Below, in pieces: positions 1 to 64,000 of a stretch of 64,000 nucleotides of DNA. The notes below the pieces were generated by a model that worked only from the letters and a program-made list of their open reading frames with translations, made no database searches and was not told where the DNA came from. The DNA is from Boletus sp. NGJ (taxonomy: Eukaryota; Basidiomycota; Agaricomycetes; Boletales; Boletaceae), in assembly GCA_019096195.1 (NCBI GenBank), contig JAGTXK010000141.1:124001-188000 (forward strand). Direction: 5' to 3'. Made by a program: the position numbers and the translations under genes. Every line of letters starts with the position of its first letter. Position 1 is the first letter of the stretch.

Positions 1-187
1 GAGTGGAGATTAAAGAGTTGTGGATCACATGAGGTGTGATGTCATATGATGTCATAGGTTCTAGACCTATCATGTGATGTGTTTTCACGGTCATGTGCAC
101 AGTCACGTGACTTGTGAAGAAAAAGGTTGATGAAAATGAAAAGTAAGTGTTTGTATGAAAAGTTTGAAAATTTTGTATATTATAACA
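1..187 (-). repeat. 3' LTR of the chromovirus, truncated by window edge
   Basis: Matches 8011-8197 nearly base for base and ends in the same TATAACA. The remainder lies left of the window. It abuts a purine-rich tract on the minus strand, as expected of a 3' LTR. Confidence 0.92.
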
Positions 188-200
188 CTACCCCCTCTTT
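188..200 (-). promoter_or_regulatory. Polypurine tract of the chromovirus
   Basis: On the minus strand the bases immediately before the 3' LTR read AAAGAGGGGGTAG, a typical plus-strand primer site for Ty3/gypsy elements. Confidence 0.8.
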
Positions 201-1870
201 AAGACTTGAATTCCAGACAAGTCGTTGTTTTTTCATTTTTGGTGAAGTTTTCATAAGGAATAAACAAAGAAGTGAATGCTGAAACGGATAAACCATGAAG
301 CTTGCATGGTGCGGATGGGTTAAGACGATGGAAATCCTTTACTGCCTCCGGTGCAGTGATGTGAATTTCTTCAGATTCCCAAGTGTGATCAGTTTCGTCG
401 TAACCTTTCCAGTGAACCAAATATTCTAATTTGCCTTTCTTCATTCGAGAAGCAGCAATAAAGTCAATTTCGAACTACTCTTCTCCCTCTTCATTAATCT
501 CTATAGTGTCAGGTTGAGATTTAGGCTGTCCAGACAGCGTGTCTTTATAAGGTTTGACACGAGAGATGTTCACAGTTGGATGGATGTGAACAGAGTTTGG
601 GAGTTTAAGTGTTATGGCGTTAGGAAGGATCCAAGTAATGGCGTAAGGACCAATCCATTTTTGAGTAAGCTTTTTCGCCGTGTATGGAAGTTTTAATTTA
701 TCTGTGGATAGCTAAACCTGTTGGCCAATAGAATATTCTGGTGCAGTGGATCATTTTTTATCGGAAGAGGTGATCATCCTCTCTCATGTAGCTTCCAGTG
801 CTTCTTCTATTTCTTTATGGTTTCGTCCAATCTTGTTTGCGAAACCGGTGAGATGCCCTTCGAAATCCATACACAGTATGTAGTTTCTGTAATAATATGG
901 GAAATTTTCAAACTTTTCAAACGCTTACTTACTTTTCATTTTCTTCAACTTTTTTCTTCATAAGTCACGTGACTGTGCACGTGACCGTGGAAACACATCA
1001 CATGATAGGTCTAGAACCTATGACGTCAGATGACATCATACATCATGTGATCCACGACCTTTTAATTTCCGCTCTTCTCACACAGCCATATTAATCTCCG
1101 TCTTACCATATGTAGTAATTTATCACACGCACAGCATGGTCTGTGCACACTTTCCTCCTGTATATAAACTAGCACTTTGACGACTGGTACCCCAGTCTAA
1201 TCCACTTGTATCTTCCTCCAACAACCTATTAGCTTCGGCCATCGGTCGTCGTAGGGTTGGGAATATCCAGGACTAAGACTCCCCACCTTATTCGTTAAGC
1301 CAGGACTTGTGTAGCCTGCGAGATATTCGAGCCTTGTGATTTGGTTTCCGAAAGGGATTATAACAGTTTCTGGTGACTTTAAAGGGGATCTCGCCAGTTG
1401 CCATTGTTATGGTGTTATTGTGCAAGAATTGGGTGAGCTTCAACCATTCTACCCAATCGTGTTGTTTCTTTCCAGCATATGCACGGAGATATTGTTCAAG
1501 ATCTCGATTAACGCGCTCTGTTTGTCTGTCCGTTTGCAGATGATATGCAGTGGAAATCTTTTGTTTAATACCAAGGAGCTTGTAAAGCTCTTGGGTAAAT
1601 GCAGACACGAATTGGGGTCCTCAATCTGATACAAGGGTTGAGGGGAGTCCGTGTGTTGACCAAACATGATCTCTAAATAAAACTGCAAGGTCCTTTGAGG
1701 AACAGGTATCGTAGGTAGGTATAAAGATGACTTCTTTCGAAAATCTATCTATGACAACACAAATAGCAGTAAATGATTGTGATGGAGGTAGACCAGTTAT
1801 AAAGTCTACCGATAAATCTTCCCAGGGTCTTTTTGCCGCAGGTAAAGGGATAACTTTTCCTGCCAGTGCA
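199..1870 (-). pseudogene. Integrase and chromodomain region of the chromovirus (fossil)
   Basis: Integrase-like text is readable around 1290-1690 (for example the conserved YHLQTDRQTERVN stretch). A chromodomain-like segment lies at 199-444 with the aromatic signature LVHWKGYDETDHTWE. The region is split by a solo LTR at 888-1365. Reported only as a fossil part of the larger element. Confidence 0.8.
888..1365 (+). repeat. Solo LTR nested in the chromovirus integrase region
   Basis: This 478-bp segment is the same LTR family as 7719-8197, in the opposite orientation to its host element. It starts TGTAATAATAT and ends TATAACA. It is flanked on both sides by GTTTC (883-887 and 1366-1370), a 5-bp target duplication. 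No internal retroelement sequence accompanies it, so it is a solo LTR left by LTR-LTR recombination. Confidence 0.9.
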
Positions 1871-1872
1871 TT

Positions 1873-3489
1873 TTATTTACCCTTCATGAGGGCGCACACT
1901 TGGTAGTGATCTACATAGTCTTTTATGTCTTTTGTGACTCCTGGCCACAAGAAGTAATGAGAGAGTGTATGAATAGTTTTAGAATGACCACCATGTCCTG
2001 CTATTGGTGAATCATGGCATAAAGTAATGAGTTCTGTATGTAGTGATTCTGGAACGAATATTTGTTCTTTTTCATTTTTGAATAAACTAAGCTCGGAATA
2101 GAAGAGGAAATTGTTTATGGCATTTACGTCATATTTTTTGGATTCTTTTTGGATTTTTGTTATAAAGTCGGATGATAAGGAAACATGGTTTATAAATATA
2201 GATGGTGGGAGAATGGTAGTGTTTTGATTGTGATCTTGTACTGCGTCACCATGGTCTGGTCTTCTGGAAAGAGCATCTGCTCTTCCATTTGAGGAACCTG
2301 GTTTATATACAAAAGAATAATTGAATTCTTGGAGTAGTGCATGCCAGCGTGCTTGTCGTCCGCTCAGCGTTTGAGGCTTTTTCCAATACTCCAAGTTTTT
2401 ATGGTTGGTCCAGATTTCGAATCTTTCTCGACCTATAAGATAATGTCGCCATTTTTCCAGGGCGCAAACCACTGCTAGCAGTTCTTTGTCATAAATTGGG
2501 TAATTGCGCTCTGCACTGTCAAATGAATGTGAAATAAAGGCAACTGGTTGCCAGTTACTGTCGTTGCATAATGTGGAGAGCACAGCTCCCATGGCGATGT
2601 CTGAAGCATCAGTTTCCACATGCATTGCTTGATCATGATTTGGATATGCAAGAAGTGGTGTTTCCATGAATTTTCTTTTTAGGTTTGAGAAAGCTTCTTG
2701 TTGTTCAGGACCCCATTTGAATGGAATGTCTTTTTTGGTAAGATCATTCAAGGGTCGAGCAATTTGTGCGAAGCCTTCTATGAATCGTCTATAATAATTA
2801 CATAGTCCAAGGAAACCTTGGAGTTGCTTTAGTCTTGTAGGTACTGGCCAATCCATGACCCCAGCTACTTTTTTTGACTACATCTCTACCCCCTCTTTAG
2901 ATACAACCATACCCAGAAAGTCCACTTTATTAGCTGAGAAGGTACACTTTTCTGGTTTTACATAAAGATCATTCTCGTGTAAGCGGTGTAGAACTTCCTT
3001 TACAACTTCTTCGTGCTGTTCTTTGGACTTTCCAGATGTAAATATCATAATGTCGTTGATGTAAATAATGACTACAGCATACATGTCATTAAAAATATTG
3101 TTCATCATGGTCTGAAATGTAGGAGGAGAGTTCATGAGTCCAAAATACATAACAGTTGGTTCGTAAGCTCCAATGGGGGTGACGAAGGCTGCTTTCCATT
3201 CATTGCCTTCTTTGATACGTACATTGTTGTATCCCCATTGAAGGTCCATGGCTGTAAATAGATCTGCATTCTCGAGTCTATCAATTAATTGTGGAATAAG
3301 AGGGAGTGGATAGGAATTCTTGATGGTTCCTTTATTTAAATAACGGTAATCCATTACCATTCTCTTTTTGCTGTCTTTTTTGAGAATAAAGAAGACAGGG
3401 GATGTTTGTGGAGATTTTGAAGGTTTGATGTAACCCTTTTTGACTTCCTTTTCGATAAACATTCTGACTTCTTCCATTTCAATGTCCAA
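1873..3489 (-). pseudogene. Reverse transcriptase and RNase H region of the chromovirus (fossil)
   Basis: Reverse transcriptase fingers/palm text is readable at 2878-3489 (conserved MDYRYLNKGT and PPTFQTMMN blocks). RNase H and the connection region are at 1873-2856, with the typical LGLCNYYRRFI, ETDASDIAMGAVLS and YDKELLAVV blocks followed by an HHCC-type integrase start. This is a fossil coding region of the minus-strand element and is not expected to be functional. Confidence 0.88.
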
Positions 3490-3948
3490 AAGGGGAATGA
3501 CATGTCCTTTCTTTGGAATGAAGTCTTCTTTGAGATCAATTGCGTGATCCCAATGTTTTCATAAAGGCATTCTTTGGGATTCTTTCTCTGAGAAAACATC
3601 TAGAAATTCATGATAAGTTAGTGGAACCTTTTCTTTGAGTCCTTCTTCTATAGTACAAAGATTAACTGGTTCGTAAGAAGAAGTAGGGCCTAGTCCCATA
3701 ATTTTACAGTACGAAGTGCAACGAGGAAAGGTAATTGTTTGTTTTACCCAATTGATGTCAGGGTTGTGGTGATACAGCCAGTCATAACTGATGATCATAT
3801 GATGGGTTCCTAGTTTTGATATATAAGCATCTATGACTTCATAGTGTCCTTGAATTTCCACCATTAGGGTTACCGCGTGACGGATCGGTCTGATAGCTCC
3901 TTCCGAGCCGTCAGTGTTATGTATCTTTATGGGGTTTTTAATATTATA

Positions 3949-4160
3949 CAGTGGCTCAAAAAAGTGTCCCAATGTTTGGCTATTTTGCAAAGACTTGACA
4001 TTTGCAAAAGAACCAAAAGGTATTAGCCCTAACCCTTGCTGGGCCATTGATAGCCCTAAGCCTTGCCCTGAAGATGAGCCCTTAGTCATATAATGTGGTT
4101 GTCATGGCACTGAGATATAGCCATATTAAAGTGACATGTCATTGGGACACTTTTTTGAGC
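3949..4160 (+). repeat. Left terminal inverted repeat, Tc1-like copy 1
   Basis: The 212-bp arm is bounded by the terminal CTCAAAAAAGTGTCCCAATG at its outer end and the same sequence in reverse orientation at its inner end, so the arm is itself palindromic at its borders. Confidence 0.85.
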
Positions 4161-4179
4161 AACATTTCTATTCTTCAAT

Positions 4180-5199
4180 TTAGTACTTTGTATGCCCTCC
4201 CTTTGCTTTTATCACTGCCTCTAGTCTTCTAGGCGTACTCTCTATCAATCCTTGACACTCCTCAACCTCTATCTTCCCCCACTCCACTTCAATTCTCTCC
4301 CAAGGCTCCCATACTCCTTTTGGTGGTGTTGTATAGCTATTGAGTTTTTTTTTGAGGATTTGCCAGAGATGTTCAATGGGATTAAGGTCTGGAGATTGTG
4401 CTGGCCAGTCAAGAAGCTTGATCCCTTGAGATTCCAGCCACTCCTTGGCTCTTTTAGAGGTGTGCTTGGGGTCATTATCTTGTTGAAAGATAATGCTCTC
4501 CTTCAGGAATTCCAGAATTTTCCATGGAAGGAAGCAGATTATCCTCCAAAATGGAGACATACTGCTCAGCATTCATCCTCCCTTCAACCTCTGCAAGAAT
4601 CCCCACTCCACTCCAACTCATGCATCCCCAAACCATCAAGGAACCTCCTCCAAACTTTACTGTTCCCTGAACTTCCTTGTCTTGCAAAGACTTTCCTGCC
4701 AATTTCCATACATACTTCCTTCCATCTGACCCAATCCTGTTGACCTTGGTTTCATCTGACCATATAACCCTAGTCCAGTCCTCCACAGTCCAGTGTTGGT
4801 GCTTGAGAGCAAAGGCTAGCCTATGTTGCCTATGCTTCACAGACAAGAGAGTGGCTTCTTTTTCTTGACTACAGCCTTGAGAGATGCAGACTTGAGAACA
4901 TTCCTAACAGTTTGAGCAGAGACAGGAGAAGAGAGAGCAGAATTGATGAGATGGGTAGCCTGGACAGCATTTTCAACTTTGCCAGAGGTAATACTAGAGA
5001 CAATTCTCCTTTTATCAGTAGGAGAGAGTTCAGAAGGACATCCTAATTTGATGTTTTCCTTGCCTGGGTGGATCTCCTTGATAACCCTGGCCACAGTAGA
5101 CTTCCCCAGACCAGTTTGGAATGATATTTGCCTAGTAGAAAGGCCAGATTCAGAGAGAGAAACAATATTGGCTCTAGCAGAGGAGGGAGTGGATTTCAT
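4180..5199 (-). pseudogene. Tc1-like DD34E transposase, frameshifted
   Basis: Encodes a Tc1-family cut-and-paste transposase. The N-terminus (from 5199) has a helix-turn-helix with LSTRQISFQTGLGKSTVARV. The catalytic core carries WSDETK (first Asp), QQDNDPKHTS (second Asp) and SPDLNPIEHLW (Glu), with 34 residues between the second Asp and Glu, hence DD34E. All three acidic residues are kept. The reading frame changes near 4840-4860 (just before the VKHRQHRLAFA segment) and again near 4520-4550, so this copy should not make an active protein. The C-terminus ends with the family's KAKGGHTKY-type tail at 4180. It has no introns and fills most of the space between the terminal repeats. Confidence 0.9.
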
Positions 5200-5340
5200 A
5201 ATGAAGTAGGGTTGGCTGAATGGTATCTCTGCTCTTTATACCATTTGGAGTTATGTAAGTGACATAATCAGACAGGGTTGAAGCACAGCATCCATCAGAA
5301 CCTTATGTTATTTACTAAATGATAGTTGATAATATCAGGG

Positions 5341-5552
5341 TCAAATAAGTGTCCCAATGACATATCCTTTTAATATGGCTATAACTCAGTACCATGACAA
5401 CCAACTCACATGACTAAGGGCGCATCTTCAGGGACAAGGATTAGGGCTATCAATGGCCCAGCAAGGAGTTAGGGCTAATACCTTTTGGTTCTTTTGCAAA
5501 TGTCAAGTCTTTGCAAAATAGTCAAACATTGGGACACTTTTTTGAGCCACTG
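5341..5552 (-). repeat. Right terminal inverted repeat, Tc1-like copy 1
   Basis: This is the reverse complement of the left arm over about 212 bp. It again has inverted copies of the end sequence at inner and outer borders, the inner one slightly diverged. Confidence 0.85.
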
Positions 5553-5554
5553 TA

Positions 5555-7110
5555 GAAAGGGATGCCATGACAAGTAACATAGTCCTGATCGATAAAAGTA
5601 TGCGATGCTCCCGAATCCAGGAGGGACTGGAAACAGTAATGTGACCACTGTCCATTGATGTTGCACGATACTATGGTTTCAAGTGAGAATTCTCCACCAT
5701 AGGATAACATAGATGCTTGGTTCAATGTGACTCTCGTGGGTTTATAGATATGAGATATTTTTTGTTGTTTGACAAGGAAATTAAGCACACTTATGTCTGG
5801 TGCCACGCTCAATTGAGATGCCCTTGTGGATTGTATTGATAATTTACGTAAGACAGAAGAAAGATCTGAAATCAGGAAATCGCTACTGGTACAGTTCATA
5901 AGAGAAGAAAAAGAAAATTGTTCATGCTGCTGAGTTCCCTCTTCACTCATTGGCACTGTCCATTTAAAGCCTGAGCAGCTCTGGCTTTAGCCTCTACCTC
6001 AAACTTGTCTCTATAGTATGCCTCTGCCTCATCTGAGATGTACATCCTTGCTGCTACACTTGGTGCCGCTGTAGCTACAGGAGGTTGTAGAAGAGGTTGA
6101 GATGCATATTGTCTGGTTTGGGATTCGTTAAAAAACGAGGGATGCTCATTTTCTCCCTGTGTTTGCTCAATATACGAGCCTTGATTCCAATTCCAGATCT
6201 GCCTTTGCATTGGTGGTCGACCTGTTCTTTTAAACAGATTCGTGGGGCAATTTGGTTTTATGTGGCCTGGTTTACCACAGTGGAAACAAGTTCTTGTGTC
6301 TTTCGATGGTCCAGCTTGCTGGACTCCTATTTCCATTGGGGCGCCGCAGCCCGGTTGTGTACCCACTGTCATATACTGAGGGCGGAATGAATTGTGTGGG
6401 TGTTGCCCACAAGGCGGGGGAAACGATGATCACGGAGGTTGAGTTCGGTTGGGCGGTCCACGTTTGTTTGCTATTTGTTCAAACGCCCTTCCAATTACTC
6501 TATAATTGATGACTAAATCCTCGTAGTCAAAGTTCCGAGCCGGACTGTTTAGATATGATCTTTCATAGATTTTAAAGTCTACAGCTTTTTTGAGGAGAAC
6601 CTCTGTGTGATGATCGTCTATGTACAACTCTTTCCTTAGGATTTCAAATTTTTGTAGGAACAGGTCTATAGGATAACCATTTTGTTTTAGAGTCTCTAGT
6701 TTCCTTAGAGACTCATGTGCTAATGTGTCGATACAGAAATGTGTTTTTATTTGTTCCTGTAACCTGTTCCATGTAGGCCATGCATTGGCTCCTTTTGCTG
6801 GTAGCATAGTCCCATTTGCGTCTGTTTTGATGGTTGCCTCCTCATTGAGATAGTGCTCCATTATAAGCTGAGCAAAGCTTTCCACCTTTTCTTCGAGATG
6901 CGAGAGGACTGCGATGTCCATGATCTTGTTATTTTTCCAGGTCTGCACGTCGACCCAGAGACAAAGTTTTATCCACCATGGGTGGAAGGTGGACCTTGTG
7001 CCATCCCATTTTCCAGGGTCGGCAATTTTCTTTGTGATGTTATCCTTGTCGCGTTCCTGCGTGAGGTTGGCGAGTTTCTGAATGAGCTCGTCAATGTCTA
7101 GATGAGACAT
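5555..7110 (-). pseudogene. Gag and protease region of the chromovirus (fossil)
   Basis: A Gag-like, retrotransposon-gag domain is readable at 6430-7110. A nucleocapsid CCHC knuckle (CFHCGKPGHIKPNC) lies at about 6280, and an aspartic protease motif (LLDSGASHTFID) at about 5600. The following protease sequence is interrupted by the Tc1-like element. The leader between Gag and the 5' LTR (about 7111-7718) is non-coding. Fossil. Confidence 0.85.
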
Positions 7111-7718
7111 ATTTGTTTACAGGTTTAAGAAGAGAGGTTGGGCGAAGATAAGAGCGAAAGATAGAGATGTGATATAGAGCGAAAGTGGAGGATGGGCAGA
7201 GCAGTCTGACTTTGTCAGGGTTTTTTTGGTAAGTTTTCCTTTTCCTAGGTCAGTTTTCTTTCAGTACCTTACTACCTGGTATCTTACAACCAAGTTCTGG
7301 GGTACCTACGCCTTCGTAGGAGTTGAAGTAAAGGTCGTTAAAAATGGTGGGCAACGGTGGTAGGGGGACCGGAGTATAACTGCTTTACTACTAGCAGGTG
7401 TGCACAGAGATAAGTTGAGATAAAATCTCCTATTGCACTGTGTGACATCACAGGTAATCACGTGAACCTGGATTTACTATTGTAGAATCAACGTACGCTT
7501 AGGTCGGCAACTACCTCAGAAGTGGAGCTAGTGCACTATGCCTGGCAGCAACTTTATCCTTATTTATAACGCTGGATGAGCATATATGCAAGTGTTTCGG
7601 TGAGTGCTTTTCTCGTCACTGTCAAGTGGTGAATACTTCAGATGTCCCTTAACGCTGGGTCCGCGTATGATCTCCTTAGCTCTGGAGTCCAAGCGTTATG
7701 TATATAGTCTAATCCAAG

Positions 7719-8197
7719 TGTTATGAACCTTTTGGCACAAACCACAAGGCTCAAACTATTCACAGGTTACACGAAGCCTGGCTCAATGAATGAGGTGGGG
7801 AGTCTTAGTCCATACTGTTCCCAACCCTACGATGATCAGAGTGGCCAAAGCTAATGAGTTGTTGGAGGAAAAATACAAGTGGATTAGACTGGGGTTACCA
7901 GTCGTCAAAGTGTTACTTTATATATATGAATGAGATGCGCACAGACCAAGCAGTGTGTGTGATAATTTACTATGTATAGTAAGACAGAGATTAAAAGGGC
8001 TGTGTGAGAAGAGTGGAGATTAAAGAGTTGTGGATCACATGAGGTGTGACGTCATATGATGTCATAGGTTCTAGATCTATCATGTGATGTATTTCCACAG
8101 TCACGTGCACAGTCATGTGACTTGTGAAAAAAAAGGTTAATGAAAATGAAAAGTAAGTGTTTTTATGAAAAGTTTGAAAATTTCATATATTATAACA
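7719..8197 (-). repeat. 5' LTR of the chromovirus
   Basis: A 479-bp LTR with TGTTAT/ATAACA termini. The adjoining leader contains a near-direct repeat of the border (TCCAAGCGTTATG at 7687 and TCCAAGTGTTATG at 7713), so the exact inner border and primer-binding site are not certain. Confidence 0.9.
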
Positions 8198-8202
8198 TTC
8201 AG

Positions 8203-8546
8203 GGTCTGCACCCACTCTGGAAGTGATATCACTTGTGCTTGTGATACATCTTCTCATTACCTCGCACTTGTGTGGTCTTCTTGTTATCCACAGACAGAAT
8301 TGTTCACATGCTTAATCAGCGGCAACACCAACACAGACAGGGTTCTGATCAAAGTCCAAGACTCTGCCATTGGTCATAGAGACATCCCTTATACTCAGAG
8401 GAGACTCTATGTAAAGCTAGCTGTTGGTACCCCATATCTAGGGAATTCAGGCCTAGGGAGCCATTTGCTCAAGTCCAGCTAGTCCAGTAATCAACTAGAA
8501 GGTCAATTACTCGGTAACATGTCACCAAGTTACGAAGGTTGTAACA
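8203..8546 (+). repeat. Right part of a second-family LTR interrupted by the chromovirus
   Basis: Aligns with the 3' portion of the complete LTR at 11346-12205 (GTCTGCACCCACTCTGGAAG to the end GGTTGTAACA). The bases TTCAG at 8198-8202 also precede the matching point in the complete copy. The chromovirus therefore seems to have inserted at TTCAG in this LTR, and the missing left part should lie beyond the window start. Confidence 0.85.
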
Positions 8547-8548
8547 CT

Positions 8549-8730
8549 TTCTCAAGTATGCAGAAACTAATCTTGGTGTTTCTAACGCTACTACATATGA
8601 GCACAAACTCACCACACAACACATTGGGCCAGATATCCTCTCCAAAATCAGTGACAAGACACTTTTGGACATTGGAATTCCAACTGGCAATATAATCTGT
8701 TTGAAAAAGGGTTGTACAGTTTGCATCAGT
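8549..8730 (+). pseudogene. Fragment of a SAM-like-domain accessory gene
   Basis: The plus strand reads a helical domain resembling sterile-alpha-motif proteins: YAETNLGVSNATTYEHKL, then IGPDILSKISDKTLLDIGIP and an ICLKKGC ending. I recall such C-terminal domains from agaricomycete hypothetical proteins, but cannot confirm this by search. The 5' part is cut off by the LTR at 8203-8546. The apparent continuation (12260-12561) lies beyond a Tc1 element, simple repeats and a solo LTR. It is convergent with the DDE transposase at 12690-13474. Confidence 0.5.
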
Positions 8731-8853
8731 AAAAACAGGACTAACTATCCAGTGCTGGACAGTACTGAATAGTAACATAGTGCTCATAGTGAGGGTCCAA
8801 CTGAATAGTGGTTTGATAGTACTATAACAATGTCTCATACTCTGTTCATAGTA

Positions 8854-10466
8854 CAGTGACTCCCAAAACTGTTCCAATATCTAACCCTGATGCAGTGCAT
8901 GAAGTGCACTGCAAACACCCATGGGAATTTCGCTTGGCTTTGGTGGGACAAATAATAGTACATACTCTTGGCTACCTATGGGCGCTTGGATCATGTGATT
9001 GGATCCAGAGGAAGTGGAGATATGGCTATTTTAAAACAGCAACTACATTGGAACAGTTTTGGAACTTTTGATTATCATAAGGGTATTTGGTATATATCAG
9101 TACTTGGTATATCCTCCTTTGGCTTTAAGCACTGCCTGAACCCTTCGAAGCATGCTTTCAATCAATCCCTGACACACCTCAGCTAGTATCTCATTCCATT
9201 TCTCCTGAGTTCTTCTCCACAACTCCTCTATTCCCTTAGGAGGCTCCTCATAGTCTGCCAGCTTCCTTTTGAGGTGAAGCCAGATATGTTCTATGGGATT
9301 GAGGTCAGGAGACTGTGCAGGCCATACCATGGTCCTAAATTTCTGCTCTTCCAGCCACTCCTTGACCTTTTTGCAAGTATGCTTGGAGTCATTATCTTGT
9401 TGAAAGATGACATTAGGAGGATTCAGATCATAGAACTCCAAGGAATCCTGGAGTTCATTCTTCAAAATTTGAAGGTAGAGATCACCATCCATCCTACCAT
9501 CAATCTTGGTTGCATAGCCAACCCCATCCCATGCCATACAGCCCCACAACATCAAAGAACCCCCTTCAAATTTCAAAGTCCCCTCAACTAATCTGTCACT
9601 AAGCCCCCCTCCTTGCTTTTTTCATGCCCATTTGCAACCATCTGACCCAAGACAATTGATTTTGGTCTCATCAGACCATATCACCTGCTTCCAGTCCTCT
9701 AGAGTCCAGTCCTTATGAGCATAAGCAAAGTCCAACTGAGCCTTGTGATGTTTGGTAGAGAGTAGTGGGTATTTGGACTTGACTATGGCTTTTATACCAA
9801 TCTTTTTCAAATGACAATAAACTGTATTAGGATGGAGAGGCTGGTTGGTGATAGTGGAGAGAGCTTTGGTGACCTGAACAGCATTCTCTGCCTTATTACT
9901 GGAGATAAGGTAAACAGCATGATGAATATTAACAGAGGAAAGCTTTGATGGACAGCCTCCAGTAGACTTTTGAAGGTCAGAACACTCCTTGGAACAAAGC
10001 CTAGAGATGGTAGCAATGCCAACACCTGTACTAGAGGCAATAGAGCAGATGGAATGGCCAGAATTAAGTTGAGAGAGGATAGTGTTTTTTTTGACTGGTA
10101 GAGAGAGATTGCATGATGGTAGTGGTTAAGAGTCAAGAAGTGTGGGAACATTTTTAGACTCAGACATGATATTTATATGTATATCTTTGTTTGTACCACC
10201 AAACAACAGCAATTATCCCCTTATATCATAAAGATTCTAATGCTCACATCAAAAGTCCCAAAACTATTCCAATGTAGTTGCTGTTTTAAAATAACCATAT
10301 CTCCACTTCCTCTAGATCAAATCACATGATCCAAGCGCCCATAGGTAGCCAAGGGTATGTACTATTATTTGTCCCACCAAAGCCAAGCGACATTTCCACA
10401 GGTGTTTGCAGTGTGCTTCACGCACTGCATCAGGGTTAGATATTGGAACAGTTTTGGGAGTCACTG
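8854..10466 (-). mobile_element. Tc1-like DNA transposon (copy 2)
   Basis: A 1613-bp element with ends CAGTGACTCCCAAAACTGTT and its reverse complement, flanked by TA (8852-8853 and 10467-10468). Inverted terminal repeats run about 217 bp (8854-9070 and 10249-10466). Each inner border carries an inverted copy of the terminal sequence. The transposase is on the minus strand. Same subfamily and exactly the same length as copy 3 (17675-19287), in opposite orientation. It sits in an ACTATGA-rich, low-complexity context. Confidence 0.94.
9097..10114 (-). pseudogene. Tc1-like DD34E transposase (copy 2), frameshifted
   Basis: Close relative of the copy-3 transposase. The catalytic pieces WSDETK, QQDNDSKHT and SPDLNPIEHIW are all present, with 34 residues between the second Asp and Glu. 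A start equivalent to that of copy 3 is at 10114. The frame is lost soon after the start in a run of A residues, and again around 9580-9620, between the GSDGCK and KFEGGSLMLWG segments. So it is a decayed but recognisable transposase, ending in KAKGGYTKY at 9097. No introns. Confidence 0.88.
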
Positions 10467-11345
10467 TATAGCCATAGTCTGTCATAGTATTCTCATAGTA
10501 TCTTATAGTGTCCCATAGTATTCTCATAGTATACATACTGTAGTGCTTCCATAGTGGCTTAGCAATCCTAATCCTAATCCTAATCCTAATCCAATTTCAA
10601 GCCAATTCTAATTTCAAATTCAATCAAATATTGATTCTATTAATTCTAATTCTAATCCCAGTCCCAATTCCAATTCCAATTCCAATCCTAATCCTAATCC
10701 TAATCCTAATCCTAATCCTAATGATTTACAAAGTGAAGTGTTGACTTCATGTAATGAGTAGAGAAGAATAAAATTAAGAAACAAAAGGGTGTGGGAATGT
10801 TTTTGAAGTCTGGCTTGTTTATATAAGAATGGTGGCACAAACATTGGCAAACAATGTCCGCTTTTTTAACACTGAGTGTGGGAAAATGGACTTGGATATT
10901 TTTTTTGAGTGTAGGTCTACACTTTTGGTACACATTGTGACTACACTTTTACTACACTTGGTGCGCATTTTTGGTACACTTTTAGTACACTTTGTTTGCT
11001 ACACTGTACTACACTCTGCTACACTTTTGTTTGCTTTTTTTTACTACACTCTATTTGCTACACTGTACTACACTGTTTCCTATACTTTTTGTACAACATT
11101 TGACTACATATTTGACTACACTTTTTGTGCACTTTTTGACTACACATTTTGTATGCTTTTGATTTAGGATTAGGATTAGGATTAGGATTAGGATTAGCTT
11201 AAAATTACTACTATGACTATGACTACTATGAATGTACTATGAAAGCTATGAAATGCTATATATGATACTATGATACTATGAACACTATGAATATATTATG
11301 GATACTATGAATACACTTTCAATACTATGATACTATGAACACTAT
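10467..11345. repeat. Low-complexity block with telomere-like and ACTATGA repeats
   Basis: No gene is evident. The block holds degenerate TCATAGTAT/ACTATGA units (10470-10550 and 11205-11345), two CCTAAT arrays (about 10564-10592 and 10684-10722), a degenerate TACACTTTT-rich stretch (about 10900-11160) and a TTAGGA array in the opposite sense (11164-11198). Apparent reading frames of repeated Leu-Gly and Leu-Glu here are just translations of the hexamer array. Confidence 0.85.
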
Positions 11346-12205
11346 TGTTACAGACAATGAACAGGGTACACCTTTTTTCCTCTCTTTCGTACTCCCTCCA
11401 TCCCCAGTCATCGATGACTTATGGGGAGACCTTTTGTTTGACTCCTCTGAAATGACATGGGGAAGCTTCCTCATGGGAGAATACCTAGCACTTAGTACTT
11501 CCCTCAATGACACTACCTTCTAGGGCGGTGAACAGCCATCTATGAGATCCCAGATCTCTCCAATGGCTATCCTCTCCATTCTGTGTCTCTTTCATTTCCC
11601 ATTTTACTCTTAACCTATGCTTCATATCAGACACTGCCTCCTTGACTATGCTCTCTCATACATAGCCTGTATTCCATCACTTCCAGCCTCGTTCCTCATT
11701 CAGTTCTCCTTTCCACTTATGGTAACTCTGCTTATACCTGCCCCTAAGAGGCAAAGCCCTATATATAGTCAGTTGATCCCCCTGTATCTCCCAACCTTGA
11801 TCTACACCACATCCCATATAATCTACCCAACTCCAGGTTCCACATTACTTCAGACGTCTGCACCCACTCTGGAAGTAATCACCCTAGTGCTTGTGATACT
11901 TCTCATATTTACATCACACTTGTGTGATATCCTTGCTATCTCCTCGTGCGCTTAATCAGCGACAACACCAATGCAGACAGGTTCTGCACTGATAGGACTG
12001 CACCACTATCTTCAAAGCCCAAGACTCTGCCATTGGTCATAGAGAGACTCCAACCCCAGGGGAGACTCTACATAAAGCTAGCTGTCAGTCCCCATACCTA
12101 GGGAACTTGGGCCTAGGGAGCCATTTGCTCAAGTCCAGCTAGTCCAGTAATCAACTAGGAGGTCAATTACTCAGAAACGTGTCACCAAGTTACGAGGTTG
12201 TAACA
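11346..12205 (+). repeat. Solo LTR (second family), with target duplication
   Basis: An 860-bp LTR with TGTTACA and TGTAACA ends, flanked by ACTAT on each side (11341-11345, 12206-12210). It carries a TATATATAG TATA-like box near 11760. No internal domain accompanies it. Strand is arbitrary for a solo LTR and is given in the orientation shared with 13475-14364. Confidence 0.92.
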
Positions 12206-12259
12206 ACTATGAGTTATCTATGAAACTACTATGGCACTATGAGCACTATGATGAAATCC

Positions 12260-12561
12260 TGTATTTACTGATGTGGTGGAATGGTCCCAATGCGAAGTGG
12301 AAGTGTAGCAATACTAATCAAAGCTCAACAAGCAAGTCAAGGTCACCTACCCATCCACTCCAGAAAAAATTCGCCTATAAGAAGAAGTATCATGATGGCT
12401 GCTGCTTCTGCTTTACTGCATCTCCAATGATGATGATGGACCAAGGGACTATGATCTCTGATACCAGGCAACAGATCACAGCATTTGGCTTCTAGTTCCA
12501 AAGGGATTTATTGTTTGTGAGGATGCTGAGGAGAATGAGGGTAGCTTTTTCAATAACTAGA
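12260..12561 (+). pseudogene. C-terminal fragment of the SAM-like-domain accessory gene
   Basis: Plus-strand text includes WWNGPNAKWKC, a KKFAYKKKYHDG segment, and an end reading VPKGFIVCEDAEENEG before a stop at about 12561. The frame shifts once near 12490. I read it as the continuation of the gene whose domain remains at 8549-8730. The two pieces are separated by later insertions. It is convergent with the transposase at 12690-13474. Confidence 0.4.
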
Positions 12562-12689
12562 ACAATATTGCCAGTATTTCCATGTTACTTAGCATCTGGT
12601 TCAAAGTTCAAATGCAATGCTATCACTCCAATGACTCTGTTTGATCAGATAACAATTGATTACGACAGTCCTAAGTCCATTTCAACTAT

Positions 12690-13474
12690 ATGATATAACC
12701 CAATGCTCTAAAATAACCTTCTGCTTTGTCAGGAGTGATGTTCTGACAAGCACAAGCAATTGCAGTCATCAAGAAGTCATCACAGTGGTGCCGAAAATAT
12801 GCCTTGATAGCAGAGAAGGCTTGCTCAATGAAATTGTAATCAGGGAAGTAAGGAGGGAGGAAAATGAGTTTGCAAACTAATGGTGGTTAGTACATGAAGA
12901 ACGATGCATTGATGACATATGATGCATTTCTTCAATCAGCACATGGACCTTCTCACCATGGTGGATGCAACAATTGTTCATGACAGGTACACTGCAGGAA
13001 CCTGGATATGGATTGGTGAATGGCATCTGTAGCAAAAATGTATTGATGAAATATACAAACAATGCACCACATGTTCATTCAAAAAACTCAAAAAATGCTT
13101 ACTGTCAACCAGTCCCTCAACAATGTTGTATGTGATGATGCCATTAAAAGTGATGGCAGGAATGATAGAAAATCTTGTGCCATGTACAAAGCACCTCTTG
13201 ACATGGCAACAAACTCCTCTTGTCAACCATCCATGTTGGCAGGTGGATGTTCGTTTATCCTTGGCAGCTTTGTCAATAAAAACAAGCATATTTGGATCTG
13301 GTGCTTCTGTGGCAATGCAGTTCATGTAAATTGCATGTGTCTCATCATTCTGCTCTGCAGCAGAAGAGGAAACAACCTTCCAGGTGATGGAAAGCTGCTG
13401 GAGCATTCAAAGAAGGGTAGAGAATGTAATGTACTTATGATGCTTAGCCCAAAGCTCACTTTGAAGCTCGTTGA
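12690..13474 (-). pseudogene. Decayed IS630/Tc1-type DDE transposase, C-terminal half
   Basis: The minus strand reads a DDE superfamily endonuclease: a FIDKAAKDKRT block (catalytic Asp), VMNNCCIHHGE (where the family normally has VMDNC) and FPDYNFIEQAFSAIKAYF (the normal family form is SPDYNPIEQAF; Glu kept). Introns or breaks separate these blocks. Many substitutions look like G-to-A or C-to-T changes (E to K, R to C, D to N, S/P to F). The N-terminal helix-turn-helix is absent; the frame meets the LTR at 13475 and I cannot find it beyond that LTR. Confidence 0.8.
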
Positions 13475-14364
13475 TGTTACAGTTATGGAAGGGGGTATAC
13501 CTTTTCCCCTTCCTTCACCCCCTCCTGGACTCTGGGACGACCTTCTCATCGACTCCTATGACTCAGGATTTCCCTGGGATTCCCCTACAATGCCCACACA
13601 AGCATCGCCTCACCTGGAACTCCCCTTCTAGATGATGCACCACCATGGCTGTGACATAGCCCATCCTATTTCATCAATATGCATTTCACCTCTTATCTGA
13701 TCATAGACATTGTCTTCTCGGTTGTGTTCTCTCATACACAGCCCAGTATTCCAAACTCCTCATTTGACTGATACCTTTGGTCCTTTTATGGTAATATTCA
13801 GTCTGCAACTTACTATTACCATATACGATATGAAGCCTGCCCTAGATCAGGGAGGTCTATATATATGGGTGTTCACCCTTTATGTAACTCTAACCTTAAT
13901 CTATACAATTCAACCTGGTGTAAGGTCATCTCCACCTCCTCACTGACTTCTGTTCCTAGAAGTCAAAGCTGGAAGCTGTGCTTCTTGTCCTGCTAGTGAT
14001 TGCTGTAATCACTAGCCTCATCCTTTGTCTTGCTGCCTATTGAGGTTGTAGGCAAGACCATCTTCCCCTATAGCAGACTGGGGTTATAAGAGGTGTCCAT
14101 ATCTACAGAGGTAGACAGATTGTAGAAGCCTCACAGAGCATATGTCGCCAATGGTTGCTGCTCTGAGTACATTGGGAGCTGGACATCATTGTCACTCACA
14201 TACTAAGTCTTGGTGGTCATCCAAGACTCTGAAAGCCTATTACAGTACTCGCTCGCTGCCCAAACCCTTGCCTATTTGAGGAAGGGAGAGTAACAGGTCT
14301 TGGTGGAACTCAGTTCACCTTCAGTTCACCAGGTCACGTGTCCCATTGTTACGAGGTTATAATA
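13475..14364 (+). repeat. Second-family LTR, diverged
   Basis: An 890-bp relative of 11346-12205. It starts TGTTACAGTTATGG and ends GAGGTTATAATA, a decayed form of the usual TGTAACA. The flanking pentamers GTTGA and GTCAA agree at only 3 of 5 positions, so a target duplication is not proven. A TATATATGG box lies near 13858. Confidence 0.8.
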
Positions 14365-14649
14365 GTCAAGGTAGATGGTACTCCAATACTAAATGACAGT
14401 AGAGATAAGAGCAACATCCACTGAGGTGAGTACTTGGGGGCAACTGGTAGTACAAGAGTACTTGTTTGGGTTTGTTATAGTTCCATATCTTGAGTACAAA
14501 GAGAGCATCTTGTAAATGAGTGACTTTTTGACACCCAATATGTGACAGATCTATTGGACACTATGGTCTTTATGATACAAGAGGGGGATGTGGGCTTTGA
14601 GGTCAGAAGATACAATGTGGCAGCATCCAGGCATAAGTGGTGGCAGCTT
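14365..14649. other. Unassigned stretch
   Basis: About 285 bases after the LTR with no recognisable coding or repeat family. Confidence 0.4.
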
Positions 14650-16336
14650 GCAAATCAACAATGCTTATTCAGCTGCAGGCTACCTAGTCAGCCACTTCCA
14701 GGATCCTTCTGCAGCTGTCTCTGAGGCACAACTTCCTGCAATGCATTTTCCACATACTGTAGGTAAACGCACTTATGGCCAATTTTTCTATTTGCTTGGA
14801 AACATCTGCTTGCGCTGCTGCTAAGAAATTCTCTGTCATCAAAACCATATCCTGTTTAAACTTCTCCAATGCATTGGCTTGCTGTGTGATCAGTGAATCC
14901 CTCTCAGCAACCATTGCCATGTATGATTGTGATTGCTCTCTGGATTGCTCAGAGACATAGGTGATGTCAGATTCCAGTTTCTTGATCATATTTTCCTGAA
15001 GGGCTATAACATGGTCTCTCTCCATAAAACCTTTCGCAAACTGGTCCTCCTGCCAGGAGATAATCAACTCCTTTGCTCCAAGATTGTTACACAGCTGATT
15101 AGTCTCCTACAAAAGGGGGGGATTTGAGTCAGTTGATCATAAAATCTGATGAAGAATACACCAGCAATGTTCTGTGTAAACATGACTTTAGATTGTACAA
15201 GGAATTGTGCATGTTATCCAAGTAATCAACCTCTTTCACAAGGATCTTGCAAAAACACTACACTCATGAATAACAATGAGCCTCACTTTGATGATCTTGT
15301 TTGCAATGTACCATGGAACCCTCAGACATATTATGGCATAACTCTGACTCAGGTAAATTCCTTTTTCTGCATTCCAGGATGGGAGCTGCCCACAGATTAG
15401 AAGAATCCATATCGATCTCAGGAGGTACATAATAACTAGCTGAAAGAGACATCATCACTTCAGGTGAGTTGATGCTCTCAGGTGTGTCCTCGAATGAGGA
15501 AGAAGAATTTCCTGACAGGGGGAGGTCAGGGCAATGTTATGAGATATTCAATGACTTACCTGTAGTAAAAGTAAAAGTACCAGGCAAGGAAGCAGCAGGA
15601 TTCGGTTGTGAACCACTAGTTGAACGCAATGATACAGATGATGTGGCAGAGAGTGGATCTGCCTCAAGACTGTCATGGCATGGGGCTGTGTCATCCAAGA
15701 TGCTCAACATGCTGGACGATTCTTTGTTCGGGGTTGAAAACAAGGAGCCAGTGGATACTGATCGTGGTTAGTGTCTGTTCTTGGAATACTGGAGAATGAA
15801 AATGAAAACAAAGGCATGGTGTCAGCCAAAACCAACAGTCTGTGATGAATAAATGCAGATGATGCTACCACCTGAATACAATAGCTCACTGATTTAGTAG
15901 TGATGGAACATTGCTCACATTGGAGGCTACCGCATAAATCTCCATCTCTAAGGGGACAATTTGGACTATATGCTATTTAGTGTCAAGGTATGATACAACG
16001 AATGGAGATAATACTTACAATGAAAACTGACGTTATCACCTGAATATAATAGATGATGGGGTGCGACGCGTGATAATAGACAACAAAGACTGCTGATCAC
16101 TATGACAACTGCTGATGACATGCTGTGCCAGGACTGGACAATGATAGACAACAAGATTGCAGATGAATGGTTAACCCAAACGTCAAGTAGCAACAATAAA
16201 TGGCTCACAGTTGTATGGCACATCACAACAACATACTGCACCAGTCACTGCCTTTAATTATATTTTGAATTTACTTTCTATGGGATGTTCAGCATTTGGA
16301 TGGTCACCAACTACATTGAATTTACTTTCTACAGAG

Positions 16337-16596
16337 TCTACTACTACTACATGGTTGTGGTTGCGGGTAGAGAAGAGAAAGCTTACCCGATTTGAAGAGC
16401 AGGTTGATATTGTGAATTGAACTCAGTCCGGGCGATGCTGTTCATCATGTGCATCCCATGGTCATGATGTTTTTTAAACCTGATTTGGAATCCCACATGT
16501 GATGAGTGGTGTCACCTGGACTAAGTTCGATTCACAATATCAACCCACTCTCCAAATCAGGTAAGCTTTCTCTTCTCTACCCACAACCACAACCAT

Positions 16597-16609
<13 letters not shown>
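16337..16609. repeat. Long foldback (inverted repeat, about 110-bp arms)
   Basis: The arms 16337-16447 and 16500-16609 are reverse complements. The outer 92 bp differ at about 7 positions, and every difference I see is a transition. The loop is about 50 nt. The outer arm ends run into CTA/TAG trinucleotides. It could be a MITE, a fold-back element or a hairpin RNA source. Confidence 0.85.

Positions 16610-16632
<23 letters not shown>
16598..16632 (+). repeat. TAG trinucleotide microsatellite
   Basis: About eleven uninterrupted TAG units adjoin the right arm of the foldback. The left arm begins with about four CTA units. Confidence 0.9.
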
Positions 16633-17674
16633 TTTTTGTAATCAGAGTTGAGCATCCTGGCACAGCATGTCACCCGCCAATTGTCATCATGCCATCGACA
16701 AAGAAATCTATGCCACCATCCACTTGCTCACGAACCCCCCTCCAAAATTTTGCTGAATACAAGACCTTCACTGTTGTATGGGCAGGGGTATTCCAGGGCC
16801 AGTATTCCCCCTCCCAAAATTCTTTGGCAGCTTATATAACTTCACAGTAAAAGCTCAGTTGTCAATTCAATGTTCTTCGTTCAATGAAGTACTCTACAGA
16901 TGGGTTTATTCTATTGATCTGTTCAAATGAGTAGTAATGATGTTTCTCTTTTTTGGCCCTTAGCCCAGTCCACTTTGCCCTTACTGACCCCATTTCTGTT
17001 TTTGTTCTTCCATTCCTCAGAAATTGGTGTCTTCCGCATATCTTCTCCATCTGATGGTGCCTTTCAACTCATCGGTTGTGGCATGTAAGACTCGACTTCC
17101 ACTTGATAAGCTTTCCAGAAGCTGCTGTTCATACATGCAATTTGTGGGGTGCACCACTGACAGATCTTTGTAAGATGCTTTGGCCTGTACAGAAGTAGGG
17201 GATGTACGATTTTTTGAAACACGATTACCATAATCATGCTGATCACCAACAGATGAATTAGGATCTGTGTGGCTGTCCTAAAAATGGTCCATGAAGTGAT
17301 ACTGTGGGGCTCTTGTTTCGCTAAGGGAATGTGTTTCTTCCAGATGTTGATTTTCGGACTATGCTTGCTACCGGAGGATGATGCTGTAGTTATAAGATAG
17401 TAAGTACTTCCTTCATAAGTCTTTCATTGTGTGAGTGATGACGTTGCATTGAGTTACAAACAACTTACCGATATTGTTTGGATGCATCCTGAGATGGAGT
17501 GGCATAATATCTGGAGCAGTACCCTGCTGGCCTTGTGAAAAATGTACACATTCCCATTCTCTCCTCTGCCAACTATTTTGTCACTTCATTTTGCGAATGC
17601 TACCTGCTTAGAATAACTTTTCATGGGTTTGGTATCATATGTCCTAGTTGATATTCCATCGTCCAAGCGATGTA

Positions 17675-19287
17675 CAGTGACTCCAAAAACCCTTTCCATG
17701 CTAACCCTCAATGTGGTGCACAAAGTGCACCACCACACACTGTGGGAATTTCGCTTAGCTTTGGTGGAGTTATAAATAGTACATACTCTTGGCTATGAGA
17801 TTGCTCCCTAGGTCATGTGATTTGGTCCACAGGCTGTGGAGATATGATCAATGTGAAACAGTAATACCATGAAAAGGGTTTTTTCACTTTTGAACTGATG
17901 ACTAGGATCTTAGTCAAATCATATCATATTTGCCATTGTTTGTTTATGCAAACAAAGATATGCATATAAATAGCATGTCTAAGCTTAAAAAAGTTCACAC
18001 ACTTCTTGATTCTCAACCACCACCATGGTCAAATCCCTCTTCCTTTCCCAACAAAGCACTATTCTCTCTTTGCTTGATTCTGGCTGCTCTGGTAAAGCCA
18101 TTGCCAAGCAAACTGGTGTCAGCCCTTCTGCCATATCCAAGCTTTGCTCCAAAGAGTGTTCTGTCCTTCCCAAAGCTCCTGGGGGTCGTTCTTTCAAGCT
18201 TTCTCCCACCAACATTCATCATGCCCAACATCTAATCACCTCTGGGAAAGCTGAAAATGCTGTCCAAGTAACCAAAGTTCTCACCAATATCATCAACCAA
18301 CCTCTCTCTGCCAATATTGTCTGCCTCCACTTGAAGAAAGCTGGTATGAAAGCTGTGGTGAAGTCAAAATGTCCCCTCCTCTCTGCTAGGCATTGCAAGG
18401 CTCGCTTGGATTTTGCCTATGCACATAAGGATTGGACTATGGAGGATTGGAAGAAGGTGATATGGTCTGATGAGACCAAAATCAATCACCTAGGATCAGA
18501 TGGGCATAAATTGGCATGGAAGAGGGCAGGTGAGGGGCTTAGTGATAGGCTGGTGGATGGAACCCTTAAGTTTGAAGAAGGTTCTCTGATGATGTGGGGC
18601 TGTATGACTTGGGAGGGAGTTGGCTTTGCTACTAAGATTGATGGTAGGATGGATGGGGACCTCTACCTTCAAATTTTGAAGGATGAGCTTCAGCAAACCC
18701 TGGAGTATTATGGTCTCAATCCTCCTAACATCATCTTTTAGCAGGATAATGACCCCAAGCATATCTGCAGGCTGGTCAAGAACTGGCTAGAGGAGCAAGA
18801 ATTCAGTACTATGGTGTGGCCTGCACAATCTCCTGGCCTCAAACCTATTGAATATCTCTGGAGTTGTCTGAAGAGGAGCCTTGCAAAGCATGAAAACCCC
18901 CCTAATGGAATTTATGAATTGTGGGAAAGGGTTCAAGTGGAGTGGGATAGGATACCAGTGAAGGAGTGTCAGAAATTGATTGAAAGCATGCCTAGGAGGA
19001 TTCAAGCAGTGCTTAGAGCAAAAGGAGGCTATATCAAGTACTCATAATATCCAAATACCCTTTTCAATTCAAAAGTGAAAAATCCCTTTCCATGGTATTA
19101 CTGTTTCATATTGATCATATCTCCACAGCCTGTGGACCAAATCACATGACCTAGGGAGCAATCTTGTAGCCAAGAGTATGTACCATTTATAACTCCACCA
19201 AAGCTAAGTGGAATTCCCACAGTGTGTGGTAGTGCGCTTTGCGCACCATATTGAGGGTTAGCATGGAAAGGGTTTTTGGAGTCACTG
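17675..19287 (+). mobile_element. Tc1-like DNA transposon (copy 3), best preserved
   Basis: A 1613-bp element with CAGTGACTCCAAAAACCC ends and terminal inverted repeats of about 218 bp (17675-17892, 19070-19287), flanked by TA (17673-17674, 19288-19289). As in the other copies, the inner border of each repeat carries an inverted copy of the end sequence. One transposase gene on the plus strand. Related to copy 2 at 8854-10466. Confidence 0.95.
18025..19047 (+). pseudogene. Tc1-like transposase (copy 3), one premature stop
   Basis: The frame is open from 18025 to 19047 (340 codons) except for a single TAG at 18739-18741, where relatives have Gln just before the second catalytic Asp. The start is an ATG in a CACCATGG context. 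A helix-turn-helix (SGKAIAKQTGVSPSAISKLC) opens the protein. WSDETK and QDNDPKH are present. The third motif reads SPGLKPIEYLW, with the catalytic Glu kept but the usual DLN changed to GLK. The tail is KAKGGYIKYS. It is very close to intact, so this copy is probably the youngest of the three. It could act only if the stop were read through, and I do not assume that. Confidence 0.92.
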
Positions 19288-19819
19288 TAGACTGTATCCA
19301 GCCACAGCATTGTCTATAATGACATAGGTGCAGGTCTGATCTACAGCAGCTCCCCTGCTTGTTTCTGGTCAGTTAGATGATCTATGGAAATTAGATGAAC
19401 TCACATCATCCTCCCAGTGCTGTGAGATCCAAGCAGCATACCATCCTTGCTCCTAAGTGTGCAGCTGTCAAAGATGGTTAGTTTTTGTTGCCTAAATAAC
19501 CTTGTAACTTACATCTCCCCATCATACATACCAAATATCATAACATCTCACCCATAGAAACACGAAGCCTGTGGGACCATAGATGCAAGCTCAACACTGA
19601 AGATATTTGTCAAGTAATACTTTGAATCTAGTGACCAGAGCTGGACTCACTTATTGCGGGTAGCTGTGATTATGTGTGGGCTGCCTTCAAACGATTCACA
19701 AGTGAGGGTCATGATTTCTTGCCCAGTGCCAACTCTTCTTGACCAGACTTCGTTGAATTCACTTGTCGAATCTGTGCACTGCCTCCACAAGATAATATAT
19801 CTGAGCCCAGTTCTTTCAG
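19288..19819. other. Unassigned stretch between Tc1 copy 3 and the second chromovirus
   Basis: No gene or known repeat recognised. The 5' limit of the adjoining LTR element fragment is uncertain and may lie within this stretch. Confidence 0.4.
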
Positions 19820-22363
19820 TCTTACCAATGCCCCCGCAGCTTTCCAATGGTTCGTCAACACCGTTTTTGCAGATCTTCTGGATGTTAGCATGATCATCTA
19901 CCTGGACAACATCCTGATCTTCTCCGCAGATAAAACCACTCACAGAGAACATGTCCAGGAAGTCCTCTGACAACTCTGCAAACATGGCCTATATGCAAAA
20001 CCCAAGAAATGTGAATGGTCCACTGACACTACAGAGTACCTCAGCTACATCATCACACCCTCCAGCCTTACAATGTCTTCCGACAAAGTCAAAGCTGTGC
20101 AGGACTAGCTGGAACCTCGTAAAGTCAAGGACATCCAATCCTTCCTTGGATTTGCCAACTTCTACCGGCATTTCATCACCAACTACTCTGACATCGTCAT
20201 TCCGCTAACCCGGTTGACCTGCAAGAGTATTCCTTGGGTCTTCGGAGATGACCGCCGATCCGCCTTCCTTTTGCTAAAGGAAGCCTTCACTACCACTCCC
20301 ATCCTCACCCATTGGGCTCCTGATGCTCCGATGATCATAGAAACTGACACCTCCAACTACGCCATCACCAGGATTCTTTCCATCCATTGTCCAGATGAAG
20401 AACACTGGCCTGTCGCCTTCTTTTCACAGATGCTCACCACTCTGGAGCTCAACTACAACACTCATGATAAGGAGCTCCTTGCCATCCATGAGTCTTTCAG
20501 AGCTTGGCGGCACTATCTTGAAGGCTCCAGCACCCCAATCAATATCATCACCAACCACAAGAACCTGAAATACTTCACCACCTCGGAACTCCTGACCTGC
20601 TGGCAAGCCCGGTGGTTGGAGTTCCTCTCCCAATTCCACATGATCATCCACTTTTGCCCTGGGCGACTTGGCATAAAACCTGATGCCCTTACTAGATGCT
20701 GGGATGTCTATCCCAAAAAGGGGGATAAGGACTACGCTCACGTCAATCCACATAATTTCCGCCCCATTTTTACACAGGAACAGCTCGCTTCTTCCCTCCG
20801 TGCTACTTATCTTGCAGCTCCAGTACTCCAGGCTAGCACCCTATTTGATATAGAGCAACTCCACAGTGACATCCTATCTGCTCTCCCTTCCGACCCACTC
20901 GCCAAACTACATATGTCCTCTCCTGATCCAGACTCATGCTGGTCAGTTGACAAAGATGGCTTTCTCCATCTCGACAAGCGCATCTATGTCCCCGATGCCA
21001 ATGACCTCTGACTCTGAGTCCTCTGGTACAAACACAACCATCCCCCCTCCAGACATTTCAGCCAAAATCAGACATTGGAACTTGTACGCCACGAATACAC
21101 CTGGCCAAGGATAAGGACGTTCATAAAAGAATATGTCTCCTCCTGCACCACTTGTGCCCACACAAAGGTTCCAAAACACTGATCCTACGGGTTGTTGAAA
21201 CAACTCCCCATCCCGGAAAAGCCATGGAATTCCATCTCTATGGATTTCATTGAGCAACTCCCCTCATCCTCCAGATTTACTGCTATCCTTGTCATCATGG
21301 ACCGATTATCCAAACAGTGCATCTTCATCCCGACATATGACACGGTAACATCCCTGGACTTGGCAAAACTATTCCTACTCCATGTCTTTTCTAAGCATGG
21401 AGTTCTCTCTCACATCACCTCCAATCAAGGTTCAGAATTCATCTCTCATTTCTTCCACTTGCTTGGGAAAGCTCTCAACATCCACCTCCACTTCACCTCC
21501 AGTTACCACCCCAAAGGAGACGGTCAGACAGAACAGATGAACCAGATGCTCGAACAGTACCTCTGCGTGCATTGCAACTACCAGCAAGACAACTGGTCTG
21601 AACTCCTTCTGTTAGCGGAGTTCGCATACAACAATGCTCCGAGTGCTACTACCAGTGTCTCCCTGTTCTTCGCCAATAAAGGCTACCATCCCAACATTAC
21701 TGTACATCCTGAGCACGACCTCACCTCCACTAAAGCCCGCAAATATTCCATAGACCTCGATTCCCTCCATGACTACCTCCGTGAAGAAATGGCTGCCACC
21801 CAAAAGCATTACCGAGGACCTGCAGATGCTAGGCGATCTCTGGCACTGGACTTCAAAGTCGGTGACCCGGTCTTTGTGAAAGCCAAGTACTTCCGCTCCA
21901 CTAGGCCTTCAAAGAAACTCTCCAAGAAGAACCTAGGGCCCTATCCAATCATCACACAGGCAGGCTCTCACTCCTTCACACTCCAACTTCCCAAGTCAAT
22001 GAAGTCCATTCATCTGGTCTTTCATGTCTCACAATTAGAACCCTCTATACCCAACACCATACCTAACTGGGTACAATCTCCGTCACCTCTGGTTGAAGTA
22101 GATGGCGAATCAGAGTACGAAGTTTCGGAAATCCTCGATTCCAAGATAGATCAACATCGCCAGAACTACAAACTCCTATACCTCATCCATTGATCCAGTT
22201 ACAAAGGGACAGATGAAGAGACTTCTTGGTTGTTAGCCACCGAGCTTGGTCATGCCTCTGAACTCGTCTTGGATTATCACACCCACTATCCAGATAAGCC
22301 CAGACCTCACTCCACATGATCGGACAAGGGAATATATTGAAGAAAAAAGAGGACTACACTACA

Positions 22364-23180
22364 CTACAGTATTTCCTCCTCCTCTCCTTCATTCTCCTCT
22401 GTCTCCTCACTTCCCTCCTCGATTTCCTCCGTGGCCAACCCTGCCAACTCCTTCTCCACCTCTTCCTCTTCCCCTTCCCCTATCTCCTCTGAGCCCAACT
22501 CCCCACTCCTGTACACCTCCTCTGCCTTCAGGTTGACCAGGCACTCTAGCAGCATGTTTTGCCACTCCAAACACCTGTTCTGGGACCTCAGGGCATTCCA
22601 GATCTCCCAAATGATCTCTGTTAGCTCCAGTAGCACCCCCAGTGCTGCTTCGTCTGTGTTGGAGCCGCTAGGCCCCACCTCACCGGTCTCCACCCTCTGC
22701 TTCTTCTTCTGCTTCTCCAGCTGCTCCTTGCTGGGCTACTAGCACTTTGCTTTCATGTCGCGACACTCAACGCATGACCTTGACTTCCCGGGGCTGAGCA
22801 CGCACTCGAGGCCCCGGTTGTCGCAGCGGATGCACAACTGCTCTGCTGCCTCCCTCTTCTTCCCCTGTTTGACGCTTTGATGCACCCTAACCTCCTCTGC
22901 CTGTGAACTCCAGTTAGTTTTGTCGAACTCTGGTTAATATGACTCACCCTGTGTATGACCTCCTCCTTGGCCTCATGGCGTGCCTTCTCTTCCTCCTCAT
23001 GTGCCTTCCACTCAGCCTCCTCATGTGCCCACCCTCAGCCTCCTCTTTCTGGGCCCACACTTGTCTCTGCCATTCGGCATACTTGGCCATACTGACCTCC
23101 TTGTCATCATCCTCATTCTCCGCGATGCGCTCATTGGACCACTCCTTGATGTTGTCGAGGTCGGACATGGCAGGGAATAA
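22364..23180 (-). pseudogene. Antisense Cys-rich reading frame between pol and 3' LTR
   Basis: On the strand opposite to pol there is a coding-like track. It begins MSDLDNIKEWSNERIAENED near 23168 and continues with a charged helical stretch. A Cys-rich patch at about 22830-22745 reads CIRCDNRGLECVLS followed by SCVECRDMKAKC, like a small zinc-binding knuckle. An acidic segment around 22640-22370 ends it. I recall similar Cys-rich proteins annotated as hypothetical in agaricomycetes, but cannot verify this. It lies wholly between the chromodomain end and the 3' LTR, so it may be an extra antisense gene of the element. Broken. Function unknown. Confidence 0.45.
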
Positions 23181-23310
23181 GGGTAATGCGGAATTGGCTG
23201 GGGCACACCCTTGCCCTTTGTATCCTTTTTTCGGACTCTGATTTTTTCCTCCACTCCAATTTTCCCCACTCTACATTGTCTCTCACCTAGGCCTTCAGGG
23301 GTTCAGGCCT

Positions 23311-23323
23311 AAGAGGGGGATAC
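23311..23323 (+). promoter_or_regulatory. Polypurine tract of the second chromovirus
   Basis: AAGAGGGGGATAC lies directly before the LTR start TGTCATATCC, the expected place for plus-strand priming. Confidence 0.8.
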
Positions 23324-23807
23324 TGTCATATCCTGTGCAACTTGACAAGTCCAACTCCGGACCTCCGTCCATAACTCTGGCATGTTCCCCCTTGGAGTAT
23401 GCTCTCATACCCTCAGACTTGTAACTCACCCCACATAGTATTCCTACTTCCTCATTCATACATAAAGCTATGTCCTACTCATCTGTCTTAGTCCTGCTTC
23501 ATAGCTGTCTCTGATCCAGTATCTGTCTTGCTTAGGAGAACCACTCCGGCAAGGTCCCATCTCCATTCCTAATTACTCAGCTACTACTTACTCATTACAC
23601 CTTACGAACTCTGTTAGTAATCTCATTTCCGATCGTATATAAACCTTCGCTACTACTCTTGTAAAGTTAGTTCAAATATCAACTCTGAACACCACTCCTG
23701 TCCTCTGTCTGAGTCTTGACAACTCACTCCAATCCTCTGCTCGACTTGATGTTCGACCACATTGAGTCTAAACCTCTAAACTTACTATGTCCTCAAAATC
23801 CGGGACA
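23324..23807 (+). repeat. 3' LTR of the second chromovirus
   Basis: About 484 bp from TGTCATATCC to a GGGACA end (TGTC/GACA termini), preceded by the polypurine tract. A GTATATAAACC TATA-like box lies near 23636. The 3' border is a judgement from the inverted dinucleotides, because no 5' LTR is present for comparison. Confidence 0.7.
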
Positions 23808-23885
23808 TCGGACTCGAGCAAGGGCGCACCACATAAGGTGAAGCCAAGTCCCAACACACTCAAGTAACTCTGGTCCTTCAGAGTT

Positions 23886-24198
23886 GCATCGGAGTTGTCC
23901 GTTCTTAACAAAATCTAAGGCATGTGAATCCTACCATGCACTCAAGACACGTTGCAAGTTTCTTCCTGGAGCCGCTGCTTGTAGCAAATGCTCAGATCAT
24001 GGGCAGGCTGAGGCATGTCAACTTGTTGAAATTCCTGCCAGTCGTACTCACACATCACATGGTAATAGTGTCCCACTGGCAGACCTCAGATCAAGGAAAC
24101 CTATGTCTTCAAGTTCCAACCCTTTGCACCCTTCAACTCAGCAGACAATTGTCAGTATGTATGCAGACCCAAATGATATGATCATTAACTTATTATGA
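23886..24198 (+). pseudogene. Cys-rich (Zn2Cys6-like) fragment
   Basis: The plus-strand frame contains ACESYHALKTRCKFLPGAAA, then CSKC and a later Cys, spaced roughly like a fungal binuclear zinc cluster, though one Cys is Tyr. It directly follows the LTR of the second chromovirus and precedes the accessory-like gene. It may be that gene's first exon or an independent remnant. Confidence 0.3.
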
Positions 24199-24389
24199 TG
24201 CATATAGCCCATAGCCTTCATAGCCTCAACTCAGAGTTACAAGAACATGTCGTGTTATGTGCAATCACAGATACCCCAGCAGTGGTCCCTGCATATGCAC
24301 ATGAAGACTTGTATTCCATTGCTGAGCACAAAGAAGTTGACGACCCCATCTGACACTATGACTGGAATAATCAGGCTGAAAATCATGTC

Positions 24390-25989
24390 CCCCAGGTGTT
24401 TTTGTTAGAATTGGTCGCACCGATGAGGAACCCAGAAACATATGCCAGCATTTTCACCCCTGATGACCCAGAAGAGGCTGACGTGGTGGCGTATGAAAGT
24501 GAGCACAGTGAAGATTTCAATATGGATGTCTCAGATGCCAGTGATGACGATGAAGATGAAGTCAGTCTCGACATGCAACCACTATATGAACAATGTCAAA
24601 CTATGAAGCCTAAGCCTGTACCAGTACCATGCCAGCATGCCGATGTGAAAACAAATCCAACTCGGAATATTGGATTACCTCATGCAAAATCTATCAACTC
24701 TAACAATCCTGATGACTCTGAGAATCCTGACAATCACCATAAGTTCCATCTTTTTGCATCAAATCAATGCTAATTTTTATTTTCATTCTCATATACCACT
24801 ATAGCATTTACCATCCGATGCACAGCTCACCGATTAGATGGCTTGAATGCACCATTCGACATAGAATCCACTCTTACCCTTGAGAATCTTTGCAATCGTA
24901 TTGGAGAAAAGACTGCAGTTTTCTGGTCTAGTCAGACCCCAATATCAACTGGATTGTGACAAGCCAAAACAAGGGCTAATCTCAGTACAGATGACAGACA
25001 AACTCAACTTATTCATGAGACAAATGCAACCTCTATGTGTTGTTGCGTGCCTTCCAAGTGGAAAGATGTCAAATTGCACACCTAAAAACCCCCTCGTTTG
25101 CTTTGAAGATGCAGGTGTTGGTGATGGCGATGGCAGTGGTTCAAGTCAGTCTGGGAATGGTAATAAAGGTGTAAGTATTTACTATTATACATTATCCAAT
25201 CACTCATTTATCATTTCTAGAATATGAGAGCCTCAGGATCTCAGGGAATGGCCAAACAGAAGTCATTGTCATCAAATAATCACCAGGACCCAAGAAATGG
25301 ATTAGGCCAACATATAGAATTGATCCGAGAACTTCAACAAAGATGGACATGCAAGATGCATTCAAAAGGCTCTGAGAGTCCGACCTATTGCTATACACCA
25401 AGTGGAGGAGACATGTGCTATCCATTGACCACAAGCAACCTTTCATTTTGGGCAGTAGCGATTGTAAGTCATACTTTAATTCAGATTCACATGTACTAAT
25501 GGTATCTACTATGACTAGATTGATGGTAAAATGACTGTTGATGAGAAACCAATTGGTCTGCCCTTAGGTGACCCAAAGCCATGTTCAAATTTATCTGGTC
25601 ACAGTTTTCAGCCAGGGCCACAATATGTGGGCCATTCAGGATTCCCTCCCCTGGGGTATGGATATCCCCCACCTCCCGTCATCCAGATCTATCCACCTGC
25701 AGCACCTGGATATGACCATGGAGGAAATGAACTTACTGCTTGGTTCAACTATCTTGCTCAAGATGTAGAGCGCAATCATGATGGAATTCCTTTCTCGCAT
25801 TATGGATGCATTCTCAAAGAGTGAGGTTTTGTTCACCTCTCGCAACTATCTGACAGATATATAAAGCTTTCAGATCTCGAACAATGGCTTGAAACAGACA
25901 CTGGTACAGCTATATCAATCTTTCAGTATGCCGAAGAAGACTTAGAGGCAGTGCGGTCAGGAAAGTGGATTTTTCCAAAGATTTCTTAG
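24390..25989 (+). pseudogene. Accessory-like multi-exon gene related to the one at 35.1-36.9 kb
   Basis: I do not recognise a named family. Blocks in order: an acidic stretch (VSDASDDDEDEVSLDMQPLY, about 24530-24590), a block around 24800-25170, an intron ending about 25221, and a block to 25463 ending in NLSFWAVAI before GTAAGTC. The next exon starts about 25520 with IDGKMTVDEKP, a Pro/Tyr/Gly-rich linker (GYGYPPPPVIQIYPPAAPGY) and a C-terminal helical domain (LSDLEQWLETDTGTAISIFQ) ending about 25989. The LTxxxxxFWAxAI pattern and the following Pro/Tyr-rich linker recur in the gene at 35108-36937. At least one in-frame stop (about 25822) suggests decay. Confidence 0.45.
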
Positions 25990-26499
25990 GCTACAGTATT
26001 ACTCGACTATCCCTTCCATCAATATACTATGTTCGTTTTGCATTATTTTCGACAGAGTGTGACCTACAACAATTCTATGCTACAGACTGTCCTTAGCTGG
26101 AGCCCCAGAATTTCAAAATCTCAAGATGTCACATTTCGACCACCAGTCAACCCGGTAACGATTCTCTTGGCTATTCCGAGTCAACCGGTATCATTTTTAG
26201 CAGGTTTGAACTGGATCTCAAGGTGCTATGCTCGACCGGGGATACGAGATGTTTTCTTACATAATTTTCTCATGGGATCAAGTCACGTGAAAAATACAGT
26301 AAGTCCCTTTTTATAAACAAGGTCCATGCCGATGCAGTTCGGCCGTAAATCTAGTCATAACTCCTCTTCAACTTATCTCTTACTAAGTTTGTGCAATGCA
26401 TCACTGCCTAAATGCCTCAAGCTCAACAGCCTAGCTAACACTGAGGCTGGTACTTAATAGTCACGTGATCATGTACACGCCCCATGTCCCAATTTGGCG
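25990..26499. other. Spacer upstream of ATP10
   Basis: No gene or known repeat recognised. It presumably contains the ATP10 promoter, and marks the change from repeats to host genes. Confidence 0.5.
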
Positions 26500-27492
26500 A
26501 TGACATTCTTGATCTCGATGTCCATGCACCGTCCGGTCAGACTACTGCTGAGACATGGCACACCATTCACTCGCTGGAACTCGTCGTCGTCGAGCAGCAT
26601 TGACAAAAAAGACGTCGATGTCTATACACCTCTTCCGCTGTTGCAGCGGCCACTTGGCGTCAAGGACCGGCCGGTAGCACACAACAAGACATGGGATGAT
26701 ACGAGGAAGGAGCTGATGGACCAGGGAACTCGTCTCCAACAGCGAGAACACTTGTAAGTTTCCTTTCCCCTGGTTCTTGCTCGTATTCATCCCTCCCAGA
26801 ATACACGAAGCCGGTAAAGGATACTTCACAGATCTGAACGCTACCCGGAGACACGGAGGCAAGACATGGATAGCACCTAATGTCATGGTCAGGGAGGATG
26901 TGAGTGGCACGATGCATTTTGTCTGTATCCTGCCAAGAACTCTCCGTAGAAAGCATTATATTTCCCAAACATTTCCGGTTCTCGATTAGACACCCGGGCT
27001 CAGACACACACCACCGATATTTGTCCCGGTCGCGTTTCTGTAATTGCCATGTTGTCCACCAGGATGTCAGAGGTGTTCTCAGTGATATTTTGTGCCCACG
27101 ATGTGATGACTGATAAACATCAGGTTCACGTCAACGGATTTGTCTCGCCGACGAATGGGCGGTATTTGTCCAACCCGCTATACCAATACGTCCAGATTAA
27201 CCTACAGGAAAACCTTCTCAAGTCATGGCTCGTGTCCCTGTTCCTGTCGTCCATTGCGAAAACGGTACCCAAGGAGTTGCATCCTACATATCTGGTGTCC
27301 AGTCAAAGTGTAGAGTTTGTCCGCGAGCCTCTGGGCATGACGAACAAACACGTCGGGTACGTGTACTTGGTGGACGAGAACCTCAAGGTTCGGTGGGCGG
27401 GGTGTGCGGATGCAAAAGTTGAGGAGACTCAGGCACTAGAGAGGTGTACTAGTGTTTTACTGAACCGACTCGAGAAAAGTAGGCAGCGGTGA
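26500..27492 (+). CDS. ATP10: ATP10, mitochondrial F1Fo-ATPase assembly factor
   Basis: Four exons: 26500-26753, 26800-26899, 26950-27072, 27124-27492. The coding length is 846 nt, giving 281 aa. The N-terminus (MTFLISMSMHRPVRLLLRHG) is Arg-rich and amphipathic, as expected of a matrix-targeting presequence; in-frame ATGs at 26518 and 26524 are alternative starts. The body shows ATP10 family features: the KALYFPNISG block, the NPLYQYVQINLQEN block, and a thioredoxin-like C-terminal part with VGYVYLVDENLKVRWAGCAD. Family knowledge: Atp10 acts at the inner mitochondrial membrane, helping Atp6 join the Atp9 ring. Intron 3 (51 nt, starting GTGTTC) is a multiple of three with no stop, so its retention would add 17 residues; I splice it because the family runs straight through. 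Only 76 bp separate it from SEC24. Confidence 0.88.
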
Positions 27493-27568
27493 CTAGATAG
27501 TTGTTTGTTCATGTTGGCAACGTGTCTCCAACAAAATACACCCATCTCATCTACAGACATCCCGTCCA

Positions 27569-30500
27569 ATGGCTTCCCCCACGCAACAGCTGCCCTCAGG
27601 CTGGGCTACAGAATGGTATAGCCCCACGTCTTAATTGATTCGTATCTCGGATACTAAAAACCTGCAGGGATCCAGCGAACCAGCGATATCTCTTCATCGG
27701 TCAGCTTTCTTGCGCACTCAATTTGCACCGAGTCCTGACCATTCACAGAGACCGCAACTGGAAGATCACAGTGGGATCCTCCCACTCAGGTCCCAACTGC
27801 GCCCATAGATACACATGGACCCTCGGCCTCCCCTCCTCCGACCCATACGCACACCAAGCGTCGCCAGTACGCGGCTGGCCAGACACAAGTTTACTACGGC
27901 ACCGGCGACACCATCTCCGACCCTACCTACGGTGCCGTCGGAGTCCAACAACAACAGCCAGCACCTGGTACCCAGCTTTTCACCCCCGGTTTAGCGGCCG
28001 AGCAGGGTTTCGCCGGACAACAACAGCCACAATATCCGCAAGAGCCCCAGTACATCAATGCCCCCGGATTCGGACAGGAGCCTGTGTATTACCCCCCAAC
28101 TGCGCCTGTTCACAACATCCACAACTTGGCGGATGATTTTAGTCGGATGGGCATGGGTCAGAAACCGTTGCAGCTCTTCACGACGAATTTATTGACGTCC
28201 CCGCCCGACCCACGCGAGCTCAGTCGCCCGCCGCCAGAGATTCGGTTGCCCCCCAATTCGTGTATCACCACGTCGCCTTACGCGAACGCGGAGTATAGCT
28301 ATCAGCGGAGTACCCTAAACGTCATCCCGACGACGTCTTCTCTCCTCAACAAGTCAAAGATACCGCTTGCGCTTGTGATCACTCCGTACCGTACGGTGAA
28401 AGAGGGTGATCAGCCCGTGCCATTGGTCGCGGACACAGTGATCGCGCGTTGCAGACGTTGCAGAACATACATTAACCCATACGTTCAGTTCATTGATGGT
28501 GGAAACCGGTGCGTCGCCTGCAAGCTCATCTTTCGAGCCTTGAATTCATATGTAACATTTTGTCAAGTTGGCGGTGTTGTATGTGCAACATGTCGAACGA
28601 GGTGCCCCAGCTATTTGATTGGGATCAAGCTCGGAACCAGCCTGGTGATCGATGGGCTCGTGATGAGTTGAACCATTCTGTTGTGGAATTTGTCGCTCCG
28701 ACGGAGTACATGGTTCGGCCACCTCAGCCAGCAGTGTATGTCTTCCTCATTGATGTCAGTCACGCGGCCGTCCAGTCAGGTGAGGGATCATCCCTTCCGC
28801 TAATCGACATGGTTGATATTCTTTGTATTCAGGTATGGTTGCTACTGCGACGCGCACCATCTTGGAGAACCTGGACCGTATACCTAACGAGGATGATCGT
28901 ACAAAGGTGGCGTTTGTCGTGTTTGACACGTCATTGTATTTCTTCTCGATGCCTGTAGGTTTCTGTTGAGCATGGTCATTATTGGTCTCCATCACATTTC
29001 ATGCAGCCCGGCACGACCGATTCCTCTATGCTGGTCGTCTCCGATGTCGAGGACGTATTTTTGCCGAAACCGACTGACCTTCTCGTCAACTTGGCAGAAG
29101 CAAAAGCATCACTGGAATCTCTGCTTGGCAGAATCAATGATATGTTCCAGGATAATCACACTGTTGGCAGTGCTCTTGGTCCTGCCCTTCAAGCAGGCTT
29201 CAAGTTGATGGTACGTATATACTATTTTGGGTCTCCGTTTACTTGACAGCACTGTAGGCCCCGATTGGTGGAAAAATCATCGTGTTATCTGCTTCCCTAC
29301 CTAGCATCGGTGCTGGCGCTCTTAAAAACCGAGAGGACCCCAAGATTCTAGGTACTTCCAAGGTAAGAGTTACGGCCCCATCAGACGTCAAGAGTTCTCA
29401 TCCCATAGCAAGGAATCCACATTGCTTCAAGCAGCGTCACCGTTCTACAAGACGTTTGCTATCGAATGCTCGCGCGCGCAGGTTTCCGTGGACATGTTCC
29501 TCTTCAGCTCAGCATACCAAGATGTCGCTAGTATGGGTACGGGCTTCCTTCATAAACCGAGTCATTTTCGAACTCACCTATGTTGCAGCATGTCTTCCCC
29601 ATTACACATCCGGTCAGACGTTCTTTTATCCTGCATTCAATGCCTCGCGCACTGAGGACGCCATCAAGTTTGCGCATGAATTCGGTGAAGTGCTTGCAAT
29701 GCCAGTCATGCTTGAGGCTGTCATGCGTGTTCGTGCTTCAAAAGGTAAGCATGAATTCCTGTTCTTTGCCCAGTGTGATTTACCGTTATGGTTCCAGGTT
29801 TGCGGATGGCGTCCTTCCACGGAAACTTTTTCGTCAGATCTACGGACCTCCTCGCGATGCCAGCTGTGCCCACCGATCAATCGTATGCCATTGAAGTTCA
29901 GATTGAGGATACCATTACCGCGCCGTTTGTCGTCTTCCAGACTGCTGTTCTCCATACAACGTGCTATGGCGAGCGCCGTATTCGTGTCGTCACACTCGCA
30001 CTCCCAACGACGAGCAGTCTTTCGGAAGTGTTCGCCTCCGCAGATCAAGTGGCTATCGCGACACTGCTGGCGAACAAGGCCGTGGAGCGGTCTCTCACGC
30101 ACAAGCTGGAAGACGGCAGAGATGCGATCATGCAACGCATGGTGGACATTCTCTCGTCGTACAAGAGTAGTATGACGGCTGCTGGTGCAGGTGCCAGTGC
30201 ACAGTTGGCTATTTCTGAGAATCTGAAGATGCTCCCTGTACTGGTTCTCGGACTACTGAAGAATGTAGGGTTTTCGCTGGTTTTGTGCGGATGGACTCGT
30301 GATGCTGATGAGTGATGTTGCTATTTTTTCCAGGTCGGTATCCGTCAAAGCGCTCAGATTCCTCCCGATCTTAGAGCATATGCTCAAGCACTGCTTACTT
30401 CATTGCCGTCCCAAACACTCATTCCCTACATCCATCCCACGTTCTATTCGCTACATAACATGCCTCCTGAGGTGCGCCCATATCGCACTGTTCCCCAGCT

Positions 30501-31030
30501 TACACTGACTTGTATTGCAGGCGGGCACTGTTGGGGAGCACGGTATCGTTATGCCAACACCGCTCCCCTTGACTTCGGAGCGCCTCGAACGACACGGTCT
30601 GTTCCTGATAGAGGATGGTCAAACACTCTTCTTGTGGGTCGGTCGGGATGCAGTGCCGCAGCTCATCATGGATGTGTTCAATCTCCCCGACTACGAAGTC
30701 CTGCGTGGTGGCAAGGTGAGCGTCGTCGTACTTTTGCTGACGATCTGATGATGGGATCATACCAATCGACCCGATTTCTTTTTGCAGACGACGCTTCCGA
30801 TTCTCGACAATCCGTTCTCGCAACGCGTCAATGCCATCGTCCAAAAAACCCGCGAGCTGCGCAGAGGGGTGTACTATCCCCATTTATACGTCGTCAAAGA
30901 GGATGGCGAGCCGCCATTACGACTCTGGGCACTCAGCTGTCTCGTTCAAGATCGTGCGGACGTGTTGCCAAGTTATCAGCAGTTTATCAACCAACTCAAG
31001 GACAAGGTCAATGGGGCCAACAATTATTGA
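27569..31030 (+). CDS. SEC24: SEC24, COPII coat cargo-binding subunit with N-terminal WW-like domain
   Basis: Fourteen exons: 27569-27615, 27668-27699, 27749-27789, 27859-28508, 28568-28779, 28833-28954, 29007-29210, 29258-29362, 29413-29536, 29589-29744, 29798-30264, 30334-30471, 30521-30715, 30788-31030. They sum to 2736 nt, 911 aa, with consistent phases. The C-terminal 700 residues are standard Sec24: zinc finger (C238, C241, C260, C263), trunk domain ([13 protein letters not shown]), helical and gelsolin-like domains ([16 protein letters not shown]). Sec24 pairs with Sec23 on ER exit sites and selects cargo for COPII vesicles. Exons 1-3 spell a WW-like module (residues about 8-38: [22 protein letters not shown]), followed by a Gln/Pro/Tyr-rich linker. 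The acceptor of exon 4 could also be 9 nt downstream, removing three residues. A partial genomic copy lies at 45.3-46.3 kb. Confidence 0.93.
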
Positions 31031-31574
31031 GGGACATTAAGCGATGTGTCTAGAGCGAGGACTTTGTAGAGACAGAGGGTTGATACTTGGTTGTCCTCGC
31101 ATTTCTGTTTCTTTGTCTTTATCTTTTTTTTCGTTTTGACGTCAAGACTGCGTAACATCAAGGATGATCCGTGGTTGGTCTTGTCAAGCTCACTGATACA
31201 ATGGCCTCATTTGTGACTGGGCCCAAAGTTTTTACGCACCCAGAATACACGGCTATCTTAACGAGGCGTTTACCAGACATATGCCGAAAATCCTCTAGAT
31301 CTGTGTCCCATCTACCATGCCAAACATGTCTCAACAGAGCGGGGCACATGTGTTTGAGTCACCACCGGTCAACTGTCACTAATTGTATGTCATGTTAACC
31401 TGGAAAGTCTGAGGTCTGTCTGAGGTCACTGGTAACACCAGTCAGCCATGATGTAACATGTGGCCTGCAGTGGCACTGGTCTCCACAACAAGTCACATGC
31501 AGATGTCTGGTCAGCAGATGGCAGAAATGCCATGGCAACATAATGCCATTTGTTCTGCAAACACCATTGCTAAT
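31031..31574. other. SEC24 3' flank and unassigned sequence
   Basis: The first about 170 bp, to near 31200, are also present downstream of the SEC24 partial copy (46150-46285), so they belong to the duplicated segment. The rest shows no recognisable gene. Confidence 0.6.
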
Positions 31575-32625
31575 GTATCTATCAAGGACTTGATGTGGTA
31601 ATCTTTGGGCCACTAAAACAATGCTGGTCAGAGGAACAAGACAAGTTCAAAAGCTCAACAGGCCAAAGGATTACAAAACAGACCTTTATCTCTGTGTATG
31701 AAAAAGCACACCGCAAGACCTTGACACCTGAGCTCATCTGCACAGCTTTTGAGAAGACCAGAGTGTGGCCATTGAGTCCTGAACCACAGAAATGATGGCT
31801 CCAAGTCCTCGAAACATCATCAAAAAGTAGCCTTCCACTTCCCCAGCCCAGCCCAGTCTGTGCCATAGTATCATTGCTTTGTCAATTTCACAAACTGGGA
31901 TCAAGCACCAAGTCCTGGGCCCCAGTGGATGCTGCCACCACAGCAGCAATCAGTACACTTGCATTGACATCAGCATCCTTTCCTCACTGAAAAAACGCCA
32001 CTCACCTCATCACATCAACTTCCTGAAATACATGCCCATCACACTGTCACCTACTCGCTGGCACCAGCATGAGTTACTCAGAGATGAACCTCAAACAGAA
32101 CAGGAACACACATACCAAAATGCACTGCAGAAAACCAGCAATTGTGTTGATGGATATAAGCATGCCCTGATTGACATGCAGGCCCATGCTGTGCTTAATG
32201 GAATGTACATGAGTCGTCTGTGTACACAACTATAAGCAGAAGAGGATAAGCAAAGGAAACAGAAAAAAGGAAAGCTAATTTCTGATGGCTTACCAAAGCT
32301 CCTTACAAGTGAGTCATTTTGGACACTTGTCAATGAGCAAGCAGCTGCAACCACATAGGAGAAGGTGGATCACAAGAACCAGCAGAAGCACAAACAAGTG
32401 CAAAGTGAGGTGATGGCTACATGGAGAGAAGCAGATGAGGCAAGGAAGCAAAGAAACAAGAAGAGAAGGGAAGATTACCAACAAGAATTGCATCTTTGGG
32501 AGGAAGAATGTGAACTTGCCAAGCAAGAAGGGCAGCAAAAGGGCTGGGACAAACCAATACATGGAAAGCTGGAAGGTGTAATTCCCAAACCCAGTATTAA
32601 CGAGGTTTGGTGGCACAGTAACTGA
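31575..32625 (+). pseudogene. Pogo/Fot1-type DDE transposase, C-terminal remnant
   Basis: The frame opens with IYQGLDVVIFGPLKQCWSEE and SVYEKAHRKTLTPELICTAF, then KTRVWPLSPE, the hallmark end of the DDE_1 catalytic domain of fungal pogo-like transposases. After a decayed middle, a long charged helix (EADEARKQRNKKRREDYQQE) and a KLEGVIPKPS tail close it. The N-terminal CENP-B-type DNA-binding half and the first acidic residues are missing. The frame is broken at several places around 31793-32235. It lies between SEC24 and the two-gene transposon, whose left end is about 80 bp beyond. Confidence 0.8.
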
Positions 32626-32705
32626 TGCACAAGGCAGGAATGAGAGCAATGGGGGCATGCAATCTGAGGGTGGAAGCGAGGACAAATGAGAGGCGATATC
32701 GCTTA

Positions 32706-32785
32706 CAGCGCTGTGCAGAAAGCTTGAGATTATGCAATAAAAATCTGAGACGCGATGGTGGTTGGACAAAAAAGGATATTAGTAC
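32706..32785 (+). repeat. Left terminal inverted repeat of the two-gene transposon
   Basis: 80 bp from CAGCGCTGTGCAGAAAGC to GATATTAGTAC. It matches the right copy with about 4-5 differences, all transitions. Confidence 0.92.
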
Positions 32786-32833
32786 AATAGACAAGTATGA
32801 CTCGGAGTCTACTGCAGTGCTCATACACCTACA

Positions 32834-35059
32834 ATGGTCTATCACCAAATCGGTAACGACCTCAAGGAGTGTGCCCTTCGGCTTTGGAACCATGGATGGG
32901 ATCTCGGAGACATCTGTGAAGTGCTGGGAGTTTCAAGAAGTAGCTGCTACTGATGGCAACAAGTCTTTGAGGAACTCGGCACTGTCAATCGACCACCATC
33001 TCCTCTCGTTGGACGCACCCTACATGATTACTCGAGCAATCCTGGGAGCAATCGAAGACCTCTACCTGCAAGATCCCGACCTTTTCCTTGACAAGATCTG
33101 CACTTGGCTTGCTATCAAACACCATATCGAGATCTCGACATCAGCACTCTCTCGCAACCTGATTGATGCTGGGACTGACACGAAAAATGCTTCAGAAACT
33201 TGCTGAAATGATCACAGATGATACCACCTATTTATTAGCACCCCTATCTACACTTCCGCACTACCTGTAGACGATACACTCGCCTGCTACAACCAAACTC
33301 CATCCTAGCCTTGCCCCGCATACACCTAGAGTAGTCACTCACCATATTCGCCCCCATACGATACACCATACAACCGCACACACCTACGTACGCTTTCACT
33401 AGTCGTACCCTTGTCGTACCCACTACACTACAACACCAAGTAGCCTCACGGCTAAACCCCGGCTTCACAGCCACAAACAAGGCCCGCACGCCTATAAACT
33501 ACGTCTCCCCTCGTGGACCTACCTGATGCAGCGCTCGGTAGCCACACCACGTGACATAACGCCGTACAATGACAGAAACCCCTCTGTCATGTATATGCTC
33601 GTTACACGCACGACCCCCATAGACAGTACCTGACACAGAGCTCGGTACCCTACACAAGTACTAATCAGGAGCCCGCCTCCAGATCCTCGATCCCCGCTCG
33701 CCCCGATCCCTGGCCTACGCCACAAATCACACCCGATGCCATCCCACGATGCCACCACCAAGTACTAATCAAGCCCACGCTAGATTAACCAAAGTACTGA
33801 TCAGGCCAACGTCAGATCACAAGCACCTAGACAAGACCTGATCTGTCCCCCGATATGATCCCGTCTCGATACCCAATCCAACGATCACCCATGCGATGCC
33901 TTACACATCAGTCTTCTATTTCACTCTTGTCCCCATTCCTATTTAGTTTCCCTTTAGATATATCACACGTAGCCACGCCTAGAGCATTCCAGACTACCAT
34001 TTCACTTACATGCGCATACCACGCGCATCTCATTCCATCGTTTCTCTCTTTTGCCATTGGACACTAACATTCCCCCGTTCCTGTGATGTCATACCCAGTA
34101 CCCTACGACGTCATAGCACAGCACGGTCCGTGCGCCACTATCGGTAGTATATAAGTAGCCGGTAGAGTACCCTGTTTCCCCTAGCCTTGAAATTGCTCTT
34201 CTCTCTGTCGCATATTGCTTTAGCTAGCAACGCTTCAGATATTGAGTCTAGGTTTCTTTCTTTCATCCATTGTAGGTTCCTTTCACTTGCTTTGGAGTGC
34301 AATGAGGTTCAACGTGAGAAATTCAAGCAAACCCTTTGAACAGATTTCCTAGGTGATGGATCTGAGTTCGTTGTTGTTGATGAAGCAAGCAAAAATGATT
34401 GAACCTATGCACGACATTTTGGATGGGCTGTGCAGGGACAACGTGCACAGATCCGAGATGTTTTCATCCATGAAACTCAGTACTCGTTATGTACAGCTAT
34501 AACAGTCGATGGATACCTTGCAGCTCGGGTAGTAGAAAGCTCATATGATGCTGAAGATTTCTATGATTTCATTGCTCAAGACATCGTGAGTACATAGAAT
34601 TTTCTTCAAGTTGTATTCTATGACCCAAGATTTATCCTGTTAGCTCCCACACATGAATCTGTATCCCCAGGAACGCTCTATACTTGTTCTTGACAACTGC
34701 CAGATCCATCATAATCAAGACCTTGTTGATCTTGTTGACAGAGCAGGTCTGTCTGAGTCTCTTGTATCAGATTACCTACATACTAGTACATCTTACCTTC
34801 TCAAGGTTGTCTTATACTCTTCCTTCTGCCTTACTCTCCTGATCTTACACCAATTGAGGAATCATTTAGTACTTGTGTGTGTTCCTTCAAAGTATAAAGA
34901 TACTTACTACACATTCATCTAGTCAAGGCTTACATTCAGCACTGTGGTCATGAGTTACGAACACATGAGGATCCCATTCAAATGTTACTTGAAGCTACTG
35001 CATGTATTACTGGCGAGAAAGCACAGGGGTTTAGAAATGCTGGATACATCACGGAATAA
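32834..35059 (+). pseudogene. IS630/Tc1-type DDE transposase of the two-gene transposon
   Basis: The start ATG at 32834 opens a helix-turn-helix N-terminus (QIGNDLKECALRLWNHGWD, then DICEVLGVSRSS). The N-terminal part runs to 33203 and resumes after the nested LTR at 34286 (KFKQTL). The catalytic domain shows EFVVVDEASKND (first Asp), a short intron (about 34587-34643, GTGAGT to TTAG), RSILVLDNCQIHHNQD (second Asp), a probable second intron, and LPYSPDLTPIEESF (Glu). The C-terminus is HCGHELRTHEDPIQ and ends with stop TAA at 35057-35059. In-frame stops (for example within the helix-turn-helix, about 32950, and near 34395) and a frame change about 33020-33040 show it is dead. It is convergent with the accessory gene, their ends 48 bp apart. 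Confidence 0.82.
33204..34285 (+). repeat. Solo LTR nested in the transposase, with CTTGC duplication
   Basis: 1082 bp with TGAAA and TTTCA ends, flanked by CTTGC on both sides (33199-33203 and 34286-34290). It contains a TATATAAG box near 34149, and three AGTACTRATCA units (about 33657, 33756, 33792). No internal retroelement domains. The LTR family is different from the other two in the window. Orientation follows the TATA-like box. Confidence 0.88.
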
Positions 35060-35107
35060 ACAGCATGTGCCATAGAAGTGAATGTATGCTGCAAAAACAG
35101 TTGTCAC

Positions 35108-36937
35108 TTATGCTTGATGTAATTTGATTGACTTGCAAAACCTATAGTGGGCATCGAGGAATGCCTCCCAACCTAACTTTGTAAACTTCCCATAGTCTCT
35201 CCACTCTTTCTCCTCAAGCCTCTCAACACCACAGTGACCTGGGCAATATTTGAGCATTGCAAGCTTTCCCTCATCATTTTCTGAAATTCTGAACTGGGCA
35301 CAAAAGTCTGAGAGCAACACATTGTGAGATGTTGTTGTACCAGGCTAATACAAGCCAGTGGAGGATTGATACATAAATCCAGTACCAGCTGGTTGTTGAT
35401 ATGGATATGGAGCTGCCATAGGTGCCATGCCGCTGGCGGCAGGAATGAAGTGACCATGACTGTAAGGCAGGAGATAGTATGGTCTAGGAGGCCCAGGATA
35501 TCCATAAGGTGGCGGAGCATAGCCCAGTGGCACAGAATAGTATTCCATGTGAGGAGGTCCATTAGCCACTGGCAGAAAAGTGATAGGATCTGTTGAAGGA
35601 TTTGCTTTTTGTGGTGACGTCGTAATATTCAGGACTTTCTTGAGTCACTTGTTCACAGAGAAATGCTAAGAGTTCGGTGGAGCTGAGACATCTGCTGTTC
35701 CAGCAGCCTACAATGATCAAACCATTATCAGTAATATGACAAGCTGAATAAAATGTCTACCTACAATAGCATTGGCCCAAAATTCGATTCAATAGGGCGT
35801 CAGCTCAAAATAGCTTTCAGTTGTGTTGTTTTTCCATACGCGCTTGTCAGGAAAATCTCTAACATTTCCAATGGGATACTCTTTCATCAGCTTGGCCATG
35901 GCATCATCATGTTTTGCTGTCATGGCAGACTTTAGACGATCATCAGACATCCACAATACACTTTGGAATGATGCCATCAACTTACAATTACACTTTTGGT
36001 ATCTGCTGGTTCTTTGACACTATCGTCGTTGAAACCTGTGTGTCGATCTTGGCGATCACCACGAACAGTGACCCATTCCTATATTTTTTTCACTACATGA
36101 GCACATTGATCACATATATGCACTGGGTTTACATACACCGTTGTTGTCCTTTGATGGTTTTGGTGTATAAAGCCAGACAACAACATTGTTGGTTGCACAT
36201 TTTGCCTTGATGGCATGAAGAAGTGCTTGAAATCCTGTCTTGTCAGCTACCTTCTTGTGAGGAGCAGAGTGGGGCTGCCCCTCAAACTTCCACTCAAATT
36301 TTGGCACTGGAAGAAGACTGAAATCGCAGGAAAGAATAGATGAGACTTCCGTTTTGAATTTTGCAAAAGACTATGCTGTATTGAATAAAAATGGACCTTT
36401 CGACACAAACAAGGTTGTTGTCGTCATCTTGGAACCTTGCCCCATTTTCTTCTCGAGCACTGGTGTGATCTGATAGACTTGAATGTAAACAGTGAATACA
36501 CAAGGAGGCTCTTTCTTGTCTGATTCATTGTCATGGATACCTTTATCTTTTGTGTTATCTGCCTCTGCATCAGCTACCTTCCATTTCTTCAGTGGAGCAC
36601 TGCAATTAGCGTGATCTTCGACAATTGTGTTGCTAGTACCGAAATACGAAGGGGTGTGATTGATGAAGTGGAGGCCTCCTGCAGAGATCACTTCACCACT
36701 AAGCTGCAGCTCCAACTCTGAGTCCTCCCCAATGACACAAACACTTGCTGGGGATTGGGGTGGGTCTGAAAGTGGTGGGCTTCCTCACTCTGAGTTCGGC
36801 AGGACCACAGCTGAATCTCTTGAAGGCTGCACAGGAACCTTGATGGTGAGCTTCAAGTTCTCCATGTGGCTAGTGCCAGCTGTCACCATAGATGTGGTAC
36901 ATTTTGCAGGCTTTGTGGTGCGTTTTCTCTTGGTCAT
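35108..36937 (-). pseudogene. Accessory gene of the two-gene transposon
   Basis: Not a family I can name. The start at 36937 reads MTKRKRTTKPAKC. Exon-like blocks follow: a long block to about 36140 (with VYQITPVLEKKMGQGSK, FEWKFEGQPHSAPHKKV and KCATNNVVVWLYTPKPS), one at about 35970-35760 (KEYPIGNVRDFPDKRVW, then YFELTPYRIEFWANAI), a Pro/Tyr/Gly-rich linker (APPPYGYPGPPRPYYLLPYS, about 35510) and a C-terminal helical domain at 35330-35108 (LLSDFCAQFRISENDEGKLA, then EWRDYGKFTKLGWEAFLDAH). One in-frame TGA near 36787 and a stop before the last domain suggest decay, though the latter could be spliced out. The layout resembles the gene at 24.4-26.0 kb. It could be a DNA-binding or transposition partner; that is inference only. 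Confidence 0.6.
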
Positions 36938-36999
36938 GCTGATTGACGTGGAGCAAATGAGCTTTAGAGTACAGAGATGACACTAGTACATTGGTCACA

Positions 37000-37079
37000 G
37001 TACTGATATCCTTTTTTGTCCAACCACCGTCGCATCTCGGATTTTTATTGCATAATCTCAAGCTTTCTGCACAGCGCTG
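37000..37079 (-). repeat. Right terminal inverted repeat of the two-gene transposon
   Basis: Reverse complement of 32706-32785, ending CTGCACAGCGCTG before the TA duplication. The match includes the inner GATATCAGTAC end. Confidence 0.92.
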
Positions 37080-37081
37080 TA

Positions 37082-37814
37082 AGCACAATTGACCGCATTC
37101 GGACTGTTCAAAGTGCCGGTGCAGCATGATAATGGGTCACTTTGGGTCATCATGTTCATTGTTCATTTCCTCACCATTTCATACTTTCTAGACCTTATAA
37201 CCTGATAGTAATGCTACAGTACCATACATCCCATATATCTGATCTAGTCTATTTGTGGTGTTGTGTTTTCTATGTGACTTACAAATTCATTGTTCAAAGT
37301 GCCAGTGGATGACTGTGATTCATGATGAGGAACTCTAACAATCGACGTAATCGATGTCCAATATGTGTCACGCATGACCAATGTCCAATCGGTGGAAGCG
37401 AGATAAGGAACGCCGCAGCGTTCGTGTCGTAAACGAAGAGGTGGAACTGTAGGCCCAGCTTCAAGATTCCGGAAAAGTGGGACACAGCACAGCACAGGTG
37501 TGTGGTATTTTTACTTGATGATCTGCTCTTCCATGCGATTTGTGGCATTACACCATGCATAGCGAACAATATGCTTCAGGCCAAGCCGGGCCTGAACAAC
37601 ACTACCAGCAATGGTTCACGACGCACCCCGTGCACGTCCATATGGTTGACTTGCGTCGATTGCAAGAAGATCTTAAAGCTCTCCATATTCTTGAGAGTGA
37701 GATATCAATCCAGTTCCTGGTGGGGCAACTTTACCACCAACTTCAGCTAAGAATGTCACCGCTGAATCGATAAGTTATTCGAGCAGGCTCAGCCACGGTT
37801 GTGTGTAACAGAAC
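37082..37814. other. Unassigned stretch with a duplicated segment
   Basis: An open frame at about 37546-37773 (PEQHYQQWFTTHPVHVHMVD) is the only coding-like text. A diverged version of the same DNA recurs at 49950-50270, upstream of WD40 gene C. I see no known domain. Confidence 0.4.
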
Positions 37815-40368
37815 TCATATGTACGCTGTGACTCGTGAGATGACAGGAACTCTAAGAACGACGTGATCATCAATTACACACATACACCAACGTGTCATGC
37901 ACGGATCAATGTGTCCCATCTTCGTTAACCAGGCTCCGGCACAATATCCATGCGGGCAAGTTGAACTTACACCCGACTGAAACAGTAGCGTCACCTGCTT
38001 CTTGCTGATGTATTCCACCGTGAGGCTAGCAATCAAAGTTGAAAGAGTGAGTGCGCACCACGACACGGACCCCCGTTGGTATGACCGAGGCCTGAGATAC
38101 ATCGTTCCCTTGGTGCACCTAATGAAAAAGTGAGTTGTTACGACATGATCTATCGTCGCGAGAAACACACACAGGACTGGTTGCCTTTGTATCTGCACGA
38201 TCTTGTCCGCGAGTGGAGGGGTCCATGTTCGAATGGCTCGCTTCTGTAGTTTTGGTGTTTGTCTTCGGCTGAGACGCAGAATCAACTACGTCGCTGACAA
38301 ATACACCAAAGGATCAGCAAACCTGTTCTTCTGGTTTTCGTTTTTTGGGATCTTGATGGATGGATTTTGCGACCGTTCGCTGGACATTGTTCGTCAGAGA
38401 CACCGCGCACCATTTGTCTACCAAGGAAGAGGACACTAACCAGCCTACGTTGAGCCGCAGCCATTCTGGAAGGTCCCTTGTTTGCAGTGTTCCCTCTCGC
38501 CGGTAAGTTGGAGCGTGATCGACGGTTGGCACGTCGAACGGGCTCCCTGGAAAGCCGATCTGGCTGATGCGAACCCTGGTTCTTGCCACCCCTCCTGATC
38601 ACCGCCTGCAGCCACCTTTTAACCATCGGAATGCTCCCAGACGACTCGGCACTATCATGATGCTCCTCTGCAGAAGGCGGCTTAGGAGGAATAGCCATAG
38701 GGAGGGCATCTGGTAACTGCGGGAAGGCCTGGGACGAGCCTGGCAGTGCTACCTCGCCCTCGGGCAAATGGGTAGAGGAAGGCAGTGACAGTTCCTCCAG
38801 CAACATGAACACGAAAACAAAAGTGCAGTGAAATCGGGACAGACCTCATCATAGTCAAACAGGGGTGCAGGTGCACTAGTTGGCACCTCGGCCTTATGCA
38901 GTTATGAAAACTAGCGTCGAAAGGGAAAAGGCCAAAGTCGTACCTCCAGCAGATCACCACCACCGACCTCGCCTTGGTTCTCTGACTCGGGAACACTTGG
39001 CGTCGTGGGTTGTTCCTTGTGCGGGAATGCAGGAGTTAGTGTGACCCTTTCGGTGGGAGGATCACAAACTCGTACCGTAGTCAAGTCATCCTCTTTGTTG
39101 TCACGAGCCCTCGAGGTTGATGATTGCTTGTCTTCTGGCCCATCTTGAGGTTTTTCCACGGGTTCTTCTTGAGTTGGTACCTAAATTGATGTGTACTTTA
39201 TTCAACAAGCCAACATTGTGAATGCATAAATACTTGCATGGAAAGGACCATACGAGTCTGGGAGGATATCGCTGAGATTGCGAACTGTGATTTTCCCATT
39301 CTTTATTCCAGTCGCAACATGGCTGCAATCTGTAGAGAGAGCAATTGACCTTATCTTTTCACTGTCTTTAATGGGTGAGCTGATCCGAGCGAGCGTTGAA
39401 GTGTCCCAGAATGAGACGGAGTCTGCTATGAAAGTCGAAAGGAACTTCCCATTGGCGGCTAGAGCAATAGACACGACCTTGCTCTCGTCATCATTATCGT
39501 CCGGAACCTGCGACTCGGACTCAGCTAGTTGGGCCCCAGTGGACGAGTTGAAAGCAAAGATCTGGTTATTACCAGATGCAGCAAAGATTTGCTGGCCATC
39601 GTTCGACCAGGCAATGGGAGTGACTGCGACCCAATCGAAATTTAAATTGGCCTTGATGATGCTGAGTTGGTCGCCATTGTGAGGGTCGAAGATGCGAATT
39701 GAGTCCTTGCTGGCAGTGGCGACGCGCTCGCCGTTCGGGGAGAATTTCACTCCTTTGACGTCCTCATCATGTTGGAGTAGGCCAACCAATTTCTCGCCGG
39801 TGACGATGTTCCAGATGTTTGCTTCGTTAACGTTGTCAACCCCTCTAGATCTGGTCCCAGTGGCAAACCTGGTCGAATCTGGGGAGACATCGACTGCAAT
39901 CACGTCCTTTCTACCCTCCACCTCGAGGGCTTTTGCCCGGATTTTTTCGTTCCATACGCTTGCCCCCTCCGTGGTCCCGCAAACTATCCACTTCCAATCC
40001 CTGGACACAGAAATGGCGTTCAAGTCCATTCCCAATTGCTTTCCCACCTCTTGACTATCTGGCAGTCGCCATCGTTGAATTCCGTCTCCAGTCCCGCTTA
40101 GTAAATGCATTCTGTCAGGGTGGAAAGCGACTGAGTATACAGCACCAGAGCCATCTGCGTCAAGCACTGTTGTGTGGTCTTGCTGAACTGTCAGTGTTAT
40201 ACAATCACTCCCGAGCCCTGCTACGCACTGTTCTTCATTAACGACATCCTCCACGCCCGCAGGTTTCGCAGTATCGAGAGAAGTGTGAGGTTGACTCGTA
40301 AGACGGAGAGAGGGCTGGACAAACAAATCTCTCCCTGCTTGGTCGGTTACGGACACGCCTCGTGGCAT
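37815..40368 (-). CDS. Seven-bladed WD40 repeat protein, paralogue A
   Basis: The first exon (40368-39238, 377 codons) holds an N-terminal extension and seven WD40 units, enough for one closed propeller. Typical blades include AVYSVAFHPDRMHLLSGTGD, VKGVKFSPNGERVATASKDS and IRSIAL. Downstream exons, all phase 0, are 39180-39076, 39015-38944, 38892-38845 and one starting 38794, encoding a Ser/Pro-rich tail with a basic block (MVKRWLQAVIRRGGKN). The first intron begins GC (CAT|gcaagt) where paralogues B and C have GT. The C-terminus is unsure: one frame ends at 38026, another at 37815. Function unknown; WD40 propellers are protein-binding scaffolds. This is the best-preserved of three duplicated copies. 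Confidence 0.68.
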
Positions 40369-40734
40369 TGGCGCTTATTCTTATTCCCATCAAGGCGACC
40401 TCGTTGGGAACTCTGGCCCGTCATTGACAACGGTATACTATCGAACTTGCGACTGCCCGTCGTATCTCCTCGGCTGAATTCAAGTTGCAGAACTTTATAC
40501 CGATTGCACCGAGCGTATGATGGTTCATCAACATCTCGAGTTGATCCACGATTTTCATTGTTGACAGGATTTTGGAGAGAACATCAAGTACATCCATCCC
40601 AGCCCCTGAGCCCGAGCCCCGTGGACGCGTATTCACAAAGATGGCATCCTTGGGTGCAGCCGGTACGTCGTCACTGTCGTGTTGTGGAATCCAAGAGTAT
40701 CAATATACACTGTCGTCGTCGTCTCAACTCCAGC

Positions 40735-41098
40735 GACCATTGGCTCTTGCTCGCCGTCGACACGCGCCGGCCGCCTCAGAACCGGATGTGGCGGTGCGAA
40801 GTGACGGAGTTCTTATAGCCATACACGAGTCGGTCCCCACGGCTCCGCGTCACGTTTGACGAAGCGACCGCGCCGGATCTGTTGCTCAAGGTCGAGCACC
40901 TCACGTTCCAAGGTGCCCTCCGCACGGTACAAAAACAAAAGATGACGATTATCCAACCGGAACCGAGGCTGCGCAGTGTCAGGGTGTAGCTAATGTGCTG
41001 TCCGCGTCCGATCCTGGCTGGATGCATTTCCGGGTCACGCTCGTTCTGACGCCGCGTCAGCAGGATCACGAGAGACGGGCGGCCCGATCGTGTTGAGG
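40735..41098 (+). pseudogene. Fragment of the F-box gene (inverted copy)
   Basis: Matches the middle of the F-box gene at 56542-57855 in the opposite orientation: LAVDTRRPPQN, RVTFDEATAPD and QKQKMTIIQPEPRLRS are all readable. Frames are broken and no F-box is present. It is part of the inverted duplication that also holds the decayed MFS gene next door. Confidence 0.85.
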
Positions 41099-41187
41099 TC
41101 AATCCATGCGGTGGCTGCTTTCGAATGTGTCATCATGATGCATTGCAACATGGTCTGTAGCATTTTTTTTGTTCCTCCGGTATAGTA

Positions 41188-42440
41188 TCAAGGCGTGTAT
41201 GTTTTGGATGTTGGAATGCCCGCCTTTTGCGCGATCGCCCCCGTGATGAACGGAATCAACGCCGAGCCGGCTTGTCCCCCGCCCGCGACCCACCCGAGGG
41301 CGCCAGTGAGGAGCCATTGCGGGAGGACCTGGCCAGCGTGGTACATCGCGACGGGGTACATCGTGCCGAGGAGGAACCCGATGCATGCGACGGCGATAGC
41401 ATTGCCGATGAGGGAGGGGACGAACCAGACGATGAATTCGAGTCTGGGGATGGGGATGGAGTGTGAGATTCTGCTGTTCGCAAGAGAAAAGGAAAAGAAA
41501 GGGGAAAGGGGCTCACGCGATCGCGAGGAGGGTATAAACGAGCAACGCGAAATGTACTCAAACGATTCGCGCATACCATATCCTGTCAAAGACGTCAGCA
41601 TCGACGAGACGGGATCAACGATACATCTAAATCCGGACCACACCTGCCATGAGCAGACCCATCCGGAGCCCGGGATTGTCCTTGAAGCGAACGATGTAGC
41701 CGACATATTGGGCAGCCTGAGGAGTGGAGTAATGCCGGTGCCAGTGAATGCGTGAGGACGACAGAACCCCTTTTGCTTACCTCCAATGCCATTCCACAGC
41801 CGTTAATGGTGTACGCAAACACGAAGGCGGGGAAGGGGACCGCTGCCGCTGCGGTGCAATACGCGACAACCTGGAATACCGATCCTAGGCAACGATAGAT
41901 AACTGAGCTTCACGATTCTGAACAGGGACACGGATTACCTATCACGAGAATCTAACCGACGGGCCGTCGGCAAAGAAATACAAATGGAAACGGGGACAGA
42001 TCACGGACTTCTCCAAAGCTGATCCTCTTCGTCAGGAACATGTTGCCGATTGAATGAACCCCTGTGTTACACATGCACAAAAAATCCAACGGTCGAGCTT
42101 CGCGTTGTCCACTACCAAGGTCGTAAAGACGAATATCAACGACACCACGGCATACCCATCCTCTGAGAGCATACGTACATGATGCACTTGCTGTATCCTT
42201 GGCAACAATAATTGTCGTTCCACCCGGCGAGAATCGGGGTCCAGCACAACGTTGCAAAGTGAATGTTGGCACGCAGCGAGAGGGACGGGTGACGATCTGG
42301 TTTGTCGGCATTCGTCACATTGGGTTTCACAGTGGCTTCGACGTTCCCATTACTTGCGTATGACTGAATAAAAGGGCGTAGCCTGTGCGCAGGGGGGCCA
42401 ACTGCGATTGCAATAGAAGCGGATTGTTCTTACCATGCCA
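41188..42440 (-). pseudogene. Decayed MFS permease, paralogue 1 (internally deleted)
   Basis: The first part (about 42360-42180) reads HPSLSLRANIHFATLCWTPI, then a damaged LAGWND segment. The next pieces reach the INGCGMALE helix near 41800. The last part (about 41480-41190) reads EFIVWFVPSLIGNAIAVACI and MYPVAMYHAGQVLPQWLLTG. The block for the middle membrane helices, present in paralogues 2 and 3, is missing. So this is a truncated pseudogene. It is the sister of the gene at 54.1-56.3 kb in the inverted duplication. Confidence 0.82.
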
Positions 42441-42693
42441 CACTCGTCAAGTACGCTTGGTAGTATCAACCTGAGAGGTGAAAGAGCGAGGAAAGAATGC
42501 AACTTAATGCAGGCAAACGCGAGGCCGTACCCGCCTCAACACTTTCCCGTTGGCCACTGCGGAGTCCGGACATGTCAGATGATTGCAATGGAGTGCTTCG
42601 ATTAGGACAAGCACATGTTTCACATCGTATATCTGTACATGTCTGGATTCTATATCTGTAGTCAGGTTCGTAACGGTCGTCAATATTGCGTTT

Positions 42694-44864
42694 TCAATCC
42701 GTGCGCCGTGATCCCTTGCTCGGGACGAGTGCCCAGAGGCCCGTCATGAATGCCATCATTACCACTAACCTATACACGACATGTAAGAGCCACCCGGCCA
42801 ACAGAGACTATCACACTCACAAAGGCTGCAAGGAGCTGATACCCGATTTGGACGCAATTGCACCCGTCATAAAAGGAAACAGCGCTGAACCCGCCTGACC
42901 AAATCCAGCAATCCACCCAATTGAACCTATCACGTTCATCAGCACCAATAACCTTGGACAAGAGATTCGATGAGGGAGTCACCAGTCAGCAGCCAAGCGG
43001 GCAAGACGCGTCCAGCGTGATTCATCGTGATTGGATACATCGGTCCAAGCAGGACACCAATGATCGAAACAGAGACGGCACCACCGATCAGCGATGGTAC
43101 TAACCAGACGACCAATTCCAATCCGATCGCAAGAAGTGCATAAACAAACAAAACCCTCCGTTCTCCCACCTAAAAGGGTCGGGGTATGACAAGGTAAGGT
43201 GACTGATGCAGAGAAGATTACCCTTTGGTTGAGCCACAACAAGGCAACACGACCCGTCGTCAGACCTATTCGTTGACGTATAGGTGGCGTGCGGTTAGAC
43301 TCTTCCTAGGTGAGACGTACCTCCAAAAAATCCTGATGATATATATCCAGATGATGGGCCACCACCACGGACGTCGATGATATACGTTACAATCCAGCCT
43401 GATCATCGTCGTGAATCCGGCGCAGAATATAGAAACATCGTCGTGGCAGACATACCTCCAAGGGTAACCTCGACGCCCACATAGACAAGAATGAATACAG
43501 CAAGGAGGTGCACATCCTTCAATGCAAATATCTGCCTAAAGTGACTGTTTTCACTCTCGCTCCGCTCCCCTGCAGATTGTCCGATTTGAGCCAGGCACTC
43601 TTCAAGCGATGTAAGCGATGAATATAAGTGAATCAGGGTAGAATCGGACCATCCTGGCTCTTTAAGCGAAAGACGGCAATCAAGAGGACAGTATTTATCG
43701 ATGCGACACCCAGCGACACGAGATAGTGGAAAGACCAGTGTGGTAGCTGAGAAAACTGGGTGGCAACGAGCGGAGACGACAATGCTCCAGCACCTTTCAA
43801 CGTTCAACGCGTGAGCACCCCACAGGACGCAACGCACGACACCCCGTACCATAAGCCTACCCCGATTCAGCCATGTTCGATAGACGGAGGAACAAACGTA
43901 TCAACGTACTGCGTGCAAGAGTCCCATCTTGGCTTCTGCATTGTCCTTGAGGCTAGCTACGAAACCGTTCGCTTGAGCGTCCTAGAAGGGAGTCTAACGA
44001 CACAAAAAACACCCAACACGAACAACGGACCTGCAACGCCATACCGATGCCATTGATGGCATAGCCGAGCACGAACGCTGGAAAAGGTAAAGCAGCCGCT
44101 TCGATGCTATACCCAATCATCTGAAGTACAGATCCTGGAAAGCGAACACGATGAATCCGTCGTTGCCCCTTTCCTCCTGGCAGGAAGAGCGGCCCCCAAG
44201 TGCAGACGACGTACCGAGGAGGATCACCTGTCGTCCAAGACTCAGTGCGTCAGCATCCCAAGACCACCCCGGAACGACACAAAACGACCTTGCCAAACCC
44301 ATATCGATCATTCAACACCACATTCGAAAATGCGCCTGTCAGAAACCCCTTTGAGAAAACCATTGTCGTCAACATCCCTGTTCCACCGCCCCAACACAGA
44401 TCGAAAGTCGAGGCGACACTCACAGCGCAAGCAAATACGAAAATCAACGATACGACCGCAAAGTTGATCTGTCAACGTGTTCACGTCAACATTCAACACG
44501 TCTGACGCCCCAAAAGCACGCAAGTCCCAATCACGATCGTGATACCCACGTTGTAGACTTTTTGAATCCGTGGCAATAACGGGCCTGTCGTCCCGTCGTT
44601 CCAACCCGTGAGGTATAGCGTCCAACAGAGGGTCGCGAATTGGAGGCGTGCACGGAGGCGTTGTGCCTTGGTTTGAACCACGATGTGATTTGCGATACCC
44701 GTGGTCGACTTTGCAGTGTGAGATGCGATAGCATCATTCTTGCGCGCAAGGTCGTTCAACTCGACATTGTCGCCAATCCGAACATCATGATGGTCATCGC
44801 TGGATCGGGCTGTCGGATGTCGTGGATTGGCACCACTTTCTGCGGAAACGCTGGTGGTCTGCAT
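42694..44864 (-). CDS. MFS permease, paralogue 2 (intact)
   Basis: A major facilitator transporter with about twelve exons. The start ATG at 44864 opens an about 75-residue cytosolic N-terminus, then membrane helices beginning RLRARLQFATLCWTLYLTGW and the signature GTTGPLLPRIQKVYN. Further blocks: INFAVVSLIFVFACA, GFLTGAFSNVVLNDRYGFGK, FVLGYAINGIGMALQ, DAQANGFVASLKDNAEAKMG, SSPLVATQFSQLPHWSFHYL, IFALKDVHLLAVFILVYVGV, WIVTYIIDVRGGGPSSGY, VVWLVPSLIGGAVSVSIIGV and GWIAGFGQAGSALFPFMTG, ending SRRTD at 42694. Introns are 50-110 nt. The layout fits the agaricomycete 'general substrate transporter' group near FucP-type permeases; substrate unknown. Its frame is open throughout, unlike paralogues 1 and 3. 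Fragments of a near copy lie at 46.3, 49.4 and 53.7 kb on the other strand. Confidence 0.82.
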
Positions 44865-45289
44865 GCCTTGACGAGACGAGTATCGCAGCGAATTAATCGA
44901 TCTGTGGGCAGAAAATTAACGATAATTATATGCGTTTCGGACGTGGCCTCGAGGCCATGATAACGGTACTGGTGAATATTTGAGTCTAGACACCGTGAGT
45001 ACATACACTACTGTAACTTTTAAATTTTGCCGATGCGGCTTCAGTCGGTGAAAATTCGGGACTTGGGAAGTACCAACTCGGGCCCCGAAAGTTAAACGGT
45101 GTTACTCTGCAAGGGTTTGCTGGCACGGGGGACCACAAAGATTGACCGCAGACAAGCAGGAACATTGTCACCGGCGAGAGAAACCGCGAGCCGCAACTTC
45201 AACGACAGTCACAACTCATTACCATCGAGGTTAACTTGTTAAACTGGCAGACTGAGACGCCAACTACCTCGACAGCAATTCCACCAAGA
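44865..45289. other. Spacer upstream of MFS paralogue 2
   Basis: No gene recognised. It probably includes the MFS promoter, and ends at the border of the SEC24 duplicate. Confidence 0.45.
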
Positions 45290-46285
45290 CAGCAGAGATG
45301 CGATCTATGTACTATGACGGTTGCTGGTGCAGGTCCCAGTGCACAGTTGGCTATATCTGAGAACCTGAAGATGCTCCCTGTACTGGTTCTCGGACTGCTG
45401 AAGAATGTAGGGTTTTCGCTGGTTTTGTGCGGTTGGACTCGTGATGCTGATGAGTGACGTTGCTGTTTTTTTTTTTCAGGTCGGTATCCGTCAAAGCGCT
45501 CAGATTCCTCCCGATATTGCTCTCTCATTCCCTAAACCCATCCCACGTTCTATTCGCTACATAACATGGCTCTTGAGGTCTATATCGTGCTGCTCTCCAG
45601 CTTACATTGACTTGTATTGCAAGCGGGCCCGGGCGGGCACTGTTGGGGAGAACAATATCATTATGCCAACACTGCTCCCCTTGACTTCGGAGCGCCACGA
45701 ATGACAAGGTCTATTCCTGATAGAGGATGGTCAGACACTCTTCTTGTGGGTCGGTCAGGATTTTGTCCCACAGCTCATCTTCGATGTGTTCAATCTCTCC
45801 GATTACGAAGTCTTCCGTGGTGGCAAGGTGGGCGTCGTTAAACCTTTGCTAACAATGTGATAATGGGGTCATATGCCCTACCAATCCACCTTGATTTCTC
45901 TTTTTGCAGACGACCCTTCCGATTCTCGACAATCCAATCTCGCAACGCGTCAGTGCCATCATCCAAAAACCCGCGACCTGTGCAGAGGGATGTACTATCC
46001 CCATCTGTACGTCGTCAAATAGACTGGCAGCCTCCATTATGATTCTTCGCGCTCAGCTATCTCGTTCAAGATCGTGCGGACGTGTTCAGCAGTTTATCAA
46101 TCAACTTAAGGTCAATGGAGCCAACAACTATCGAGGGACATCAACACAAGGTAATGAGTGTATGGAGTGACGTCAAGGCGGCGTAATATCTGATCATTTG
46201 AGAAGGATTGAGGAGGATCATTGAATGATCGGCGTTTGCTTTCGAATTATCTTGTCAGGCTCACCGATACACCGGCCTTAAGGCC
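45290..46285 (+). pseudogene. Partial SEC24 duplicate, intron-containing
   Basis: Matches SEC24 from about 30115 to about 31200, including the intron between exons 11 and 12 (nearly identical), the later introns, the last exon and about 170 bp of 3' flank. So it is a genomic duplication, not a retrocopy. It lacks the upstream exons. Internal losses include part of the [15 protein letters not shown] coding segment after 45515 and a 9-nt loss near 46086, and there is an in-frame stop after VVK at about 46020. Not expected to encode a working protein. Confidence 0.92.
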
Positions 46286-46314
46286 ACTTTCAAAGTGCAT
46301 ATGGCATTAGTATA

Positions 46315-46565
46315 GCATTACAGGTTCGTTTTTTTGCGTTGGTGGTCTCTTCTGTCGCTAGACTCCCTTGTAGAATCCTCAGGCGAACGGTTTCGTAGCT
46401 ACCCTCAGGGACAATGCAAGAACTACAGTGGGACTCGCACACGCAGTATCGATCGAACATGGTAGGCTTATCGTACGGGGGTTTCGTCCGTTGCGTTCAA
46501 GCAAGGTACTCATGGGTTGAATGTTGAAAGGCGCTGGAGCACTGTTGTCTCCGCTCGTTGTCACA
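46315..46565 (+). pseudogene. MFS permease fragment (copy of paralogue 2 middle exons)
   Basis: Resembles 43750-44000 of the intact MFS gene in reverse orientation, including intron sequence: QANGFVA-type coding, then the acceptor and GALLSPLV-type coding. Too short to be functional. It abuts WD40 paralogue B. Confidence 0.8.
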
Positions 46566-46568
46566 CAG

Positions 46569-49110
46569 TTACAAACTCATACACACGCGATGAGATAAAG
46601 GAACTCCAAGAACGATGCAATCAATGTCCAAATTCATAAACCAACGTGTCATGCACGAATCAATGTGTCCCATCCTCGTTAACCGGGCTCCGGCACAATA
46701 TCCATGCGGGCAAGTTGAACTTACACACGACCGAGACAGTAGCATCACCTGCTTCTTGCTGATGTATTCAACCGTGAGGCTAGCAATCAAAGCTGAAAGA
46801 GTGAATGCGCACCATGACACGGACCCTCGTTGGCACGACCGAGGGCTGAGATGCATCATTCGTTTGATGCGCCTAATGAAAAGTGACCCGTCACAACGTG
46901 ATCTGTCGTCGCGAAAAATACACACAGGACTGGCTGCCTTCGTATCTGCATGATCTTGTCCGCCAGTGGAGGGGTCCTTGTTCGAATGGCTCGCTTCTGT
47001 AGTCTTGGTGTTTGTCTTCTGCTGAGACGCAGAATAAACCGCGGCGCTGACAAATACACCAAACGATCAGCGAACCTGTCCTTTTTGTTTTTGGGGTTCC
47101 TGTTGGATGGATTTTGCGACCGTTCGCTGACATGGTTCGTCAGATATATTGCGCATCGTTTTGTCTACCGAAAAAGAGAACACCCACCAGCCTACGTTGA
47201 GCTGCAGCCATTCTTGAAGGTCCCTTGTTTGCAGTGTTCCCTCTCGCCGGTGAATTGGAGCGAGATCGGGTATTGGTAGATCGAACGGGCTCTCTGGAAA
47301 GTTGAACTGCCCGATGAAAGCCCTGGTTCTTGTCGCCCTTCTTAATCACTGTCTGCAGCCACCTTTTAACCATCGGGATGCTCCCAGACGACTCGGCACT
47401 ATCATGATGCTCCTCTGCACCAGGCGCCGCGGGAGAGGCCAAGGGCAGGGCACCTGGCAACTGCGGTAAGGCCTGGGGCGAGCCTGGCAGTGCTACCTCG
47501 CCCTCAGGCAAATGGGTAGAGGAAACCAGTGACAGTTCCTCCAGCAACGTGAACACGAAAACAAAAGTGCAGTGAAATCGGGACAGACCTCATCGTAGTC
47601 AAACAGGGGTGCAGGTGCACTAGTTGGCATCTCGGCCTTATGCAGTCATGAAAACTAGCGTCAAAAAGGAAAAGGCCAAAGTCGTACCTCCAGCAGATCA
47701 CCACCACCGACCTCGCCTTGGTTCTCTGACTCGGGAACTCTTGGTGTCGTGGGTTGTTCCTTGTGCGGGAAATGCAAGAGTTAGTGTGACCCTTTCTGTG
47801 AGAGAATTACAAACTCGTACCATAGTCGAGTCAGCGGCTTTGTTGCCACGAGCCCTCGAGGTTGATGATTGCTTGTCTTGTGACCCATCTCGAGGTGTTT
47901 TCAAATCAGGTTCTTCTTGAGTTGGTGCCTAAAATGAGGGAGAGATGATGTTATCAGACAAGCCAATGTTGTCAATGCACAAGGACTTACATGAAAAGGA
48001 CCATACGAGTCCGAAAGGATACCACTGAGATTGCGAATGGTGATTTTCCCGTCCCATGTTCCAGTGGCAACATAGCTGCAATCTGCGGAGAGAGCAATTG
48101 ACCGTAACTTCTGACTGTCCTCAATGAATGGGCCAATCCGAGCAAGTGTTGAAGCGTCCCAGAAAAAGATGGAGTTAGCTGCGCAAGTGGCGAGAAACTT
48201 CCCATTGGCAGGTAGAGCGATACACGGTCGGAAGTCCGAATCGTTGTCAGTGTGCGAACGGTAAACCTGCGATTCAGCCAGTTGGGACCCAGTGGATGAG
48301 TTGAAAGCGATGATTTTATCATGAGATACAGCAAAGATTTGGTGGTCATTGTTCGACCATGCGAGGGGAGTGAGCGCGGCCGATGTCAACTCCAAATTGG
48401 CCTTGATGGTGCTGAGTTGGTCGCCACTGTGACTGTCGAAGATGCCAATTGAGTCGCCGCAGGCGGTGGCGACGCGTTCGCCATTGGAGGAGAATTTAAC
48501 TCCCATTACGCCGCTGCCATGTTTGAGTGGGCCAACCAATCTCTCGCCAGTGACAATGTTCCAGATACTCGCTGTAATGCCACTGCCTGTGGCAAACCTG
48601 GTCGAATCTGGGGAGACATCAACTGCAACAACCTCATTCTTAGCCTCGACGTCGATGGCCATTTTCTGGATTTTTTCGTCCCACACACTTGCCCCACCCG
48701 TAGTCCCACTCGTGGTCCCGCACACTATCCACTTGCAATCTCTCGACACTGAAATGGCCCACACATTGATTCCCGATTGTTTTCCCACCTCTTGGCCATC
48801 TGCAAGTCGCCATCGTCGAATCCCATCCGAACTCCCGCTTAGTAAATGCATTCCGTCCGTGTGGAAAGCGACCGCCCACACAGGACCATCGCGACCGGTG
48901 TCAAGCACTGTTGTATGGTCTTGCTGAATTGTCAGTATTATACAACCACTCCCAAAAACTACGACACACTGTTCTTCGTTGACAACATCTTCCCATTAGT
49001 GTACGCCCGCAGGTTTTGCACTGTCAAGAAACAAAGTGTTGAGGTCGGGTCGTAGGAGGGAGAGTCGAACTGCACAAAGACGTTTCGTCTTTCTTGGTTA
49101 CGCACGCGCC
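46569..49110 (-). CDS. WD40 repeat protein, paralogue B (N-terminus damaged)
   Basis: Same layout as paralogue A. The WD40 exon is open from 48908 to an intron beginning GTAAGT at about 47992, with blades such as VWAVAFHTDGMHLLSGSSDG and VMGVKFSSNGERVATACGDS. Ser/Pro-rich tail exons follow, including the basic block MVKRWLQTVIKKGDKNQG. Upstream coding similar to the paralogue A N-terminus runs to about 49110 but meets an in-frame stop about 49000. The protein must therefore start later (MLDTGRDGPVWAV at 48908), or the gene is dying. Its first-exon donor is a normal GT. About 85-90 percent similar to A by eye. Confidence 0.55.
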
Positions 49111-49424
49111 TCATGTCATTGGCGCTTAAAGTTATTCCCATCCCAGCTAGGAGACCTCGACCAAGTAATCAGCGGACGTTAGGGAAACGCGTCATTGACA
49201 ACGGTATACTATCGAACTTGCGACTGCGCGTCGTATCTCCTCGGCTAACTTCAAGTTGCAGGACTTTATACCGATTGCGCACTGAGCGTACAGATGGTTC
49301 ATCAATACCTCGAGTAGATCAACGACCTGTCTCTTTTCATTGTTGACAGGACCGTCATTGGAGTGAACATCAAGTAGTACATCCATCTTTGCCTTGTCCA
49401 CCGTTCAAACGGCCCTCATCGGCA

Positions 49425-49775
49425 TGGCATTACAGGTCCAACGTTCGTGTTGGGTAGTCTTTTGTGTCGTTGGACTCCCTTCCAGGACGCTCAAGCGAAC
49501 GGTTTCATAGCTAGCCTCAAGGATAATGCAGAAGCCAAGATGGGACTCTTGCACGCAGTACGTTGACACATTTGTTTCTCCGTCTACAGAACACGCTGAA
49601 TCGGGGTGGGCTTATGGTACGGTGTCGTGCGTCGCGTCCGTGCGGGGTACTCACGTGTTCGACGTTGAAAGGCGCTAGAGCACTGTCGTCCCCGCTCGTT
49701 GCCACCCAGTTTGCTCAGCTTCTGCACTGGTCTTTTCATGATCTCATGTCGTCGGGTCTCGCGTTCTCTTCATGA
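49425..49775 (+). pseudogene. MFS permease fragment (second copy of the middle exons)
   Basis: Covers the intron and exon reading QANGFIASLKDNAEAKMGLL, a further intron, and SSPLVATQF-type sequence up to about 49750. Very close to paralogue 2 (43750-44020) in reverse orientation. The coding is interrupted. Confidence 0.85.
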
Positions 49776-50290
49776 TAGTCTTTCGCCTGAACAGGCAGAT
49801 CTGATGGTCTGTTCCTACCATGAACTCATGCGGGTGTGGTAGGTTTGATTGGATAGATCGCTGGATTTGGTCAAGTAGGGTTAGCGTTGTTGCCTTGGTA
49901 GCGATTCGATGGTGTTCGTGATAGTGCTCGGGAGGTCGCTCCCAGCAGGTGTTCACGTGCACGACGCACCCGATGGCAACATGGTTGACCTAAGTCGACT
50001 GTAATGCAACAACTTTACCACCAACCCACTCTCAAAAATGTGACCGCTGAGTCAATATTCACGACGCACCCCGTGTCCATATGGTTGGCTGAAGTGGACT
50101 GCAATGCCCTGGCTTCCCCCCATCGAGGGACTGAAAGCTCTCCACGTTGTTGAGAGTGAGGTCTTGAGGTATCAACTGAGTTCCTGATGGAGCAATTTTA
50201 TCACCAACCCGCACCCATAATTGAAAACGTGGAGCTCCTGAGTCGATATTCGACCAGGCTCAGCCACGGTTGTGTGTATCAGAACTCGTA
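49776..50290. other. Unassigned stretch with diverged duplicates
   Basis: Contains two or three diverged versions of the ACGACGCACCC...CATATGGTTG segment also seen at 37620-37780. No intact gene. Confidence 0.5.
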
Positions 50291-52677
50291 CACATGCGAT
50301 GAGATAACAGGAACTCTAGGGACGATGCAATAAATGTCCGAATTCATAAACCAACGTGTCATGCAAGGATCAATGTGTCCCATCTTCGTTGACCGGTCTC
50401 CCGCACAACATCCATGCGGGCAAATTGAACTTACATCCGACCGAAACAGTAGCATCACCTGCTTCTTGCTGATGCTATTTCACCGTGAGGCTGGCAATCA
50501 AAAGTGGAAAGAGTGAATGCGCACCATGACACGGACCCCCGTTGGTACGACCGAGGGCTGAGACACTTCGTTCCCTTGGTGCGCCTGATGAAAACCTGAG
50601 CTGTCATAATGTGATCTATCGTTGCGAAAAATGCACACCAGACCGGCTATCTTCGTATCCGCATGACCTTGTCCGCTAGTGGACGGGTCTTTGTTCGAAT
50701 GGCTCGCTTCTGTAGTCTTGGTGTTTGCCTTTGGCTGTGACACAGAATAAACAATGGCGGAGACAAATAAACCAAAAAATTCAGCAAACCTGTTCTTCGG
50801 ATTTTTGACTTCGAGGTTCCAGTCGGATGGTTTTTGCGACCGTTCGCTGGACATTGTTCGTCAGAGACACCGCGCACCATTTGTCTACCGAGGAAGAAGA
50901 CACTAACCAGCCTACGTTGAGCTGCAGCCATTCTTGAAGGTCCCTTGTTTGCAGTGTTCCCTCTCGCCGGTGAATTGGAGCGAGATCGGGTATTGGTAGA
51001 TCGAACGGGCTCTCTGGAAAGTTGAACTACCTGATGAAAGCCCTGGTTCTTGTCGCCCTTCTTGATCACTGTCTGCAGCCACCTTTTAACCATCGGGATG
51101 CTCCCAGACGACTCGGCACTATCATGATGCTCCTCTGCACCAGGCGCCGCGGGAGAGGTCAAAGGCAGGGCACCTGGCAACTGCGGTAAGGCCTGGGGCG
51201 AGCCTGGCAGTGCTACCCCGCCCTCAGGCAAATGGGTAGAGGAAACCAGTGACAGTTCCTCCAGCAACGTGAACACGAAAACAAAAGTGCAGTGAAATCG
51301 GGACAGACCTCATCGTAGTCAAATAGGGGTGCAGGTGCACTAGTTGGCATCTCGGCCTTATGCAGTCATGAAAACTAGCGTCAAAAAGGAAAAGGCCAAA
51401 GTCGTACCTCCAGCAGATCACCACCACCGACTTCACCTTGGTTCTCTGACTCGGGAACACTTGGCGTCGTGGGTTGTTCCTTGTGTAGGAATGCAGGAGT
51501 CAGCATGTCCTTTTTATGAGAGGATTACAGAGTCATACCAGAGTCGAGTCTGATATGTTGTTGTCACGAGCCCTCGAGGTTGAGGTAAGTTGCTTGTCTT
51601 GTGGCCAATCTCGAGGTATCTCCAAGTTATGTTCTTCCTGAGTTGGTGGCTAAATGAGAGAGATGATGTGTACCTTATGCAACAAGCCAACAGTGTGAAT
51701 GCACAGATACTGACATGGAAAGGACCATATGAATCCAGAAGGATGTCGCTGAGATTGCGAATCGTGATTTTCCCACTACATGTTCCAGTGGCAATATAGC
51801 TGCAATCTGTAGAGAGAGCAATTGACCGTATCTTTTCACTGTCCTTGATGGGTGAGCTAATCCGAGCAAGCGTTGAAGTGTCCCAGAACGAGATGGAGTT
51901 TGCCGCGAAAGTCGAAAGGAACCTTCCGTTGGCGGCTAGAGCAATAGACACGACCTTGCTGTCATCATCGTGAACCTGCGACTCGACCAGCTGGGACCCA
52001 GTGGACGAGTTGAAAACGAATATTTTATTTTTGCCAGATGCAGCAAAGATTTTCTCGCCATTGATCGACCATGCAAGGGGAGTGACCACACGCCATAGGG
52101 AATTAGAATTGGCCTTGATGATGCTGAGCTGGTCGCCATTATGACTGTCGAAGACGTGGATTGAGTTCCCGCAGGCAGTGGCGACGCGCTCGCCATCTGG
52201 GGAGAATTTAACTCCCACAACGTCGTCGTGATGTTTCAGTGGGCCAACCAATTTCTCGCCGGTGACGATGTTCCAGATGTTTGCTTCGCTAAAGTCATCC
52301 TCTGCGGTCCCAGTGACACACCTGGTCGAATCTGGGGAGACATCAACTGCAACGACCTCATTTGTACCCTCCACGTCGATGGCCTTTGTCTTGATGTTTT
52401 CGTCCCACACGCTTGCCCCCTTCCTAGTCCCACACATTACCCACTTGCAATCCTTCGACACAGAAATGGTGTTCAAGTCCATTCCCAATTGCTTCCCCAC
52501 CTCTTGGCCATCTGCAAGTCGCCATCGTCGTACCCCATCCGAACTTCCGCTGAATAAATGACTTCCTTCAGGGTGGAAAGCAACTGTCCATACCGCATCA
52601 GTGCGACCGGTGTCAAGCAAGGCTGTACAATCTTGCTGAATTGTCAGTGTTATACAACCACCCCCACTGCTGCTCAC
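50290..52677 (-). CDS. WD40 repeat protein, paralogue C
   Basis: The WD40 exon is open from an ATG at 52677 (MSSSGGGCITLTIQQD) to a GTCAGT donor at about 51715, with seven blades (for example VGVKFSPDGERVATACGNS). Tail exons match A and B, including a near-identical Ser/Pro block (51276-50900) and the final NTKTTEASHSNKDPSTSGQG segment. Relative to A, an in-frame TGA and a small deletion just upstream of 52677 remove the older N-terminus. So either the start has moved to 52677 or the copy is compromised. Function unknown. The tail-exon DNA is nearly identical to B, implying recent duplication or conversion. Confidence 0.58.
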
Positions 52678-53099
52678 TGTTTTTCGTTAACGACATCGTC
52701 CCAAGGCACACCCGCAGGTTTCGCAGTGTCGAGAAACAACGTGTTGAGGTCGACTTGTAGTACCGAGAGGATTGGACTGCACAAACACGTTTCTCCCTTT
52801 ACGGTTATGCACACGCCTCATTGCATTGGCGCTTATTCTTATTCCCATCCAGCCAGGAGACCTCAACCAAGTAATCAGTGGACGTTAGGGAAACTTGGCG
52901 TCATCGGCAACAGTATCCATCGAACTTGTGACTGCGCGTCGTATCTCCTCGGCTGACATCAACTTGCAAGGATTTTGTAGCATTTGCGCACCAAGTCTAC
53001 AGATGGTTCATCAACACCTTGACTGACAGGACAGTTGGAGAGAACATCAAGTACACCCATCTCGGCTTTGGGCCCGAGCCCCGTGGACGCGTATGGACA

Positions 53100-53689
53100 A
53101 AGTGGGCAAGCTTGGTGTTGATCTCGTGTCCGGCAAGTCTACCCCACCTTTACTTTCGAGCTCCAGTCTGAACTGCGGCCTGAAGCTCGCATCTCTCCTG
53201 CATATTGCCGAGTTCTAACTGGAGCAATCCAACGTTCCTGGGTCATGTGCCAGCAACGCGTCTTCCATTCGTTGTACCACTTTCAAGTGCTGCTTCTTTC
53301 CTCGCGAAGAGACGAGGTGGTTCTCCAACAATAGTAGTGTCGGAAAGCACCTCTACGAGCTCGCGCTCGATCCAAAACTCGTAGGATCGTTGGCGATCAG
53401 GAGCACGAGCAGAGTCATCTTCTCGGATGCGCTGGAACAAGTCGCGAGCTCTCGTTCACGGCTTCCCTAATGTGGGGTCGACGCTAGCCCACGTGGTAGT
53501 AACTATGAGAGCGCTGTGAAGGCTTCCGTTCCCGCTAGTGCCACCCTGACGTCGGAGGTGCAGCATACACGCATCACGCCGATAAGCTTGCCACGTGGTT
53601 TCCACGAGCTGGGTCCGTGTCGGGTCAAAGCAAGTGCTGAATGGCCAAGGGTACATGTTGGGGAGCCAAGTCATACTGATATTCGTATC
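53100..53689. other. Unassigned stretch
   Basis: One open frame on the minus strand (53440-53243, YEFWIERELVEVLSDTTIVG) has no recognised domain and no typical start context. Nothing else seen. Confidence 0.35.
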
Positions 53690-53880
53690 GGGGCGTGGCC
53701 GATTGGTCAGGCGGGTCAGCGCTGTTCCAATTCGGGTATCAGCTCCTTCAAGCAGCCATGATGTGAGTGTGATAGTCTAGGAAGTTCGCCGGGCTGCGCT
53801 TACACGTCGTGTAGAGGTTAGTCACAGCGATAATGACCTACGCGCTCGTCCCCAGCAAGGGATTACGGTGCACGGATTAA
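53690..53880 (+). pseudogene. MFS permease C-terminal fragment
   Basis: Matches the last two exons and last intron of MFS paralogue 2 (42690-42900) in reverse orientation, with a lost frame. Together with the fragments at 46.3 and 49.4 kb it implies a former inverted copy of paralogue 2 later split by WD40 units. Confidence 0.8.
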
Positions 53881-53899
53881 TAACGCAATATGACAACGT

Positions 53900-56800
53900 T
53901 GTGACCTTCGTTAAAAATATAGAATCAAGACATGAACTGACATACGATGTGAAACACATAGTTCTCTTATCCGAAACACTCCATTGCATCACCCAACATC
54001 GGCCGTGGCCAACGGGAAAAGGCTGTTGAGGCGAGGGCCTCGTGTCTACCTGTATTCTATTGCACCTGTCGTCCTTTATTCCTCGCTCTTTCAGCCCTCA
54101 GGTTGATACCACCAAGCGTACTTGACGAGTGTAGCATGGTAAGAACAATCCCTTACTATTGCAATCACAGTTGGTCACCCTGCGCACAGGCTACGCCCTT
54201 TTATTCTCAGTCGTCCGCAAGCAATGGGAACGTCGAAGTCACTGTGAAACCCAATGCGACGAATGCCGACAAACCAGATCATGTTCATCCCGATGATTCT
54301 CCGGAGCGCGCTCGTCACCCGTCCCTCTCGCTGCGTGCCAACATTCACTTTGCAACGTTGTGCTGGACCACGATTCTCGCTGGGTGGAACGACGCCTCCA
54401 ACGGACCACTGTTGCCAAGGATACAGCAAGTGTATCATGTATGTATACTCTCTCGTGTAGGCGGGTGACGTGCCCTGAAACGGAGAGGTTAGGTCGGGTA
54501 TGCCGTGGTGTCGTTAATATTCGTCTTTACGACCTTGGTAAGTGGACAACGCGAAGCTCGACCGTTGGATTTTTTGTGCGTGTGTAACACAGGGGTTCAT
54601 TGCTGGGTAAATCGGCAACATGTTCCTGACGGAGAGGATCAACTTTGGAAAAGTCCGTGGTCTGTCCCCGCTTCCATTTGTATTTCTTTGCCGACGGCTC
54701 GTCAATTAGATTCTCGTGATAGGTAATCCTTGTCCCTGTTAAGAATCGTGAAGCTCAGTTATCTATCGTTGCCTAGGATCGGTATTCCAGGTTGTCGCGT
54801 ATTGCATCGCAGCGGCGGCGGTCCCCTTCCCCGCCTTCGTGTTTGCGCACACTATCAACGGCTGTGGAATGGCGTTAGAGGTAAGCGAGAAAGGGGTTCT
54901 GTCGTCCTCACGCGTTCACTGGCACCGGCATTACTCCACCCTGCAGGCTGCCCAAAGCGTCGGTTACATCATTCGCTACAAGGACAATCCCGAATTCTGG
55001 ATGGGTCTGCTCATGGCAGGTGTGATCCGGATCTAGATATATTGTTGATTCGTATCGTCGATGCTGACGCCCTGCCCTTGTTCACTTCATGCATAGCATA
55101 CGGTGCGCGCGATTCGTTTGAGCACATTCGTGTCCGTTGCGTCTCACGATCGTCCCTCCAGGTGTCGGTGCACTGTTGTCGCCCTTGTCCGCCACCCCGC
55201 CACCTACTTTGCTCAAGGCCCACATTGGTCTCATCACCTTTTGATATGCCTCGGTATCGCGCTGTTGAATAGCATCTCTTTGACGACCGTGTTTCGGTTA
55301 AAACACCAGGAAGGTCCGTACCGTACGCCACGATCTACGCGCTCAACCTTCCCACACACACCTAGAGTGTCTTGCAGAAATCGGCATCACGGACACGGAA
55401 AAGGGAACAAGTAAACAGAATCCGGTTCGTCAGATATTGGCGCTCAAGGACGTGCACCTCCTCGCTGCGTTTCTTCTTTGCCACATCGGCGCGGAAGTGA
55501 CACTCGGTGGTATGTTCGTTCATTCCATTCCCTGTCTGCGTGTTTTTCCAAACACTTTTTTGGGTTGTGCTGGGCGGGGTCGCTAGGATGGATCGTGACG
55601 TACATCATCGACCTCCGGAACGGAGGGTCGTCTTCGGGATACATTTCGACTGGATTTTGGGCAGGTTCGTTTTTCTTTGGGGGCCCTAGAGGAAAGAAAG
55701 AATGACGTTTATCTGACTCGCTCGCTCAAGGTCTCACCATCGGTCGGGTGGCGTTTATCAAGGTAAACAACCTGATCGGCGAACGGCACGCGTTTCTCGT
55801 TTATACCCTCCTCGCGATCGCGTGAGCCCCTTTCCCCATCCTCTTTCTTTTCTCTCCCGAACAGCAGAATCTCACACTCCATCCCCATCCCCAGACTCGA
55901 ATTCATCGTCTGGTTCGTCCCCTCCCTCATCGGCAATGCCATCGCCGTCGCATGCATCGGGTTCCTCCTCGGCCCGATGTACCCCGTCGCGATGAACCAC
56001 GCTGGCGAGGTCCTCCCGCAATGGCTCCTCACTGGCGCCCTCGAGTGGATCGCTGGCGGGGGACATGCGGGCTCCGTTTATCACGGGAGTGATCGCGCAA
56101 AAGGCGGGTATTGGGGCGTTGCAGCCCGTGTACGTTCCCCCGTCCCCTCCCTCCGTTGGTGTGGATGTCTGGTTGAAGCGCTGACTGTTATTTGTTGCTT
56201 GCTTTGTCTAGGGTCGTAACCATGTTTGTGATGATGGCGGTTCTGTGGACGATGGTGTCGGCGTCAAAGGTGCGTTGAGTGGACGCTCGGTTTCGTCCGT
56301 CTCAGGCTCGGGAGCGGAAAAATGTAACACTTGCTCTGCTTTCGTCTACATTGCAAATAGACATGATCCGACTGCCAACATACAAAAAATACACGCCTTG
56401 ATATATATATTATACAACAGGAACGAAAAAAAAAAAAACCGTTACAGACCATGTTGCAATGCATCATCCGAAAATCAACACAAACGACTTATCCGTTCAT
56501 ACCACACCATCCACAAAACCTCCAACCATCCTTCCCCACAATCAACCATGCATCATCACCCCAAGACACACGTCCAAATGCTTCAACGTCGGTACTAACG
56601 CCGTATACTCTGCCCGATCCTCCTTCCTGATCGACACATGCGCACCATGAATCCTCAGCGTCTCGAGTGGACATCCCGACCGCGTCAAGAATGCCTTCAA
56701 CGCATTCTGCCGCCACGCGCTTGGAACGATGTCCAGATCCCGGATCTTGAGATCCTTCAGAGCAGGCAGGGTGAGCGCGTCCAGGAGGCAGCCGGCCCCG

Positions 56801-57400
56801 TATAACACGACGACGTCGAGCGTGTGGAGGCGTGCGTGCGTGAGTCCCGCTCCTCCCCGCGCGTGCGGAGCGTCCGCATCCACGTCGTGCCGCGAGATAA
56901 AGACAGGGGAAAAGACGAATTCCTCGAGGTGCGGACAGAGCGCGAGGAGGCTCAACACGATCGGGCCGTCCGCCCCTTGGTCCTGCCGACGTGGCGCCCG
57001 ACCAAGCGTGACCCGGAGCTGCGTGAGGTGCGTCCAGCCGGGATCGAACGCGGACAGTACGTCCGTGCCCAACGCGACCGCACATAGCGTGAGACTGCGC
57101 AGCCTCGGTTCCGGTTGGACGATCGTCATCTTTTGTTTTTGCGCCGTGCGGAGGTCGCCTTCGAGCGTGAGGTGCTCGAGCATGGGGATGTCCTTGAGCA
57201 ACATATCCGGCGCGGTCGCTTCGTCAAACGTGACGTGGAGCCGTGCGGACCGGCTCGTGTATGGCTGTAAGAGCTCTGTGACTTCGTACCGCCACACCAG
57301 GTTCTGAGGCGGCCGACGCGTGTCGACGGCGAGCGAAAGTGGACAGCCTCTCGCGCGCGAGAGCCAATGGTGGTAAAAGAACAAGCCCTGCTGCAGCACC
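53900..57400 (+). repeat. Second arm of the inverted segmental duplication
   Basis: Reverse-complement counterpart of 40735-42660. This is the fuller arm, with an MFS gene on the plus strand and an F-box gene on the minus strand. Confidence 0.8.
54100..56280 (+). pseudogene. MFS permease, paralogue 3 (nearly full length, disrupted)
   Basis: Retains all sections of the family: SLSLRANIHFATLCWTTILA, SNGPLLPRIQQVYH, AVVSLIFVFTT, NMFLTERINFGK, DNPEFWMGLLMAG, the ALKDVHLLAAFLLCHIGAEV helix, GWIVTYIIDLRNGGSSSGYI, EFIVWFVPSLIGNAIAVACI and VMMAVLWTMVSAS near the end. An in-frame TAA lies at 54608-54610, and an about 11-nt deletion near 56073 shifts the frame in the last helices, so it is probably a pseudogene. 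The first exon may be a mini-exon (ATG at about 54133 followed directly by GTAAGAAC). It faces the F-box gene tail to tail. Confidence 0.75.
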
Positions 57401-57855
57401 CGATGGCTCGGCCGGACCGACAACGAACACCACAGCCTCGGCGTCCCCAACACAACCTTTCGCCACCCTCTACAGACGCCCATCAGCAACAGCGGCGCGG
57501 TGCGTATGTCCGGCTCGATGTGCGTGTTAGGGGGCAAACACCGGACGAAGATCTCGCCCAGGATCTCGGTGGGTAGGCGCCGGATGCAGGACACGAGACC
57601 CTGGTGGACCTCCATCGAGGCAACGATCTGATCGCGCTTGTCGAGGAGTCGTTGGTGCACGTCGCGGACGCGCTTCATGATGGATTCCACGGTGGCGAGT
57701 TCGGCGGTGACGTCGTGGAGTTGGGCTTGGCGTTGACGTACGATTTCATCGATGGCGTGGATGTCTTGACCCGACGCTGCGTAGTTGGTGTTGCTATACT
57801 TTGAATATGGCGTGTCGAGGCATGGAAACTGTGCGTTTTCAGCATCCATCGCCAT
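56542..57855 (-). CDS. F-box protein, agaricomycete type
   Basis: A single uninterrupted exon of 437 aa. The ATG at 57855 (MAMDAENAQF) is the first in frame. An N-terminal coiled coil spans about residues 33-85 (IVRQRQAQLHDVTAELATVE). The F-box-like core starts at residue 91 with IRRLPTEILGEIFVRCLPPN, then CRGWRKVVLGTPRLWCSLSV. The remaining about 290 residues look like irregular leucine-rich repeats (HLTLEGDLRTA, LRSLTLCAVALG, HLEEFVFSPV). Family knowledge: the F-box binds Skp1 in SCF ubiquitin ligases while the C-terminal part picks the target. This gene type is present in very many copies in agaricomycetes. High GC. A decayed inverted fragment is at 40735-41098. It is the only copy here with an F-box. 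Confidence 0.88.
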   Translation of the reverse strand: MAMDAENAQFPCLDTPYSKYSNTNYAASGQDIHAIDEIVRQRQAQLHDVTAELATVESIMKRVRDVHQRLLDKRDQIVASMEVHQGLVSCIRRLPTEILGEIFVRCLPPNTHIEPDIRTAPLLLMGVCRGWRKVVLGTPRLWCSLSVRPSHRVLQQGLFFYHHWLSRARGCPLSLAVDTRRPPQNLVWRYEVTELLQPYTSRSARLHVTFDEATAPDMLLKDIPMLEHLTLEGDLRTAQKQKMTIVQPEPRLRSLTLCAVALGTDVLSAFDPGWTHLTQLRVTLGRAPRRQDQGADGPIVLSLLALCPHLEEFVFSPVFISRHDVDADAPHARGGAGLTHARLHTLDVVVLYGAGCLLDALTLPALKDLKIRDLDIVPSAWRQNALKAFLTRSGCPLETLRIHGAHVSIRKEDRAEYTALVPTLKHLDVCLGVMMHG

Positions 57856-58766
57856 CAATGTGAAGGCATCGGAGCGAACAAGTCAGCACCCGGCCGCACC
57901 GACCAAGCGTGGAAAGCAAAGGGGGGGAAGACTGACGTTGGCACTCGGATTGGGGAGCTAAGTACAGTAGATATGAAATGGGGGGTGTCGAAAGCGCCAA
58001 ACAAGGATCACATGACAATAAGGGCGGAAGAAAAAAGGGTCGGGGGTTAGACTTGGGAACGGTGACGACTTTGACACATGTCCACGCACCAGCGCTTGAA
58101 GGAGCTCGTCGATCGACATGGGTGGATGTCGATGCACAAAGCCTCCAATACGATAATATGCCTGCATGGCGTACGTCTCTGTAGGATGAAGGGAGAGTGA
58201 GAGAGAGAGGCAAGGAGGAAGGAAAGAATCACTATTGTTAAAGACCCATCAGCTGCCGAGCGAGACGAACCTTGCACCGTTGACGTGATGCTATGATAAT
58301 TCGCCTAGGACAACTCGGGTCCCTCCGTGCTCGCGTACCTGCGGCGTTGTACCTTACCGTCACCAGAGAGAACACTCCATAAATGAAAGGCGGCCTCAAA
58401 AGTTAAATACTCACCAACCAAACAACTTCCCCGGTGGTCCCACAGGGGAAAATACACATGGCTTGGAGTTAGCGAGGATATTCACGCATCACATGCCATA
58501 TAGACAGGCGAGACGGACGTCTGCGAAACTTTGGCCGGACGATCCCACGCGCGTGTTAAGCGCTTGCGTATAACGGCTAGCATTCCCATAGCAACAAAAA
58601 AAGCGAGGACACGCATAAATCGATACAACTGGACAGCAAGAGATTCTATATATATGATCTGCGACCAGACTCATCCAAGCATGGCTGGACGGAGGTGGCC
58701 CATCAGCAAAGCAAAAAGAAAAAGCCATCCCAGAACATGCCTAGTTCCCGCGAAACCCGTCGTAAT
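57856..58766. other. Intergenic region, possible small unannotated gene
   Basis: On the minus strand an exon-like piece at about 58190-58089 follows a CCTACAG acceptor, reads MQAYYRIGGFVHRHPPMSID, and ends at a GTGCGTGG donor. An upstream piece at about 58460-58420 starts MCIFPCGTTGEVVWL before a GTGAGT donor. These may be exons of a small gene, but I cannot build a full model or name a product. Confidence 0.25.
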
Positions 58767-60592
58767 TCATCCAATACGTCGAATAGCTCGCATCATCGTG
58801 GGCACATCGAGCGGTACTTCGTCCTTTTCCTTCTCATCCGGTGGAAGGACCGGTGGAAGCGCGTTGACGCCATGTTGCCTACAACACACGAAAGGGTGAG
58901 CAAGACAACGACACGTCTTCCATTGCAAATCAGCGCCACTCACCGTGCCTCCCACCACGCAATATACCCCACACCGTCCAGCGCCCTGACCGCCATCTCC
59001 GCATCCTGGATAAACACGCCGGGCGGAAACATCTCCATCACCGTCGCACGCGACGAAGGCGGCATGTACACGCAATCCGCCATATGTGCTCCATACACGC
59101 CAATCACGATCTGGCAACAAAAAAACCAATCATCAGCTCACACACGCTCATCGACCACACATACACATCAACGTCGGCATCTCACCGTAGACTGAGCAAT
59201 CGCAGTCATGCGTTCCACCCAAGGCGCCTCCGACGAAACGACATGCACCGTGTACCCTTCCCCCAGCTCCCTGAGCGCCTCGATCAGTGCCTCGTGATCC
59301 GCCTTCCTTAACTTGGGTCCAGGCGCCGCATCCTGGCGCGACAGGTACGTGACGACCGTCTCGGCCTTGGACAACCACGCCCTATTCGGCGCTTGCTCGG
59401 CTACACCCAGGAACCGCGCGACGCCGCGTCTAATCGGCTCCCACCATTTCTTCGACGCATCGAGTTCGACCAGAGGGACCGCAAACGGGGGCACATCAGC
59501 CCTCGCTCGGCGGGCTGCGCCCTCATCCGCAACGACCGCGCGTTTGATCAGGAATGGGACATGAAAGAGCTCATAGTCAGCCCAGTCATCCTTGTACATG
59601 AGCCCGAGCGTCGGAAAGGCCGCCTTGGCAACGAACGGATGGAATCCGCTCGGAGACCGCTGACGCACGACGTAAGGGTCGCCCGGCCTCTGTGGCTTGC
59701 CCACAAGGGCGGGCACGTTGGGGTAAAAGACACGTCGGGGCGGCGGGAGCGTCAGCGCATCGGGGGAGAGGGACGTGTCGAGCGCGCTGTACGTGCGCCA
59801 GAGGGAGAAGAAGGTGTAGTTGCCTGTTTGCGAAGTGAGCAAAGCGCTGTGCTGCGATAGGCGAGCTACATACTCGGTGATGCGTCCGTGACGATCCAGC
59901 TCACGCCGTGAATGCTGAGTTATACGCGACGATCAGTATACGTGGCTGCTTTAGCGAAGGATTGTGATGAGAGATACGCACAGACCACCAAACGGGCCCA
60001 AAATCTCCCTCGCCTGGACACTAGAGAGTATCTGCCAATCTGAAGACCGCGGAATCGCATGCGAATCCTCGCCAGACGACGCGATACTATCTAGTGGAGG
60101 AAAGGTTGGGTCGTCCGTGACGGCAAACAGCGTGCCATTCAACATGAACAAATTGTCCATGATCGTATACCCTACACCACGTCTGAGCAACCACACGACA
60201 GGCAAAAACGCAGCACGCGCACCTGGAACATGCTTCAAGACTGTCGTCGTCGGAACGCCATTGTCCCAATTCAGGATCCCGTCGTTGACGCCCACCGTCC
60301 CAAAGATCTGTGGAGGGAGCAATGGCGGGAAAGTCTTGTTGAGGGCCAGCTTTTGAGCGTTTTCAGCGACCTGTCCTTCTTGCCAGGTCCAATTCCCGTA
60401 AATTACATCGTCCCAATCCTCGTTTTCGCTGTTCGAGTTGGCACTTTTGTTATTCGCTTGCGATGCAGTCCACCTTCCGCTGAGGGCATCGTTTGTGAAG
60501 GAGTTTTCGAGGTTGTAAAACAGAACGAAGATGGTGAGGGAGAAGAAGACGAGAGAGAGTTCTCGACGACTCGGGGGTGAATACCACGGCAT
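58767..60592 (-). CDS. GT61-type (DUF563) glycosyltransferase, type II membrane protein
   Basis: Six exons: 60592-60223, 60171-59982, 59914-59874, 59823-59186, 59110-58944, 58878-58767. They sum to 1518 nt, 505 aa, in consistent phase. A single N-terminal membrane anchor (ELSLVFFSLTIFVLFYNL, residues about 11-28) follows a short basic tail, so the rest should lie in the Golgi or ER lumen. The family core includes YTIMDNLFMLNGTLF, TVVTYLSRQDAAP, HEALIEALRELGEG and, in the last large block, IVIGVYGAHMADCVYMPPSS, where the GT61 family normally has GxHGA/GxHGxxL. Intron 1 (51 nt, in phase and open) is spliced here because the family reads PGYTIMDN. GT61 enzymes transfer xylose or GlcNAc to glycans or proteins; the acceptor is unknown. 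Confidence 0.85.
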
Positions 60593-60698
60593 CCTGATAG
60601 ACGTGGTCGAAGTCCAAGAGCAGTGACGGCAGGAACTGAGGCAGCGCCTTTCGAATTCAACAGCTACAAACTCTACTACATAACTCGGGTAGACAACG

Positions 60699-62743
60699 CT
60701 AACGAACCAGGTCGTAAGCTTCTCCACCATTCGAAAGCGAGGCGATATCGAGCGTCGTCATTCGCTTCTTCCCCTTTGTATCCTCTGCCCAATTCTCATA
60801 AAAGTTGGTCTCGTCCTTGTGGGAGAGGTAATCTTCGCCGTCGGGCGTGACGACGCGTCGACCAGGTCCATCCCAGAAGTGGAACGCCTGACTGTGCACG
60901 CCGTACGACGTCGGTACTACCTCGAGTAGATCCCCCCTCGCAATCTCGATTGCCGGGATCTCCGACGCAGGCAAACCGATGAGGTATGCCAACAAGCACC
61001 GGATTACAGACGAATGCCCAATAATGAGCAAATCCTCTTTCTCCCGCTCCAACTCAATCAGCACCGGTTCCAGACGCACTTGAAAGTATGGCATGTAACG
61101 ACGTGTCTCGGAGAGGTTTGAGATGGTAGCGTACCAGATAGATCGTGATAACTCTCAGCGCGCGGCGCCCGGAACGCGTACGGGTCTTTCACGAACCGTG
61201 CCCACTCTTGGGGATAAAACTCTTTCGCTTGGTCTGGTGTGAGACCATCCCAGACGCCTGGATTGATTTCCGACATTTGCGTCTTCTCGATCACTTTGAC
61301 CTTGACCTTGGATGCGCCTTCCTTTGGTGCGGTCGATGCATCGGGCTTGGCTGCAGGCGGGCTGGGGTCCGAGGACAGGGTCGAAATCGATGATTTTGCG
61401 GTTTCGAACGGCCAAGCGGTGTGGTGAGCGCGACGACGCGTCGAAGTCCAAATCTTGGGATGGTGTTGAGTGCCGTACGGCACGACAGAAACGGTGGGCG
61501 TACCACTAGCCGTCGTTCGCTTGGGTTATAGCCACGTTGCTCCAACGAGTTTGCCCTTCTCTCGGTGACAAACTCTTTCAGTCTCTCTGCGTACTCCCAT
61601 CCGGCAGGAGAGAGATCTGAGTCGGCCTTGTACGAGTGCTCGATGAGGGATTGGCCGGACTTGAAGGCTCGCGTTAGTTTTATAGGTCGGCTGGAGGCAA
61701 CGACGGGGATCTTACGCGTGCAAAATAAATCATGCGGAACCGGTTGTGAATGTTCATGAGGAAGAACACGATTCGCGACTATACGCAACATTGGTCTGTA
61801 TCTCCTAGAACGTGCACACAGAGCCACCGACCTGCAGGTATCCTCGGATGTTCTGCAGAACAAGAGGTCAGGGGGAGCATGATGACAATGCACGCAGATA
61901 GTATGCTCACATTGACCATGATCTTTTCTCCGACCTAAGAGTGGTCAGTATATTCTGTGGGCATCAATCTTGCGAGGTCTTACATTGAAGATGCGGATAA
62001 ACGGCCAATTGGTCTCTGTGATCGTCTCGTACGCCTGTTCTCTGCCTCGTATCCGTCCATAATAATCATCTACCGCCTTATCGGGATCCCATCCACGGTA
62101 CTAGAATGCGATCGGTGCCGTCCGGTCACGCAAGATAAGGAGTGAGAACCCACGTCAGGAGAGGAGATCTTGACGCTCCGAATGTTTGTCTCGATTATCT
62201 CTTTATTATCGCATATTGACTCTGCAACATGGCGGTGAGCTTTGATCCCACCTTGCACCCTCGGATGAACACGCTTGCCTAGCAGGATGACGTGGATCCC
62301 TTCCTTGTCAAACCTTTCCGCGAGGCTCTGTCTGGCCTGTTTGGTGCCGTTGTTGGCATCGTATATGACAACCTGACCACCGCCCTCGAAAAAGTCCCAG
62401 ATGAGTTTCTCGCAGCCATCGGAGACCCGCTTGCGGAGTGCCAGCGTTGCGGGGGTCTTTTCGCCTGCGATCGGGGTGTTTGGGTGAGCGATGAGGGACA
62501 GGGGTGTGTGCACGCACCGAGGGTAAAGTAATCGGGAGGGAGGGACTGCGCGCCGCCGAGAGTCTTGCGACGATAATCGCCGAGGGAGACGACTTGTGTC
62601 TTTACGCCCATCCAGCGAAGATAGCGCTCGAGGGCGCGGGAGATGTGTGTCTTTCCGCGAGCGGGGAGGCCGACGGTGAGGATGAGGATTTTACCTGCAT
62701 GCCAGAGCAGACCAGAGGCAGTCGTGTACAACGGGGCTGCCAT
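60699..62743 (-). CDS. PFK26: 6-phosphofructo-2-kinase with a phosphatase domain lacking the catalytic His
   Basis: Ten exons: 62743-62518, 62464-62279, 62221-62154, 62100-61984, 61934-61911, 61852-61832, 61778-61716, 61659-61504, 61453-61135, 61078-60699. Total 1560 nt, 519 aa. The N-terminal kinase has the P-loop GLPARGKT (residues 25-32) and VVIYDANNGT. It makes fructose-2,6-bisphosphate, the activator of phosphofructokinase. The C-terminal histidine-phosphatase fold keeps IGHSSVIRCLLAYLIG, but its RHG signature reads RSGQS (residues 235-239). The phosphohistidine acceptor is thus Ser, as I recall for yeast Pfk26, so phosphatase activity is unlikely. Two micro-exons (24 and 21 nt) encode VGEKIMVN and NIRGYLQ. 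Intron 2 (62278-62222, 57 nt) is of GC-AG type and in phase. Confidence 0.93.
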
Positions 62744-62842
62744 CTCGAGGTAACAGTGAGACCCATATAATGATTACATAAGGCCACCGTAGAGGTATAC
62801 ATCGAACAAGTAACAGCACTGTCCACTTTACTGATCGCGTCT

Positions 62843-63673
62843 CTACTTGCCGTTGAGTGCAAACGACGTTGCTGCAGCTCTGTAGTCTTCCATCTCCTGG
62901 TCGAGTTGAGCAAGAGACTTTTTGACGCGTCGGGGCCCCTTCTTTTGTCGGCGTCGTGGGGCGACCGCGAGTGGCGCACTGAACACTGGGCGTTGTTTGC
63001 GTGGACTGGACAAGAAAGAGAATCGATCGAGCGCGTGCAAGAAACGCGACGGGAGGCTTACCCGAGCGGGGCAGGGGTTCCGTTTGGCGCGTGGTCGTAT
63101 GCGGGGACGGACAGGGGAGGACTTGGGGCGGCGATGCCACCGAGGCGGCCTAACAGAGATGGCTGTGTCCGTGCAGGAGGGGGGCTTACCGCCGGATATG
63201 TCGAATCGACTACAATCTCGATCTTTATGGGACGTCCTGGACGAGGACATGGGGGTGGCTCGAGAAGGACAACAAGAGGGCACTCACGTCTGTCAACGTA
63301 CTTGCCGTCGTACTTTGCACGGGCGACGGCGGCATCCCCGGAGCGCTGAAAGGAGACGAGGGCCATGCCCTTTGAGCGACCTTGGGAGTTGTAGATGAGA
63401 AAGACCTCTTTGAGAGGCCCGACGGTCTTTCGGAAGAGTTCCTGTCGAGGGGACGCGTCTGAGTCGGCGGCAGGAGGTGAAGAGAGGGCAACTTTCCTCG
63501 ACCTCGAGTTCACCGACGTCCGGGGGGAGATGGCTGAGGAGGATCTTGCTGCCCTGGTCTTTTTGTTTCTGGTCACGCCATGCAGGAGGGACTTGACCGG
63601 CCTGGTTTCCGAGTATGTGTCGTTTCGGGCTGTGGTAGTTGGCTGTGCGGTAGTGGTAGTGCTGCGTCGACAT
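62843..63673 (-). CDS. YRA1: ALY/REF-type mRNA export factor (YRA1 family)
   Basis: Five exons: 63673-63503, 63441-63288, 63236-63190, 63149-63062, 62985-62843. They total 603 nt, 200 aa, in phase. The RRM spans residues about 42-115: KILLSHLPPDVGE (RNP2-like), then SKGMALVSFQRSGDAAVARA (RNP1 region) and RRPIKIEIVVD. A basic linker (PRRRQKKGPRRVKK) and a C-terminal LDQEMEDYRA helix follow, the latter like the UAP56/Sub2-binding motif of this family. Yra1 joins the TREX complex and passes mRNP to the export receptor. The RGG-rich N-terminal arm usual in relatives is not evident; a further 5' exon is possible but not needed. Start to start, 159 bp separate it from the divergent gene at 63833. 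Confidence 0.87.
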
Positions 63674-63832
63674 CCTCCTTGTCGCTAATTTCTGTAAAGA
63701 TTGATAACATTTTTTTACAGTTGCCGTGTGTCACGTGCCAAATTATCTCCCTCGTTGGAACGATCGCCAGCGTGTGCCAGCTTTTTTCTCCTCCACCATC
63801 TCATCGACGGTCGGGGCCATTCAACGCACACA
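63674..63832. promoter_or_regulatory. Shared bidirectional promoter region
   Basis: A 159-bp gap lies between divergent start codons of YRA1 (minus) and the gene at 63833 (plus). It contains a T-rich tract near 63710 and pyrimidine-rich sequence (about 63780-63805) before the plus-strand ATG. No canonical TATA box seen. Confidence 0.45.
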
Positions 63833-64000
63833 ATGGACCAGATACCCTCTCAGGATCACCAGCAAAAGGATTTACTCGCCTTTCTCTTCCCAGAATCGTC
63901 CTCCGACCAGCATCGCCCACAAGACGCTCACCCGCCAGACGTCTTGGTCACCACACCGCTTCCAGCTCATCGTATACCAAATGTCCCCTTCAACCAGCAA
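63833..64000 (+). CDS. Start of an unidentified gene, runs off the window
   Basis: The ATG at 63833 opens 56 codons without a stop (MDQIPSQDHQQKDLLAFLFP, then a Pro/His-rich stretch), still open at the window end. The low-complexity N-terminus gives no clue to function. ATG context CACAATGG is good, and the divergent arrangement with YRA1 supports a real start. Confidence 0.55.
   Translation, partial: MDQIPSQDHQQKDLLAFLFPESSSDQHRPQDAHPPDVLVTTPLPAHRIPNVPFNQQ

Follow-up and report, generated by a model that had tools for sequence, protein, structure and literature searches.

A two-gene IS630-Tc1-mariner transposon in Boletus sp. NGJ with a convergent accessory gene that probably serves as a transposition partner

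In this study, we show that a transposase gene and a second, convergent gene lie between the same transposon ends in two insertions in the genome of Boletus sp. NGJ, that the two genes are co-inherited and under selection, and that a sister clade of elements follows the same plan. The element was found in the window, a stretch of 64,000 nucleotides (contig JAGTXK010000141.1, positions 124,001 to 188,000 of the forward strand); coordinates are window positions unless a contig (C followed by a number) is named, and all copy counts come from this one genome, in which the copies are mostly decayed. Transposons of the IS630-Tc1-mariner group usually carry one gene, unlike the present element, which holds two in both insertions, and Tc1/mariner transposases are known for acting alone, hence their use as genetic tools. 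We consider it probable that the element is a cut-and-paste IS630-Tc1-mariner transposon whose ends enclose two convergent genes, the accessory gene encoding a transposition partner. That the accessory gene is a selected part of the element seems to us virtually certain, and whether its product acts directly in transposition is evenly balanced. The features of the element are as follows.

32706-37079, two-gene element, transposase on the plus strand and accessory gene on the minus strand, convergent
32704..32705, no strand, TA of the left flank, which reads T TA / CAG (the slash marks the element end)
32706..32785, plus strand, left terminal inverted repeat (TIR), 95% complementary to 37000-37079
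32834..35059, plus strand, transposase gene of IS630/Tc1 type, intron-split and broken, with weak DDE_3 matches and frames read by eye
33204..34285, no strand, solo LTR (TG..CA) in the transposase, with CTTGC duplicated at 33199-33203 and 34286-34290
34403..34597, plus strand, transposase exon with the DDE_3 domain (Pfam DDE_3), which has relatives in the genome
34644..34747, plus strand, transposase exon with LDN (second catalytic D), DDE_3 match and similarity to copy 2
35108..36937, minus strand, accessory gene, multi-exon, with two premature stops and homologous exons in C45/C52 and C117
35108..35344, minus strand, accessory C-terminal region, best conserved (67% identical to copy 2, with pN 0.19 and pS 0.73)
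35345..35570, minus strand, accessory proline/tyrosine-rich stretch, 41% identical to both copy 2 and C117
36110..36600, minus strand, accessory central region, conserved (44-76% identity to the second copy)
37000..37079, minus strand, right TIR, 80 nt, pairing with the left TIR
37080..37081, no strand, TA of the right flank

The first-pass annotation had described 80-bp inverted ends flanked by TA, a DDE transposase starting about 50 bp inside one end, and a second multi-exon gene starting about 60 bp inside the other and converging with it in the middle of the element, and this layout was borne out throughout. The TIRs are 80 nt long and 95% complementary, with TA immediately outside 32706 and 37079; the transposase ATG (32834) lies 49 bp from the inner edge of the left TIR and the accessory ATG (36937) 62 bp from that of the right; and 48 bp separate the transposase stop (35059) from the accessory stop (35108) within an element of 4.4 kb. 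With flanking bases included, the arms extend to 85 nt (32701-32785 and 37000-37084), again 95% complementary. When the end was searched against the 32.8-Mb genome at E <= 0.001, a threshold below which the diverged ends of copy 2 (72-75% identity) fall, only the two window arms matched (E 2.7e-46 and 3.8e-32), which indicates that the arms are not a chance pair. The TA is a candidate target duplication, being present on both flanks of the window element (copy 1), of copy 2 and of a sister-type element (L064), and all six of these ends read TTA/CAG.

Two stretches of the transposase, 34403-34597 (E 7.2e-5) and 34644-34922 (E 0.0037), matched DDE_3 without reaching the curated Pfam cut-off. Provided that the intron is placed by eye as AG/GT..AG/GT, 34 residues separate the D of LDN from the E of PIEE. 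Its exons share 64% and 55% identity with the second copy, and the DDE exon also matches the sister clade. No zinc-finger or recombinase family reached the cut-off in the element (best zf-CCCH_7, E 0.11). Stop codons and frame changes in the transposase (by eye), two premature in-frame stops in the accessory gene (TGA at 36785-36787 and TAG at 36371-36373), whose reading frame is also interrupted by short intron-like gaps (by eye), and the LTR insertion together mean that the window copy is dead as it stands. Both window-type copies are broken, and thus no working example of this type was seen. The solo LTR, absent from the first-pass annotation, recurs in the genome: the best 40 of 254 candidates, which were scored, include at least 39 other places, each about 1 kb long and 86-91% identical. 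It is a later insertion and did not belong to the original element.

It had been proposed that the second gene travels with the element, a proposal that would suffer if the ends never enclosed the accessory gene or if its homologs were ordinary host genes. In the window family, the proposal holds on each count. Contig C45 closes with a TIR, exons of the transposase and half of the accessory gene, the 3' half; C52 opens with the remaining half of the same accessory exon and runs on to the second TIR. Inside that exon the two sequences abut to within a few codons but have no exact overlap; we infer that they form one element, copy 2, with the layout of copy 1 and with ends that do enclose the accessory gene. 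The flanks of copies 1 and 2 have no similarity over 1.2-kb stretches, so the copies are separate insertions. A third place, C117, retains a 3' piece of the transposase and a convergent accessory gene, with no TIRs found where they were sought at this remnant. Genome-wide searches with three accessory pieces (E 0.01, 1 and 1) matched at copy 1, C45/C52 and C117 alone, and all three places adjoin window-type transposase sequence. Searches of viral and prokaryote contigs revealed no relatives. The region is rich in nested insertions, the solo LTR being an example, and an unrelated gene or nested insertion caught between unrelated ends might be imagined; such an origin is barely credible, as order, orientation and spacing recur in a separate insertion, which refutes it provided that copy 2 is a single element.

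Both genes have been under selection along the history that separates the two copies. The accessory gene gives pN 0.264 and pS 0.722, a pN/pS of 0.37 over 316 codons from which the proline/tyrosine-rich stretch was left out (pN 0.36 and pS 0.59 on its own), and the transposase gives pN 0.188 and pS 0.564, a pN/pS of 0.33 over 140 codons. The raw ratio was used because synonymous sites are near saturation. Shifting the reading frame of the same accessory alignment raises the ratio to 0.98 and 1.36, and the accessory gene was therefore kept as a protein over this divergence. This answers the earlier call for a check on purifying selection, as does the sister type, whose median ratios are also below 1. 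On the strength of copy 2, the third remnant, the flanks and this selection, we reject a host gene or a chance neighbor. Convergent genes only 48 bp apart would permit antisense or read-through control, and the window type is low in copy number, both of which would suit a self-limiting regulator that represses or titrates the transposase. Nevertheless, a repressor would less readily be expected to stay under selection as strong as that on the transposase across so long a divergence, and we regard such a regulator as distinctly improbable.

The same plan recurs in a second clade. The window DDE exon has 26 matches in the genome, the two window-type copies and 24 further places, and a 10-kb stretch around one match (L064) has 131-nt ends (81%), a transposase on one strand and a convergent second gene on the other. 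Transposases of this sister type are intron-split. The C-terminus of the sister-type accessory has 33 matches. For 20 of them a convergent transposase exon lies within 2 kb, the distance being 699-824 bp in 17 cases; four others are convergent at 3.4-6.4 kb, one is close on the same strand and eight have no exon near. Seen from the transposase side, with 34 exons compared (32 from one search and two from the window DDE-exon search), 20 have a sister accessory within 2 kb, two belong to the window-type copies, each next to its own accessory, four have an accessory at 3.4-6.4 kb and eight have none. The genes converge in 15 of the 16 loci where both are readable, the exception being L008. With one sister-type end as query, 22 ends were found, 10 of which form five pairs by position, and here the expectation that the ends enclose the accessory gene held in part: three pairs enclose both genes and two enclose neither by the probes used. 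The window itself contains a remnant of this type.

C114:244023-248010, sister-type paired ends enclosing both genes
C22:1736210-1739253, sister-type paired ends enclosing both genes
C22:2263636-2266730, sister-type paired ends enclosing both genes
C89:11025-14704, sister-type paired ends enclosing neither gene by the probes used
C114:493711-494935, sister-type paired ends enclosing neither gene by the probes used
Window 8204..14753, remnant of a sister-type two-gene element with nested insertions, accessory on the plus strand and transposase on the minus strand
Window 8345-8721 and 12271-12351, plus strand, accessory pieces in this remnant
Window 13065-13238, minus strand, transposase DDE exon in this remnant

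Transposase and accessory protein distances among sister-type copies correlate with r 0.88, and none of 9999 permutations was as high (14 copies, two near-identical duplicates of 16 having been dropped). With near-identical duplicates kept, the accessory C-terminus has a median pN/pS of 0.43 across 16 copies, a value below 1 being found in 119 of 120 pairs; the accessory middle has 0.48 (15 copies; 103 of 105 pairs) and the DDE exon 0.38 (23 copies; 248 of 253 pairs), as against 1.00 and 0.99 in shifted frames. The C-terminal profiles of the window-type and sister-type accessories gave no alignment with each other; what is established for the two types is a common plan, not a common protein. 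The introns of the accessory gene and its lack of a known transposon domain would be understandable in a host gene that was captured once and is carried as a passenger. Such an origin is highly improbable given that convergent accessories have been kept by selection in two separate families and that no window-type accessory was found away from elements, each of its three places being beside a window-type transposase.

As to what the accessory protein does, for which the first-pass annotation had offered transposition, silencing evasion or target choice as candidate roles, partnership in transposition is the most likely function, and the findings suggest that a protein partner is at work in a group of transposons that as a rule carry one gene. 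The need for such a partner is not obvious, since ordinary Tc1 elements manage without one. The accessory might be needed, or helpful, in gathering the two ends and the transposase, or alternatively it might recruit a host factor. A 12-sequence profile of the sister-type C-terminus matched yeast SLA1 in the PDB (3idw, E 0.00086, residues 5-59 of 72), and a 9-sequence profile gave the same match at E 0.067; Pfam SAM models did not match the sister-type accessory. The part of PMC9499636 on which we draw describes the Sla1 SHD2 domain as a SAM fold that tends to form head-to-tail polymers. The likeness follows the length of the domain and is confined to that one domain, Sla1 itself being a yeast endocytic adaptor. 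Among possible roles that of a scaffold through self-association would be the likeliest, because the sister accessory has at its C-terminus a putative SAM-type domain resembling the self-associating one of Sla1.

The SAM match belongs to the sister type, which counts against carrying the scaffold reading over to the window type. The window-type accessory gave no SAM match in Pfam or the PDB (the best for its C-terminus was suc1, E 0.069), and its pieces, central region included, matched no Pfam family above chance level. A ubiquitin-like fold suspected by eye in the accessory middle was not accepted as evidence: PDB profiles matched only designed beta-propeller-like chains over about 20 residues (8prj, E 1.5e-12 with profile A2; 8pra, 0.0033 with profile A7), no stretch passed alone, and these matches were set aside. 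Two further loci, L019 (C65) and L030 (C82), have convergent ORFs, one copy each, that look SAM-like by eye; the L019 ORF matched SAM_TNK at E 0.022, below the cut-off, the L030 ORF had no Pfam SAM match, and neither had a useful PDB match. At L021 and L026, no convergent ORF of such kind was present within the 1.5 kb examined. The inspection for convergent ORFs covered the transposase list apart from C91, C89, C126 and C50.

It is also conceivable that the accessory protein counters host silencing or repair from outside the transposition complex while still being a selected part of the element. The same co-inheritance and selection data would fit, transposons in this host are heavily decayed, as by the stops in both copies, and SAM-type domains are general protein-interaction modules, again according to the cited part of PMC9499636. 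We consider this unlikely, as nothing indicates a silencing target and the window-type pieces match no Pfam family. Returning to the transposition partner, a broader proposal is more tentative, and we would call it possible rather than probable: a large fungal IS630-Tc1 branch may depend on a co-evolving convergent partner, an ancient and obligate part of the machine with a SAM-like end in each type (window, sister, and the single-copy C65 and C82). The types would occupy one slot downstream of the transposase with sequences diverged past alignment, and the arrangement would have arisen independently of its ciliate and PIF/Harbinger counterparts. A branch in which a second gene is selected as strongly as the transposase makes the gain from a partner testable: the partner might help to pair the ends, to choose targets or to evade host control. 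In addition, 'unknown' genes beside fungal transposases would be given a family, which would account for some of the genes that lack annotation in such genomes.

Ordinary Tc1-type elements of the same genome provide a contrast. Of 410 candidates for Pfam DDE_3, 150 were scored, many of which contain an open frame some 350 aa long, and an accessory match lay within 3 kb of a single one of these 150, at a place on C44 that looks nested. The one-gene family (L069, L070) shares TIRs and a DDE_3 transposase with the window element, whose ends are also of the TA type. In contrast to the intron-split transposase and convergent accessory of the window element, L069 has no second gene: its TIRs, about 1.6 kb apart, enclose one intronless ORF of 338 aa, and the locus is otherwise unremarkable. 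In a rough tree built on about 95 residues and rooted on the one-gene type, L006 and L007 join the window type with support 0.98, and the window and sister types stand apart from the one-gene type. At L007 (C107), in the window-type clade, there is also a convergent proline/tyrosine-rich ORF.

The titles and abstract openings retrieved by literature searches yielded no description of an accessory gene in fungal Tc1/IS630 elements. Elsewhere, the PIF/Harbinger elements Ping and Pong, as outlined in the portion of PMC9921582 used here, pair a DDE transposase with a second protein that it requires, ORF1; they belong to another superfamily, and ORF1 has a Myb-like rather than a SAM-type domain. 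The Tec elements of Euplotes are Tc1/mariner elements with DD34E and three ORFs, one in the complement (PMC7325037, in excerpt), and resemble the window element in group and in having an ORF on the opposite strand, but differ in TIRs of about 700 bp, a site-specific recombinase and a ciliate host. The TBE elements of Oxytricha, according to excerpts of PMC4724952 and PMC7325037, are Tc1/mariner elements with DD34E, TIRs of about 80 bp and three ORFs with dN/dS of 0.1-0.3, an extra ORF (22 kD) being reverse-oriented. The likeness in extra genes, TIR length and a reverse ORF is judged by these descriptions and not by accessory sequence, and TBE differ from the two-gene window element in their three ORFs, ciliate host, very high copy number and proposed role in genome rearrangement. 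The nearest precedent for extra genes in this group is found in the TBE and Tec elements of ciliates.

At all six ends of the window element, its second copy (split over the ends of contigs C45 and C52) and the sister-type example locus L064, the sequence reads TTA|CAG, which suggests, from these junctions, that TTAA may be the insertion target of all three. The window also holds a sister-type remnant and a solo LTR, and a convergent ORF adjoins the IS630 transposase at each of two other genomic loci, L019 and L030:

8204-14753, sister-type two-gene element, remnant with nested insertions
8345-8721 and 12271-12351, its accessory pieces
13065-13238, minus strand, its transposase exon
33204-34285, solo LTR, CTTGC duplicated
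L019, 2172-2489 (transposase-sense coordinates), convergent ORF
L030, 2160-2675 (transposase-sense coordinates), convergent ORF

Inside the remnant, 221-nt inverted repeats (8852-9072 and 10248-10468; 94%, spacing 1175 nt) probably represent another nested element. Runs of the hexamer CCTAAT/ATTAGG at window positions 10564-10722 and 11159-11197 are telomere-like and lie inside the contig. Of 254 candidate matches to the solo LTR in the genome, 40 were scored, and these include 39 more copies of ~1 kb at 86-91% identity.

Elsewhere in the host genome, paired sister-type ends at C89:11025-14704 and C114:493711-494935 enclose no accessory or transposase matches, and these pairs are possibly non-autonomous derivatives. 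The L019 and L030 convergent ORFs are each single copy in the genome and, to the eye, SAM-like.
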